Shown here in pieces: positions 1 to 64,000 of a DNA stretch of 64,000 nucleotides. The notes beneath the pieces were generated by a model. That model was given only the letters and a program-made list of their open reading frames with translations. It was not told the origin of the DNA and did no database searches. Positions within the stretch are counted from its first letter, which is position 1. The number at the start of each line of letters is the position of its first letter. The position numbers were made by a program, and so were the translations under genes. The stretch lies in the NCBI RefSeq assembly GCF_000735585.1, contig NZ_JNNO01000001.1, positions 124,001 through 188,000 of the forward strand. Reading direction: 5' to 3'. This DNA is from Devosia sp. LC5. Its GTDB lineage: Bacteria; Pseudomonadota; Alphaproteobacteria; Rhizobiales; Devosiaceae.

Positions 1-1174
1 GACTGCGGCGCTGGGCTCGTTCTTTGCCGGCACGGTCGGCACATTGCTGCTGGCCTTCTTCGCCCCGCCCCTTGCGCGAGCGGCGCTCAATTTCGGGGCG
101 CCGGAATATTTCGCCCTGATCGTCTTGGGCCTGCTGGTCTCCATCGCACTGGCGCATGGCTCCATTCTCAAGGCACTGGCCATGATCGTGCTGGGGCTGC
201 TGCTGGGCATGGTGGGGCAGGATATCTATACCGGCCAGCCCCGCTTCACCCTGGGCATTCGCGAACTCTATTCGGGCCTCAATTTCGTGTCGCTGGCCGT
301 GGGTGTGTTCGGCGTCGCCGAAATCCTGCGCAATCTCGAAAACGAGAAGGGCCGCGACGTGATGGTCAAGACCGTCAAGAATTTGTGGCTCAGCAAGGAT
401 GACTTCAAGCGCATCGCTGCCCCGGTCGTGCGCGGCACGGCGCTCGGCTCGGTGCTCGGCATCCTGCCGGGCGGCGGGCATATCCTGGCCTCCTTCGCCT
501 CATACTCGGCCGAAAAACGCCTGTCCAAGACGCCCGGGGAATTCGGCCACGGCGCCATCGAAGGTGTCGCGGGTCCGGAATCCGCCAATAATGCCGCCGC
601 CCAGACCTCGTTCATCCCGCTGATGACGCTGGGCATTCCGGCGCACCCGGTGATGGCGCTGATGGTGGGGGCGTTTATCCTCCAGGGCATCACGCCAGGC
701 CCCAATGTCATCAACGACCAGCCGGCTCTGTTCTGGGGCATCATCGCCTCGATGTGGATCGGCAATGTGCTGCTGGTGCTGCTCAACCTGCCGCTGATCG
801 GACTGTGGGTGAAAATGCTCTCCATCCCTTATCGCGCCCTGTTCCCGGCCATCGTGCTGTTCGCCTGTATCGGGTGTTTCTCGATCAACCAGAACATTTA
901 CGACGTGTTCGCCATCGGCTTTTTCGGGGTGGTCGGCTATGTGCTGATCCGCTTCGGCTGCGAGCCGGCGCCACTGCTGCTCGGCTTCGTGCTGGGGCCG
1001 CTGCTGGAAGAGCATTTGCGAAGAGCTATGATCATCTCCCGGGGCGATCCTATGGTGTTCATCGAACGCCCGATTTCGGCGACCTTGCTGGCGTTGGCGC
1101 TGCTGGCGGTGATCATCGCGGTGCTGCCCTCGATCCGGCGCAAGCGCAAGGAAGTATTCGTCGAAGAGGACTGA
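1..1174 (+). CDS. Tripartite tricarboxylate transporter permease, TctA family (5' truncated)
   Basis: This is the large integral-membrane subunit of a TTT-family solute importer that works with a small TctB permease and a periplasmic TctC binding protein. The reading frame is already open at base 2, so the start lies outside the window; about 390 residues of a usual ~500 are present. The conserved TctA block is visible: GILPGGGHILASF, then AIEGVAGPESANNAA and LGIPAHPVMALMVGAF, the glycine/proline-rich region that defines the family. Several hydrophobic helices follow and the protein ends in a basic tail (RRKRKEV). The substrate cannot be read from the sequence; the family carries citrate, tricarballylate and other carboxylates. 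Partner genes would lie upstream of the window. A strong terminator follows directly. Confidence 0.9.
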   Translation, partial: TAALGSFFAGTVGTLLLAFFAPPLARAALNFGAPEYFALIVLGLLVSIALAHGSILKALAMIVLGLLLGMVGQDIYTGQPRFTLGIRELYSGLNFVSLAVGVFGVAEILRNLENEKGRDVMVKTVKNLWLSKDDFKRIAAPVVRGTALGSVLGILPGGGHILASFASYSAEKRLSKTPGEFGHGAIEGVAGPESANNAAAQTSFIPLMTLGIPAHPVMALMVGAFILQGITPGPNVINDQPALFWGIIASMWIGNVLLVLLNLPLIGLWVKMLSIPYRALFPAIVLFACIGCFSINQNIYDVFAIGFFGVVGYVLIRFGCEPAPLLLGFVLGPLLEEHLRRAMIISRGDPMVFIERPISATLLALALLAVIIAVLPSIRRKRKEVFVEED

Positions 1175-1185
1175 GGCTTGGCTAT

Positions 1186-1221
1186 CAGCCCGCCCAACCA
1201 GGTTCGGCGGGCTGATTTTTT
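1186..1221 (+). terminator. Rho-independent terminator after the TctA gene
   Basis: A 9-bp GC-rich stem (CAGCCCGCC at 1186-1194 pairing with GGCGGGCTG at 1206-1214) with an 11-nt loop is followed by A and a run of six T. It lies 11 nt past the TctA stop and abuts the stop of the convergent COG0523 gene. Confidence 0.9.
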
Positions 1222-2412
1222 CTAAGACCAAGCAGGGAACGGATCGCGCAGATCCCGCCATGCGCTGGGGGTGAACCCTTTGGCGGGGATCAGGCAAGCG
1301 TCCAGATCGCGCCGGATGGCGGCCTCATCCATGTCGCCGGCGCCGATAAAGACGATCTCCTGCCGCCGGTCGCCCCATTCTGCATCGAGATAGGGCGCCA
1401 TGGACGCGCGCCAATCGGCATCGTCCGGCCAACGGGTCTTAGGCACCGCGGCCCACCACATGCCGCGGCGGCTGGTGCGCACCAGCGCGCCGGCCTGGCT
1501 GAGTTCCCCCACCAGATCAGGCCTTGTAGCCAGCCAGAAAAAGCCCTTGGAGCGAATGACACCGGCCCAGCTCTTGGTGATGAAGCTGTTCAGCAGCATG
1601 GGATTGAACGGGCGGCGGGCGCGATAGACGAATGAGCGAATGCCATATTCAAGCGTTTCTGGAATATGTTCCGTGAAGCCATTGAGTTCCTTGAACCAAA
1701 GCGGGTTCTGCTCGGCAGCTTCAAGGCTGAACAGCCCGGTATCGAGCACCTGATCCAGCGGCACATCGGAAAAGTCGGTTTCGATCACCCGGGCCACCGG
1801 GTTGAGTGCCTTGATGATGGTTCGCGCCGCAGCCAGATCGGCGGCGCTGGCAGTCGAAACCTTGTTGAGTACGATGACATCGGCAAACTCGATCTGGTCG
1901 ACCAGCAGGTCGACCAACGCGCGCTCATCCTCCGGCCCCATGGTTTCGCCGCGGTCACGCAGGAAATCGACCGAGCCGTAATCCTTGAGCAGGTTGGCAC
2001 AATCCACCACGGTCACCATGGTATCGAGCCGGGTGATATCGGCGAGGCTGACGCCGTTTTCGTCGCGGAAATCGAAGGTAGCGGCGACGGGCAGCGGCTC
2101 GGAAATGCCGGTGGATTCAATTAGCAGGTAATCAAAGCGCCCGGCATTGGCCAGCTTCGCCACTTCCTTGAGCAGGTCGCCGCGCAGTGTGCAGCAGATG
2201 CAGCCATTGCTCATTTCCACCATTTGCTCATCGGTGCGCGACAGATTGGCGCCACCCTCGCGCACCAGCGTGGCGTCGATATTGACCTCGCTCATGTCGT
2301 TGACGATGACCGCGACACGGCGGCCCTCGCGATTGTTGAGGATGTGATTGAGAAGTGTCGTTTTGCCGGCGCCGAGAAAGCCGGACAGGACCGTTACGGG
2401 AAGGCGGTTCAT
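1222..2412 (-). CDS. COG0523 (CobW/ZigA-type) GTP-binding metallochaperone
   Basis: G3E-family P-loop GTPase of the COG0523 group, 396 aa from ATG 2412 (an in-frame GTG at 2421 is possible, but AGGTG sits 6-10 nt before the ATG). Visible elements: Walker [10 protein letters not shown] near residues 11-19, the metal-binding CxCC as CICC near 71-74, an NKVS guanine-recognition element, and a C-terminal CobW_C domain ([11 protein letters not shown]). The [10 protein letters not shown] stretch and the [17 protein letters not shown] block are typical of the zinc-starvation branch (ZigA/YciC/ZagA-like). These proteins are thought to deliver zinc to client enzymes when zinc is scarce. A perfect Fur-family palindrome 85 nt upstream supports Zur control. 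Identification of the family is secure; the client is unknown. Confidence 0.9.
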
Positions 2413-2496
2413 GGGGGTCACCTGGATGGAACGGCCACGGGATGGCCGGATATGGGCGATGTCGATAATATGTTATTACATTACGCGCAACTTAGA

Positions 2497-2511
2497 TGTA
2501 ATATTATTACA
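2497..2511. promoter_or_regulatory. Putative Zur operator
   Basis: TGTAATATTATTACA is a perfect 7-1-7 palindrome, the size and AT-rich form of Fur-superfamily (Zur) sites, located 85 nt before a COG0523 zinc-chaperone gene, a classic Zur target. A weaker site at 2464-2480 shares the TATTACA half. The regulator assignment is inference. Confidence 0.7.
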
Positions 2512-2611
2512 GTGACAAGCCCGCGCGGCACGCTTTTTGTGGATTATGAAACCCGCCGCCCCGCTGAGAACTGCGACCAAGCAGCGGCAAATTTGGTCTT
2601 GATGTGAACCG

Positions 2612-2657
2612 TACCCTGCGGTACACCCCGCCAGTCCGGTTCTCTGCCGGACTGGCA
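2612..2657 (+). other. Two stem-loops in the MFS gene leader
   Basis: GTACC (2612-2616) pairs with GGTAC (2621-2625), and GCCAGTCCGG (2631-2640) pairs perfectly with CCGGACTGGC (2648-2657) around a 7-nt loop. No T run follows, so this is not an ordinary terminator. The hairpins lie 77 nt and more upstream of the MFS start. Confidence 0.5.
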
Positions 2658-2733
2658 ATGATCGTTCGGGCGCCCGCGAGATTTGCCGGCCGCCAAGGTC
2701 GGCCCTGCATTTGAAGCGCGCCGGGATATCGCC

Positions 2734-5521
<2,788 letters not shown>

Positions 5522-5534
5522 GAAGGGCAGGGGC

Positions 5535-6479
5535 ATGCGGGCGCTGGTCATAGAACAGTACGGCCCGCCTGAAAACGTCTTGCGGCTGGAGCAGATGCCC
5601 CAGCCGCAACCAAAGCCGGGCGAAGTCCTGGTTCGCGTGCACGCCACCTCGGTCAATTCCTGGGATTGGGACTCGGTCACCGGCACGCCCATGGGCCGCG
5701 TCACTGGCCCCTTCAAGCCACCCTTCAATATCCTTGGCGCCGACATTGCCGGCACAGTCGAAGCCCTGGGGCAGGGCGTCACGACTTTCAAGCCGGGCGA
5801 CAATGTCTTCGGCGACCTCTCCGGCGGCAAATGGGGCGGCTTTGCAGATTACGTCTGCGCTCCTGCCGGCGTCCTCGCGCTCATCCCGCCCGGCCTATCC
5901 TTCATCGCCGCCGCCGCTATCCCTCAGGCCGGTGGCCTCGTCCTCCAGGCACTGCGCAAGTTCCCGCAATTGGGACCCGGCCACACAGTCCTCTTCAGCG
6001 GCGCCGGCGGCGGCGTTGGCACCTTCGGAATCCAGCTTGCTAAGGCTGCCGGTGCGACGGTCACGGCCGTTGATCGCAAGGAAAAGCGTGAGGCTCTGCT
6101 GGCCCTCGGCGCAGACAGTTTCATCGACTACCAATCGGAAGATTTCGCCAACGCTTCTGAGCGTTACGACCTCATCATCGACGTCGTCGCCAACCGCCCT
6201 GCCAAGCACTATAAGCGCTCCCTCAAGCGCGGCGGTCGCCTCGTGGTCATCGGGGGGACCTTTTCGAGCCTCATCCGCATTCTCGCGGCGTCGCCTTTCA
6301 GCCGCGGTAAAACCCTCAGCATTCTACCGTATAAAGTCTCGCCGGAAGACAGCCTGATGCTCGCAGCTAAGGTTCGCCCCGTCATCGACAGTACCTTTGC
6401 TCTGGAGGACGGCGCCAAGGCCCTCCGTCGCCTCGGCGGCGGACACCATATAGGCAAGGTAATCGTGACGATGGTGTAG
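5535..6479 (+). CDS. NADPH:quinone oxidoreductase-like medium-chain dehydrogenase (MDR)
   Basis: Zinc-independent member of the quinone oxidoreductase branch of the MDR superfamily, 314 aa. The GroES-like N-terminal half shows NSWDWDSVTG, ILGADIAGTVEALG and PGDNVFGDLSGG; the nucleotide-binding half has GAGGGVGTFGIQLAKAAG and LGADSFIDY. The usual catalytic-zinc cysteine and structural-zinc cysteines are absent, fitting an NAD(P)H-dependent reductase of quinones or other unsaturated carbonyls. Start at ATG 5535, preceded by AAGGGCAGGGG; longer in-frame starts would lie within eno. It follows eno by 13 nt on the same strand. The physiological substrate is unknown. Confidence 0.85.
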   Translation: MRALVIEQYGPPENVLRLEQMPQPQPKPGEVLVRVHATSVNSWDWDSVTGTPMGRVTGPFKPPFNILGADIAGTVEALGQGVTTFKPGDNVFGDLSGGKWGGFADYVCAPAGVLALIPPGLSFIAAAAIPQAGGLVLQALRKFPQLGPGHTVLFSGAGGGVGTFGIQLAKAAGATVTAVDRKEKREALLALGADSFIDYQSEDFANASERYDLIIDVVANRPAKHYKRSLKRGGRLVVIGGTFSSLIRILAASPFSRGKTLSILPYKVSPEDSLMLAAKVRPVIDSTFALEDGAKALRRLGGGHHIGKVIVTMV

Positions 6480-6654
6480 CGTCAGCCTATTCAAGGTGCG
6501 TCTGCCGTAGAACCGCTCATTGCTTCAACCTACACCCAGAACAACGCCTGTAGGCGCCGCCGCGAGTACATCGCACGGGGCCTTCTTTTTGCGCGTTTTC
6601 CGGTAACGTTTTGGAGAGTATGATCTTTATAGCGAATCATGAGGAGGGCTCAAA

Positions 6655-7347
6655 TTGATTCAACGTTTGTCTGCTGAAGCATTTGGTACATTCTGGCTGG
6701 TATTTGGTGGCTGCGGCGCAGCTGTTCTTGCGGCAGGTGTGCCCGACGTGGGTATTGGCTACCTTGGCGTAGCATTGGCATTTGGTTTGACTGTATTGAC
6801 CATGGCCTATGCGGTTGGCGGTATTTCCGGCGGACACTTCAATCCTGCCGTTTCGCTCGGTTTGGCGATTGCCGGCAAGTTTGAATACAAGGATCTGGTG
6901 CCCTATTGGGTCGCTCAACTGGTCGGCGGCATCCTTGGCGCCGCTGTGCTTTATGTCATCGCCTCCGGCACGACAGGCTTTACCGCTGGCGGCTTTGCCT
7001 CCAACGGCTATGACGCGCTCTCGCCTGGCGGCTATAGCCTGGTCGCCGCCCTGGTGGCCGAAATCGTGCTCACCGCCTTTTTCCTGATCGTGATCCTGGG
7101 CTCCACGTCCAAACTGGCCCCGGCCGGCTTCGCGCCGATCGCCATTGGCCTGGGCTTGACGCTGATCCACCTGATCTCGATCCCGGTGACCAATACCTCG
7201 GTCAACCCGGCCCGTTCCATCGCCGCTGCTATCTTCGCGCAGAACGGCGCTTTGGGGCAGGTCTGGCTGTTTATCGTCGCCCCGCTGATCGGCGCGGCGC
7301 TAGGCGCCATCATCTGGAAGGCCCTGCTGAGCCGCAGCGACGCTTAG
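6655..7347 (+). CDS. aqpZ: Aquaporin Z
   Basis: Inner-membrane water channel of the MIP family, 230 aa, six helices. Both pore motifs are present: NPA in HFNPAVSL (about 63-65) and NPAR in SVNPARSI (about 184-187). The selectivity-filter positions are Phe near 43, His near 172 and Arg near 187, the narrow water-only pattern of AqpZ rather than a glycerol facilitator. The start is TTG 6655: GAGGAGGG ends 6 nt upstream, and the nearby ATG at 6639 is out of frame. The 5' region is more AT-rich than its surroundings and offers room for its own promoter. A strong terminator follows. Confidence 0.95.
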
Positions 7348-7368
7348 TAGGACACACGGTCACAAACG

Positions 7369-7400
7369 AAAAAGCCCGGCAGCGATGCCGGGCTTTTGTT
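7369..7400. terminator. Bidirectional rho-independent terminator
   Basis: A-rich, then AAGCCCGGC pairing with GCCGGGCTT around AGCGAT, then TTTTGTTT. A-tract on one side and T-tract on the other make it work for both aqpZ and the convergent amn gene. Confidence 0.93.
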
Positions 7401-7417
7401 TCCACGATATCATTCTA

Positions 7418-7448
7418 CCCACCGGGTCATTCCGGCGCAGGCCGGAAT
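7418..7448 (+). repeat. REP-like repeat (copy 1)
   Basis: A 31-nt unit identical to 11582-11612. Its core GTCATTCCGGC / GCCGGAATGAC forms an 11-bp stem with a 4-nt loop, and in this copy the flanks to about 7460 are also roughly complementary. This is the common proteobacterial intergenic palindrome that, when translated, gives the familiar VIPAQAGI peptide. Confidence 0.88.
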
Positions 7449-7481
7449 GACACCGGGTGGTGACGAGATGGAGCGCGCGCC

Positions 7482-8957
7482 CTACTGAAACGCCGTCTCC
7501 GCAAAACTGCGCAATTTCCGCGAATGCAGCCGCTCCGCCGGCTGATCCCGCAATATCTCCATCGCCCGCAGGCCGATCTGCAAATGCCGGTTCACCTGCG
7601 TGCGGTAGAAATCCGAGGCCATGCCGGGCAGTTTCAGCTCCCCATGCAGCGGCTTATCCGACACACACAACAAAGTCCCATAGGGCACACGGAAGCGGAA
7701 ACCGTTGGCGGCAATGGTGGCGCTTTCCATATCCAGCGCCACCGCACGCGATTGGCTGAGCTGCCGGGTGATTTCCACCTGGTCGCGTAATTCCCAATTG
7801 CGGTTGTCGAAGGTCGCCACGGTCCCCGTGCGCATGATGCGCTTGGTCTCGAGCCCCTCGGTCTGGGTAATCTCTTCCACCGCCTGCTCAAGCGCCACCT
7901 GCACTTCGGCCAGCGCCGGAATGGGAACGGAAACCGGCAGGTCGGCATCCAGCACATGATCCTCGCGCACATAGGCATGCGCCAGCACATAATCGCCCAG
8001 CTCCTGCGAGTTGCGCAGCCCCGCGCAATGGCCCAGCATGATCCAGGCATGCGGGCGCAGCACGGCGATATGATCAGTAATGGTCTTGGCATTGGATGGG
8101 CCGACGCCGATATTGACCATGGTAATGCCCCGGCCGCGCGCCGCCGTCAGGTGATAGGCCGGCATTTGCGGGCTACGAACCGGGGCGGTGCCATTGATGC
8201 CGCCGCCGCGCAGCGCATTGTCGGTTATCACATTGCCCGGCTCGATGAAGCTCTCATAATGGGCATGGCCGCTCCGCATATGCTCCTTGGCCACGCGGCA
8301 GAATTCGTCGATGTAGAACTGGTAATTGGTGAAGATCACGAAGTTCTGGAAATGCGCTGCGTCCGTACCGGTATAATGGCTGAGCCGGAACAGCGAATAA
8401 TCCACACGCGGCGCCGTGAAGGCCGAGAGCGGGTAGGGGCCACCCTTGGGCGGCACGAAAGTGCCATTGGCGATTTCATCGTCAGTATTGGTCAGGTCCG
8501 GCGCATCGAACAGGTCGCGCAGCGGAATATTGAGCGCGTTAAGCGCATCCCCATCGATCCGCTCATTGGCGGCCACGGCAAAATGCAGCGGGATCGGCGT
8601 GTCGGATTCCCCGATATCGATCGTGCCGCCGTGATTCTTGAGGATGACGGTGAACTGCTCCTGGAAATAGGTGCGGAACAGGTCCGGCGCGGTCACCGTC
8701 GTGCGATAAATGCCAGGCGTATGCAGATAGCCATAGGGCAGGGTACTCTCGCCCTTGCCGAAGCTGGTGGAACGCACCTCCACCTGTGGATAGCACGCCC
8801 GCACGCGGCCCTCGGGCACCACGCCCTTGGCCAGCGCGCTCAAATGCTCACGAATGAATCTGGTGTTGCGGTGATAGATGCCCGCCATATGCGCCCAGGC
8901 TTTTTCCGGGTCGGTAAAGGACTGCTTTTCAAGGCGGGGCGGGCTGATTGTGGTCAT
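7482..8957 (-). CDS. amn: AMP nucleosidase
   Basis: Hydrolyses AMP to adenine and ribose 5-phosphate, controlling the adenylate pool; 491 aa, the family's usual length. The N-terminal regulatory domain (GVVPEGRVRACYPQVEV, then a region rich in conserved aromatic residues) precedes the nucleoside-phosphorylase fold, with TMVNIGVGPSNAKTITDHIAV-type glycine-rich block, MLGHCAGLR, and the late substrate-binding segment ALDMESATIAANGFRF, whose MESA motif is typical of the phosphorylase superfamily. Start ATG 8957. It is monocistronic, facing aqpZ across the bidirectional terminator. Assignment is firm. Confidence 0.95.
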   Translation of the reverse strand: MTTISPPRLEKQSFTDPEKAWAHMAGIYHRNTRFIREHLSALAKGVVPEGRVRACYPQVEVRSTSFGKGESTLPYGYLHTPGIYRTTVTAPDLFRTYFQEQFTVILKNHGGTIDIGESDTPIPLHFAVAANERIDGDALNALNIPLRDLFDAPDLTNTDDEIANGTFVPPKGGPYPLSAFTAPRVDYSLFRLSHYTGTDAAHFQNFVIFTNYQFYIDEFCRVAKEHMRSGHAHYESFIEPGNVITDNALRGGGINGTAPVRSPQMPAYHLTAARGRGITMVNIGVGPSNAKTITDHIAVLRPHAWIMLGHCAGLRNSQELGDYVLAHAYVREDHVLDADLPVSVPIPALAEVQVALEQAVEEITQTEGLETKRIMRTGTVATFDNRNWELRDQVEITRQLSQSRAVALDMESATIAANGFRFRVPYGTLLCVSDKPLHGELKLPGMASDFYRTQVNRHLQIGLRAMEILRDQPAERLHSRKLRSFAETAFQ

Positions 8958-9291
8958 TTCAGTCTCGTGGTTTGCCGGCCCGGAATGGGCCGCGCCGTCT
9001 GGCGGAATCGCTGCAATGCCTAGCCTTCTGGCATGACAGCTTCGCGGCCACCCGGCAACCGGCGGCCCGTTTCAGAAATATTCTCACACTTGAGTGAAGG
9101 GGTCTTTTCTTGCCGCATTTGGCCCCCATCTTTCACGCAGTTCATCGGCACGGCAAACGACCCATGCAAAACCGGTGAGCCAGGAATGTTGCGCAGGCCG
9201 CTTGTCCCCCAAGCCCTCAACAGCGCGGCAGGCTGACGTTCCATGGGCTGCGATGACAGAGATGTCGTCGCAGCCCTGATTTTTTCGTGCG
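8958..9291. other. 334-nt gap with an orphan plus-strand terminator
   Basis: No credible protein gene. Short frames on both strands (for example 9033-9236 plus) have no family resemblance and no good ribosome site. The only strong signal is the plus-strand terminator at 9245-9286, which no known gene uses; upstream DNA also has small dyads (CACT/AGTG near 9088). A small RNA ending at this terminator is possible. Confidence 0.5.
9245..9286 (+). terminator. Orphan rho-independent terminator
   Basis: GGGCTGCGA (9245-9253) pairs with TCGCAGCCC (9268-9276), the stem continuing inward through GAC/GTC, followed by TGATTTTTT. Orientation is plus, yet the flanking genes on both sides are on the minus strand, so it ends something not annotated. 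Confidence 0.8.
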
Positions 9292-9762
9292 TCAGCTATA
9301 GCGCCGCGCGGTGAAGGTCACCGGCCGGTATTGCGGCACGCTGGGGTGATAAGTGCAGCGGAGCGAGCCGATATTGGGAATGCCCGGCACGATAACGAAG
9401 CCGATGATCCCGCCCAGCAGGCCCGCGCTGCGGCAGGTCATGCGATCGGCGCTCCAGGCCACGCCATTGCCGCATGAGGTGCGCCGCAATTGCACATTGA
9501 TATCGCGTCCCGACACCCGCCAGTCGAGCCGCCCATTGCAGGTCACGCCGCCGCCGGTGATTTGATAGACGCCGCGCTGCTGCAGGCAGAATGTCAGCCG
9601 GTATGGGCCATAAAGCCGGGTATTGACGCGGTAACAACCGCCAAAGGCTGCCCCACCCGGATGGTCGGGCACGATGACGCGCGGTTCGGCCTGGGCAAAG
9701 GCGCCGCTCGGCGCAAACATAGTCAGACAAAGCAAAACGGCTACGACAATACGTTTCAACAT
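9292..9762 (-). CDS. Secreted cysteine-rich protein of unknown function
   Basis: Predicted exported protein of 156 aa. The start ATG 9762 has an AGGGGAAGAG ribosome site; it opens with a clear signal peptide (MLKRIVVAVLLCLTMFAP...AFA, cleavage near 24). The mature part carries six cysteines (in CYRVN, FCLQQ, TCNGR, SCGNG, TCRSA, RCTYH), an even number suited to three disulfides, and a hydrophobic glycine-rich stretch GLLGGIIGFVIVPGIPNIG. I do not recognise the family. It stands alone, divergent from folD. Confidence 0.7.
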   Translation of the reverse strand: MLKRIVVAVLLCLTMFAPSGAFAQAEPRVIVPDHPGGAAFGGCYRVNTRLYGPYRLTFCLQQRGVYQITGGGVTCNGRLDWRVSGRDINVQLRRTSCGNGVAWSADRMTCRSAGLLGGIIGFVIVPGIPNIGSLRCTYHPSVPQYRPVTFTARRYS

Positions 9763-9948
9763 GGTCTCTTCCCCTCTTGAGGCGCACGCCGAAATGGCGT
9801 CGAGTCTCGCGCCTTCCGGCAGCATGGCTACGCCCAGCGCTCCCCGTCAAGCTCGGGAGGCTGCGGGGGATGGACGAAGCGGGCGGCATTTCCTATTGCA
9901 GTGAACCAAACGTGCAGGCCCAGCCGACCATTTCACGAGGAGCGACCC

Positions 9949-10851
9949 ATGACCGCCAGGATCATCGACGGAAAAAGCTATGCGGAAGGCCTGCGCACCC
10001 GCATTGCCGGTCACGTTGCGCGCCTCAAGGCCGAACACGGCATCACCCCGGGCCTGGCCGTCGTCATCGTCGGCCATGATCCCGGCAGCCAGGTCTATGT
10101 GGCTCAGAAGGCCAAGCAGACCGTCGAAATGGGCATGCATTCGGAAAAATACGAGCTGCCTGAAACCGCCAGCGAAGCCGAGGTGCTGGCACTGGTGCGC
10201 AAGCTCAATGCCGATCCGGCCATCCACGGCATCCTGGTCCAGTTGCCGGTGCCCGACCAGATCGATCCCAAGAAGATCATCGAAACCATCGATCCGGCCA
10301 AGGATGTCGATTGTTTCACCCCGGCCAGCGTCGGCAAGCTGGCCATCGGCCTGCCCGGACCGGTCTCCTGCACGCCGCTCGGCTGCCTGATGCTGCTGCG
10401 CGATACGCTGGGCGACCTGTCGGGCCTCCACGCGGTGGTGGTCGGACGTTCCAACCTGGTCGGCAAGCCGGTGGCGCAATTGCTGCTGCGCGAGAACTGC
10501 ACCGTCACCATGGGCCATTCCCGCACCCGCGACCTGCCAGGGATCGTGCGCCAGGCCGATATCGTCATCGCCGCCGTCGGCCGTCCAGAAATGATCAAGG
10601 GCGACTGGATCAAGCCGGGCGCCACCGTCATCGATGTCGGCATCAACCGCATTCCCGCGCCGGAACGCGGCGAAGGCAAGACGCGCCTATTGGGCGACGT
10701 TGCCTATGCCGAAGCCGCCGCTGTGGCCGGCGCCATCACGCCCGTCCCGGGGGGCGTCGGCCCGATGACCATTGCCTGCCTCCTCGCCAACACCATCACC
10801 ACGGCCTCGCTGATCAATGGGCTGGTGCCCCCAAGCGATCTGACCGCATGA
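9949..10851 (+). CDS. folD: Bifunctional methylenetetrahydrofolate dehydrogenase / cyclohydrolase
   Basis: Interconverts 5,10-methylene-, methenyl- and 10-formyl-tetrahydrofolate with NADP, supplying one-carbon units for purines and formylmethionine; 300 aa. Key elements: [15 protein letters not shown] with the catalytic lysine, [10 protein letters not shown], the Rossmann segment [17 protein letters not shown] and the C-terminal [15 protein letters not shown]. The start ATG 9949 follows GAGGAGCG; an in-frame GTG at 9901 would add 16 residues without similarity. Its stop overlaps the next gene's start by ATGA, so the two are translationally coupled. Confidence 0.97.
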
Positions 10852-11399
10852 ACGACGGAGCCGCTCACGATCCTGGCGGCAAGGTGCGCCTGCCGCTGAT
10901 GGCGGGCGTCAAGGGCGACGCCACCTTCAGCGCCGATGGCCGCTATCGCCAGCTGATGCGCCGCTGGACCGGGGAGACCTTCCCCGAGCGCTATATCCTG
11001 TTCATCGGCATGAACCCCAGCACAGCCGACGCCACGGTGAACGATCCCACCTGCGCCCGCGAATGGACCTTCGCCCAGCGCGAGGGTTATTCGGCCATGG
11101 TGAAAGCCAATGTGGGTGATTACCGCGCGACCGATCCCAAAATGCTGCTGGCCCCAGGCGTGATTGCTGTGTCGGACGCGAACCTACCGGCCATCCGGGC
11201 GGCCGCCGCAGGGGCGGATTTTGTAGTGCTATGCCACGGCAAGCTCAACAAGGCACTCGCGCCCGCCGGCAAGGCAATCGTCGAGGCACTCAAGGCCGAT
11301 GGCGTGGAACTCTGGTGCTTCGGCACTAATGCCGACGGCAGCCCCAAACACCCGTTGTATTTGCGGCTGGACACGCCGCTGGTGCGGTTCGAGGGGTAG
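10848..11399 (+). CDS. DUF1643 family protein
   Basis: Cytosolic protein of 183 aa with the DUF1643 hallmark [19 protein letters not shown], followed by a conserved core ([39 protein letters not shown]). The biochemical activity of the family is not known to me. Its ATG overlaps the folD stop (ATGA), so expression is tied to one-carbon metabolism; whether function is too is open. Confidence 0.85.
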
Positions 11400-11482
11400 G
11401 ACTGGCGCGTAAACCCCGACCCAGTGGTTCGGGCGTTATGTGTCCACCATCACCTGCTCTCCCTCGCTCGACCCGAGGGCCT

Positions 11483-11527
11483 TTCGCCGCTTGTGCCGTG
11501 TTGGAAGTGGCCCTCGGGTCAAGCCCG
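11483..11527 (-). repeat. Dispersed intergenic repeat, copy 2 of 2 (inverted)
   Basis: Reverse complement of 4078-4122, 42 of 45 bases matching, again in a non-coding stretch after a gene end. Confidence 0.85.
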
Positions 11528-11581
11528 AGGGCGACGCGGCGGGGGTGGGATGGGATTGTAACTATCCCCAATACCAATTCC

Positions 11582-11612
11582 CCCACCGGGTCATTCCGGC
11601 GCAGGCCGGAAT
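11582..11612 (+). repeat. REP-like repeat (copy 2)
   Basis: 31 nt identical to 7418-7448. The right arm is shorter here: the sequence continues AATCC rather than AATGAC, so the palindrome is truncated to about 8 bp. Confidence 0.88.
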
Positions 11613-11711
11613 CCATGCTGTGAGCTCTCCACAAACACCATGCTCGGATAGCCTTCAGCATGGATCTCGGCCCGCGCCGGGATGCTTCGTGGGGACTGCA
11701 GCTTCGGAGGG

Positions 11712-12056
11712 CTACCCCACCAGATAAAACAACCGCGCCACTGTATGGTCCCGCATCGCCTGCGCCGGCAGCTTCCCCGTCAGCGCGGCCACGACTTGCC
11801 CCGGATCCGGCACCGCACTCGCATCCACCACCACATTCTTGAACGCCGGGCGCAGCCCCTGCTTGGCCCCTTCGAGCAGATCGAACAGCATGGCGCGCAC
11901 ATCATTGCGCCCGGCGCAGGCGATGCAATTGTCGCCATCGGGATGGCCGTGCCCGCTATTGGCGGGCAGGCGCAACAAAGCGGTGTCCGGGCCCAGCGCC
12001 AGCAGGCGTGTAGGCTCGGTTACCAGGGTCACCGGGATCGGTTCAACGCGGCCCAT
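11712..12056 (-). CDS. Small CobW-like protein lacking the P-loop, coupled to metH
   Basis: Protein of 114 aa starting 4 nt after the metH stop (ATG 12056; a longer frame to 12158 would lie inside metH). It reads like a shrunken COG0523 G domain: the opening PIPVTLVTEPTRLL mirrors the first strand of CobW proteins ([14 protein letters not shown]) but the Walker A glycines and lysine are gone; then NCIACAGRNDVRAMLFDLLE parallels the [12 protein letters not shown] metal-site block with CIAC in place of CxCC; then FKNVVVDASAVPDPGQVVAAL parallels the [13 protein letters not shown] strand. The CobW_C domain is missing. GTP binding is therefore unlikely, while a two-cysteine metal site remains possible. 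The homology is my reading by eye, and moderate in certainty; cotranscription with metH is strongly suggested. Confidence 0.6.
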   Translation of the reverse strand: MGRVEPIPVTLVTEPTRLLALGPDTALLRLPANSGHGHPDGDNCIACAGRNDVRAMLFDLLEGAKQGLRPAFKNVVVDASAVPDPGQVVAALTGKLPAQAMRDHTVARLFYLVG

Positions 12057-12060
12057 AGCA

Positions 12061-15813
<3,753 letters not shown>

Positions 15814-15849
15814 CGCCATAACCTCGGTTCGGTCGATTTTTCCGGTGAC

Positions 15850-15865
15850 ATAAAGATATCTTTAT
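15850..15865. promoter_or_regulatory. Palindromic operator upstream of metH
   Basis: ATAAAGATATCTTTAT is a 16-bp perfect palindrome; an overlapping dyad AGATAT/ATATCT extends to about 15870. It resembles, from memory, sites of ArsR-type regulators of the S-adenosylhomocysteine/methionine cycle (SahR-like). The regulator itself is not in the window. Confidence 0.6.
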
Positions 15866-16072
15866 ATCTCTTGAGATGCAAGGACAGGAGTGCTGCCACA
15901 CTTTGCACCCAAGCACCGCCAATTTACCTCAAATGCTACGCTCAACGCTAACAGTCCGTTCCCTTTAACCTGGCTGAAACCAGAAAAGGGTTCTTTGCGC
16001 ATTACAGCACGAGATCGCGTTATGATCTGTGCGTATTAGTGTGACCAGCGTAAGAGTTTGCGTACCGTGACG

Positions 16073-17098
16073 ATGCCCCCCTGGCGCCAAGCCATCCGCC
16101 TCGTGGCCCTCGGCGCCCTGATCGCCCCCACGCTTGCCGCCTGCTACACGGGCGGCCTCGGCGCCACCGTCAAGCGCAGCGCCTTCACCTCCAAGGAATA
16201 TGGTGTCGGCGTTTCTCCCCGCGTCACCAACAATCCCAATCCGCCCAAAGGGGGAGGGCGCTACCAGGTCGGCAAGCCCTATACCGTGCGCGGAAAAACC
16301 TATGTGCCGCAAGAAGATCCGAACTATCGGGCCGTCGGCAACGCCTCCTGGTATGGCTCCGATTTTCACGGCCGCCGCACCGCCAATGGCGAGATATTCT
16401 CGGCCAACGCCATCACCGGCGCCCACCCCACACTACCGCTGCCATCCTATGTCCGGGTGACCAATCAGGAAAACGGCCGCTCCATCGTCGTCCGCGTCAA
16501 CGACCGCGGCCCCTATCTCCCCGGCCGTATCATGGACCTGTCGCACCGCGCCGCCGAGATGCTCGGCTACGTCAATAACGGCTCGGCGCAAGTCCAGGTC
16601 GAATATGTCGGCAAGGCCCCCCTTGAGGGCGACGACACCCGCGCCTTGCTGGCTAGCTACGACGGCCCGCCCGTCAGTGGCGGTACCAGATATGCCGATA
16701 ATACCAATAGCTTAGCAGACATGGCGGGTAATTTCTTCGGCAATCTATTCTCCTATTCTGACACCACCCCGCAGGCCCAGGACGCCAACATCGGCACCGC
16801 CTTCGCCGCCGTCAACGCCATGGCGGCCAAGTCGCCCGATCTGCAAGATTGGGCTAAGTCCGTCGACGCCGACTCGCGCGTAATCAGGCTTGGGCTTGGC
16901 GTATTCTCGGATGAAGCCAATGCCATTGCTTTGTCTGAACAATTTGCCGTTATCGGTTCCGTCCAGGAAGAGCCAGTTTCTGTCAATGGCAAGCCAGCAA
17001 CGCGGCTAACGCTGACTTATCTCAAGCCCGGCGTCGGTCGCGAAGATGCTATCGCCCTGGCACGAAAACTTGGCCTCAACGACATAAATCTCTATTAG
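16073..17098 (+). CDS. rlpA: RlpA-like septal lytic transglycosylase lipoprotein with SPOR domain
   Basis: Envelope lipoprotein, 341 aa. A hydrophobic signal ends in the lipobox LAAC (near residue 23). A double-psi beta-barrel follows with GNASWYGSDFHGRRTANGE, YVRVTNQENGRSIVVRVNDRGP and IMDLSHRAAEMLGY, keeping the Asp and His typical of RlpA enzymes that cut peptide-free glycan strands at the septum. The C-terminal ~80 residues fit a SPOR domain, which binds such denuded glycans. Start uncertain: ATG 16073 chosen, with GTG 16067 and TTG 16058 in frame. It heads the dacF-tmk-holB-metG run, divergent from metH. Confidence 0.88.
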   Translation: MPPWRQAIRLVALGALIAPTLAACYTGGLGATVKRSAFTSKEYGVGVSPRVTNNPNPPKGGGRYQVGKPYTVRGKTYVPQEDPNYRAVGNASWYGSDFHGRRTANGEIFSANAITGAHPTLPLPSYVRVTNQENGRSIVVRVNDRGPYLPGRIMDLSHRAAEMLGYVNNGSAQVQVEYVGKAPLEGDDTRALLASYDGPPVSGGTRYADNTNSLADMAGNFFGNLFSYSDTTPQAQDANIGTAFAAVNAMAAKSPDLQDWAKSVDADSRVIRLGLGVFSDEANAIALSEQFAVIGSVQEEPVSVNGKPATRLTLTYLKPGVGREDAIALARKLGLNDINLY

Positions 17099-17169
17099 TC
17101 TATAGAGCCGGCGCGGCTATCCTTGGGGTCGGCCGGGCTACGGCCCGCAACCAATTGGAAGCCTGGTTC

Positions 17170-18315
17170 GTGAAACCGATAGCGCAAATTCTTATCCTCC
17201 TGCTGGCGCTGACTGCGCCGGCTTTCGCGCAAGCCAATTTCGACACCAAAGCCAGGTTTGCCATCCTGATGGATGAGGAATCCGGCACCGTCATTTTCCA
17301 GAAAGACGCCGACCTGCCAATGGAGCCGGCCAGCATGGCCAAGCTCATGACCATCGCCGTCGTCTTCAACGAGGTGCGGGCCGGTCGCGTCAGGATGAGT
17401 GACGAATTCTTCGTCTCCGAAAACGCCTGGCGCACGGGCGGTGCGGCCTCCGGAGGATCGACCATGTTCGCGGAGCTGAACTCCAAGATCAGCGTCGAAA
17501 ATCTCATTCGTTCGGTAATCGTCCAATCCGGCAATGATGCGTCCATCGTTCTGGCCGAGGGCATCGCTGGCTCAGAAACCAGCTTTGCTGCGATGATGAA
17601 CGAGCTGGCGGAAGATATCGGACTCGAGAATTCGGTTTTCACCAATTCAACCGGTTTGCCGGACCCCGGCATGCATGTAACGGCGCGGGACCTAGCCGAT
17701 TTGGCGCGCTACCTGATCCATCATTTCCCCGAATATTACCATTATTTCTCCGAACCTGAGATGGAGTGGAACGGCATCAAGCAGGCCAACCGCAATTCAT
17801 TGGTCGAGTTGGGGATCGGCGTCGATGGCCTCAAGACCGGCCACACCGAAGCGGCCGGCTATGGCTCGGTGATCTCCACCGATCATGGCGGGCGGCGGCT
17901 GATTGCTGTGGTGCATGGCCTCAAATCCATGGCCGAACGCGCCGAAGAAGGGCGCAAGCTGATCACCTGGGGCGCACGGGCTTTTGAGCGTGTTGCAGCC
18001 TATGCCGATGGCGCTGTGGTGGCCTATGCCAATGTCTACGGCGGTACCAGCGGCAGTGTCGGCTTGGTTGGAGATGGCGAAATTGCGCTCTACCTGCCGC
18101 GCGGGTCGCGTAAATGCCTTGGCGCATCGGTGGTCTATACGGGGCCGTTAATGCCGCCGGTCAATGCGGGCGACAAGGTTGCAGAATTGCGCGTGTTCTG
18201 CGACGAACAACTGGTGCAGACCGCGCCGCTTTTCGCTGCCGAAACGGTAGAGCAGGGCGGCATCGTGCGCCGCGCGACCGATGCGCTCAAGCAGCTGGCC
18301 TTGGGTTGGCTCTAA
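17170..18315 (+). CDS. dacF: D-alanyl-D-alanine carboxypeptidase (PBP5/6 family)
   Basis: Penicillin-binding DD-carboxypeptidase that trims the terminal D-Ala of peptidoglycan stem peptides in the periplasm; 381 aa. A signal peptide (MKPIAQILILLLALTAPAFA) is followed by the serine-peptidase S11 triad of motifs: SMAK (S55-K58), SGN (120-122) and KTG (222-224). The C-terminal beta domain and a final hydrophobic/amphipathic tail (LKQLALGWL) suit membrane anchoring. The start is taken as GTG 17170, 8 nt after GGAAG; TTG 17155 is in frame but lacks a site. It follows rlpA by 71 nt. Confidence 0.9.
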   Translation: MKPIAQILILLLALTAPAFAQANFDTKARFAILMDEESGTVIFQKDADLPMEPASMAKLMTIAVVFNEVRAGRVRMSDEFFVSENAWRTGGAASGGSTMFAELNSKISVENLIRSVIVQSGNDASIVLAEGIAGSETSFAAMMNELAEDIGLENSVFTNSTGLPDPGMHVTARDLADLARYLIHHFPEYYHYFSEPEMEWNGIKQANRNSLVELGIGVDGLKTGHTEAAGYGSVISTDHGGRRLIAVVHGLKSMAERAEEGRKLITWGARAFERVAAYADGAVVAYANVYGGTSGSVGLVGDGEIALYLPRGSRKCLGASVVYTGPLMPPVNAGDKVAELRVFCDEQLVQTAPLFAAETVEQGGIVRRATDALKQLALGWL

Positions 18316-18336
18316 GACTGGGATAAAGACTGGCTG

Positions 18337-19023
18337 ATGCTGGAAGCGCCAAAAACCAACCGTGCCCGCTTCATCACCTTCGAAGGTGGCGAAGGCGTCG
18401 GCAAATCGACGCAGGTCAAGCGCCTGCTGGCTAATCTGCACCGCCTGTCGATCGAAGCCATGCGCACCCGCGAGCCGGGCGGCACACCACGTGCAGAAGC
18501 GATCCGCTCATTCATCCTGCAAGGACGCTCGGAGAGCTGGGGCCCCGGCGCCGAGGCCGTGTTGTTTGCCGCGGCACGACTCGACCACGTCACGCAACTG
18601 ATCGAACCCAACCTGCAGGCCGGTACCTGGGTGATCTGCGACCGCTTCCACGATTCGACCCGCGCCTATCAGGGGCTGACCGGCGGGGTCGATGACAAAC
18701 TTATCCGCGGGCTCGAAACGTTGGCGCTTGATGGGCATACCCCGGATCTGACGATCATACTGGATATGGACCCCGAAGCCGCATTCAAGCGCGTGGCCTT
18801 GCGCGCTATCGAAGACGGTCTGGCCCAGACGGGCGACCGTTTCGAGAAGGAGGACCTGGATTGGCACAAGCGGCTGCGCGACGGGTTCCTTGAAATTGCT
18901 CGCAACAATCCGGACCGCTGTATCGTGATCACTGCGGAACAGAGCGCCGATGCCTTGGAAACGGCCATCTGGGACGCGGTTTGCCAACGCTTTCCCGAAC
19001 TGCTGCGTGGTTCGCAGGCATGA
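18337..19023 (+). CDS. tmk: Thymidylate kinase
   Basis: Phosphorylates dTMP to dTDP, essential for DNA precursors; 228 aa. P-loop FEGGEGVGKSTQ (about 16-26), the TREPGGTPRAE segment, the DR pair in CDRFHDSTRAYQG, and a C-terminal lid region. Starts 21 nt after dacF; its stop overlaps the holB start by ATGA. Confidence 0.96.
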   Translation: MLEAPKTNRARFITFEGGEGVGKSTQVKRLLANLHRLSIEAMRTREPGGTPRAEAIRSFILQGRSESWGPGAEAVLFAAARLDHVTQLIEPNLQAGTWVICDRFHDSTRAYQGLTGGVDDKLIRGLETLALDGHTPDLTIILDMDPEAAFKRVALRAIEDGLAQTGDRFEKEDLDWHKRLRDGFLEIARNNPDRCIVITAEQSADALETAIWDAVCQRFPELLRGSQA

Positions 19024-20048
19024 GCGACCCCGACGCCATCGAAGACGTACCGCTGCCTGAGCGGCGCCAGCGGGCGCGCGGGCATGACGCGGCACGCAAT
19101 GCCATTTTCGCCAATATCGCCGAACGCCGCTTGCCGGGCGCTATCCTGCTGCATGGCCCGCAGGGCATCGGCAAAGCCACCTTCGCCTTTGAAATCGCCG
19201 CTGCAATTCTGGTGGCGACGGGCGATGAGGGGGCGGAGCGCGTCGAGGAGCAGGTGGCGGCAATGTCGCACCCCAACCTCTTCCTGCTGCGCCGCCGCCC
19301 CAAGGACGGCAAGGGTTATTACACAGTTATCCGCGTCGAGGACGTCCGCGAGGTGCGCGATTCTCTCCATCATACGCGGGGCAGGGCGGGACACCGGATC
19401 GCCATCATCGACAGTATCGACGATTGCAACCCATCTGCCGCCAATGCCCTGCTGAAAACGCTGGAGGAGCCGCCCGCGGACACGACATTTCTGCTGGTGT
19501 CGCACCGCCCGGGACAGCTCCTGCCCACGATCAAATCGCGCTGCCACAATCTGGCGCTTCGGCCGATTTCCGATGCTGACGTCGCTGCGGTGTTGATGGA
19601 GCAGGGCGATGCCTTGGGCGAGGCCGAGTTGCAGCGGGCCGTTGCGCTTGCTGGCGGACGGCCGCGCAGGGCGTTTGAAACGCTGGCGCTAGAGGAAGGC
19701 TCGGCTCTGGGCGCGCTTCAGGCCTGGCTGGCCGATCCGCTGCGTCATCCGGCCGGTGTGAGCCTGCAATTGGCGGATGCCCTGGGCGCCGATGCGCAAA
19801 GCACCGAATTGTCGTTTGCCCGCGAAATGCTGGACGACTGGATGGCCGACGAAGCCCGCAATGCGGCCATGCAGACAGGCGCCCGCAAGCGCCTTGCCTC
19901 CGCCAACGAGCTATGGGACAAGGCACACGCCCTGCTCGCCGAGGCCGACAGCATCAATCTGGACATGAAACAGACGCTGGCCGCCATTTTCGATGCGATC
20001 AGAAAGCATGTTTCACTGACTGTTCCCGTTTCCGCCGAGCCACGATGA
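19020..20048 (+). CDS. holB: DNA polymerase III subunit delta'
   Basis: Clamp-loader subunit, 342 aa. AAA+ features: [18 protein letters not shown] near residues 40-56 and the sensor region [20 protein letters not shown] with the SRC motif shortly after (TIKSRCHNL). The P-loop lysine is present although delta' is generally not the hydrolysing subunit. ATG 19020 overlaps the tmk stop and the holB stop overlaps metG, a coupled tmk-holB-metG unit typical of Rhizobiales. Confidence 0.93.
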
Positions 20049-21595
20049 CCGCAAAGCCCTTCTACGTCACCACAGCGATCTCCTATCCCAATGGAGCGCC
20101 CCATATCGGGCACGCCTATGAGATGATCGCGACCGACGCCATCGCCCGCTGGAAGCGGCTGGAAGGCCGCGAAGTCTATTTCCTGACCGGCACTGACGAG
20201 CATGGCATCAAGATGGTGCAGACTGCCGCAGCGCAGGGCGTCACCCCGCGCGAGTTGGCCGATCGCAATTCCGGCGAATTCCGCCGGCTGGCCGAGCTGT
20301 TGGACATCTCTAACGACGATTTTATCCGCACCACCGAGCCGCGTCACCACGAAGCCAGCCAGGCGATCTGGTCCAAAATGGCCGCGAGCAATAATGGCGA
20401 CATTTTCCAGTCGACCTATAAGGGCTGGTATTCGGTGCGCGACGAAGCCTATTTCGACGAGGACGAGCTGACGGAAAAGGATGGCAAGCGTTTTGCCCCA
20501 TCCGGCGCCGAGGTGAACTGGGTCGAAGAGCCGACCTATTTCTTCCGCCTGTCGGCCTATCAGCAGAAGCTGCTTGATCTCTACGAGAGCAATCCGGATT
20601 TCATCGCGCCCAGGGAGCGGCGCAATGAGATCATTTCCTTCGTCAAAAGCGGCCTGAAGGACCTGTCGATTTCCCGCACCACGTTCGATTGGGGCGTTCC
20701 CGTGCCGGGCGCACCTGGGCATGTGATGTATGTGTGGGTCGACGCGCTGACCAATTATATCAGCGGCCTGGGTTTCCCCGATGAGCAGAGCACACTCTTC
20801 AAGAAGTTTTGGCCGGCCGATCTGCATGTGGTCGGCAAGGATATTATCCGTTTCCACACCGTCTATTGGCCCGCTTTCCTGATGAGCGCGGGTATCGATG
20901 TGCAGCATCGCGTGTTTGCGCATGGTTTCCTGACCGTGGACGGCCAGAAGATGAGCAAGTCGCTCGGCAATGTGGTCGATCCGTTTGAACTTGCTGAGGA
21001 ATTCGGCGTCGATCAGCTGCGCTATTTCCTGCTCCGCGAAGTGTCTTTCGGGCAGGATGGCGATTATAGCCGCGATAAATTGGTCAACCGCGTCAATGCC
21101 GATCTTGCCAATAATCTGGGCAATCTGGCGCAGCGTTCGCTGTCAATGATCAACAAGAACTGCGATGGCCTGGTACCGGAATATGCCGGGGCGACGCCGG
21201 ACGACGAGGCCCTTGTCGCCGAGGTCGATCTGGCACTGGCCGAGGCACAGCGGGCCATGGATGGCCAACTGGTGCATGAGGCGGCCGGCGCGATCATCGC
21301 GGCGCTGAGTGCGGCGAATAACTATTTCGCGGCCCAGGAGCCGTGGGCGCTCAAGAAGACCGACGCGGTGCGTATGGGCTCGGTGCTCTATCGGACGGCG
21401 GATGTGGTTCGCCGGCTGACCATTCCGCTGCTCGCTTTCGTGCCGAAATCGGCCAATGCGATCCTCGATCAACTGGCTGTCCCGGCTGAGGAACGCACTC
21501 TGGTGGCCGCGCAGCTTGCCAATGGGCTGCAGGCCGGCGCGGCTTTGCCGGTACCCCAAGGCGTTTTCGCGCGACTCGAGCGCAAGGCATCCTGA
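20045..21595 (+). CDS. metG: Methionyl-tRNA synthetase
   Basis: Class I aminoacyl-tRNA synthetase charging tRNA-Met; 516 aa. HIGH occurs as PHIGHAYE (20-23) and KMSKS in [11 protein letters not shown] near residue 300. The zinc-knuckle is of the short type, without the four-cysteine cluster of the E. coli enzyme, and there is no C-terminal tRNA-binding appendix: the compact MetG form usual in alphaproteobacteria. ATG overlaps the holB stop. Confidence 0.96.
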
Positions 21596-21597
21596 CG

Positions 21598-22380
21598 ATG
21601 TTGATCGACAGTCATTGCCATCTCGACTTCGAGGCCTTGGCCGGTGATATCGACGGGGTGATGGCGCGCGCGGCGGCGGCGGGCGTCGATGGCATGGTGA
21701 CGATATCCACACGTGTGGATAACTTTTCCACATACGCGGCCATCGCGGAACGTTTCCCGAACGTCTGGTGCTCGGTCGGCACGCATCCGCATAATGCGGA
21801 TCAGGAATTGCATATTCAAACCGAGGATCTGATCCGGCTTTCGGCCCATCCGCGCTGCGTTGCGATCGGTGAAGCCGGGCTCGACTACTTCTATGACAAT
21901 GCGCCATGCGAGGCACAGGCAACCGGCCTGCGCCGTCACATCGCAGCGGCACGATCCACAGGTCTTCCACTGGTTATCCACAGCCGCTCGGCTGATGACG
22001 ATATGGCGGCAATTCTCGAAGAAGAAAGCGGGCAGGGGGCCTTCCCTTTTGTTCTGCATTGCTTCACGGCGGGAACGAATTTGGCGAACAGGGCACTGGC
22101 GCTGGGCGGCTATATTTCGTTTTCGGGCATTCTCACCTTCCGAAATGCCGAGGAAATTCGCGAAGTAGCCAAGATCGTCCCGGCGGATCGCTATCTGGTG
22201 GAGACTGATGCGCCGTATCTGGCGCCGATTCCACATCGCGGCCAGCCCAATGAGCCGTCATTCGTGCGGCATACGGCGGAGAAACTGGCGGAAGTCCGCG
22301 GCATTGATCTGGCGACGCTGGGCCAGCAAACCACAGCGAACTTTGCGCGGCTCTTCGCTAAAACCGGTTTGAGCGTCTAG
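21598..22380 (+). CDS. TatD-family metal-dependent hydrolase
   Basis: TIM-barrel nuclease of the TatD/YcfH group, 260 aa, acting on DNA ends in characterised members. Metal ligands visible in IDSHCHLDF, GEAGLDYFYD, HSRSADDD, LHCFTAG and ETDAPYLAP. It begins 2 nt after metG and abuts the MBL gene with no gap. YcfH-like genes commonly follow tmk-holB; the exact biological role in this operon is not established. Confidence 0.93.
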   Translation: MLIDSHCHLDFEALAGDIDGVMARAAAAGVDGMVTISTRVDNFSTYAAIAERFPNVWCSVGTHPHNADQELHIQTEDLIRLSAHPRCVAIGEAGLDYFYDNAPCEAQATGLRRHIAAARSTGLPLVIHSRSADDDMAAILEEESGQGAFPFVLHCFTAGTNLANRALALGGYISFSGILTFRNAEEIREVAKIVPADRYLVETDAPYLAPIPHRGQPNEPSFVRHTAEKLAEVRGIDLATLGQQTTANFARLFAKTGLSV

Positions 22381-23217
22381 ATGCCGGCTGCACAACGGGT
22401 CATCGCCACGATCCTTGGTTGCGGCTCATCGGGCGGCGTGCCGCGCATTGGCAATGTCTGGGGCGATTGCGACCCGGCCGAGCCGCGCAACCGCCGGCGG
22501 CGCTGCTCCTTGCTCATCGAGGGTTGGAGCGAGAACAGCAGTGAGCCCACTCGGGTGCTGATCGACACCGGCTGCGATTTGCGCGAGCAGTTGCTCGACG
22601 CCCAGGTCGATCGTGTCGATGCGGTGTTCTATACCCATGAGCATGCCGACCACACCCATGGCATCGATGATCTGCGGGTATTGGCGCTGCACAATCGTCG
22701 CCTGGTCGACGTATACTTCACCCACGTCACCGGCGAACGCCTCCGCGAAGCGTTCGGCTACTGCTTCACAGCGCCGTCCGGCAGTTCCTATCCGCCAATC
22801 CTCAGCGCTCACACGATCGCGCCAAATGCGGAATGCGTGGTCGAAGGGCCGGGCGGCTCTATCACCGTCCAGGCCTTCGAGCAGACCCATGGCGACATCA
22901 TCTCGCTGGGTTTTCGTATTGGCGACTTTGCCTATTGCTGCGATCTGTCGGGATTTCCGCCGCAATCACACGACGCGATATCCGGCCTGTCGATCTGGGT
23001 CATCGATGCGTTGCGCCCAACGCCGCATCCCAGCCATCTGAGCTTGCCCGAGACCCTGGAACTGATCGCCCAATTCGCGCCCGGCCAAGCCATATTGACC
23101 AATATGCATATCGATCTCGACTACCGGGCAACTGACGCCTCGACGCCAGGAAACGTCACGCCGGCATTCGATGGCATGCAGATCGACTTGCTGTCTGGAC
23201 GCATCCTCAATCTGTAG
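22381..23217 (+). CDS. Metallo-beta-lactamase-fold hydrolase (PhnP-like)
   Basis: Cytosolic MBL-fold phosphodiesterase-type protein, 278 aa. The dinuclear metal motif THEHADHTHG is at about 85-94, with a later histidine in EQTHGDIISLGF, an aspartate in AYCCDLSGFP and HPSHLS near the C-terminus. N-terminal GCGSSGGVPRIGNVWGDCDP is the hallmark of the PhnP-like clade (phosphoribosyl cyclic phosphodiesterase relatives). ATG begins on the base after the tatD stop, so it is the last gene of the rlpA-to-MBL run. Substrate unknown. Confidence 0.9.
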   Translation: MPAAQRVIATILGCGSSGGVPRIGNVWGDCDPAEPRNRRRRCSLLIEGWSENSSEPTRVLIDTGCDLREQLLDAQVDRVDAVFYTHEHADHTHGIDDLRVLALHNRRLVDVYFTHVTGERLREAFGYCFTAPSGSSYPPILSAHTIAPNAECVVEGPGGSITVQAFEQTHGDIISLGFRIGDFAYCCDLSGFPPQSHDAISGLSIWVIDALRPTPHPSHLSLPETLELIAQFAPGQAILTNMHIDLDYRATDASTPGNVTPAFDGMQIDLLSGRILNL

Positions 23218-23267
23218 GTTTGGCCGCGATGACCGCAAAACCTGGACTTCCGGACACAAATTAGTTC

Positions 23268-23283
23268 CATAATATATATTATG
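23268..23283. promoter_or_regulatory. 16-bp perfect AT palindrome between convergent genes
   Basis: CATAATATATATTATG is an exact palindrome of operator size, but both neighbouring genes end toward it, so it controls no obvious start. Function unknown. Confidence 0.4.
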
Positions 23284-23335
23284 CGAATGACAGATGTGCG
23301 GCAAAGGCCCACTGACGAGGAGGCCCACCGCCTGC

Positions 23336-24127
23336 CTAGCGACTGCCTGGTAATGGCATGCGTTCGATTTCGGCCAGAACTTCGAGCATGCCGTCGACGT
23401 TGTGCTCGGCGATCTCCCGGCCCTTCTCCGCCGTTGCTATGGACGCATCACCGACCGCGCCGCCCGGATTGATGTCGGACGCGATCCACGCATAGGTGTG
23501 GCCGAATGCGCCTGTGGGCCGCAGATATTTGTATTCAGCCTCGTCGCGTGCGGCGATGGAGACGAAGTTCTCGGCGCGGCTCATATCGACCAGATCGGGC
23601 CGGAAATGCAGGATGAGCGAAGTTTCGGCGTCACCGCCATGAATGCCGTGGCGGCGCTCGACGTCGCCCAGCAGGTCGGGCGGTGTGAAGCGCCAGCCAC
23701 TTTTGACGGCCAACATGCCGGCCTGGACCCGCAATTCACGCGCCACGATGCCCATGATCTCTTCATTGCCGCCGTGCGAATTGACGAAAATGATCTTGCG
23801 GACCCCTGCCCGCGCCACTTCCAGCCCAATCTGCGTCCAGCCGTCGATCAGATTGGTTGCCTTGTGGCTGAGCGTGCCCTTGGCCCAGATATGTTCGTTG
23901 GACTTGCCAATGGCCTGAACCGGCAGGATGCGGATGTCCAGTTCAGCCGGCGCGCGCGCCGCCAACAGTTCCATCATCGACTGGTTGATGATCGTGTCCG
24001 TGCCCACCGGCAGATGGGGCCCGTGTTGCTCGATGGCGGCGATGGGCAGCACGGCAATGGTCTTGGCCGGATCGACAGTGTTGAAATCGGACGCCGAAAA
24101 GTCGGTCCACCAGATCTTGCGCGTCAT
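23336..24127 (-). CDS. Creatininase-family amidohydrolase
   Basis: Zinc/manganese hydrolase of cyclic or linear amides, 263 aa. The creatininase metal ligands are all in place: IEQHGPHLPVGTD (E33, H35, D44), FVNSHGGN (H118) and GIHGGDAETS (H163, E168). The family also includes FAPy deformylases (ArfB) and MftE, so creatinine itself need not be the substrate. Start ATG 24127 follows GAGGA. Together with ridA, 10 nt upstream, it is divergent from an ABC importer/amidohydrolase/flavoprotein operon, implying a step in catabolism of an imported nitrogen compound. Confidence 0.88.
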   Translation of the reverse strand: MTRKIWWTDFSASDFNTVDPAKTIAVLPIAAIEQHGPHLPVGTDTIINQSMMELLAARAPAELDIRILPVQAIGKSNEHIWAKGTLSHKATNLIDGWTQIGLEVARAGVRKIIFVNSHGGNEEIMGIVARELRVQAGMLAVKSGWRFTPPDLLGDVERRHGIHGGDAETSLILHFRPDLVDMSRAENFVSIAARDEAEYKYLRPTGAFGHTYAWIASDINPGGAVGDASIATAEKGREIAEHNVDGMLEVLAEIERMPLPGSR

Positions 24128-24137
24128 AGAAAAGTCC

Positions 24138-24527
24138 TCACGCTGGGCCAGCGGCAATGGCTTCGATTTCGACGACGAATTCGGGCCGGGCAAAGCCGGA
24201 AACGATCATCAGGGTCGAGGCGGGATAAGGCTCGGCAAACAGCACGTTGCGTACGCCCATATAGTCCGGCAGATGCTCCCTGCCCGTCACATAGGCGTTG
24301 ATGCGGATGATATTGGCCAGACTCATGCCGGTCTCGCCCAGAATGGCGGCGATGTTGTCGAAACAGATGCGCGCCTGGCCCGCACAGTCGGGCGGAACCG
24401 TCTTGTCGGCGGCAATGCCCAATTGGCCGGAGCAGAACACCAACTGCTGCCCGGGCGGCACGACAATGCCGTGGCTATAGGGCGCGAAAGGCGGATGAAT
24501 CTGGTGGGGAGAGAGGGGCGTCGCCAT
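24138..24527 (-). CDS. RidA family (YjgF/UK114) protein
   Basis: Small trimeric-fold protein of 129 aa; RidA members hydrolyse reactive enamine/imine intermediates to ketones, and relatives in catabolic operons do pathway-specific deaminations. Family features: an SHGIVV/FCSGQLG beta core, QARICFDNIAAIL helix, INAYVTG, and a C-terminal VEIEAIA strand. The usual RidA arginine seems replaced (STLMIVSGFARPE), which points to a pathway-specific subfamily rather than canonical RidA. First gene of a two-gene operon with the creatininase-family hydrolase. Confidence 0.88.
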   Translation of the reverse strand: MATPLSPHQIHPPFAPYSHGIVVPPGQQLVFCSGQLGIAADKTVPPDCAGQARICFDNIAAILGETGMSLANIIRINAYVTGREHLPDYMGVRNVLFAEPYPASTLMIVSGFARPEFVVEIEAIAAGPA

Positions 24528-24738
24528 GGTCGAAAACTTCCTTGAGGTGGCGATGCTAGCCTCCGGTAAATCGCTTGCCTAGTCCAAACTGCACAAATTT
24601 GCATGCATGGCAGGCATTTTGTTGGGCTGCTCATTTTTTGGCTTCACAACGGGCGCAGACCGGGCCAACAATTGCGCAAGCGACGCGGTCGCACAGAAAT
24701 TGGTCGTGGCTGCTCATAGCCATGCCGGGGAGCGCAAA

Positions 24739-25749
24739 ATGCACGATATTATCAAACTCGTCTCATCGTCGGTCCTGATTTTTGGAGCCCTGGCTGGCGC
24801 CGCCGCGGCCCAGGACAAGGTCACGTTCGGCACCAACTGGCTCGCCCAGGCCGAGCATGGCGGCTATTATCAGGCCGTCGCGGATGGCACTTACGCCAAG
24901 TACGGTCTAGACGTGACCATTCGCCAGGGCGGCCCGCAAGCGCCCAATGGTCAGCTTTTGGTTGCCGGTCAGCTGGATTTCTACATGGGCGGCATGGGGA
25001 CAATCGACTCGGTGTCGCGCGGCATTCCCGTCGTCACGGTTGCGGCGATCTTCCAGAAAGACCCGCAGATTCTGCTGGCTCATCCCGATGCGCCCTTCAC
25101 CGATCTGGCCAGCCTGTCAGGCGCCAGCAAGATGATCCTGGGTAAGGACAGCCTGTTCAGCGGCTTCTGGCCTTGGATGAAGTCGACAATGGACGGCTTC
25201 TCCGACGACAAGTACGAGCCATACACCTTCAATCCGGCGCCGTTCATTGCCGATCCGCTGGCTGTGCAACAGGGCTATCTGACCTCCGAGCCGTACGAGA
25301 TCGAACGCCAGACCGGCTGGGCGCCCAAGATCTACCTGCTCGCCGATTTCGGTTACGACCCCTACTCCACCGCGATTGAAACGCGGCAGGAGATCGTCGA
25401 CAGCAATCCCGACCTGGTGCAGCGCTTCGTCGATGCCTCGATTATCGGCTGGTACAATTACCTTTATGGTGACAATACCGCCGCTAATGATCTGATCAAG
25501 AAGGACAATCCGGAGATGACTGACGGTCAGATCGCCTTCTCGATCGCCAAGTTGAAAGAATATGGCGTGGTCGTTTCCGGCGAAGCCGAGACCCAGGGCA
25601 TTGGCTGCATGACGGAGGAGCGCTGGCAGGCTTTTTATGACATGATGGTCAAGGCCGGCGTTTATGAAGCCGGTATCAATATCTCCAAGTCGTTCTCGAC
25701 CGCTTTCGTCTGCAAGGGCGTGGGTCTGGAACTGGCCAAGGCCGAATAG
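24739..25749 (+). CDS. ABC transporter substrate-binding protein, NMT1/THI5-like
   Basis: Periplasmic binding protein of 336 aa with signal peptide (MHDIIKLVSSSVLIFGALAGAAAA, cleavage before QDK). The core FGTNWLAQAEHGGYYQAVADG followed by YGLDVTIRQGG is the NMT1/THI5-like pattern shared with binding proteins for pyrimidines such as hydroxymethylpyrimidine precursors, riboflavin, and sulfonates. ATG 24739 follows GGGAGCG; the open extension upstream to 24607 lacks sense as a signal. It heads an operon and is separated from the ATPase by a hairpin. The ligand is unknown. Confidence 0.9.
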   Translation: MHDIIKLVSSSVLIFGALAGAAAAQDKVTFGTNWLAQAEHGGYYQAVADGTYAKYGLDVTIRQGGPQAPNGQLLVAGQLDFYMGGMGTIDSVSRGIPVVTVAAIFQKDPQILLAHPDAPFTDLASLSGASKMILGKDSLFSGFWPWMKSTMDGFSDDKYEPYTFNPAPFIADPLAVQQGYLTSEPYEIERQTGWAPKIYLLADFGYDPYSTAIETRQEIVDSNPDLVQRFVDASIIGWYNYLYGDNTAANDLIKKDNPEMTDGQIAFSIAKLKEYGVVVSGEAETQGIGCMTEERWQAFYDMMVKAGVYEAGINISKSFSTAFVCKGVGLELAKAE

Positions 25750-25766
25750 CACCGCGCGATCAATCG

Positions 25767-25794
25767 GCGCGGGCAATCCCGCCCGCGCTGTTTT
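25767..25794 (+). terminator. Intercistronic hairpin between binding protein and ATPase
   Basis: GCGCGGGC (25767-25774) and GCCCGCGC (25781-25788) pair around AATCCC, extendable by two pairs, followed by TGTTTTG. Probably a partial terminator or 3' stabiliser giving more binding protein than membrane components, as in other ABC operons. Confidence 0.7.
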
Positions 25795-25816
25795 GACCCT
25801 AGTCCGGGTTCCGATA

Positions 25817-26647
25817 TTGACCGATACATCAGCCGTCGCCGCTCGTCCTCCCGAGGTCGAATCTCCCCGCGCCATCGTCTCGATGCGCAACGTCACCAAA
25901 GTGTTCTCCAACGGCACGCTGGCCCTCAGGGACATGTCTCTGGATGTGAAGGGCGGCGAGTTCATCTCGCTGCTTGGCCCCTCCGGTTGTGGCAAGTCGA
26001 CGGCCCTGCGCATCATCGCGGGACTGGGTGCGCCAAGTTCGGGCAGCATCGATTGGCCGTCGTCCAAGATCAACACCAAGGGCCTGCCCGAAGGCGATGT
26101 GGGGTTTGTCTTTCAGGACCCTACCCTGATGCCCTGGGCCAATGTGTTCGACAATGTGCACCTGCCGCTCAAGCTCAGGGGCGTCTCCAAAGCGGATGCG
26201 CGTGAGCGGATTATGGAAGGGCTGGCCAGCGTCGGTCTGGCTGATTTCGCCAAGTCCTATCCCCGCGAACTGTCCGGCGGTATGCGCATGCGTGTCTCAA
26301 TTGCCCGCGCCATCGTCACGCGGCCCAAGCTGCTGTTGATGGATGAGCCCTTTGCCGCGCTCGATGAAATCACCCGCCAGAAGCTCAATGACGACGTGCT
26401 GCGGCTATGGCAGCAATTCGGTATGACGGTGATTTTCGTCACGCACTCGGTCTACGAGTCCGCCTATCTGTCTAGCCGTATCGTGGTGATGCGGGCGCGG
26501 CCGGGCCAAGTGTTCACTGACATGCAGATTGCCCAGCCTGCCATTCGTGATCACGATTATCGCAATTCCGAGGGCTACCGGCAGACCTGCCAGACCGTTT
26601 CGGATGCGCTGCAACGCGCCATCCACGCCGCGGAGATCGCATCATGA
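25817..26647 (+). CDS. ABC transporter ATP-binding protein (nitrate/sulfonate/pyrimidine type)
   Basis: Cytosolic ATPase of an importer, 276 aa. Walker A GPSGCGKST (54-62), Q-loop VFQDPTLMPW, signature LSGGMRMRVSIARA, Walker B LLLMDEPFAALDE and H-loop FVTHSVYESAYLS, the SsuB/TauB/ThiZ subfamily pattern. Start is tentative: TTG 25817 keeps about 20 residues before the first strand; ATG 25883 would start right at it. ATGA overlap with the permease gene. Confidence 0.92.
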   Translation: MTDTSAVAARPPEVESPRAIVSMRNVTKVFSNGTLALRDMSLDVKGGEFISLLGPSGCGKSTALRIIAGLGAPSSGSIDWPSSKINTKGLPEGDVGFVFQDPTLMPWANVFDNVHLPLKLRGVSKADARERIMEGLASVGLADFAKSYPRELSGGMRMRVSIARAIVTRPKLLLMDEPFAALDEITRQKLNDDVLRLWQQFGMTVIFVTHSVYESAYLSSRIVVMRARPGQVFTDMQIAQPAIRDHDYRNSEGYRQTCQTVSDALQRAIHAAEIAS

Positions 26648-27507
26648 ACCAGATCAAGACCATAGCCGTGGCTGAGGCTGGCACCGATGCTGCCGTGGCC
26701 GCCCTGCTCCCGCGCTCCAGCACGAATGAGAAAGTACTGCGCGTCGTCATCCCCGTTCTGGCCCTGTCACTGGCGATCCTGGCCTGGCATTTGGTGGTCA
26801 CGATCAACGGGATTCCCAAATATCTGCTGCCGGGGCCGGTCGATGTGGTCATCGCGCTCTTCACCGATTCCGCCACACTCTGGCCTGCCCTGCTTGTCAC
26901 CCTCAAGATCACCTTCATGGCCTTGGCTCTCGCGCTGATTGGCGGCGTGGGGTTGGCGATCTTGCTAGTGCAGTCGCGCATTCTGGAACTGGCGCTGTTT
27001 CCCTTCGCGGTGATCCTGCAGGTAACGCCGATGATCGCCATCGCGCCGCTATTACTGATCTATGCGCCTGATACCCAGACCGCCCTGCTCATCTGCGCCT
27101 TTATCGTGGCCTTCTTCCCAATTCTCTCCAACATGGCGCAGGGCCTCAAAAGTGTCGACCATAACCTATTGAATCTATTTGAACTTTACGGCGCATCGTC
27201 ATGGCAGACGCTGCTCTATCTCAAGATTCCGACCTCCATGCCCTATTTCATGGCCGGGCTGCGGATCGGTGGCGGCCTGTCGCTGATCGCTGCAGTCGTC
27301 GCCGAGTTCGCTGCTGGATCTGCTGGCCAGGGTGCGGGGCTGGCGTTCCGGCTGCTGGAAAGCCAATACCGGCTCAATCTGCCCCGCCTCTTCGTTGCCC
27401 TGTTGATGCTCTGCGGCACTGGCATCGCCATTTTTGGGCTGACTTCATTCATCTCCTGGCTGACGCTGCATCGCTGGCACGAGAGCGCCATCAAGCGGGA
27501 GAATTAA
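26644..27507 (+). CDS. ABC transporter permease (SsuC/ThiX type)
   Basis: Inner-membrane subunit of 287 aa with about six helices and the EAA loop (LFELYGASSWQTLLYLKIP) that docks the ATPase. The N-terminus is a long cytosolic tail before the first helix (VIPVLALSLAILAWHLVV). Partner of the preceding ATPase and the NMT1-like binding protein. The amidohydrolase gene begins 3 nt after its stop. Confidence 0.92.
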   Translation: MNQIKTIAVAEAGTDAAVAALLPRSSTNEKVLRVVIPVLALSLAILAWHLVVTINGIPKYLLPGPVDVVIALFTDSATLWPALLVTLKITFMALALALIGGVGLAILLVQSRILELALFPFAVILQVTPMIAIAPLLLIYAPDTQTALLICAFIVAFFPILSNMAQGLKSVDHNLLNLFELYGASSWQTLLYLKIPTSMPYFMAGLRIGGGLSLIAAVVAEFAAGSAGQGAGLAFRLLESQYRLNLPRLFVALLMLCGTGIAIFGLTSFISWLTLHRWHESAIKREN

Positions 27508-27510
27508 GGT

Positions 27511-28830
27511 TTGACGATCACTATTCCTTCGACCGGCCGTTATGTGCTGACCAATGCAAACGTGCCGGCAGCCGTGATGGGCGAGCCCGCTTCCGGTGCG
27601 CTGGTGCTTGTCGATATCGAGATTGCCGACGGCAAGGTCGTCAGCATTGCGGCCGCTGGCGACGTGTCAGTGGGGCCGGACCGTATCGATCTCGACCATG
27701 GCATTGCGCTCCCGGCTTTTGTCGATCTGCATACCCATCTCGACAAGGGCCACATCTGGCCGCGCAAGGAAAACCCGGACGGCACCTGGCTTGGCGCCCT
27801 GGTGGCCGTCGGCGAGGATCGCAATGCCAATTGGGCGGCGGCCGATGTCGAGCGGCGCATGGATTTCGCCCTGCGCTGCGCCTGGGCCCACGGAACGGCC
27901 GCTGTACGGACCCATATCGACAGTGCCCCGCCGCAACACGAGATTTCCTGGAGCATTTTGGAGACGGTACGGGAGCGCTGGGCTAGCCGGATCGAGCTGC
28001 AGGCCGTGTCGCTGATTGGCCCGGACGATATCCTCGACCGGAACAATCTGCGCGCCGTCGCCACGCGCACCAAGGCGGCCAACGGATTGCTGGGTGGCTC
28101 CACGGGTGTTCACCCCGACAACCCAGCCATCATGCGCGCGCTGCTTGAAATGGCTGGCGACTTCGGCCTTGATGTGGACCTGCATATCGATGAAACCGGC
28201 GATCCTGCCGCCGACGCCTTGCAAAGCCTGGCCGACGCGGTGATCGAGACCAGCTTTGCCGGCAAGGTGACGGCGGGGCATTGCTGCGCCATTGCCATTC
28301 AGCCCGAAGCGACGGCCATGGCAACCATCGAGCGCGTCGCGCAGGCGGGCATTGCCGTCGTCTCGCTGCCGATCTGCAACATGTATCTGCAGGATCGCCG
28401 CAATGTCGGCGGCGTGCGCACCCCGCGTTGGCGTGGCGTTACCCTGCTCAATGAACTCAAAGCCGCCGGGGTGCCAGTTGCTATCGCATCGGATAACACC
28501 CGCGACCCGTTCTATGCCTATGGCGATCTCGATGGCTTTGAAGTGCTGCGCGAAGGTGCGCGGATTTTGCATTTCGACCATCCGCAGGCCGATGCCTTTA
28601 CCTGGGTGCGCTCGGTCAGCGCCGAGCCGGCGGCCATTGGTGGCTTCACCTATTCCGGCACGATCGGCGCGGGGCTTCCTGCCGAGCTGGTGCTCTTCCG
28701 CGCCCGCACCTGGACCGAGCTGATGTCCCGGCCGCAAACCGATCGCGTCGTGCTGCGCAGCGGCTCGGCCATCGACACCACCCTGCCCGATTATCGTGAA
28801 CTCGACGACCTGATGGGACGACAAGCATGA
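27511..28830 (+). CDS. Cytosine-deaminase-like amidohydrolase (CodA group)
   Basis: Metal-dependent TIM-barrel hydrolase, 439 aa. Ligands match CodA: DLHTHLDKGH (H74, H76), DLHIDETGD (His near 225, catalytic Glu near 228), AGHCC (His near 257) and ASDNTRDPF (Asp near 328). CodA-group enzymes deaminate or hydrolyse pyrimidines, creatinine and triazines, so the substrate is probably a cyclic amidine/amide. Start is TTG 27511, 9 nt after GGGAG. It sits in the importer operon, with ATGA overlap into the flavoprotein gene; likely the first or second catabolic step. Exact substrate cannot be inferred. Confidence 0.85.
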   Translation: MTITIPSTGRYVLTNANVPAAVMGEPASGALVLVDIEIADGKVVSIAAAGDVSVGPDRIDLDHGIALPAFVDLHTHLDKGHIWPRKENPDGTWLGALVAVGEDRNANWAAADVERRMDFALRCAWAHGTAAVRTHIDSAPPQHEISWSILETVRERWASRIELQAVSLIGPDDILDRNNLRAVATRTKAANGLLGGSTGVHPDNPAIMRALLEMAGDFGLDVDLHIDETGDPAADALQSLADAVIETSFAGKVTAGHCCAIAIQPEATAMATIERVAQAGIAVVSLPICNMYLQDRRNVGGVRTPRWRGVTLLNELKAAGVPVAIASDNTRDPFYAYGDLDGFEVLREGARILHFDHPQADAFTWVRSVSAEPAAIGGFTYSGTIGAGLPAELVLFRARTWTELMSRPQTDRVVLRSGSAIDTTLPDYRELDDLMGRQA

Positions 28831-30227
28831 GCATTTCAGATTTCCGCGCTGACCTTGGCGATATCCCTGTCGAAGATCATCCTCGCATCGTCCAGCAACG
28901 CAGCCGCGATCACTATTGGTATTCCCCGATACTGAAGGCCAAGCTCGATCATGTGACAGCGGAAATCGTGGTGTCGCCGCGCTCCAATGCGGAGGTGAAA
29001 ACCGTCCTCGCTGCCGCGTTCCGTCATGGCATCGCCATCACCCCGCGCGGCGCCGGCACGGGCAATTACGGCCAGGCCATGCCGTTGTCGGGCGGCGCCA
29101 TGCTCAATCTGATGAATATGGACAAGGTTCTGGAGATCAAGCCGGACCGTGTCCGCGCCCAGGCCGGCGCCGTGCTTGAGCAGATGGATCACCAGACCCG
29201 CGAAGCCGTAAACGGCGAGTTACGCTTTCACCCCTCGACCTACCGCATGGCCAGCATTGGCGGCTTTATCGCCGGCGGCTCGGGTGGCGTCGGTTCTGTG
29301 CGCTGGGGCGGCTTGCGCAATATAGGCAGCATTCTGGGGGTGAAGGTCATCACTTGCGAGGAGAACCCGCGCGAGCTGGATCTCGTGGGTGAAGACATCC
29401 TCAAGGTCGCCCATGCCTATGGCACCAATGGCATTATCGTCGAGGCGGAAATGCCCCTGACCCAAGCGCATGACTGGGTCGACATGATTGTCGGCTTCGA
29501 TGATTTCATCGAGGCATGCCGCTTTGGTGGCGCGGTCGCGCTGCAGGATGGGCTGCTGGTCAAGGAAGTGGCCCCCTGCGCAGCCCCGATCCCGCAGGAC
29601 TATTTCAACCGCCACAAGCCCTATATCCGCGATGGCCAGTCCGTCGTGCTGCTGATGGTGGCACCCGTGGCAGTGGATGCAATGACGCTGTTCGTGGCCC
29701 ACCATAAGGGCGAGATGCTCTATCGCTCCGACGAGGCCAGCGCCGAAGAACTCAAGCGCCTGCCTCCGGTCTACGAGCTGGCGTGGAACCACACGACGCT
29801 GCGCGCGCTCAAGGTCGATCCGACCATCACCTATCTGCAGACCCGCTACCCCACCGTCGCCCATGTCGAAAAAATCATTTCGATCCTGGGCGATGAATTG
29901 CCCATGCATATAGAGGTCGGCCGGCAGGATGGCGTGGTCATGTATGGCGGGCTGCCGCTGGTGCGTTACACAACCGAAGAACGGCTCGAGCAGATCATCC
30001 GCATCCACGAGGAAAATGGCTGCCACGTGTTCAATCCGCATCGCTATACGCTTGAGGAAGGCGGCATGAAGCGGACCGATCAGAAGCAGCTCGATTTCAA
30101 GCGCGAGGCTGACCCGAAGGGCATGCTCAACCCCGGCAAGATGATCGCCTGGGACGATCCGGATTTCGATTTCAATGCCGGCCGCGTCTGGCTGTTCGAC
30201 GGCCTCAATCCGGTGAATGCTGCCTGA
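28827..30227 (+). CDS. FAD-binding oxidoreductase (PCMH/VAO type)
   Basis: Flavoprotein of 466 aa related to GlcD-like FAD/FMN dehydrogenases. The PCMH FAD domain shows VVSPRSNAEVKTVLAAA, then PRGAGTGNYGQAMPLSGGA, and ASIGGFIAGGSGGVGSVRWG; the C-terminal half ends with LDFKREADPKGMLNPGKM, the usual terminal motif of this family. There is no iron-sulfur domain. It probably oxidises an organic intermediate of the pathway, with RidA coping with imine products, but this is inference. ATG overlaps the amidohydrolase stop and the stop overlaps the next start. Confidence 0.85.
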   Translation: MSISDFRADLGDIPVEDHPRIVQQRSRDHYWYSPILKAKLDHVTAEIVVSPRSNAEVKTVLAAAFRHGIAITPRGAGTGNYGQAMPLSGGAMLNLMNMDKVLEIKPDRVRAQAGAVLEQMDHQTREAVNGELRFHPSTYRMASIGGFIAGGSGGVGSVRWGGLRNIGSILGVKVITCEENPRELDLVGEDILKVAHAYGTNGIIVEAEMPLTQAHDWVDMIVGFDDFIEACRFGGAVALQDGLLVKEVAPCAAPIPQDYFNRHKPYIRDGQSVVLLMVAPVAVDAMTLFVAHHKGEMLYRSDEASAEELKRLPPVYELAWNHTTLRALKVDPTITYLQTRYPTVAHVEKIISILGDELPMHIEVGRQDGVVMYGGLPLVRYTTEERLEQIIRIHEENGCHVFNPHRYTLEEGGMKRTDQKQLDFKREADPKGMLNPGKMIAWDDPDFDFNAGRVWLFDGLNPVNAA

Positions 30228-30823
30228 TGCGCGTCCATGTCATCCATGCCCATCCGGTAGAAACCAGCTTCAACCGGGCCCTGTTCGACGCCGTGGTGGA
30301 CGAGCTGACCGCCAATGGCCATGAGGTCGATGCCCTCAATCTCTATGACGAACAGTTCGACGCTGTGCTGAGCCGGGAAGAGCGCCTCAACTATCACGAA
30401 GTGCCCGGTAATCTGACCCCGGCGGTCAAACCCTACGTCGATCGCCTGCGCGCAGCGGAAGCCATTGTCTTCGTGCATCCTGTATGGAACTACGGCTATC
30501 CGGCTATTCTAAAGGGATATTTCGACCGCATCTTCCTGCCGGGCGTGTCCTTTGTGATGGAGGGTGGCGGTGATCGGGGGCGGCTGGTTCCAAACCTGAC
30601 GAACATCAAGAAGGCCGCCTTCATCACCACCTATGGCGGCAATCGCTGGCGCACCATGCTCATGGGCGATCCGCCGCGCCGCATCGCCCGCCGCTGGGGT
30701 TGGGCCACGTTCCGGGGGCGGTTGCCACCGAAATACCTGGCACTTTACGACATGAACAATTGCACGCCGGAGCAGCTCACCGGGTTTATTCAGACGGTTC
30801 GCAGCGAGATCGGCAAGTTCTAG
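30227..30823 (+). CDS. NAD(P)H-dependent oxidoreductase, flavodoxin fold (KefF/MdaB type)
   Basis: FMN/FAD reductase of 198 aa: VHVIHAHPVETSFNRALFD near the N-terminus, VFVHPVWNYGYPAILKGYFDRIFLPG-type core (quoted only in part: VHPVWNYGYPAILKGY), and a C-terminal helical region. Members reduce quinones or provide reduced flavin. ATG overlaps the flavoprotein stop by one base (TGATG). Its place at the end of the operon suggests it recycles electrons for the preceding flavoprotein or reduces a pathway quinone/heterocycle. Confidence 0.87.
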   Translation: MRVHVIHAHPVETSFNRALFDAVVDELTANGHEVDALNLYDEQFDAVLSREERLNYHEVPGNLTPAVKPYVDRLRAAEAIVFVHPVWNYGYPAILKGYFDRIFLPGVSFVMEGGGDRGRLVPNLTNIKKAAFITTYGGNRWRTMLMGDPPRRIARRWGWATFRGRLPPKYLALYDMNNCTPEQLTGFIQTVRSEIGKF

Positions 30824-30856
30824 ACTGGCACACCGATTCCCAGCCACGAGCCCGCC

Positions 30857-31666
30857 ATGCAGCCCTCCCGCGATATCTCCCGCCTCATCGAGATCATGGC
30901 GGCCCTGCGCAATCCGGTGGGTGGTTGCCCCTGGGATCTGGAGCAGGATTTCTCGTCCATTCGCCACTATACTATCGAAGAAGCCTATGAGGTCGCCGAC
31001 GCGATTGAACGGCAGAACTTTTCCGATCTGCGGGAAGAGCTGGGCGATCTGCTGCTGCAGCCGATCTATCACGCGCAGATGGCCAGCGAGGCCGGCCATT
31101 TCGACATTGGCGACGTGATCTACGGCATCACCGAAAAGCTCATTCGCCGGCATCCGCATGTGTTCGGTGATCTCGACGCCGATGATTCCGACGCCGCCAA
31201 GGGCCGTTGGGAGGCAATCAAGGCGCAGGAGCGTGCCGCGAAGGCGGAACGGAAGGGCGAGACTACGCCTTCCGTGCTCGATGATGTGCCCACGCCCCTG
31301 CCCGCCTTGGCGCGTTCCGAAAAACTCACCAAACGTGCGGCCAAGGTGGGGTTCGACTGGCCGGACTATGCCTCCGTGCGAGCCAAGGTTGCCGAGGAGC
31401 TGGACGAGGTCGATGAGGCGGTCGCCGCGAAAGACCCGACGGCAGCGCATGAAGAAATCGGCGATCTGTTGTTTGCAATCGTCAACCTGGCCCGCCACGC
31501 CGGGGTCGATGCTGAAGCGGCTTTGCGCGATGCCAATCTCAAATTCACGCGGCGCTTCCACTATATGGAGGCCAGGTGCCGCGAGGACGGCATCGAACCC
31601 GGCAAAGCCGGGCTCGAACGTCTGGTTGGCTATTGGAATGAGATCCGCAAGGCCGACAAGGCCTGA
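30857..31666 (+). CDS. mazG: Nucleoside triphosphate pyrophosphohydrolase
   Basis: House-cleaning NTP pyrophosphatase, 269 aa, with the two tandem MazG repeats. Repeat 1 has CPWDLEQDFSS and EEAYEVADAIE...EELGDLLLQ; repeat 2 has VAEELDEVDEAV and HEEIGDLLFAIVNLAR, keeping the ExxE...ExxD magnesium pattern in both. Convergent with hflX, the two stops separated by only 3 nt. It is separated from the catabolic operon by 33 nt but is a normal Rhizobiales neighbour of hflX. Confidence 0.95.
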   Translation: MQPSRDISRLIEIMAALRNPVGGCPWDLEQDFSSIRHYTIEEAYEVADAIERQNFSDLREELGDLLLQPIYHAQMASEAGHFDIGDVIYGITEKLIRRHPHVFGDLDADDSDAAKGRWEAIKAQERAAKAERKGETTPSVLDDVPTPLPALARSEKLTKRAAKVGFDWPDYASVRAKVAEELDEVDEAVAAKDPTAAHEEIGDLLFAIVNLARHAGVDAEAALRDANLKFTRRFHYMEARCREDGIEPGKAGLERLVGYWNEIRKADKA

Positions 31667-31669
31667 CGC

Positions 31670-33049
31670 TTAAGCGTCGGACCCCTCGATCCGGCCGTTA
31701 AAGCGTTCAAGGAACGCCGCTTTGTGGCGGGGTTCCACGCGCACCACGAAGCCGGAGCCTTTTTCGGTTGCCTCATCGCGCGAGATAATCTCGGCATGTG
31801 AGTGCAACCAGCCGATATCGCCGCCCGCGCTGTGCGGCACATGGACGTGATAGGTGCGGCTCTTTTCGGCCAACGCGGCCTCGATGGCCAGCTTGAGCGT
31901 ATCCAGCCCCTGCCCCGTTTTGGCCGAAACCGGCACCACGGCCGCAACGCGACCGGCCGGGCTGATGGCGGTCAAGGCCTCCTCGGTCGAGCCGTCGACG
32001 GTCCCGAGCAGGTCGATCTTGTTCCAGACCTCGATGACGGGTGTGGTTTCCGCCGACACGCCCAGATCGCCCAAAACCTTAAGCACATCGAGCGCCTGCG
32101 CCAGATGGTCGGGGTTGGCCACGTCGCGGGCATGCAGGATCACATCGGCATCGACGACTTCTTCGAGCGTTGCCCGGAAGGCGGCGACCAGATCAGTCGG
32201 TAGGTCAGCAACAAAGCCCACAGTGTCACTGAGCATCACTGCCCTTCCATGCGGCAGTTCGAGCTTGCGGACCGTGGTGTCGAGCGTGGCGAAGAGCAGG
32301 TCCTCGGCAAACACCCCTGCCCCGGTCAGCGTGTTGAACAGGCTCGACTTTCCGGCATTGGTATAGCCGACCAGTGCGACAATCGGGAACGGCGTGTCGT
32401 CACGCTGGCGGCGCTGCTGGGCGCGGGTCTTCTTGACCTTTTCCAGCCGGTCTTCGAGCAGCACGATCCGGTCGGTCAACTGGCGCCGATCGCTTTCGAT
32501 CTGCGTTTCGCCCGGGCCGCCCATAAAGCCCATGCCGCCACTGCCGCGCTGGCGCTCAAGGTGGGTCCAGGAGCGCACGAGGCGGCTCTTCTGGTAATTG
32601 AGGTGGGCAAGTTCCACCTGCAACACGCCTTCGCGTGTCGCAGCGCGCTCGCCAAAAATTTCAAGGATTAGCCCGGTCCGGTCCAGCACCTTGGTGCCGG
32701 TTTCCTTTTCGAGATTACGCTGCTGGATCGGCGTCAATGCGGCATCGACCAATAGCAGATCGATCTCGTCTTCTTTGACGCGGGCCGCCAGCGTTTCGAC
32801 ATGGCCGCCGCCGATAAAAGTCGCCGGCTTGACCTCGCGTACCTTAACGATTTCGGAGAAGGCAATCTCCAGCCGGATTGCGCCAGCCAGGCCTTCGAAC
32901 TCGGCCTTGCGGGCTTCTATACTGTGCTGGGAGATGGCCCCGCGAACATCGGGGCAAATCAGTCCGGCCCGTGTCGGCTGGGCGCGTTGGTCGATAAACG
33001 CCTGCGGGCCGCCCTTTTGGACGGCCTCGTCGTCGTGAAAATCGTTCAT
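31670..33049 (-). CDS. hflX: Ribosome-associated GTPase HflX
   Basis: Stress GTPase that splits or rescues ribosomes; 459 aa. N-terminal HflX subdomain 1, a coiled-coil hinge (LERQRGSGGMGFMGGPGE followed by DRIVLLEDRLEKVKKTRAQQ), then G domain with VGYTNAGKSSLFN (about residue 210), DTVGFV and NKID, and a short C-terminal domain. Only 9 nt from the upstream hfq gene, the standard hfq-hflX pair. Confidence 0.95.
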   Translation of the reverse strand: MNDFHDDEAVQKGGPQAFIDQRAQPTRAGLICPDVRGAISQHSIEARKAEFEGLAGAIRLEIAFSEIVKVREVKPATFIGGGHVETLAARVKEDEIDLLLVDAALTPIQQRNLEKETGTKVLDRTGLILEIFGERAATREGVLQVELAHLNYQKSRLVRSWTHLERQRGSGGMGFMGGPGETQIESDRRQLTDRIVLLEDRLEKVKKTRAQQRRQRDDTPFPIVALVGYTNAGKSSLFNTLTGAGVFAEDLLFATLDTTVRKLELPHGRAVMLSDTVGFVADLPTDLVAAFRATLEEVVDADVILHARDVANPDHLAQALDVLKVLGDLGVSAETTPVIEVWNKIDLLGTVDGSTEEALTAISPAGRVAAVVPVSAKTGQGLDTLKLAIEAALAEKSRTYHVHVPHSAGGDIGWLHSHAEIISRDEATEKGSGFVVRVEPRHKAAFLERFNGRIEGSDA

Positions 33050-33058
33050 ATAAGCTCG

Positions 33059-33307
33059 TTAGTCGTCGTGGTTCTGTTCTGGATCGAACAGCTGGATCGG
33101 CGCGCCCGGCATGATTGTCGAGATGGCGTGCTTATAGACCAGTTGAGACTGGGCGTCACGGCGCAGCAACAGGCAGAAATTATCGAACCAGGTGATGACA
33201 CCCTGTAGTTTGACGCCGTTCACGAGGAAAATCGTGACAGGCACTTTCTGCTTGCGGACGTGGTTGAGGAAAGAGTCCTGGAGATTTTGTTGTTTTTCGC
33301 TAGCCAT
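33059..33307 (-). CDS. hfq: RNA chaperone Hfq
   Basis: Hexameric Sm-fold RNA chaperone of 82 aa that pairs small RNAs with mRNAs. Sm1 ([20 protein letters not shown]) and Sm2 (YKHAIST) motifs are intact, with the proximal-face residues QDSFLN at the N-terminus. Downstream of ntrX in the same direction with 178 nt between, so probably with its own promoter; cotranscribed with hflX. Confidence 0.98.
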
Positions 33308-33486
33308 TTAGGTCTCTTTTCGCGGCATTTGTTGTCGCTGTTATAATTGCGCTGGCTGGTCCAGGCTGGGCGCGAAAGCCGATGCTCCGCCCCCATCGCA
33401 AAAGTGTATTCACTACACGTTAAACACTATGGCACAGAAGCCCAAGGCTGCCTACCCGCGCCTCGTGCATGGCGTCCGCCCAATTT

Positions 33487-34869
33487 TCAGAGCCCCAGCG
33501 ACTTGATTTTGCGGTGCAAGGCGCTGCGCTCCATGCCGACAAATTCGGCCGTTTTGGAGATATTCCCGCCGAAACGCTCGATCTGCGCCAATAGATATTG
33601 CCGCTCGAAGACTTCACGCGCATCGCGCAGCGGCAGACTCATTAGGTGGGCCGAAGCATCGGTGTCACCCACCGTTGGCAGCACCTCGCCGATGTCGGAT
33701 GGCAGCATGGCGGCGGTGATCACGCCATCATCGGGCTGCTGGTCCTTCATCAGAATCAGCAGGCGCTCGATCGAATTGCGCAATTGCCGCGCATTGCCCG
33801 GCCATTCCTGCGCCTGCAATACTGCAATGGCGTCATCGCCCACGCTCAGGCGCTGCAGATTATGCATGCGGCAGACCTGCTCAATGAACACGCTGACCAG
33901 CGGCGGCACGTCCTCGCGGCGCTCCTTGAGCGGGGTCAGCGGCAGCGGCACGATGGAGAGGCGATGGAACAGGTCCGAGCGGAACTCGCCGCCCTCGATC
34001 TGCGCTGCAACGTTCTGCGAGCTGGACGAAATGATCCGCACGTCGATCGGCACGGCCTGCGTGCCGCCAACGCGATTGAAGCGGTTTTCGACCAGGGTGC
34101 GCAACAGCGCAGCCTGGGTCTGGGCCGGCAAAGTGGTCACTTCCGACAGATAGAGCGTGCCGCCATGCGCGCGTTCCAGCGCACCGACTTCTACCTTGAG
34201 AATGCCGGTCTTTTCGCGGGCCTCACGGCCAAACAGCACCACGGGCACTTCCTCGGGGGCATAGAGCGACGCATTGATTTCAACGAACGGCGCGTCGGCG
34301 CGCGGGCTGCGCTGATGGATGAGGCGGGCAACCAGGCCTTTACCGGCGCCGGATGGGCCCGAGACAAAGATGCGTGAATTGGTCGGCGCCGATTTTTCGA
34401 TGATGCCGCGCACCTGCTGCAAGGCCGGCGAGGTGCCTACCATGTCGATGCTTTTGCTGGCCGAACGCTCCTTGAGCTCGGCAACCTCATTGCGCAGGCG
34501 GGTGGCTTCCATGGCGCGTTGGGTGATGTGGAGCAACCGGTCAATCTTGAACGGCTTTTCGATATAGTCATAAGCGCCGCGCCGAATGGCTGAGACAGCG
34601 GTTTCGACATTGCCATGCCCCGAGATCATCACCACCGGCATATCCGGGTGCTGGCCTTGGAAGACATCGAGCAATTGCAGGCCATCGAGCCGCGAACCCT
34701 GCATCCAGATATCGAGGAAGACCAGGCTCGGGCGGCGGCGGGCGATTTCATTGAGCCCACTATCGGCATCATGGGCCTGACGGGTTTCGAAACCCTCGTC
34801 CTCCAGAATGCCGGCGATCAGGTCGCGGATGTCGTCTTCATCGTCGATAATGAGAATGTCGAGTGCCAT
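33487..34869 (-). CDS. ntrX: Nitrogen regulation response regulator NtrX
   Basis: Response regulator of the NtrY-NtrX system, 460 aa. Receiver domain with acidic pocket DDEDD and phosphoacceptor D53 (FLDIW); AAA+ domain starting near VSGPSGAGKGLVARL; C-terminal Fis-type helix-turn-helix (FGGNISKTAEFVGMERSALHRKI). Two changes matter: the GAFTGA sigma-54 loop is absent (the place reads EKTGILKVEVGALERA), and Walker B reads LYLSEV without the Asp. NtrX here is therefore unlikely to be a sigma-54 activator, in line with other alphaproteobacterial NtrX. ATG overlaps the ntrY stop by one base. Confidence 0.95.
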   Translation of the reverse strand: MALDILIIDDEDDIRDLIAGILEDEGFETRQAHDADSGLNEIARRRPSLVFLDIWMQGSRLDGLQLLDVFQGQHPDMPVVMISGHGNVETAVSAIRRGAYDYIEKPFKIDRLLHITQRAMEATRLRNEVAELKERSASKSIDMVGTSPALQQVRGIIEKSAPTNSRIFVSGPSGAGKGLVARLIHQRSPRADAPFVEINASLYAPEEVPVVLFGREAREKTGILKVEVGALERAHGGTLYLSEVTTLPAQTQAALLRTLVENRFNRVGGTQAVPIDVRIISSSSQNVAAQIEGGEFRSDLFHRLSIVPLPLTPLKERREDVPPLVSVFIEQVCRMHNLQRLSVGDDAIAVLQAQEWPGNARQLRNSIERLLILMKDQQPDDGVITAAMLPSDIGEVLPTVGDTDASAHLMSLPLRDAREVFERQYLLAQIERFGGNISKTAEFVGMERSALHRKIKSLGL

Positions 34870-37202
34870 TACTTGTGAACCGCCGCTGAAATGAACGGCT
34901 CCTCCTGTTGCGAGGGGACGGTTGATGCCGCATCGGCACCGCCCTCCTCGGACGTCTTGATTGGTGATTGCAGGGGCAATGTGAAGGTCACGCAGGCCCC
35001 GACCCGGCCAGTCGCATCGGGCTCGGCATCGACCAGTTCTACTATGCCGCCATGTTGTTCGATGATTTTCGCGACGATAGCGAGACCCAGGCCCGTGCCC
35101 TTTTCGCGCGTCGTCATATAGGGTTCCAGCAGCCGCTGCCGGTTTTCGCTGGGCCAGCCCTTGCCATTGTCGGACACGTTGATCCTGGCATGGTTGCCTT
35201 CCAGCTGTCCCTGCACGGTGATGGTGGGCACCCAGTCGGGTGAAGTACTCACGGATTCAAAGGCTTCTACCGCATTTTTGATTAGGTTAGTCAGGCTTTG
35301 CGAAATCAGGCGGCTATCGAACCAGGCATGGATAGGTGTATCCGGCAGCTCGGTATGGATGACCATTTCAGGCAAGCGGACGCTTTCGAGGAACACCGCT
35401 TGGCGGATCGTATCAGACAGATCGGCCATTTCCGGCGCGGCTTCCGGCATGCGGGCGAAGGCGGAGAACTCATCGACCATGCGTCCGATATCGCCCACCT
35501 GACGCACGATGGTGTTGATGCATTTGTCGAAGACCTCGCGGTCATCCTCGAGCTTGGAGCCGTAGCGGCGGCGCAGGCGCTCTGCCGAGAGCTGGATCGG
35601 GGTCAGCGGGTTCTTGATTTCATGGGCGATGCGCCGGGCGACGTCGGCCCAGGCGCTGGTGCGCTGGGCGGATTCCAGATCGGTAATGTCGTCGAAAGTC
35701 AGCACATAGCCCTTGGATTCGGCGATCGAGCCCTCACGGGTCAGTTGCACCTGATAGGTCCGCCTATCGGTCTCGTTGCCGAGCTGGATCTGATCGCGCA
35801 CCTGGCCGCGGCGAGCGGAGCGGGCGCGTTCAAGGATCGGCGCGAGTTGCGGCATGGCCACTTCAATCCGCTCGCCCATCAGGCCGATTTCGTCGCGGCC
35901 CAGCATTTCGCAGGCGCGCGCATTGACCAGCGTGACGGCCCCGAAGGGGTCCAGTCCGATGATGCCGGCCGACACGCCTTCCACAACTGCCTCGGTGAAC
36001 TGGCGGCGTTTTTCGTTCATCTCGCTGGCCGCCACCAGGTCTTCGTGCTGTGATTTTAGCTGCAGCGTCATCTGGTTGAAGCCATTAGACAAATCGCGCA
36101 GATCGCCCCTACCCTCCTGCACCGGAACCTGCACATCCAGATCGCCGCGACTGACGCGGCTGGAGGCGATCATGAGGTTTCGGATCGGGTCGACAAAGCG
36201 GTTGGCGAGCGCGATGCCGATCCACAGCGCCGCGAGCAACAACACCACGGCCAAGCCGACATACATGATGGTGAAGGTGATCTGGAACACCAGCCGGTTG
36301 GACGCATATTGCCGGTATTCGGTGATGTTCTCGTCGGTCAGTCGCATATATTCAAGCACTTCGGCATCGACCGGGCGGGCGACGAACAGGTAGGTGTCGT
36401 CATAGCCGCGCAGCTTTACGATCGAACCGACAAGGTTGGTGCTGCCCGGCGCGATTTGGCTCGGCACGCCTTCGACGACCCCCTGGGTAATGCCGTCCGG
36501 CAGCTTGGGATAAGCCCCCTGCACATTGATCTGGGCCCGCATCAGTGTATCGCCATCGCCGTGAATGAGCGACGTGAAGGGTAGCGAACGGGTAACCGCA
36601 AGCGCGGTTAGGATGCGTTCGAACCGCTCGCGATCTTCCTCGAATGTGCCTCGCGCCTGTTCGAGTTCGGTAGCCACCCAGATAATGTCGTCGCGCAAAA
36701 CCTGAGCATGTTCAAGCATATAGGAGCGGGCGACAAGGCGCGAGCTTTCCACCATGGCCCTGGTGCGCTCGGAGAACCATTGGTCCAACCCCTGATTGAG
36801 CGCGATGGTGGCCACGACGGCAACAATGGCGGCAGGAACGGCCGCGACGATGGCGAACATTGTGACCATGCGGACCTGCATGCTCGAGCCGGGCTGCCGC
36901 TGCGAGCGGGCCTGGATGAGCAGCACCGCCTCGGTGACAACCAGGGCGATCATCAGCAAAACCAGAATGCCGGTGACAATCCAGATAACGGTCCAGACAG
37001 TGGCTGAAGGCTCAATATTGGTCGCGCCAGACAGGATCAGGAACGAGATCGAGGACATCAGGACGGACGCGAAAACCACCACAAAACCCAGTACCCGCAA
37101 AGGCCTATTGGTGTGTGCAGCAAAAAACGGTACGCGGGAGGAATGCGCCGCCTCGCTCCGTGCTGGCGCAGCCTGGTTATCGATGATCGCCGTTTCTGTC
37201 AT
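34869..37202 (-). CDS. ntrY: Nitrogen regulation sensor histidine kinase NtrY
   Basis: Membrane sensor kinase, 777 aa. Three hydrophobic segments lie near the N-terminus and a fourth follows a large extracytoplasmic stretch (about residues 140-290); then HAMP, PAS (GLDPFGAVTLVNARACEML), HisKA with [20 protein letters not shown], and an ATPase domain (NLIKNAVEAF, NVSDNGKGWP, KGTGLGLAIVAKI). Phosphorylates NtrX. The signal is not settled in the family; redox and nitrogen have both been proposed. It has a 152-nt leader after ntrC, so ntrYX probably has its own promoter. Confidence 0.95.
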   Translation of the reverse strand: MTETAIIDNQAAPARSEAAHSSRVPFFAAHTNRPLRVLGFVVVFASVLMSSISFLILSGATNIEPSATVWTVIWIVTGILVLLMIALVVTEAVLLIQARSQRQPGSSMQVRMVTMFAIVAAVPAAIVAVVATIALNQGLDQWFSERTRAMVESSRLVARSYMLEHAQVLRDDIIWVATELEQARGTFEEDRERFERILTALAVTRSLPFTSLIHGDGDTLMRAQINVQGAYPKLPDGITQGVVEGVPSQIAPGSTNLVGSIVKLRGYDDTYLFVARPVDAEVLEYMRLTDENITEYRQYASNRLVFQITFTIMYVGLAVVLLLAALWIGIALANRFVDPIRNLMIASSRVSRGDLDVQVPVQEGRGDLRDLSNGFNQMTLQLKSQHEDLVAASEMNEKRRQFTEAVVEGVSAGIIGLDPFGAVTLVNARACEMLGRDEIGLMGERIEVAMPQLAPILERARSARRGQVRDQIQLGNETDRRTYQVQLTREGSIAESKGYVLTFDDITDLESAQRTSAWADVARRIAHEIKNPLTPIQLSAERLRRRYGSKLEDDREVFDKCINTIVRQVGDIGRMVDEFSAFARMPEAAPEMADLSDTIRQAVFLESVRLPEMVIHTELPDTPIHAWFDSRLISQSLTNLIKNAVEAFESVSTSPDWVPTITVQGQLEGNHARINVSDNGKGWPSENRQRLLEPYMTTREKGTGLGLAIVAKIIEQHGGIVELVDAEPDATGRVGACVTFTLPLQSPIKTSEEGGADAASTVPSQQEEPFISAAVHK

Positions 37203-37354
37203 ACAATGCCGCTTGGCACTCCATCTCCGCCGCAGGAAGGCAGAGCCTGACCCAATTCACGCGACCCTTCAAGATAATTGTTGCCAAAATGTGACAGTGC
37301 GATCATGCGCCGCAATTTTGTCATGCAGGCGAACGGTTTGTGTGAGCAGCCGCG

Positions 37355-38800
37355 TCAATTGCGGCGGCTATGCTTGACGATCTCGATGCTGTGGGTGCGA
37401 ATTTTCTTGCGCAGCGTGTTGCGATTGAGGCCGAGCAGATCGGCCGCCTTGATCTGGTTGCCACCGCAAGCATTGAGCGCCATGGCGATCAATGGCGCTT
37501 CCACCCGGTCAATCACGCGCTGATAAAGACCCGCTGGCGGCAAATTCGGTTCGTATTCGCGCAACAACTGGCCCACATGGGTTTCCACCGCCATCGACAC
37601 ATCGACCGGACCGGCCATGCCGTTGGTCTGCGGGCGTTCGGCGATATTGAGCTCGTTCTGCACGATCTCGGCCGAGATGCTTTCGTCGGCATAGAGTGCA
37701 GACAGGCGCCGGACGAGGTTTTCCAGCTCGCGGACATTGCCTGGCCAGGAATAGTTCTGCATCAGGCGGATCGCTTCCGGGGCGATGGATTTCACCGCCT
37801 CGCCTTCGCGCTGGGCGGCGTTGAGGAAGTGAGTGGTCAGATCCCCAATATCGTCGATGCGCTCGCGCAATGGTGGCAGGCGGATCGGCACGACATTGAG
37901 ACGGTAATAAAGATCCTCGCGAAACAGGCCCTGCCGGATCATCTGGCTGAGATCGCGGTGCGTGGCGGCGACGATGCGGACATTGGTCTTGATCGAGGAT
38001 CGGCCCCCGACCATGGTATATTCGCCTTCCTGCAGCACGCGCAGCAGGCGGGTCTGGGCATCCATCGGCATGTCGCCGATTTCGTCGAGGAACAGCGTGC
38101 CGCCCTCGGCCTGCTCGAAACGGCCGGAGGAGCGGGTATTGGCGCCGGTAAAAGCCCCCTTCTCATGGCCGAACAGTTCGGCTTCGATCAGGTCGCGCGG
38201 AATGGCGGCCATGTTGATGGCAACGAACGGCCCGTTGCGGCGTTTGCCGAAATCATGCAGCGCGCGAGCCACCAATTCCTTGCCGGTGCCGCTCTCGCCG
38301 GTGATCATCACCGTGAGGTCGGTCTGCATCAGGCGCGCCAGGGCACGATAGATGTCCTGCATGGCGGTCGAGCGGCCGACCAGCGGCATGGTCTCGCCCG
38401 GCTCTTCGGCCTTGCGCTCGGCGGTAGTCGGCTTTTTGGCATCGGCCAGGGCGCGCGCCACCACCGAGAGCACTTCGGTGATGTCGAAGGGCTTGGGCAG
38501 GTACTCATAGGCGCCCACTTCTGATGCGCGAATGGCCGTCATAAAGGTGTTCTGCGCCGACATCACGATCATCGGCAGATCGGGCCGCAGCTTCTTGATC
38601 TTGGGCATGACCTCGAAGGCATTGCCATCGGGCATGGCCACGTCGGTGATCAGGATGTCCCCTTCCCCGCGGCTGACCCAATTCCACATGGTGGAGATAT
38701 TGCCGGTGGGGCGGACTTCATAACCCGCGCGGGTCAGTGCCTGGTTGAGTACCATGCGGATGGCTGCGTCGTCATCGGCTAGCAGGACAACGTGACTCAT
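37355..38800 (-). CDS. ntrC: Nitrogen regulation response regulator NtrC
   Basis: Sigma-54-dependent activator of nitrogen-starvation genes, 481 aa. Receiver with D53 (ITDVAMPDG); AAA+ domain with Walker [15 protein letters not shown], the intact GAFTGA loop ([11 protein letters not shown]), Walker [12 protein letters not shown]-terminal Fis-type HTH ([22 protein letters not shown]). ATG overlaps the ntrB stop. Confidence 0.97.
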
Positions 38801-39933
38801 TTTGCCGATACCTCTTCGGAAGGCGCGTTGAAGGCCCCACTGGCGACGGGGAGGAGAATGCGGAAGCGGGTGCGACCGGGCCGGCTATCGCAATCGATCA
38901 CTCCGCCGTGATCGCCTACAATCTTGGCCACCAGAGCCAGGCCGAGGCCCGATCCATTGAGCTTGGTGGTGACGAAAGGATCGAACAGGAAGGGCAGGAT
39001 ATCGGGCGGCACGCCGGGGCCGTTGTCCTCGATGACGATTTCGAGCGGCAGCGAGATGCGCTCGGACACCCCGGTGACGCTGATGCGAATGCCGGGACGG
39101 AAGGCCGTGGTGATGCGGATTTCCGGTTTCTGTGTCCGTTCAAGGGCTTCCGAGGCGTTCTTGACCAGGTTGAGGAAGACCTGAATGAGCTGGTCGCGAT
39201 TGCCGTAGACCGGCGGCAGCGACGGATCATATTCCTCCGAAAAGGCAATGCCGCGGGCGACGCCATTGCGCGCCAGCAGTTTTACCCGGTCGAGAACAAC
39301 GTGGATGTTGATCGGCTCGCGCTCCATCGGCCGTTCGTCGCCGAACACTTCGACACGGTCGATCAATCCGACAATGCGGTCGGTCTCTTCGCGGATCAGG
39401 CGGGCCAGCGGGACCTCGTCGCTCGCCACGCTCTGCTCAAGCAATTGGGCTGCGCCGCGAATGCCCGAGAGCGGGTTCTTGATCTCGTGGGCCAGCATGG
39501 AGGCAAGACCGGTGACCGAACGCGCCGCGCCGCGCGACACCATCTGGCGATCGATCTTGTCGGCCATGGTCCGCTCCTGGATCAGGAGAGCCACGCGGCC
39601 GTCACTGTCGGAAAGCGGGCTGGCGAACACGTCGGCGATGCGTTCGTCGCCAAAGCGAGACGAGCCCACGCGAACGCGATATTCGGTCATCGGCCCGCGG
39701 CGCAGGATGACGGTTTCGACCAGGCTGATAATCGGCGAGCCAAAGGCAATGAGGTCGTCCAGCCGCTGACGCGTCAAAACGCTCAGCGAAGCACCGAAAA
39801 AGGCCTCGGCGGCATAATTGACGAAGATGATCTGACGGTTTTCGTCGCAAACGATGATGGGCTGCGGCAGCGCCTGCAAAACCGCTGTCGAGGGTACACT
39901 GGCCAACTTGGCCGCTGTAGTAGACGCGCTCAT
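38797..39933 (-). CDS. ntrB: Nitrogen regulation sensor histidine kinase NtrB
   Basis: Soluble PII-controlled kinase/phosphatase for NtrC, 378 aa. PAS domain at the N-terminus ([20 protein letters not shown]), phospho-acceptor His in [15 protein letters not shown], ATPase boxes [20 protein letters not shown] and [15 protein letters not shown] 39933 overlaps the dusB stop by ATGA; an in-frame ATG at 39948 would enter dusB. The dusB-ntrB-ntrC order is standard. Confidence 0.96.
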
Positions 39934-40931
39934 GCCGCCGCCTTCCATTCGCCCGAGAAAATCTCGCCGATCATCTCGAGCACATGAGACGGCGTTTCAT
40001 TGTTAAGAAAGGCGGTACGGGCCGGCTTGTCGAGCACGATCCCTGCCGCTTCCAGATACCAATCGAGATGCTTGCGCGCGGCGCGCAGACCGATAGCGGT
40101 GCCATATTCGACCAGGATGCCCTCGTAATGCTCGGCAACCAGTTCGGTAAGCGCCTCGCCCTGCGGTGCGGGCTGCGCCTCCCGCCCGGCCAGCGCATCA
40201 CCAATCTGGCCAACGGTCCATGGGCGGCCCTGCGCCCCGCGGCCGAGCATGACCGCGGCAGCGCCAGATTGCTGCAGAGCCTCGCGGGCGCTGGCAAAGT
40301 CCACGATGTCGCCATTGACCACCACAGGCACGTCCACGGCCTCGACAACCGCCCGCACCAGTTCCCAGCGGGCATTGCCCTTGTAGAATTGCTGGCGGGT
40401 GCGGCCGTGCACAGTGATCATCCGCGCGCCCGCATCAACGGCCCGGCGGGCAATTTCGGGGGCATTGAGGCTCTCATCGTCCCACCCCAGGCGCATCTTG
40501 ACCGTAACCGGCAGGGGCGTGGCGGAGACCACGGCGTCGATCAGCGTCATAGCGTGATCAGGCACCCGCATCAGAGCCGATCCGGCATAGCCATTGGTGA
40601 CGCGCTTGGCCGGGCAGCCGAAATTGATGTCGATGATATCGGCGCCCGCATCCTGGGCGATCTTGGCACCACGAGACATCCATTCGGCCTCGCAGCCAGC
40701 CAACTGCACCATATGAGGCAGCGTGCCGGGTCGGCCGAGCTTGCGCACCATCTCTTCATTGCCCACGCCAAGCGCATTGCTGGCGATCATCTCGGATACG
40801 ACCATGCCAGCGCCGAACCGCTCTGCGAGGACACGAAACGGGCGATCGGTGATTCCCGCCATGGGAGCAAGGAAAGCATGACTGCGAACCCGATGGCTCC
40901 CAATGCTCAACTCGCAGGCAATTTCAGACAA
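39930..40931 (-). CDS. dusB: tRNA-dihydrouridine synthase B
   Basis: FMN-dependent enzyme reducing uridines in tRNA D-loops, 333 aa. TIM barrel with FLAPMAGITDRPFRVLA, the catalytic cysteine in INFGCPAKRVTNGYAGSAL, HGRTRQQFYKG and MLGRGAQGRPW. The start is TTG 40931; the frame closes 18 nt further upstream and there is no suitable ATG before residue 24, which is inside the first barrel strand. First gene of the dusB-ntrBC unit, divergent from ispDF. Confidence 0.93.
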   Translation of the reverse strand: MSEIACELSIGSHRVRSHAFLAPMAGITDRPFRVLAERFGAGMVVSEMIASNALGVGNEEMVRKLGRPGTLPHMVQLAGCEAEWMSRGAKIAQDAGADIIDINFGCPAKRVTNGYAGSALMRVPDHAMTLIDAVVSATPLPVTVKMRLGWDDESLNAPEIARRAVDAGARMITVHGRTRQQFYKGNARWELVRAVVEAVDVPVVVNGDIVDFASAREALQQSGAAAVMLGRGAQGRPWTVGQIGDALAGREAQPAPQGEALTELVAEHYEGILVEYGTAIGLRAARKHLDWYLEAAGIVLDKPARTAFLNNETPSHVLEMIGEIFSGEWKAAA

Positions 40932-41110
40932 GGACTGCCCCAGAAATGGTCATTTTTGAAATTCTGCCCGCACAATAATCAAAAGCGCCGCTAGCGCAAC
41001 ACCTTATGTACCGTTGCGAGGTGTGCGGCAGCCCTGCACTTGCCGCATGACACCGGCGCGGCTAGACCAGATTCCTGTGACGGTTTTCCGGGTTGAGTGT
41101 CTGTTCCGAT

Positions 41111-42301
41111 ATGCGTCAAAAATCCATCGCCGTCATCATTGTCGCCGCAGGCCAGGGTGAGCGCGCGAGCGCCGGTGGAGCGCCGGATCCCAAGCAATAC
41201 CGCAATGTCGCAGGCATTCCGGTGCTGCAGCGGACCATCCGGGCATTTCTCGACCATCCTTCCATCGGTCAGGTTCTCCCCGTTATCCACGCTAGCCATA
41301 ACGAGCGCTATGCCGCTCTTGGTCTGGACGACAACCGTCTATTAGGGCCGGTGATTGGCGGCAGCACGCGGCAGGCCTCGGTGCTGGAAGGCCTCAAGGC
41401 CCTGGCGCCATTGCGGCCTGATCTGGTGCTGATTCAGGATGCAGCGCGCCCCTTTGCCACGCTTGACCTGATTGGCGACGTCATCGCCGTGCTAGACCTC
41501 TATGATGGCGCCCTGCCCGCCTTGGGCGTCACCGACACCATAAAGCGCTCGCTGGATGGTCGATTGGTGGTCGCCACCGAGGATCGCAACCAGCTCCATG
41601 CCGCACAGACGCCGCAGGGCTTCCGCTTCGGGCAGATTTTCTCGGCACATATGCGCGCCTCCACCATCCGCCGCCAATTCACCGACGATGCAGAAATCGC
41701 CGAATGGGCGGGCCTCAAGGTCGCCATGGTGATGGGCGACCCCGACAACATCAAGATTACGCATCCCCAGGATTTCGAGCGGGCCGAGCGGATCGTTTCA
41801 GGAGATTTCGCTATGGAAACCCGCGTCGGCACCGGCTTTGACGTCCATCCATTTGAGCCCGGTGACGCTGTCTGGCTCGGCGGGGTGCGCATTCCCTACA
41901 AGGCCAAGCTCAAAGGTCATTCCGACGCCGACGTGGCGCTGCATGCGCTGACCGACGCCATTCTGGGCGCCATCGGCGAAGGCGATATCGGCGTGCACTT
42001 CCCGCCGGCCGACATGCAGTGGAAAGGGGCGGCCTCCACCATCTTTCTCAAGCATGCTGGCGATCTCGTGACAGGCGCGGGCGGGCGCATCGTCAATCTT
42101 GACGTGACAATTGTTTGCGAAGGACCCAGGATCGCGCAACATGTGCCGGCAATGCAGGCGGTAATTGCCGAAGCACTGGGAATTGCGACCAACAGGATCG
42201 CGATCAAAGCGACAACGAGTGAAAAGCTCGGCTTTACCGGGCGGGAGGAAGGTATCGTGGCCATGGCGAGTGCGAGTGTAGAAGTGCCGAGGGGGGATTG
42301 A
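41111..42301 (+). CDS. ispDF: Bifunctional IspD/IspF enzyme of the MEP isoprenoid pathway
   Basis: Fusion enzyme of 396 aa catalysing the cytidylyltransferase (IspD) and cyclodiphosphate synthase (IspF) steps. IspD part, about 1-225: VIIVAAGQGERA with dinucleotide-binding glycines, DPKQYR, QDAARPF. IspF part, about 236-396: RVGTGFDVHPFEPGD (zinc Asp and His), LKGHSDADVALHALTDAILG, ATTSEKLGFTGREEGI. Start ATG 41111 chosen; GTG 41093 is in frame. Stop overlaps the next start by one base. Confidence 0.96.
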   Translation: MRQKSIAVIIVAAGQGERASAGGAPDPKQYRNVAGIPVLQRTIRAFLDHPSIGQVLPVIHASHNERYAALGLDDNRLLGPVIGGSTRQASVLEGLKALAPLRPDLVLIQDAARPFATLDLIGDVIAVLDLYDGALPALGVTDTIKRSLDGRLVVATEDRNQLHAAQTPQGFRFGQIFSAHMRASTIRRQFTDDAEIAEWAGLKVAMVMGDPDNIKITHPQDFERAERIVSGDFAMETRVGTGFDVHPFEPGDAVWLGGVRIPYKAKLKGHSDADVALHALTDAILGAIGEGDIGVHFPPADMQWKGAASTIFLKHAGDLVTGAGGRIVNLDVTIVCEGPRIAQHVPAMQAVIAEALGIATNRIAIKATTSEKLGFTGREEGIVAMASASVEVPRGD

Positions 42302-42801
42302 TGGCAGCCAAGGAAGCGCGCGATCCCGGCAAGGAAGTCATCGATTTCCTCACCCAGGCCGGCAAGACCATCGTTACCGCAGAAAGTTGCACAGGCGGCA
42401 TGATCGCCGCCGCGCTGACCGACATTCCCGGCTCATCCGCCGCCTTTTATGGCGGCTACATCACCTACGCCAATTCGGCCAAGTCGCGCATGATCCAGGT
42501 CCCGGCCCGGCTCATCCATGATTACGGCGCAGTGTCCAACCAGGTGGCCCGGGCCATGGCGGACGGGGCCCGCAATACGGCGCGGGTCGATTTCGCGGTA
42601 GCGGTAACCGGCATCGCCGGCCCCGACGGTGGCACCGACAAAAAGCCGGTGGGGCTGGTTTACGTCGCGGTGTCGTCGGAATTGGCCACCGTGGTGATCG
42701 AACACCGCTTCGGCGATATCGGCCGCGATGCGGTGCGCCGGGCAACCGTCGAAGCGGCGTTCGAGCTGATCTTGCAGGTACTCAACAGCGACGACGACTA
42801 G
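42301..42801 (+). CDS. pncC: CinA C-terminal domain protein, nicotinamide-nucleotide amidohydrolase
   Basis: Deamidates NMN in the pyridine-nucleotide salvage cycle; 166 aa, the single CinA_C domain. Conserved AESCTGGMIAAALTDIPGSS (quoted in parts), GGYITYANSAK, VAVTGIAGPDGGT and KPVGLVYVAV. ATG overlaps the ispDF stop (TGATG); its end overlaps the convergent COQ10-like gene by 4 nt. Confidence 0.93.
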   Translation: MAAKEARDPGKEVIDFLTQAGKTIVTAESCTGGMIAAALTDIPGSSAAFYGGYITYANSAKSRMIQVPARLIHDYGAVSNQVARAMADGARNTARVDFAVAVTGIAGPDGGTDKKPVGLVYVAVSSELATVVIEHRFGDIGRDAVRRATVEAAFELILQVLNSDDD

Positions 42802-43241
42802 GCGCCGTACCGGCTATCCGCCTCATCTGCGAAGGCCCGCATGATTTCGTCCTGCTTGGCGGCGAAAGCCGGCTCGGCCACGGCTGCGATCAGCGGGTTG
42901 GAAATCTTGAAGTCGATTTCAAAGCGCACGCGCGTGCCCATGCCCTCCTGCTCGAAGCTCCATACACTATCGAGATAGGCAAAGGGGCCATCCACCGCCT
43001 TGGCGCGGATCGTGAGCGCTTCGGGATCGACAGTTACCCGGCTGGTATAGGCCTGGGTGATGGGGCCGAAGAACAGCGTCATCTTGGCCAGCCTTATATC
43101 GGCCGCGCCGGCAGCGGGGTCCTTGCGGACTTCCATCGCCTTGCAATTGGGGATGAAGCGCGGATAGTCCGACAGGTCGGCGACGATGTCGAACATGCGC
43201 TTGGGCAGATGCGGCACATGCCGTTCGAAAAAGCGTTTCAT
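42798..43241 (-). CDS. COQ10/RatA-type START-domain protein
   Basis: Ubiquinone-chaperone-like protein of 147 aa with SRPBCC fold: RHVPHLPKRMFDIVADLSDYPRF, FIPNCKAMEV, ITQAYTSRVTV and a terminal amphipathic helix. Alphaproteobacterial members are thought to bind coenzyme Q and help respiration; the name RatA (ribosome association toxin) is an alternative label. Overlaps lipA by one base, a constant neighbour pair in Rhizobiales, and its end overlaps convergent pncC by 4 nt. Confidence 0.9.
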   Translation of the reverse strand: MKRFFERHVPHLPKRMFDIVADLSDYPRFIPNCKAMEVRKDPAAGAADIRLAKMTLFFGPITQAYTSRVTVDPEALTIRAKAVDGPFAYLDSVWSFEQEGMGTRVRFEIDFKISNPLIAAVAEPAFAAKQDEIMRAFADEADSRYGA

Positions 43242-44194
43242 CAGTGGCCGAGCTTTGCCATCCGGGCTGCCTTGAGCTTGGCGAAATCTTCGCCAGCGTG
43301 GTGGGACGAGCGGGTCAAGGGGCTGGACGACACCAGGGAGAAGCCCTTGGCGGTCGCGACGGTGGCGTAGGACTTGAATTCGTCGGGCGTCACGAACCGC
43401 TGCAGTGGATAATGCTTCTTGGTCGGCTGCAGATACTGCCCGATGGTCAGGAAATCCACATCGGCGGAACGCAGGTCATCCATCAACTGGAGCACTTCGT
43501 TCCGCTCCTCACCCAGGCCGACCATGATGCCGGACTTGGTGAACATGGTTGGGTCGAGTTCCTTGACCTTTTGCAGCAGGCGGATCGAGTGGAAATACCG
43601 CGCGCCGGGGCGGACCTTGAGATATTTCGACGGCACGGTTTCAAGGTTATGGTTGAACACATCCGGCTTGGCGGCCACGACGATTTCGAGGGCCCCTTCC
43701 TTGCGCAGGAAATCAGGCGTCAGGATTTCGATCGTGGTGCGCGGATTGTGGGCGCGGATGGCCAGGATCACGTCGGCGAAATGCTGCGCGCCGCCATCGG
43801 CCAGGTCGTCGCGGTCCACCGAGGTGATAACGACATGCTCGAGGCCGAGCTTCTGCACCGCCAGGGCGACCTTTTCCGGTTCACTGGCATCAAGCGGGCC
43901 GGGCATGCCGGTGCGCACATTGCAGAACGCGCAGGCGCGGGTGCAGATCTCGCCCATGATCATCATGGTCGCGTGTTTCTTGGACCAGCACTCCCCGATA
44001 TTGGGGCAGCCGGCTTCTTCGCATACGGTCACCAGCCCATGCTCGCGCACGATCTGCTGGGTTTCCTTGTAGACCGGGGACCCCGGCGCTTTCACACGGA
44101 TCCAGTCCGGCTTGCGCAGCACGATGCTGTCGGGCCGGTTGGCCTTTTCCGGGTGGCGCGGTTTGAGCGCCGAATTATCAATGAGCGTAACCAA
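43241..44194 (-). CDS. lipA: Lipoyl synthase
   Basis: Radical-SAM enzyme inserting two sulfurs into octanoyl groups on E2 and GcvH proteins; 317 aa. Auxiliary-cluster cysteines in [12 protein letters not shown], the radical-[13 protein letters not shown], and the C-terminal RSSHHAGE with its serine ligand. It makes the cofactor for the PDH E2 and the lipoyl domain of PdhB encoded a few kb upstream. Confidence 0.97.
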
Positions 44195-44262
44195 TTTTGG
44201 TCCTGACTGGGCAGAGCGTGCCCGTTATATCGCTCCCAAAGGCTGCCGGTTCAACCCGGTCT

Positions 44263-44424
44263 TTATGATGGGCCACCCATGAGCAGCCCGATGATGATTG
44301 CCGCGACGCCGCCGCATAGCGCCGCCACCACGATCGTGGTCCCTGGGCTCCGGCCAATTTTCGTGACACTAACCAGAACGCCTAGAAGCACTCCGACAAT
44401 CACGATGACCACATAGAGCGCCAT
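44263..44424 (-). CDS. Small two-helix membrane protein (53 aa)
   Basis: Starts 5 nt after the stop of the GlsB-like gene and translates to a 53-aa protein with two clear hydrophobic helices (about 4-20 and 31-49) joined by a short polar loop (TKIGRSPGTT). Stop TAA 44263. The composition (Val/Ile/Leu/Gly helices with a Lys/Arg loop) and the tight spacing argue for a real gene though the ribosome site is weak. No family recognised; lipA begins 68 nt further on. Confidence 0.6.
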   Translation of the reverse strand: MALYVVIVIVGVLLGVLVSVTKIGRSPGTTIVVAALCGGVAAIIIGLLMGGPS

Positions 44425-44429
44425 CGCGC

Positions 44430-44687
44430 CTAGTTCGCCACAACCCGCGCTACAATGATGACGACGATGGCGCCAATCGTTGCAGTAATGATCTGGCTCA
44501 CCAGCACATTGCCGATGGGCAGTGAAATATTGGCCACCGACAGCAGCCAGCCCCCGACAAAGGCGCCGATGACACCCACGATCAGGTTGCGCAACAGCCC
44601 GCCGCCGCCGAGCAGCAGCCCGGCGAGCCAGCCGGCGACCAGTCCGATGGCCAGAAAGATCAGAAGTTCCTGCATTCCGACGCTCAT
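44430..44687 (-). CDS. GlsB/YeaQ/YmgE family stress-response membrane protein
   Basis: Small inner-membrane protein of 85 aa, three helices, with glycine-rich segments (GLVAGWLAGLLLGGGG; IVGVIGAFVGGWLL; IITATIGAIVVIIVARVV) characteristic of the transglycosylase-associated (YeaQ/YmgE) family, which is associated with general and envelope stress. ATG 44687 overlaps the stop of the Gfo/Idh gene. Confidence 0.9.
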   Translation of the reverse strand: MSVGMQELLIFLAIGLVAGWLAGLLLGGGGLLRNLIVGVIGAFVGGWLLSVANISLPIGNVLVSQIITATIGAIVVIIVARVVAN

Positions 44688-45724
44688 TGCATGATCTCCG
44701 CTATTTCGACCCACTCGCCGCCGCGGGCGGCTGATGTGATTGTGGCTTGCACCAAGGCAAGCGAATGCAGATTGTCCTCGCCCGAACTGAACCGGGCGGG
44801 AACGGCGCCGGACTCGATCACCTTGGCAATGGCCGCCAGGGTGCCGGTACGGTCGGTGAATTCCACCGGCGCCAGCGAGACGGGAACGGCTTCCTTGTCG
44901 CGTTCGCGCAGGCTCAGCCGGTCGGGGCCAGCCTTGCCCATGAAATGATCGCGCGAACTCCAGATGATCTCGCCTTCCGAGCAATCCATGGTCCATTCGC
45001 CCGCCCACGGTGTCACTGGGCCGCTGCTCATCCAGCTGCCGCGATAGGAGACGATGGTGCCCTTCTCGAATTCCAGCGTCGCCACCCCGATCGGGTGGTG
45101 ACCGAAGGGGCTCGCCGCCGGGTTCCAGGTGCGGCACGAGACCCGCTTGGGTTCGTCGCTCAGCACCATGCGCATCAGGTCGAAATGGTGGATCGACATG
45201 TCCGCCAGCAACGGATCGGGCATGTCCCAATAGCGGTAGCCCTGGCTGGGCGCATGGCGACGGAAATCAATGGAAACAAGGTTCACCGGCCCGAACTTTT
45301 GCGCGCCGATCAACTCGGCAGCCGCAATGGGCGCCGGCTGGAAGCGGTAATTCTGGCTGACCATCAGCACCCGGCCGTTGGCCTTGGCGAGGTCCACCAG
45401 TTCCTTGGCCTGGGCAATGGTAGAGGCAAACGGCTTTTCGACCAGGACATTGAAGCCCAGCTCCAGGCACCGTTTGACCACCGGATAATGCGCTTCGGTG
45501 CGCAGCGTGCAGATGGCGAGATCAGCCTCGACGCCCTTGGCCGCATCGTCCAGGCTCAGGAAACAGCGCTTCTCATCAATGCCGAGTTCGGTCTGTACGC
45601 GCTTGACCGCGTCCGGGTTGGAATCGACGTAGCCCACCATGTGAATGCTGGGAACTTTGGGGATAACTTCCTTGGTCCAGCTAAATCCCCAGTGTCCGAG
45701 GCCGACTTGGATGGCTTTGACCAT
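44684..45724 (-). CDS. Gfo/Idh/MocA family oxidoreductase
   Basis: NAD(P)-dependent dehydrogenase of sugars, inositols or related compounds, 346 aa. N-terminal Rossmann VGLGHWGFSWTKEV, the hallmark VLVEKPFAST, and a C-terminal substrate domain with SIHHFDLMRMVLS carrying the catalytic His region. Start ATG 45724 has AGGAG 9 nt before it; an extension to 45763 is discarded. Followed by two small membrane-protein genes. Substrate unknown. Confidence 0.9.
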   Translation of the reverse strand: MVKAIQVGLGHWGFSWTKEVIPKVPSIHMVGYVDSNPDAVKRVQTELGIDEKRCFLSLDDAAKGVEADLAICTLRTEAHYPVVKRCLELGFNVLVEKPFASTIAQAKELVDLAKANGRVLMVSQNYRFQPAPIAAAELIGAQKFGPVNLVSIDFRRHAPSQGYRYWDMPDPLLADMSIHHFDLMRMVLSDEPKRVSCRTWNPAASPFGHHPIGVATLEFEKGTIVSYRGSWMSSGPVTPWAGEWTMDCSEGEIIWSSRDHFMGKAGPDRLSLRERDKEAVPVSLAPVEFTDRTGTLAAIAKVIESGAVPARFSSGEDNLHSLALVQATITSAARGGEWVEIAEIMQ

Positions 45725-45762
45725 GTGGATAACTCCTTCGATTCCGTTGCTGTTGAACCCCA

Positions 45763-45781
45763 CCCTGCACGCGTAGCAGGG
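45763..45781 (-). terminator. Weak hairpin after lpd
   Basis: CCCTGC (45763-45768) pairs with GCAGGG (45776-45781) around a 7-nt loop, without a U run, between the lpd stop and the Gfo/Idh start. Confidence 0.3.
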
Positions 45782-45814
45782 CGAGGTCGTGGCAACGGCG
45801 TAAGCGGTGGCGCG

Positions 45815-47254
45815 CTAAATATTCAGCGCGCGGCCATAGGCATCCAGAACGCTCTCCTTCATCGTCTCGCTCAGCGTCGGGTGGGGGAAGATAGTGTGGA
45901 TCAGCTCTTCCTCGGTCGTCTCCAGGTTCATCGCAATGACGAAGCCCTGGATCAACTCGGTAACTTCGGCACCGATCATATGAGCGCCCAGCAACTCCCC
46001 GGTCTTGGCGTCAAAAATGGTTTTGACCAGCCCATCGGGCTCGCCCAAGGCAATCGCCTTGCCATTGCCGACAAACGGGAAACGCCCAACCTTGATCTCG
46101 CGGCCCAGTTCCTTCGCCTTGGCCTCGGTCAGCCCAACACTTGCCACCTGCGGTTCGCAATAGGTGCAGCCCGGCACTTTGAGCTTGTCGAGGCCATGCA
46201 CCTTGAGCCCCGCGATTTTCTCGACCGTGATAACAGCCTCGTGCTCGGCCTTATGCGCCAGCATCGGCGGACCGGCGACGTCACCAATGGCCCAGATGCC
46301 ATCCACATTAGTCTTGCCATAGCCATCGATGACGATGGCGCCGCGCTCGGTCTTGACCCCAACGGTCTCAAGCCCCAGCCCTTCGATATTGCACTGCACG
46401 CCAACGGCCGAGATTAGCTTGTCGCCGGCGATCTGCTGCTTTTCGCCGGACTTGAGTTCGACATGGGCGACCACGCCGTCCCTTGTCTTTTCCACCTTGG
46501 CGACCTTGGCATCGGTCAGGATCTTGATGCCGCGCTTTTCCAGCCGCTTGCGGGCGAGGCCGGAAATCTCGGCATCTTCCACCGGCATGATCTGCGGCAG
46601 CAGCTCGATAATGGTCACTTCCGCGCCCATGGAGCGATAGAAGGAGGCAAATTCCACGCCGATCGCGCCCGACCCCATCACCACCAGCGATTTGGGCATG
46701 GCGGCCGGCTTCATTGCCTCGAAATAGGTCCAGATCTTGTCGCCATCGGGCTCAATGCCGGGCAGCACGCGTGGGCGCGCGCCGGTAGCAATGATGATGT
46801 TCTTGGCCTTGTAGGTGCCCTCGCCAAGCGCGTTCTTGGGCACGGGACCCTGCGGTTGCACGATAGACTTCTTGGTCGGGGCGACCTTGACTTCACCTGG
46901 CTTGGTAATGATGGCTTCGCCCCAGATGATGTCGACCTTGTTCTTCTTCATGAGGAACTGGACGCCATTATTCATCTGCGCGGCGATCGCGCGCGAACGC
47001 TTCACCACGCCATCAATGTCGACGCCGAATTTCTCCACCGTCAGGCCGTAGTCCTTGGCGTGGCTCATATGGCCGTAGATTTCGGCAGAGCGCAGCAGCG
47101 CCTTGGTGGGGATGCAACCCCAATTCGAGCAGATGCCAGCCATATGCTCGCGCTCGATAATGCCCACCTTCATGCCGAGCTGCGCACCGCGAATGGCGGC
47201 AACATAGCCGCCCGGACCGGCGCCGATGACGAGAAGATCGTATTGGTCAGCCAT
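45815..47254 (-). CDS. lpdA: Dihydrolipoyl dehydrogenase (E3)
   Basis: Flavoprotein reoxidising dihydrolipoyl groups of 2-oxoacid dehydrogenases; 479 aa. FAD site VIGAGPGGYVAAI, redox disulfide C42-C47 in GICSNWGCIPTK, NAD site VMGSGAIGVEFASF, second FAD motif WAIGDVAGPPMLAHKA, and the catalytic His-Glu pair in HPTLSE. Placed downstream of pdhABC with two unrelated genes between. Confidence 0.97.
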   Translation of the reverse strand: MADQYDLLVIGAGPGGYVAAIRGAQLGMKVGIIEREHMAGICSNWGCIPTKALLRSAEIYGHMSHAKDYGLTVEKFGVDIDGVVKRSRAIAAQMNNGVQFLMKKNKVDIIWGEAIITKPGEVKVAPTKKSIVQPQGPVPKNALGEGTYKAKNIIIATGARPRVLPGIEPDGDKIWTYFEAMKPAAMPKSLVVMGSGAIGVEFASFYRSMGAEVTIIELLPQIMPVEDAEISGLARKRLEKRGIKILTDAKVAKVEKTRDGVVAHVELKSGEKQQIAGDKLISAVGVQCNIEGLGLETVGVKTERGAIVIDGYGKTNVDGIWAIGDVAGPPMLAHKAEHEAVITVEKIAGLKVHGLDKLKVPGCTYCEPQVASVGLTEAKAKELGREIKVGRFPFVGNGKAIALGEPDGLVKTIFDAKTGELLGAHMIGAEVTELIQGFVIAMNLETTEEELIHTIFPHPTLSETMKESVLDAYGRALNI

Positions 47255-47274
47255 TTTGGCCTCCAGAGTTTGGC

Positions 47275-47925
47275 CTAGAGGCCGAGCATGGATTTGACGA
47301 CGGGCACGAGCCCGACGCCGATGGCGCGGGTATTGGCCGCATCGAGATGAACGCCGTCAGCCGGGTCGGCCTTGGCCACCGTGGACGCGTCGAAGAAACC
47401 GGTATTCCACTCCTGCGCACGGCGCGCATAGTGCGCGGCAAACTGGCTCGATTGTTCGAGCCCATGTTGCAACCCGCCGAAATGGCCGAGCATGTCGGCA
47501 TTGTCGCTGTCGCAGATCACCGGCGGCGCAACGAGGATGATCTGCGGCACAGTTTCGCCCTTGCCGGCCGCCTGCCCCCGAATGATCTGCACCAGCCGGC
47601 GCAGGCCAAACGAGGCCTCGAGCGCCGAACCGCACACGGCGGGCTTGAGATCATTGGTGCCCAGCATGATGATGACCAGATCGAGCGGCGAATGGCTGTC
47701 GAGCAGCGTCGGCAGGATGCGAGCCCCATTGCGATCGGCCGCAGCATACCAATCATCCGATGCCGTAGTACGGCCGCCCAAACCTTCTGCAATGACCCGG
47801 GCCTTGCCGCCCAGGCCTTGTTCGAGCACGCTCGGCCAGCGGTCTTCATAGGCGTGGCGAGGGCCGCCAGCCTGGGGATTGGCGCCGTAGGTCAGGCTAT
47901 CGCCATAGGCGAGGATGGTTTTCAT
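47275..47925 (-). CDS. SGNH/GDSL hydrolase
   Basis: Cytosolic (no signal peptide) arylesterase-type hydrolase of 216 aa. Block I AYGDSLTYG, block II glycine EGLGGRTT, block III GTNDLKP, block V DGVHLD with catalytic Asp-x-x-His. The substrate, an ester, is unknown. Located between pdhC and lpdA; overlaps the preceding secreted-protein gene by ATGA. Confidence 0.9.
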   Translation of the reverse strand: MKTILAYGDSLTYGANPQAGGPRHAYEDRWPSVLEQGLGGKARVIAEGLGGRTTASDDWYAAADRNGARILPTLLDSHSPLDLVIIMLGTNDLKPAVCGSALEASFGLRRLVQIIRGQAAGKGETVPQIILVAPPVICDSDNADMLGHFGGLQHGLEQSSQFAAHYARRAQEWNTGFFDASTVAKADPADGVHLDAANTRAIGVGLVPVVKSMLGL

Positions 47926-48407
47926 TGTCCAATGGCCGCCTGGATCTTAGCAATACGCTCAGCGAACGGCAGAGGACCTGGAACCACGCCGCCTGCCCGT
48001 AAGGAGAAAACATTGCCGCGTGCAGAATCCACGAAGGCACCAATTGCGCCAGGGATTGACATGCAACCGCCTGGGCTACCCTCAAACTGCAAGCAGAGCA
48101 AAGAAACACCGTCAACGTACCATCGCCCCGCTAGCACTTCAGCCTCACGTGGCCGCCACGCCAAAACCTGGCCGTTCTCAGAAAAATAGGCAACGAACCA
48201 AGTCATCGGTATGACCTTTCTGCCGAAACCGTAGTTGTCAGGCGGGCGTTTCATCACCAGCGTTTGGCCGGCAAAAGCAGCCCTTACTTCCTCGGGAGTT
48301 GCCTCCAGTACCGACGTTGGGCGCGCACCAACTATTTCCAAAGCAATTGTTGAAACGGTTGGTAGGCAAAAGCTGAACAAGACAACAGCCAACTTAATCA
48401 AACGCAT
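47922..48407 (-). CDS. Secreted protein of unknown function in the pdh cluster
   Basis: 161 aa from ATG 48407 (AGGGG upstream). An N-terminal signal (MRLIKLAVVLFSFCLPTVSTIA) is followed by a small domain with LLCLQFEGSPGGCMS, which contains two cysteines, and a helix PFAERIAKIQAAIG at the end. The layout is loosely like small periplasmic DUF995-type proteins, but I cannot claim membership. It starts 11 nt after pdhC and overlaps the SGNH gene. Confidence 0.6.
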   Translation of the reverse strand: MRLIKLAVVLFSFCLPTVSTIALEIVGARPTSVLEATPEEVRAAFAGQTLVMKRPPDNYGFGRKVIPMTWFVAYFSENGQVLAWRPREAEVLAGRWYVDGVSLLCLQFEGSPGGCMSIPGAIGAFVDSARGNVFSLRAGGVVPGPLPFAERIAKIQAAIGQ

Positions 48408-48417
48408 CAATGTCCCC

Positions 48418-49776
48418 TTAGGCCAGCATCATCACGGGGTTTTCGATCAGGCCCTTGAACACACCCAGCAATTCGGCACCCAAGGCGCCATCGACGGCGC
48501 GGTGATCGCAGGAGAGCGTGACGGTCATGAACTGGCCGATCTTGATCTGCCCATTCTCGGGATAGACGCGTTCCTCGCCAACCCCGACCGCCAGGATGGT
48601 GCCATGCGGCGGGTTGATGACCGCGGCAAAGTCCTTGATGCCGAACATGCCCAGATTGGATACCGAGGACGAGCCGCCCTGATATTCGTGCGGTGCCAGC
48701 TTCTTGTTGCGGGCGCGGGTCGCCAGGTCCTTGACCTCTTCGGAGATTTCCCGAAGCGTCTTGGCATCGCAGGACTTGACCACGGGCGTGAACAGCCCGC
48801 CGGGCACCGACACGGCAACCGCCACGTCGCTGCGCTTATGGTAGAGGATCGAGTCCCCAGCCCAGGTGGCATTGGCCGCGGGCACACGCTGCAGGGCAAC
48901 GGCCCAGGCCTTCATCACGAAGTCATTGACCGAAAGCTTGAAGGCCGGCTTGCCCTCCTTGCTCTTGGGCGCAGTGGCATTGATCTGCTCGCGTGCCGCC
49001 AGCAACGCGTCGATCTTGCAATCAAGCGTCAGGTAGAAATGCGGCACCGTCTGCTTGGATTCGGTGAGGCGAGCCGCCACGACCTTGCGCATGCCATCGT
49101 TCGGCACCAGCTCGTAGCTGCCTTCCTCGTACAGCGCGATGACCTGGTTCTTGCTCATGCCGGTCGCAGGAGCCGCACCGGCCGATGCCGTCGCTGCAGC
49201 AGGCTTGGTTGCGCCCTTGCCCGATTTGGCAGCCTCGACGTCCGACTTGACGACACGCCCCTTTGGGCCGGAGCCTGCAATGGCCGACACATCAATGCCA
49301 GCTTCCTTGGCGAGGCGCCGAGCGAGTGGCGAAGCAAACACTTTGCCGCCTTCGGTTTTGGCCGGGGCGCTGGAGCCAGAATTGGCAACCGGCGCCGGAT
49401 CGGCCTTGGCAGTCGGCGCGGTCTGCGTTGCGGCGTCTGCGCGCATCACCGTGCCGGCGTCGGCTTTCGGAGCATCAGCCTTGGGCGCCTCGGCCGGCTT
49501 GCTCGCCCCCGCCCCGATGGCGCTGGCGTCCTCGCCTTCCTGCAACAACACGGCAATGACCGCGTTGACCTTCACGTTATCGGTGCCTTCGGCAACCATG
49601 ATCTTGCCGATCTTGCCTTCGTCAACGGCCTCGACTTCCATCGTGGCCTTGTCGGTTTCGATTTCGGCGATCACGTCACCGGAGGAGACGCTGTCGCCCT
49701 CCTTGACGTGCCATTTGGCAAGTTTGCCCTCTTCCATCGTGGGAGAGAGCGCCGGCATGGTGATTTCAATCGGCAT
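48418..49776 (-). CDS. pdhC: Pyruvate dehydrogenase E2, dihydrolipoamide acetyltransferase
   Basis: Core of the PDH complex, 452 aa. One lipoyl domain (1-76) with lipoylation lysine K43 in ETDKATMEV, an Ala/Pro-rich linker, the peripheral-subunit binding domain ASPLARRLAKEAGIDVSAI (about 150-185), and the catalytic acetyltransferase domain ending with SCDHRAVDGALGAE. Follows pdhB by 11 nt. Confidence 0.97.
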   Translation of the reverse strand: MPIEITMPALSPTMEEGKLAKWHVKEGDSVSSGDVIAEIETDKATMEVEAVDEGKIGKIMVAEGTDNVKVNAVIAVLLQEGEDASAIGAGASKPAEAPKADAPKADAGTVMRADAATQTAPTAKADPAPVANSGSSAPAKTEGGKVFASPLARRLAKEAGIDVSAIAGSGPKGRVVKSDVEAAKSGKGATKPAAATASAGAAPATGMSKNQVIALYEEGSYELVPNDGMRKVVAARLTESKQTVPHFYLTLDCKIDALLAAREQINATAPKSKEGKPAFKLSVNDFVMKAWAVALQRVPAANATWAGDSILYHKRSDVAVAVSVPGGLFTPVVKSCDAKTLREISEEVKDLATRARNKKLAPHEYQGGSSSVSNLGMFGIKDFAAVINPPHGTILAVGVGEERVYPENGQIKIGQFMTVTLSCDHRAVDGALGAELLGVFKGLIENPVMMLA

Positions 49777-49787
49777 CTCGTCTCTCC

Positions 49788-51176
49788 TTACGAGCGGTAC
49801 GTCACGGCGTTGACCGCCGCGATGACTTCATCGACGTTGGGCAGTGCCAGCTTTTCGAGGTTGGCGGCGTAGGGCATTGGAACATCCTTGCCGGTCACGC
49901 GCATGACGGGGGCGTCGAGATAATCGAATGCCTGTTCCATGACGCGGGCCGAAATCTCGGCGCCGATGCCGCCCTGCGGCCAGCCCTCCTCCACAGTCAC
50001 CAGGCGCCCGGTCTTCTTGACCGACTCGATCACTGTGTCGCTATCGAGCGGGCGCAGGGTGCGCAGATCGATCAGTTCGACATCGACGCCCGCGGCAACC
50101 AGCTTTTCGGTGGCCTGGGTCGCGTAGCGCATGCCCATCGAGAACGAGACGATGGTGACATCAGCGCCCCTGCGGGCAATACGCGCCTTGCCGATCGGCA
50201 GCACGAAATCATCCACCTTGGGCACCAGGCCCGTCGAGCCGTAGAGGATTTCGTTTTCGAGGAAGACCACCGGGTTGGGCGAACGAATGGCGGCCTTGAG
50301 CAGGCCCTTGGCGTCGGCGGCGCTATAGGGCGCGATGACGGTGAGGCCGGGAACATGGCTGTACCAGGCCGAATAGTCCTGGCTGTGCTGGGCGCCAACG
50401 CGCGAGGCAACACCATTGGGGCCGCGGAACACCATGGGCGCGGTGACCTGGCCGCCCGACATATAAAGCTGCTTGGCGGCCGAGTTGATGATCTGGTCGA
50501 TTGCCTGCATGGCAAAGTTCCAGGTCATGAATTCCACGATCGGCTTGAGCCCGGCAAAGGCCGCGCCGACGGCGAGCCCGGCAAAGCCATGTTCGGTGAT
50601 CGGGGTATCGATAATGCGCTCGGGGCCAAATTCCTGTAGCAGGTTCTGCGTGATCTTGTAGGCGCCCTGATATTCGGCGACTTCCTCGCCCATGACAAAG
50701 ACGTCCTTGTCGCGGCGCAGCTCCTCAGCCATCGCCTCGTTCAGCGCCTGGCGCACGGTCATCTCGACCATCTCGACGCCTTCAGGCAGGTCCGGATCGC
50801 TTTGGGCTTCGAACTTTGGTGCAGCCGGCACAGTGGCGGCGGCTGGTGCCGCCTCGGCCGCCTTTTCGGCCGGAACCACGGGAGCCTCAGCCGGCTCAGG
50901 CGCGGTCCGGGCGGCAGGAGCAGCCTCGGCGGTCTCGCCCTCGGCCAGGATCAGCGCGATCGGGGTATTGACCTTCACCGCGTCAGTGCCTTCGGCAATC
51001 AGCAATTCCTTGACCACGCCTTCATCGACCGACTCGACTTCCATCGTGGCCTTGTCGGTTTCGATCTCGGCCAGCACATCGCCGGACTTGACGCTATCGC
51101 CGACCTTGACCAGCCACTTGGACAGTTTGCCCTCTTCCATGGTGGGCGACAGCGCAGGCATCAGAATTTGGGGCAT
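49788..51176 (-). CDS. pdhB: Pyruvate dehydrogenase E1 beta with N-terminal lipoyl domain
   Basis: 462 aa: lipoyl domain (lipoylation K42 in ETDKATMEV), an Ala/Pro/Glu-rich linker (about 80-125), then the transketolase-like E1 beta ([48 protein letters not shown]). The lipoyl-bearing PdhB is a known feature of Rhizobiales. ATG is directly adjacent to the TAA of the preceding membrane-protein gene. Confidence 0.97.
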
Positions 51177-51548
51177 TTAACTCTCCAGCGAGGGGGCGCC
51201 GGGCATCGCGGCCACGCGGCGGGCAGGAATTTCAGGACTATTGGATTGAGTAAAGGCGGTGGTGCTCTCGGCCGGTGCCGGGCGATTGGCAGCCCAACCG
51301 CTCAGCACCAGACCAAGCACCAGAAAGATCAGGAAGGCGATGACGGCGCGTTTATAGATCGCCAGCGGCACAGCCGCTTGCGGTCCGGCCTTGGCGTCCA
51401 GCTTATTGAACTTCCACCAGCCGAGCGGAAAGAACGAGCCGATCTGCTCGCTGGCCGGCGCCAGACGGGTGATCGCGATGGCCTGCCGGACCGCAAGGAC
51501 CAACGCCAATATTGCGAACAGCACGATCACACCGAGGAGCGCTGACAT
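51177..51548 (-). CDS. Two-helix membrane protein between pdhA and pdhB
   Basis: 123-aa protein with a helix at about 2-24 (LLGVIVLFAILALVLAV), a soluble aromatic loop (FFPLGWWKFNKL), a second helix at about 68-87 (AVIAFLIFLVLGLVLSG) and a disordered Pro/Ala/Ser tail. No signal peptidase site. Not recognised. It is 9 nt after pdhA and its stop touches the pdhB start, so it must be made with the PDH enzyme. Confidence 0.75.
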   Translation of the reverse strand: MSALLGVIVLFAILALVLAVRQAIAITRLAPASEQIGSFFPLGWWKFNKLDAKAGPQAAVPLAIYKRAVIAFLIFLVLGLVLSGWAANRPAPAESTTAFTQSNSPEIPARRVAAMPGAPSLES

Positions 51549-51557
51549 CTACTGATC

Positions 51558-52577
51558 TCAGGCTGAGATGGTGATGTCGGTCCATAGCTCGGATGCATCC
51601 GGCTCTGGATCGTTGGTGGCAAAATCAGCAGCTTCGGTCACGATCGCGCGGATTTCGCTTTCGGTTGCCTTGAGCGATTCTTCGGTTGCATAGCCCTCGG
51701 CCAGCAGCCGCGCCTTGATCTGCTCGATCGGGTCGCGTTCCTGGCGGTACTTGGTCACTTCGTCCTTGGTGCGATATTTCGCCGGGTCGGACATCGAATG
51801 GCCGCGATAACGATAGGTCAGCATTTCGAGGATGAACGGGCCCTTGCCGGAGCGGGCATGCTCGATGGCGCGCTTGGCGGCATCATAGACCATGCGCACG
51901 TCCATGCCGTCGACCTGCTCGCCCGGAATGTCGAACGAAGCGCCGCGCTTGGAGAAATCGGTGGTTGCCGAGGAGCGCTCGATCGAGGTGCCCATGGCAT
52001 ATTTGTTGTTTTCGATGATGAACACGACCGGCAGGTTCCAGAGCTTTGCCATGTTGAAGCTCTCATAGACCTGGCCCTGATTGGCCGCGCCGTCACCGAA
52101 ATAGGCGATGGAGACCGAACCGTCGCCCTTGTACTTGGCCGCAAAGCCCAGGCCCGCGCCCAGCGAAGCCTGCGCGCCGACAATGCCGTTGCCACCATAG
52201 AAGCGATGCTCGTTGGAGAACATGTGCATCGAGCCGCCCTTGCCTTTCGACAAGCCGCCCTGGCGCCCGGTCAACTCAGCCATGACGCCCTTGGGGTCGA
52301 GCCCCATGACCAGCATGTGGCCGTGATCGCGATAGCCGGTGATCTGGGCATCCTTGCCCTTCTCGCTGGCCATGGTGATGCCGGTGACGACGGCTTCCTG
52401 GCCGATATAAAGGTGGCAGAAGCCGCCTATCAGGCCCATGCCATACATCTGGCCGGCCTTTTCCTCGAAGCGGCGGATCAGCAGCATCTCGCGATAGGCT
52501 TCGAGCTCCTGTTCCTTGGTCAGCTGAGGTATGTTGGATTGCGTCTTGGCCTTGGTGGCCACAGCCTTACGCGCCAT
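51558..52577 (-). CDS. pdhA: Pyruvate dehydrogenase E1 alpha
   Basis: ThDP-dependent decarboxylase subunit, 339 aa. MLLIRRFEEKAGQMYGMGLI, GFCHLYIGQEAV, and the ThDP/Mg motif GDGAANQGQVYESFNMA with IENN; the RYRGHSMSDPAKYRTKDEV loop (quoted in part: YRGHSMSDPAKYR) is intact. ATG 52577 has GGAG 8 nt before it; the frame extends to 52628 without support. The promoter is probably in the 114-nt gap upstream. Confidence 0.97.
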   Translation of the reverse strand: MARKAVATKAKTQSNIPQLTKEQELEAYREMLLIRRFEEKAGQMYGMGLIGGFCHLYIGQEAVVTGITMASEKGKDAQITGYRDHGHMLVMGLDPKGVMAELTGRQGGLSKGKGGSMHMFSNEHRFYGGNGIVGAQASLGAGLGFAAKYKGDGSVSIAYFGDGAANQGQVYESFNMAKLWNLPVVFIIENNKYAMGTSIERSSATTDFSKRGASFDIPGEQVDGMDVRMVYDAAKRAIEHARSGKGPFILEMLTYRYRGHSMSDPAKYRTKDEVTKYRQERDPIEQIKARLLAEGYATEESLKATESEIRAIVTEAADFATNDPEPDASELWTDITISA

Positions 52578-52636
52578 AGGGAACGCTCCGCATCGGAATG
52601 GAATTGCCGCAAGGCCCGAATTGGCCACACAACTCC

Positions 52637-52666
52637 ATCATAGTGCAAGCGATTGGCGGAAAGCAA
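52637..52666 (-). promoter_or_regulatory. Possible sigma-70-type promoter for the pdh operon
   Basis: On the minus strand TTGCTT (52661-52666) and TATGAT (52637-52642) are spaced 18 nt, about 60 nt before the pdhA start. Plausible by eye only. Confidence 0.3.
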
Positions 52667-52692
52667 TGCCTACGCAGCAGATCAGATCAATG

Positions 52693-53091
52693 CTAGAGGA
52701 TTGAATCTGCAGAGATAATTGCGTTTAACTGATCTCTGGCTAATTCATTGAATTTACCGGAAAGTGGTTTACCGCTCACCGGATCAACCATGACGATAAT
52801 ATCGTTCGCATTGGCCATGTTCAGAAGTGCCCGCGCGCGCTCGGTGACGATGTCAGGATCAAGCCGCCGGCCGTCCATCAGTGTCGAGCGGTGGCGGAAC
52901 GCGTCGATTTCGGCCTGCAACGCCGCAGACCGCGCCTTAAGTACATCGATATCAGCCAGAATCTGGCCCCGATTATCAATGCCGAACTGCCCACTGATCG
53001 CCGAATAGGCCAAATAGCCCTGAAACCCGAGCAAGGCCACAGTCATTGCCAATGGACGCCAAAAGGCCGGACGCTTGAGACGGGTGGGCAT
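52693..53091 (-). CDS. FtsB/DivIC-like septum formation initiator
   Basis: Bitopic membrane protein of 132 aa with a helix near 12-30 (PLAMTVALLGFQGYLAYSAI) and a following coiled coil (RGQILADIDVLKARSAALQAEIDAF). Rhizobiales carry such a divisome-like protein directly before pdhA. ATG 53091 preferred over TTG 53097. Member of the cell-division FtsB family by position and form. Confidence 0.85.
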   Translation of the reverse strand: MPTRLKRPAFWRPLAMTVALLGFQGYLAYSAISGQFGIDNRGQILADIDVLKARSAALQAEIDAFRHRSTLMDGRRLDPDIVTERARALLNMANANDIIVMVDPVSGKPLSGKFNELARDQLNAIISADSIL

Positions 53092-53152
53092 GGTCAAACC
53101 GAAATACTGAACCCGGCCAGTATGGCCGAAAATGCCTTAACGCCGGGTTTCG

Positions 53153-54124
53153 CTATTCCGCTGCCGCCTGCTCGGGGCGCGTAACATCGTGAAAAAGCGC
53201 GCTAACCGACTCGCCGCTATTAATGCGCCGCATGGCCTCCGCCAATGCCGGTGCAACCGACAGCACGGTGAGCTTATCGACCATCCGTTCAGGCGCGATG
53301 GGGAGTGTATTGGTACAGACGATTTCGGCCAGGCCGGGTTGAGCGGCCAGGCGATGCAAGGCGGAGCCGGCGAAAATGCCATGCGTGCAGGCGATGCGGA
53401 TCGAGCGAACGCCGCTGGCCCGCAAATGCTCCAGCAGTTCGATCATCGATCCGCCGCTGGCGACCTCGTCATCGAGTACAATGACGTCACGTCCCCGCAC
53501 TTCGCCGATGATCGCCGAAATACGTACCTCGGTATCGCTGATGCGCTCTTTGGCCCCTGCGGCCACCGATGTTCCCAGCCGCTTGGCAAAAGCCGCAGCG
53601 GTCTTGGCATTACCCAGGTCCGGTGAAACCACCACGGTGTTGCTGAGATCATAGCGCTGGAAATGGGCAGCCAATTCGCTCAGGGCGTGCAGATGATCGA
53701 CCGGGACGCTGAAGAAGCCATGCACCTGTGGGGAATGCAGGGTCATGGTCAGCACGCGGTCGGCGCCTGCTGTAGTCAGCAGATCGGCCACCAAACGGCC
53801 GCCGATGGAAATGCGCGGGGCGTCCTTCTTGTCGGAGCGGGCGTAGGAATAATGCGGGATGACCGCCGTAATGCGCGAAGCCGAAGCGCCGCGTGCCGCA
53901 TCGAGCATCAGCAGCAGCTCCACCAGATGGTCCTGCACCGGGGCGCTCAATGTCTGGATCAGGAACACGTCCTGCTCGCGGCAATTGGCCTGCAACTGCA
54001 CTTCGAGGCAGTCATTGGAAAAGCGCTTCACGAGAGTGGGGTGAAGCGGGACGCCGAGCTGGGCGCAGATGTCCCTCGCCAACTCTGGATGCGAACTGCC
54101 ACCGAATACAGCGATCTGATTCAT
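53153..54124 (-). CDS. Divergent ribose-phosphate pyrophosphokinase (PRPP synthetase paralogue)
   Basis: 323 aa with the two-domain PRPP synthetase fold: VFGGSSHPELARDI, NCREQDVFLIQTL, HYSYARSDKKDAPRISIGGRL (quoted in parts), and the PRPP loop VIVLDDEVASGGSM. Compared with the canonical enzyme (DDMIDTGGT), the loop is altered and the conserved DLH of the catalytic flexible region reads TLH. It is probably a second, specialised paralogue, so the housekeeping prs is expected elsewhere. Confidence 0.85.
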   Translation of the reverse strand: MNQIAVFGGSSHPELARDICAQLGVPLHPTLVKRFSNDCLEVQLQANCREQDVFLIQTLSAPVQDHLVELLLMLDAARGASASRITAVIPHYSYARSDKKDAPRISIGGRLVADLLTTAGADRVLTMTLHSPQVHGFFSVPVDHLHALSELAAHFQRYDLSNTVVVSPDLGNAKTAAAFAKRLGTSVAAGAKERISDTEVRISAIIGEVRGRDVIVLDDEVASGGSMIELLEHLRASGVRSIRIACTHGIFAGSALHRLAAQPGLAEIVCTNTLPIAPERMVDKLTVLSVAPALAEAMRRINSGESVSALFHDVTRPEQAAAE

Positions 54125-54232
54125 CGGGACATCCTCGGCCTGCTTGAGGGCGGTGACAGCCCTCTACCGCAGCGGTCGCTTGCAGGCAAGCGGGGGTATT
54201 AATATTCGCGCTATCCAGGTACTCGATCGTCC

Positions 54233-54351
54233 CCTCGCCCCTCAGGGGAGAGGGCCAGGGTGAGGGGTGCGTTTCTGGGTACATCGCATTTGTTGTAGCA
54301 TCGCACCCCTCACCCGGCTCTACGCGCCGACCGCTCCCCTGAGGGGCGAGG
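54233..54351. repeat. ~120-bp inverted-repeat element
   Basis: Outer 18-bp arms 54233-54250 / 54334-54351 and inner 14-bp arms 54258-54271 / 54302-54315 are exact reverse complements around a 30-nt loop. Each outer arm also contains its own CCCCTCAGGGG palindrome. It is a REP/MITE-like intergenic element of a type common in Rhizobiales. Confidence 0.88.
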
Positions 54352-54396
54352 TGAGCTGGGGCGGATGCGATAGTTCGGTCGCCACCTAGCGCAGGA

Positions 54397-54687
54397 TCAA
54401 AGCGCGGCGTAGTCGATCTCCAGAAACCGGTCGACTTCGAGCGCCCAGCGGTCGCGCACAAAGGCAACATGGTCCGGGTGCTCGTTATAGCCGGCGTAGG
54501 CAGCCTGATCGGCGAACTCCATTGAAAAGCCGAAGGCATAATCATTCTTCGAGCTGACCTGCCGCAACTGCTCGAACTTCTCGACGCCCGGAATGCCTGC
54601 CAGCACTTTGGCATCGCGGAGGAAGGCACCCTCCTCCACCGATCCAGGCTGATGCTTGAGCGTGAAGACCACGGTATGCCGGATCAT
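54397..54687 (-). CDS. Dabb domain (stress-responsive A/B barrel) protein
   Basis: Small dimeric alpha/beta-barrel protein, 96 aa: [10 protein letters not shown] opens, with SKNDYAFGFSMEFADQAAYAGY and HPDHVAFVRD in the core, and a terminal YAAL. The Dabb family has varied, often unknown, roles. ATG overlaps the maeB stop (ATGA). Confidence 0.88.
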   Translation of the reverse strand: MIRHTVVFTLKHQPGSVEEGAFLRDAKVLAGIPGVEKFEQLRQVSSKNDYAFGFSMEFADQAAYAGYNEHPDHVAFVRDRWALEVDRFLEIDYAAL

Positions 54688-56969
54688 GCTTCGGTCCCGA
54701 TCGCTTCATTGGCCGCGATCGCGGCCATGTTGACGATGCCGCGGCTGGTCGTGGACGGCGCCAGGATATGCGCCGGCGAACGCGGCCCCATCAGGATCGG
54801 GCCGACCGAGAGCGCATTGTTCATTTCCTTGAGCAAGGTCATGGACAGGTTTGCCGCATCGAGGTTCGGGAAGATCAGTAGATTGGCTTCGCCGGTCAGG
54901 ACGGTGTCGGGCACATAGCGCTCGCGCAATTCCTGATTGAGCGCCAGATCGCCCTGCATTTCGCCTTCGACGATCAGGTCGGGGGCGATCGCCTTGAGCT
55001 TGTTATAAGCCTCCCGCATCTTGTAGGCGCTGTCGCCGTCACGCGAACCGAAATTCGAATAGCTGAGCAGCGCCGCGCGGGCCTCGATGTTGAAGCGCTT
55101 GAGGTGGTCCCGGGCCTGCAGGGTGATGCGCACGATTTCGTCGGCGGTCGGGTCCTGGTGGACATAGGTATCGGCCAGAAAGAAGGCACCGCGCGGCATG
55201 ATCAGCATGGAGAGCGCCGACACGTCATTAAGCCCGTCCTGCAAGCCAATGACCGAGCGGATATCGCGCACGTGCTTGATAAAGCGCCCCTGCAGGCCAC
55301 AGATCAGCGCATCGGCCTCGCCGCGTTTGACAGCCAGGGCACCGATTACGGTCGTATTGGTGCGCACCATCTGCCGGGCGGTGTCGGGCGTGACGCCGTC
55401 GCGGCCAACAAGCGAGTGGAACAGCGCAACATAATCGCGATAGCGCGGATCGTCCTCGGGATTGATGATCTCGAAATCAGTGCCGGGCTTGAGGTTGAGC
55501 CCGAAGCGCTCGATGCGTGCCTCGATCACGGCCGGACGGCCGATCAGGATTGGCCGGGCAATGCGTTCCTCGAGCAGCACCTGGGTAGCGCGCAGTACAC
55601 GCTCGTCTTCGCCATCGGCAAAGGCGAGGCGCTTGTTCTGCCCCTGGGCCCGATCGATGATCGGCTTCATCACGAGCCCAGAGCGGAACACGAACCGGTT
55701 AAGGCTATCGAGATAGGCCTTCCAGTCGGTAATCGGCTTCTTGGCCACGCCCGAATCCATCGCCGCGCGGGCGACGGCCGGCGCGATGCGCAGAATCAGC
55801 CGCTGGTCGAACGGGTTGGGGATGATGTGCTCGGAGCCATAGACGGCGGGCGCACCCGAAGGCGAGGATTCCAGCCCGGGCTCGTGGGCCAGCTTGGCGA
55901 TGGCGCGCACCGCCGCCAGCTTCATTTCCTCATTGATCGTGGTGGCACCAACGTCGAGCGCACCGCGGAAGATGAAGGGGAAGCACAGCACATTGTTGAC
56001 CTGGTTCGGATAGTCCGAGCGGCCGGTGCAGACCATGGCGTCCGGCCGGGTTTCCTTGGCCAGTTCGGGCATGATTTCCGGGTTCGGATTGGCCAGCGCC
56101 AGAATCAGCGGTTTGGGCGCCATCTTGCTCAGCATTTCGGGCTTGAGCGCCCCGGCCGCCGACAGGCCCAGGAATACATCGGCGCCATCGATCACTTCGG
56201 CCAGGCTCGTCGCCTCGCTGGTGCGGCGGAATTGGCCGCGCCATTTGTCATTGACGTCGTTGCGCTTATGGGTAACGAGGCCATCCTTGTCCGCGACCCA
56301 GATATTTTCGTATTTCGCACCCAGCGCGACCAGCACATTGAGACAGGCAATGGCCGCAGCCCCTGCCCCGGACGTGCAGATTTTAACGTCCTCGATCTTC
56401 TTGCCGGCCAGTTCGAGCCCATTCAGCACAGCTGCGCCGACGATGATGGCCGTACCATGCTGATCGTCATGGAACACCGGAATCGGCATGCGCTCGCGCA
56501 GCGTTTCCTCGATTTCAAAGCAATCGGGCGCGCGGATATCTTCCAGATTAATGCCGCCAAAGGTCGGCCAGAGCGGCGCCACGGCGTCGATGAATTTCTT
56601 GGGCTCGATCTCGTCGATTTCGAGATCGAACACGTCGATGCCGGCGAATTTCTTGAACAGCACCGCCTTGCCTTCCATCACCGGCTTGGATGCCAGCGCG
56701 CCGATATTGCCCAGCCCGAGTACGGCCGTGCCGTTGGAAATCACCGCGACCAGGTTTTGCCGCGAAGTATAGCGCGCGACGCTGTCGGGATTCTCCGCGA
56801 TTTCCTCGCAGGGCGCCGCAACGCCAGGGGAATAGGCAAGCGCAAGATCGCGCTGATTGCCCAGCGGCTTGGTTGGCTGGATTTCCAGCTTGCCCGGCTT
56901 GGGGAATTCATGGAAATGCAGGGCCGCTTCGCGAAGGGCTTTCCGCTGCTCGTTGATGTCGGTGGACAC
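54684..56969 (-). CDS. maeB: NADP-dependent malic enzyme with phosphotransacetylase-like domain
   Basis: 761 aa. Malic enzyme domain (about 1-430): [50 protein letters not shown](P) site [12 protein letters not shown]-terminal PTA-like domain (about 440-761) with [19 protein letters not shown]. In known MaeB enzymes the latter is regulatory, not catalytic. Start GTG 56969 is 8 nt after AGGAG. Confidence 0.95.
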
Positions 56970-57082
56970 GAGGTATTCTCCTGGCGATCCGGCAACGATC
57001 AATGCAAATGGATTGCCGGCACGCGTACGTGCCATCAATCCGGCAGGATGAAAAGACCTAATGTCCGAAGGGTACTTGCCTT

Positions 57083-58681
57083 CTAGGCAGCGCTGGCAAC
57101 CGCAGCCTCACCGCGACGGCGCGGTGGTTGGGTGGCCTGCAGCGCAACGGCCAGTTCCTTGAACGCCCCGACCTTGAGAGCAGGCGCAAAAATGAAACCC
57201 TGGGCATGCAGCACGCCCCGCGCTCGCAGGTAAAGTGCCTGCGCCTCGGTCTCCACGCCCTCAGCCACGATCTCGCAATTGAGATCCTTGGCCATGGCAA
57301 TCAAGCCGTCCAGCACCGGCACCTGGGTGGTGTCCGGCTTGACCATGTCGACGAATATCCGATCGATCTTGATCACATCGACGCCCAGCGTGGCGAGATA
57401 GGCCAGGTTGGAATGTCCCGTGCCCGCATCGTCCATGGCCAGCTTGGCGCCCAGCGCGTGCAGCCCGGCAATCACGCTGATCGCCACGGTCGAATTGGCC
57501 AGCGGGCGGCGCTCGGTGATCTCGAACACCAACTGCCGGTAGGCAATGGGCGAGCCGCCGAAAATGGCCTGCACGTCCTCGATAATGCTGCCATCGCGGA
57601 AATGGCCCTCGAACAGGTTGATCGATACCTTGAGCTCGGGTATCTGCCGGCACAATTCGCCCAAGTCGAACTTGACCTGCTGCATCAGCGACAACGTCAT
57701 CGGAATGGCGAGGCCGGTGACTTCGGCATAGTCGATGAACGCCCCGGGCGGCACCACTTCGCCATTGCGCTTTTCCCAGCGGCATAGCACTTCGCAGCCG
57801 ACCAACTCGCCCGTCCGCAGATTGATCACCGGCTGGTAATAGGGCTTGATCTGGCCACGGGCGATGGCCCGTTCCAGATCGAAGGCGGGCACGCGCGAGC
57901 GGCGAACATAGTGCAAGGCCGTCAGCAGGAACACCGCGCTCATCAGGCAGGCCAGGACGGTGAAGCTTATATCGAGATCGGCATAGCCGGCGCGGACCAC
58001 GGCGAACGGCACGGCCGCTTCGATCTTGAGCGGCAATTCACCGGCAAAACTCTGGGCCGAGATGAATTCAGTGCCGCCCTGCCCGTCAAAGGCGGTCGCA
58101 TCGCCCAGGGTGAACACCGAGGTGCCATTGGTCAGCACTACGCGCAGCACGCCGGCGGCCGGGATGATGTGTGCCAGGCCCGCCTGGCTCTGGCTGGCCA
58201 GCGGCACGAAGGCGGAAACCCGCCGCGTCATGCCGAACACCTGGGTGATCTTGAGCGCGGGCATCGCCATCTGCCCCAGCTTGACCACGGTGATCGTCTC
58301 GGTATGTCCCGGGATCGGTAGGCTCTGCGACAGTGGCGAATAGGAAACCGTGCGGCCGAAGGCGTCGCAATATTGGACACCATCGGCATTCTCGACCAGC
58401 ACCTGCTTCAGATCAAGGCTGGATTCAATCTCGTCCTGTACATTGGCAACAAAAGTCGGCGTGCAAAGCGAGGGGCTAGCCGCCAACACCCGCCGCAGCG
58501 AGGCCACCGCATCCATCGCACCGATTTCGATTTGTGAACTAACCACGCTAGCGGATTGTTGAATAACCGCTTTTTCGCGAACCCGCACATAGGCGTCGAG
58601 CAGATAATCCACCGCCAGGATGGGCACGAACGCCAGAATGGCGCCCAACAGCATCAGGATGTGGGAATACCGCGACTGCAC
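57083..58681 (-). CDS. CSS-type EAL domain c-di-GMP phosphodiesterase
   Basis: 532 aa: N-terminal helix, periplasmic CSS-like domain (about 30-235, cysteines in SLCTP and QYCDAF), second helix (about 238-260), cytosolic EAL domain (about 270-515). The signature reads EVL in GCEVLCRW; other catalytic residues are kept: SINLFE, FEITER, MDDAGTGHSN, IKIDRIF and AEGVET. CSS-domain enzymes sense periplasmic redox state. Activity is likely although the EAL triplet is altered. Confidence 0.9.
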   Translation of the reverse strand: MQSRYSHILMLLGAILAFVPILAVDYLLDAYVRVREKAVIQQSASVVSSQIEIGAMDAVASLRRVLAASPSLCTPTFVANVQDEIESSLDLKQVLVENADGVQYCDAFGRTVSYSPLSQSLPIPGHTETITVVKLGQMAMPALKITQVFGMTRRVSAFVPLASQSQAGLAHIIPAAGVLRVVLTNGTSVFTLGDATAFDGQGGTEFISAQSFAGELPLKIEAAVPFAVVRAGYADLDISFTVLACLMSAVFLLTALHYVRRSRVPAFDLERAIARGQIKPYYQPVINLRTGELVGCEVLCRWEKRNGEVVPPGAFIDYAEVTGLAIPMTLSLMQQVKFDLGELCRQIPELKVSINLFEGHFRDGSIIEDVQAIFGGSPIAYRQLVFEITERRPLANSTVAISVIAGLHALGAKLAMDDAGTGHSNLAYLATLGVDVIKIDRIFVDMVKPDTTQVPVLDGLIAMAKDLNCEIVAEGVETEAQALYLRARGVLHAQGFIFAPALKVGAFKELAVALQATQPPRRRGEAAVASAA

Positions 58682-58771
58682 AAAACGAATCCGGGAAAAT
58701 AGTTCTTCGCCGCCATAGCGGTAGCAACAGGCATTTAACGCATCATTAACGCTGATTAACCGCCGGAAACG

Positions 58772-58803
58772 AAAAGGGCGGACACCGTCGGGTGCCCGCC
58801 CTC
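58772..58803 (-). terminator. Rho-independent terminator after aspS
   Basis: On the minus strand GGGCGGGCACC pairs with GGTGTCCGCCC around a 4-nt loop with one G-T wobble, followed by TTTT, 23 nt past the aspS stop. Confidence 0.9.
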
Positions 58804-58823
58804 GTTGGCTCTGCCGGCAGGAC

Positions 58824-60617
58824 CTACTTGTCCTGCACGTTCAGCCGGATGCTGAGTTCGCGCAGCTGCTTGGCCGAAGCCGGGCTCGGCGCGTTCATCA
58901 GCAAGTCTTCGGCCTGCTGGTTCATCGGGAAGGCCGTAATCTCACGCAGGTTTTGCACGCCACAGATCAGCATGACGATGCGATCAACGCCAAATGCCGC
59001 GCCGCCATGTGGCGGGGCGCCATACTGGAACGCACGATAGAGCCCACCGAACTGCTCCTCCACCTCGTCACGGCTCTTGCCGGTCAGCTCGAACGCCTTG
59101 ACCATGGTCTCGGGCAGCTGGTTACGGATCGAGCCGGAGGCGATTTCGTAGCCGTTGCAGACCGCATCATACTGATAGGCCTTGATGGTCAGCGGGTCCT
59201 GGCTGTTGAGCGCCTCGATCCCGCCCTGCGGCATGGAGAAGGGGTTATGAGCGAAATCCACGCGCTTTTCCTCTTCGTCCCATTCGTAGAACGGGAAATC
59301 GACGATCCAGCACAGGGCGAACTGCTCGGTGTCGACAACACCAATATCGGTCGCCGCCTTGGTACGGGCCTCGCCCGCAAACTTGTAGAACTTGGCCGGG
59401 CGCCCGCAGACGAAGAACACGGCGTCGCCATCGGCAAGGCCGAGCTGAGCCTTGATTGCGGCGGTGCGCTCTTCCCCAATGTTCTTGGCGATGGGGCCTG
59501 AGCCCTGCCCGTCCTTGAAGAAAATATAGCCAAGGCCAGGCTGACCCTCGCCCTGCGCCCAGGCATTCATGCGGTCGCAGAATGCGCGGCCGATCGGCTC
59601 GGCGCCGGGTTTATTCTTGGCCGGAATGGCCCACACTTCGACCTTGGGATCGGCCTCGATCTGGCCGGCAAACACCTTGAAGCCGGAGCCGGCGAAATGC
59701 TCGGTCACCGCCTGCATTTCGATGGGGTTACGCAGATCGGGCTTGTCCGATCCATATTTGCGGATCGCTGTGTCATAGGGAATGCGCGGCCAATCCTTGG
59801 TCACGCGCTTGCCATCGGCAAATTCCTCGAAAATGCCGGTAATGACCGGGGTCATCGTATCCCACACGTCTTCCTGCGTCACGAAGCTCATTTCCAGGTC
59901 GAGCTGGTAGAATTCGCCCGGCAGGCGATCGGCCCGCGGATCTTCGTCGCGGAAACAGGGCGCGATCTGGAAATAGCGGTCGAAGCCGGCCACCATCAGC
60001 AGCTGCTTATACTGCTGCGGCGCCTGGGGCAGTGCGAAGAACTTGCCGGGATGAATACGGCTGGGCACGAGAAAGTCGCGCGCACCTTCGGGTGAAGATG
60101 CGGTGAGGATCGGCGTCGAATATTCAGCAAAGCCGGCCGTCGCCATTTCGCGGCGCATCGCAGCGATCACCTTGGTGCGCTTGACGATATTGGCATGCAG
60201 CTTCTCGCGGCGCAGATCGACGAAACGATACTTGAGCCGCACATCCTCGGGATATTCCTGATCGCCAAAAACCGGCAGCGGCAGTTCCTTGGCCGCCGAG
60301 AGCACTTCGATCTCGCGTACATAGATTTCGACTGCCCCGGTGGGCAGGTTCGGATTCACGGCTGCCGCGTCGCGCAGCTTCACTTCTCCGTCAATGCGCA
60401 GCACCCATTCGGCCCGGATTTTCTCGGCAGCGGCGAAGGCCGGAGAATCAGGGTCGATCACAGCCTGGGTCAGGCCATAATGGTCGCGCAGATCGATGAA
60501 GAGCAGGCCGCCATGGTCACGGATACGATGCACCCAGCCGCTGAGGCGGACGGTCTGGCCTGCATCCTGGGCGGTCAGGGCCCCGCAGGTGTGCGAGCGG
60601 TAGCGATGTGTTGTCAT
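58824..60617 (-). CDS. aspS: Aspartyl-tRNA synthetase
   Basis: Class II synthetase, 597 aa, bacterial type with GAD insert. OB-fold anticodon domain [21 protein letters not shown] (first part), motif 2 [11 protein letters not shown], and motif 3 [13 protein letters not shown] 60617 gives the usual [12 protein letters not shown] start; the upstream open frame to 60776 is rejected. Confidence 0.96.
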
Positions 60618-60817
60618 GTCGGAACTCGGTAAAAGGCCGGAATCTTGGGCCGGAAAAGCGCATGGGTCGCCATGCTTGTCAAGTTGAGCCGGTCCGGGTG
60701 GTGGGGTTGCATCACCCCGCCGCGCTAACCAATTCCTTATGCTTAAAGATTCACTTCTGGAGTGACGCGGCAGCACCTGCTAGGAACAATCTTGACTATT
60801 TTGAGACGGAAACCGGT

Positions 60818-61987
60818 ATGGACGCCATAATTTCCACAGATGCGCTCGCGGCCTTCTGCGACCGCGCCTCTAAGTTCGACTTCGTGACAGTTGATACCGA
60901 GTTCTTGCGCGAAACCACTTACTGGCCAAAACTTTGCCTGATCCAGGCCGCGACCGATGATGAAGCCGTGTTGATCGACCCGTTGGCGTCGGGGATCGAT
61001 CTGACCCCCTTCTTCGCGCTGCTGGCCAATCCAGAGGTCACAAAAGTGTTCCATGCCGCAAGGCAGGACGTAGAAATTTTCGTCAAGTTGAGCGGCAAGG
61101 TGCCGGTCAATATTTTCGATACCCAGGTCGCCGCCAGCGTCTGCGGCTTCGGCGATAGCGTCTCCTACGACAATCTGGTGCGCTCCATCACCAACGTCGA
61201 ACTCGACAAGTCCTCGCGCTTTACCGATTGGTCCGCTCGCCCGCTCTCGGAAAAGCAGTTGACCTATGCGCTGGCCGACGTCACATATCTGCGCGATATC
61301 TATCGCGAACTGCGCAAGCAGGTCGATGCCACCAAGCGCTGGGATTGGGTGGAAGACGAGCTGGGCGTGTTGCGCAGCATCGATACCTATGTCGTGCAGC
61401 CGGAAAATGCCTGGGAACGGCTGAAGATGAAGATCAACCGCCCGCGCGACCTGGCGGCTCTCAAGGTGCTGGCCGGCTGGCGCGAAAAACGCGCGCAGGA
61501 CAGCGATCAGCCGCGCAGCCGGATTCTCAAGGATGACGTGCTGTTCGAATTGGCCATGCAGCGCCCGTTGACCCCCGATGCCTTCGACAAACTGCGCGCG
61601 GTACCGCGTGGCTTTGGCCGCAGCTCAGCCGCCGCCGAGATCATGGCGCTGCTCAAGGACGTCGAGGCGCTGGGCAAGGCCGAATTGCCGACCATGCCCG
61701 AGCGCTATCGCGGCCCCTCGCCCAAGGGCGCGGTGGGCGATCTCATCCGCGTGCTGCTCAAATCAGTGTCCGAGCAACACGGCGTCGCCGCCCGTATCAT
61801 CGCCACCTCCGACGATATCGATGCCCTGGTGCTCGATGACGAGGCCGATGTCGCCGCCCTAAAGGGCTGGCGCCGCAAGCTGTTCGGCGAAAAGGCTCTG
61901 GCGATAAAGCACGGCCGCGTAGGCCTGGTTGCCACCCGCAAGGGGATAGTCGAATTTCCGGTGGCACAAACAGAAGCGGCCGAATAG
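60818..61987 (+). CDS. rnd: Ribonuclease D
   Basis: 3'-5' exoribonuclease of the DEDDy class, 389 aa. VDTEFLRETTYWP, HAARQDVEIF and LTYALADVTYLRDIY carry the acid residues and tyrosine; an HRDC domain (PRDLAALKVLAGWREKRA) follows. Takes part in tRNA and other RNA 3' maturation. ATG 60818; convergent with ppx. Confidence 0.95.
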   Translation: MDAIISTDALAAFCDRASKFDFVTVDTEFLRETTYWPKLCLIQAATDDEAVLIDPLASGIDLTPFFALLANPEVTKVFHAARQDVEIFVKLSGKVPVNIFDTQVAASVCGFGDSVSYDNLVRSITNVELDKSSRFTDWSARPLSEKQLTYALADVTYLRDIYRELRKQVDATKRWDWVEDELGVLRSIDTYVVQPENAWERLKMKINRPRDLAALKVLAGWREKRAQDSDQPRSRILKDDVLFELAMQRPLTPDAFDKLRAVPRGFGRSSAAAEIMALLKDVEALGKAELPTMPERYRGPSPKGAVGDLIRVLLKSVSEQHGVAARIIATSDDIDALVLDDEADVAALKGWRRKLFGEKALAIKHGRVGLVATRKGIVEFPVAQTEAAE

Positions 61988-61996
61988 CCGCTCCGC

Positions 61997-63538
61997 CTAG
62001 CTCGCGATTCGAATGAACGAGGCCTTGTAGCCCGCCAGATTGGCGAACTGGTCTAACCGTCCGCTCAGGTGTTCGCCATTGAGAAACGCGAAGTCCTGCG
62101 GCAGCACCAGTGCCAGCACGTTGCCATCTACTTCGAAGCGGATACGCGGCAGTATCCCCGGCATGGCCGCCGTCATCGGATAGGCGACGCGGAACAGCGC
62201 CCCGATCAGCTTGGCGCGCTGCGATGCATCCGGCGTGGCGAGGGCCAGCAATGGCTGGTCGATGCCCTTCATCTTGAGCCCGCCATAGCGCACGGCAATG
62301 ACCTGGCAGAGGAAGGCGCGACCGGGATGATCCACACCGGTTAGGGAGCCATAGGCCACTGCATCTACGCTCTGCACGCCCCGATAGTCGGGGTGGGCGC
62401 GCCAGGCAATGTCGGCCAGAAGGCAGGCCACGGTGCGCAGCCGCGTTTCCTCAGCCGTTTCCACAATGCCCGCGGCGGCAAAATATTGCCCGGTAAATTC
62501 GATCAGGTCATTGGCATGCGAAGGCGAGCGCGAGCGCAGCACGGAGAGCTCTTCGGCCGCCTGGATCAGCGGATCGATCGCCTGTTCCTTGGGGTCGAGC
62601 AAGCCATGCAGATAGCCCTCGCGCACGCCCAGCGCCGAGAACATCACATTGGTAAAGGCGCCGGTCTTTAACACTTCGCCTAGCACAGCGGCACCGAACG
62701 GCACCAGATCGCGTCGCGAGGAGCTGACGAATTCAGAACCAGGATAATTCTTGAGCGAGCCAGCCTCGACGATCTCGGTGCAGAGCGCGATCATGTCCTC
62801 GGCGGGTACCGTATAATGCTGCACCATCTGCAGCGGGTAGTCGCGCAACACCTGATGCAGCTTGGCCAGCGAACGCCAGGTGCCGCCAATGGCCGCAAAA
62901 CTATTGCCCGGCGCGACGGTCTTGAGGATGGAGGCTTCCAGCCTCTCCCGCACGATGCTCGCGGCCTTGACCGGACTGCCGTTGCTGTCGTCCTGCAGGC
63001 GGATCACGCCGAGTTCGTAGGATTCTCCATTGGTGTCATTGCCGTTCTTGATGGCAGAGAGCTCAAGGCTGCCGCCACCCAGATCACCAACAATGCCATC
63101 AAATCCCGGAATGCCGGCCACCACGCCCAGCGCTGCGAAATGGGCCTCCCGCTCGCCGCTCAGCACCTGGACCTTGGTGTCCATGATGGTTTCGACGGCG
63201 TTGACGAAGTCTTCGCGATTGGCCGCGTCACGCACCGCGGAGGTCGCCAGCACATAGACTTTGCCCACCCGCATCATCCGCGCCACTAGCGCAAAGCGCT
63301 TGATGGCCTCGATCGCCTGGGCGACATTGGCGTCGGCCAGGCGCCCGGTCTGGGCAATGCCGCGCCCCAGGGCGCAGGCGGATTTTTCGTTATAGAGCGG
63401 CGTCAGCGAGCGCGCGTGGCGCTCGTAGACGACCAGGCGGACGGAATTGGAGCCGATATCGAGGACGGCCACGGGCTTTGCGCCCTTGATCCGCCCCTGT
63501 GCCGTTGGATCGGCATCGACCCCCCAGAATTGTGTCAA
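61997..63538 (-). CDS. ppx: Exopolyphosphatase (Ppx/GppA)
   Basis: 513 aa; ASKHA fold hydrolase of polyphosphate and/or pppGpp. [43 protein letters not shown] and [11 protein letters not shown] are the family motifs. The C-terminal part is a helical HD-like domain. ATG overlaps the ppk stop by ATGA, the usual ppk-ppx pair. Confidence 0.94.
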
Positions 63539-64000
63539 ACCGTATCCTCGTCGCCCTCACCTATTCCGGCGCTGCCGCGACCCGACAGCGAAGGATTGGT
63601 CATGAAATAATCGTGCGCATTAAACGGCTCTTCGCCTTCGGCCATGCGAATGCGGTGCGAGCTGCCGTCGGGCAACACTTCCCAGCTCTGCTGGTTGTCG
63701 CGCAGATAGGCAACCAGAATCCGGTCCAGGATCTGCTTATGCACGGTCTTGTTGAGAATAGGCACCATGATTTCCACGCGCCCATCAAGGTTCCGGCCCA
63801 TGATATCGGCAGACGAAATATAGACCCGCGCATTCGGATTGGGCATAGCCTCGCCATTGCCGAAACAATAGATGCGGCTGTGTTCGAGGAAGCGGCCGAC
63901 GACCGATTTGACCCTGATATTGTCCGAAAAGCCGGGAATGCCTGGCCGCAGGCAGCAGATGCCGCGCACGATCAGGTCGACCTTCACGCCGGCCTGGCTC
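63535..64000 (-). CDS. ppk: Polyphosphate kinase 1 (C-terminal part, truncated by window)
   Basis: Only the last ~154 residues are present; the start is beyond base 64000. The part shown includes [32 protein letters not shown] with the second active-site histidine, and [17 protein letters not shown] of the PLD-like C-terminal domains. Makes polyphosphate from ATP; coupled to ppx. Confidence 0.94.

Follow-up and report, generated by a model that had tools for sequence, protein, structure and literature searches.

Folates are made by every cell, and oxidised pterin rings reach soil continually. A 2013 report on the deaminase Arad3529 is said to have spoken of an undescribed pterin degradation pathway. 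The closest described systems cover two isolated steps. According to the available text of PMC9513972, a 399-residue enzyme of Variovorax sp. F1 deaminates folate and pteroate; its identity is 37.0% to Arad3529 (Agrobacterium radiobacter K84) and 76.7% to Vapar5141. The same text mentions conserved 'endoribonuclease' genes downstream of the V. paradoxus deaminase genes, which on our reading belong to the L-PSP/RidA family, and it ends on the question whether bacteria break down the products of deamination, and by what means. As for oxidation, a structure deposited in 2020 (PDB 6v42) carries the title "flavin oxygenase ... involved in folate catabolism", and we found no paper on this oxygenase in the literature searched, a search that left most subscription journals outside. 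As far as these sources extend, what is known comprises one enzyme activity, the deamination, and one deposited structure, that of the oxygenase. Within the same scope, our searches returned no publication on the gene set described below as a whole or on the steps after deamination.

The window analysed here is a 64-kb stretch (64,000 nucleotides) of the genome of Devosia sp. LC5. All eight genes of a tight, divergent cluster proposed by a first-pass annotation were found at 23336-30823 in the orientation described there, and the Pfam families recovered for all of them match those it had named. Two leftward genes (minus strand), 10 bp apart, code for a creatininase-family amidohydrolase of 263 residues (23336..24127; Pfam Creatininase, 216 bits) and a RidA-family protein of 129 residues with Ser at the Arg105 position (24138..24527; Ribonuc_L-PSP, 72 bits). 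Beyond a divergent intergenic region of 211 bp (24528..24738), six rightward genes (plus strand) follow with overlaps or short gaps. The first three code for an importer: a periplasmic substrate-binding protein of the NMT1/THI5 family with a signal-peptide-like start (24739..25749; NMT1, 72 bits), an ABC transporter ATPase (open frame as listed 25664..26647; ABC_tran, 116 bits), whose real start probably lies after 25750, later than in the listed frame, and a permease (26644..27507; BPD_transp_1, 76 bits). Next come a cytosine-deaminase-like amidohydrolase of 439 residues, predicted to be a pterin deaminase (27511..28830; Amidohydro_3, 87 bits; NCBIfam PRK07583, 585 bits), an FAD flavoprotein of 466 residues, the predicted flavin oxygenase of pteridine catabolism (28827..30227; FAD_binding_4, 88 bits), and a flavodoxin-fold NAD(P)H oxidoreductase, its predicted reductase (30227..30823; Flavodoxin_2, 106 bits).

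A scan of a single genome for each species, with aligned flavoproteins as query, gave at least 590 stretches encoding relatives; the best 80 were kept as loci together with flanks of up to 10 kb. The full set of eight components is found in 68 of these best 80 loci, seven components in 7 and four to six in 5; among those of at least 21 kb, 56 of 64 are complete. At least one component is missing in 12 of the best 80, which counts against the pterin reading developed below; contig ends explain some of these cases, not all. In twenty 20-kb control stretches of related genomes, at most two of the eight components were found, mostly an ABC ATPase alone. Matches to the ATPase and the reductase are generic, and those to the other six components are not. 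The clustering of the eight genes is far above chance, and the suggestion that they might not be co-conserved elsewhere thus does not hold. Two layouts predominate among the best 80 loci: the creatininase and RidA genes are both divergent upstream in 37, or the creatininase gene is upstream in sense and the RidA gene downstream in 31, the remaining 12 having other layouts. The divergence of seven components is correlated over 74 loci (r 0.72 to 0.90, a range that has no species-tree baseline and is hence not used as an argument). A flavoprotein match is found in 53 of the nearest 151 genomes, covering 19 of 71 genera. More distant versions of the cluster are located on plasmids, in Paroceanicella, Nitratireductor, Alloyangia, Ruegeria, a Comamonadaceae strain, Roseateles, Pantoea, Rahnella and Klebsiella.

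We consider it probable that this conserved eight-gene cluster imports and degrades pterins, the oxidised breakdown products of folate, and their degradation likely serves nitrogen supply. The NMT1/THI5-type ABC importer would take up pterin, and the cytosine-deaminase-like enzyme would remove its 2-amino group to give lumazine, i.e. act as a pterin deaminase. The flavodoxin-fold reductase would recharge the FAD flavoprotein, which might then oxygenate the pteridine ring. The creatininase-like enzyme may hydrolyse a ring amide or an opened intermediate, and the RidA-like protein may deal with a reactive intermediate of the imine or enamine type. What has been observed is the set of genes and how well it is conserved, the flavoprotein's 57% identity to a deposited oxygenase, the conserved metal residues of the deaminase and the regulatory pattern; which substrate is degraded, what each enzyme does in Devosia, how the steps follow one another once deamination has taken place and what the creatininase-like and RidA-like proteins contribute is inferred. 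No folate hydrolase is encoded in the cluster, which argues against pterins as the substrate. The initial proposal of a catabolic system for a nitrogen heterocycle, with pterin-like rings among the possible substrates, is borne out in so far as the genes form a conserved unit for import, ring deamination, flavin oxidation and hydrolysis, and a pterin is now the favoured substrate. That no pathway with these parts had been described was only partly right, because deamination has been published (PMC9513972, in its available text) and the oxygenase structure has been deposited; of the rest, we found no account.

The cluster would join two separately reported enzymes, the deaminase and the oxygenase, in one largely undescribed pathway. 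On balance, we lean slightly towards a broader claim, that of a complete, dedicated pteridine-ring pathway, comprising uptake, deamination, flavin-dependent oxygenation, creatininase-like hydrolysis and clean-up by a RidA protein lacking the arginine, which would have reached alpha-, beta- and gammaproteobacteria by transfer and become tied through sigma-54 to nitrogen limitation in several lineages. If true, it would be a missing route for the recycling of the folate ring by soil and rhizosphere bacteria. The gene set names candidates for the steps beyond deamination and shows them to move as a group, and it opens the pathway to experiment.

The flavoprotein offers one link to folate. Over its full length it is 56.7% identical to PDB 6v42 (464 residues, E 5.8e-179), and it shares the fold of the group of this flavin oxygenase of folate catabolism. 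The pair 6v42/6v43 is the closest known oxygenase; the likeness to the Devosia protein is one of sequence and fold, the folate-catabolism label coming from the title of 6v42. The Devosia protein belongs to the close 6v42 group (57%), distant members of the family, at 34-41%, being those of Pantoea, Ruegeria, Comamonadaceae, Alloyangia and Klebsiella. On these grounds, we predict a flavin oxygenase of pteridine catabolism. In the clusters of Klebsiella, Rahnella and Pantoea, a reductase annotated as VanB/PDR-type heads the operon and replaces the flavodoxin-fold reductase, and clusters of the 399-residue Variovorax type have both reductases in 19 of 21 cases. We read the exchange of one reductase for the other as indirect support for an oxygenase that needs electrons. 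Some relatives of the genus seem to carry decaying copies of the flavoprotein, since stop codons interrupt its frame in two of them (G053:C129 and G038:C1).

Other substrates deserve consideration. The model of the binding protein (pLDDT 92) has thiamin- and formylaminopyrimidine-binding proteins as its nearest solved folds, namely ThiY of Bacillus halodurans (3ix1) and 4nmy, of thiamin-precursor importers. The deaminase passes the NCBIfam model PRK07583, 'cytosine deaminase', with 585 bits against a cut-off of 403, which speaks against a pterin. Both observations would fit a cluster degrading a thiamin-type pyrimidine (hydroxymethylpyrimidine or its amino or formyl forms) or cytosine-like pyrimidines, but we regard this as unlikely. 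The fold kinship of the binding protein is at 17% identity and does not fix the ligand, and pterin itself contains an aminopyrimidine. The cluster differs from thiamin-precursor importers in having no thiamin genes. In the deaminase, whose closest database match is that of Devosia neptuniae (91%), residues H74, H76, H225, E228, H257 and D328 align with the metal and catalytic residues of CodA, and each is kept in 99 of 100 aligned relatives, the exceptions including a broken gene (L037); the metal ligands reported initially are therefore all in place. CodA and the 5-substituted cytosine deaminase 4r7w resemble the Devosia protein in fold and in these residues, but they score 99 bits or less, and the substrate site differs. 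Of Gln156 and Asp314 of CodA, which we take to be substrate-site residues, the former (position 171 of the deaminase) is Gln in none of the 100 rows and the latter (position 329) is Asn in 98. The 57% identity of the flavoprotein to a protein deposited under folate catabolism likewise argues against a pyrimidine, and we predict that the deaminase is a pterin deaminase (EC 3.5.4.11).

Alternatively, the clusters might have diverged towards different nitrogen heterocycles, that of Devosia handling another ring such as another pteridine, a plant alkaloid or an oxidised purine. Variable satellite genes would agree with this (2-oxoglutarate oxygenases, an 8-oxoguanine-deaminase-like enzyme in Klebsiella, TauD-type and glutamine-amidotransferase-like proteins in Ruegeria, an XdhC/dehydrogenase set in Rhizobium), as would the presence of two clusters in some Variovorax-like genomes and deaminase identities of 30-40% between lineages. 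Yet the core gene set is constant throughout, and the Devosia flavoprotein falls in the close 6v42 group rather than among the distant members, which makes another ring rather improbable here. Catabolism of creatinine, hydantoin or a flavin fragment, two of which had been raised in the first-pass annotation, has in its favour a creatininase-family member in the cluster. We consider it very improbable. The protein reaches 79 bits on the creatininase equivalog, well below the cut-off of 235. It shares with the creatininase of P. putida (1j2t) the Pfam family and Glu34, His36, Asp45 and His120, which align with its E33, H35, D44 and H118, whereas Gly120 stands opposite Glu122, presumably a metal ligand as well; the earlier statement that all ligands are present stands for four of them and fails for the fifth. 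Creatinase, sarcosine oxidase and hydantoinase are never constant partners in the annotated clusters examined, and we found nothing in support of the creatinine and flavin-fragment proposals. Catabolism of riboflavin and lumichrome, as described in the available part of PMC12746152, uses a different enzyme set.

Returning to pterin degradation, we infer that the creatininase-like protein would hydrolyse a cyclic amide or a ring-opened intermediate. The labels 'cytosine deaminase' and 'creatininase' are probably both incorrect for the proteins of these clusters, which would affect many database names. As for the RidA-like protein, Ser104 stands opposite Arg105 of TdcF, which we take to be a functional residue of RidA imine/enamine deaminases. 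The altered arginine site noted at the outset is thus real, and it is invariant, Ser occupying this position in 83 of 83 RidA proteins of the clusters. An ordinary RidA reaction should therefore not be assumed; the protein is predicted to handle an imine, an enamine or a related reactive intermediate.

A relative of the Devosia deaminase with 399 residues is found in 45 of 61 Variovorax-like genomes, so assigned because a protein bearing the name V. paradoxus has a 99%-identical counterpart in one of them; identities go down to 62%, and many are 74-79%. In 21 of 21 such loci read, the RidA gene starts 2-42 bp downstream of the deaminase gene, and 19 of these 21 loci have the full set of eight components. 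The two exceptions, one without the reductase and one without the reductase and the creatininase, weigh against the pterin reading. This gene set fits the F1 deaminase, as presented in the available text of PMC9513972, the grounds being protein length, neighbouring gene and range of identities rather than a sequence comparison. The deaminases of Variovorax F1 and Arad3529 would belong to the same amidohydrolase family as the Devosia protein, judging from cluster position; they are likened to it by their description in that text, not by sequence. The Devosia deaminase is 33% identical to the 399-residue Variovorax enzyme, which scores 334 bits on PRK07583, under the cut-off of 403, and 38% identical to another Variovorax type; these values are low enough for a change of substrate and count against the pterin reading. 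Some Variovorax-like genomes harbour two such clusters each. The atrazine plasmid pADP-1 of Pseudomonas ADP encodes a protein related to the Variovorax deaminase at 58% identity (L125, 8935-10266), beside a BMP-type ABC importer, and a LysR gene separates the two from atzD; the other cluster genes were not found near it.

Sigma-54 promoters commonly serve genes of nitrogen limitation. We searched for a strict form of their consensus (TGGCA[C/T]N5TTGC); 27 of 77 loci, taken from the best 80 of at least 590, have it in the 400 bp ahead of the binding-protein gene. As background, 38 of all 8060 segments of 400 bp in these loci contain it, the upstream ones included. With uncorrected gene starts, 18 of 87 binding-protein genes are preceded by a match; for each of the other components the figure is 0-2 of 83-111 genes. 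Many of the 27 loci are from Mesorhizobium, others from Kaistia, Stappia, Bauldia, Breoghania, Methylobrevis, Prosthecomicrobium and Afifella (examples of loci with a match are L077, L079, L092 and L115). Of 25 Variovorax-type loci, 11 carry a single site (L151, L152 and L155 are examples), and in 10 of these it lies 40-112 bp ahead of the gene recognised as the first of an operon. The pattern fits nitrogen scavenging, given the usual role of such promoters, without proving it. A LysR gene, counted with a Rhizobium LysR protein as query, is present in 33 of the best 80 loci; the 27 with a sigma-54 site all lack it, and the two never occur together. Regulation of the cluster varies by lineage. 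No sigma-54 pattern was found in the Klebsiella and Rahnella loci. At the Devosia cluster, the window has neither a LysR gene nor a sigma-54 match, the latter absence counting against the pterin reading, and a search of the divergent gap revealed no conserved promoter.

The Devosia cluster is flanked by a tatD-linked metallo-hydrolase gene (22381-23217) and by mazG (30857-31666). In one of 15 cluster-less relatives read (L237), these two genes are 226 bp apart, and this locus is apparently an empty insertion site of the cluster; in the other 14, mazG was not within the 1.5 kb examined. Neither flanking neighbour lies within 10 kb of the cluster in five named Devosia loci. The differing neighbours, together with the apparent empty site, indicate that the unit has changed place within the genus.

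Satellite genes differ between lineages, and the most frequent satellite frame near the cluster loci matches no Pfam family. In Klebsiella and Rahnella (L126, 3154-5582; L127, 3111-5570), genes for a 2-oxoglutarate oxygenase, a second binding protein and an 8-oxoguanine-deaminase-like amidohydrolase (NCBIfam PRK12393) are divergent from the main operon. The Ruegeria cluster is accompanied by a TauD-type oxygenase and a glutamine-amidotransferase-like protein. On two Rhizobium plasmids (L033 and L036), a set of the aldehyde/xanthine-dehydrogenase type with XdhC directly adjoins the cluster; a large subunit of this type is nearby in 2 of the best 80 loci only. Genes of the hydantoinase-B type are found near the Nitratireductor cluster, the sole such case among the annotated clusters examined. 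Finally, at three Hyphomicrobiales loci (L111, L112 and L113), two different flavoproteins of the 6v42-like family are encoded inside one cluster.
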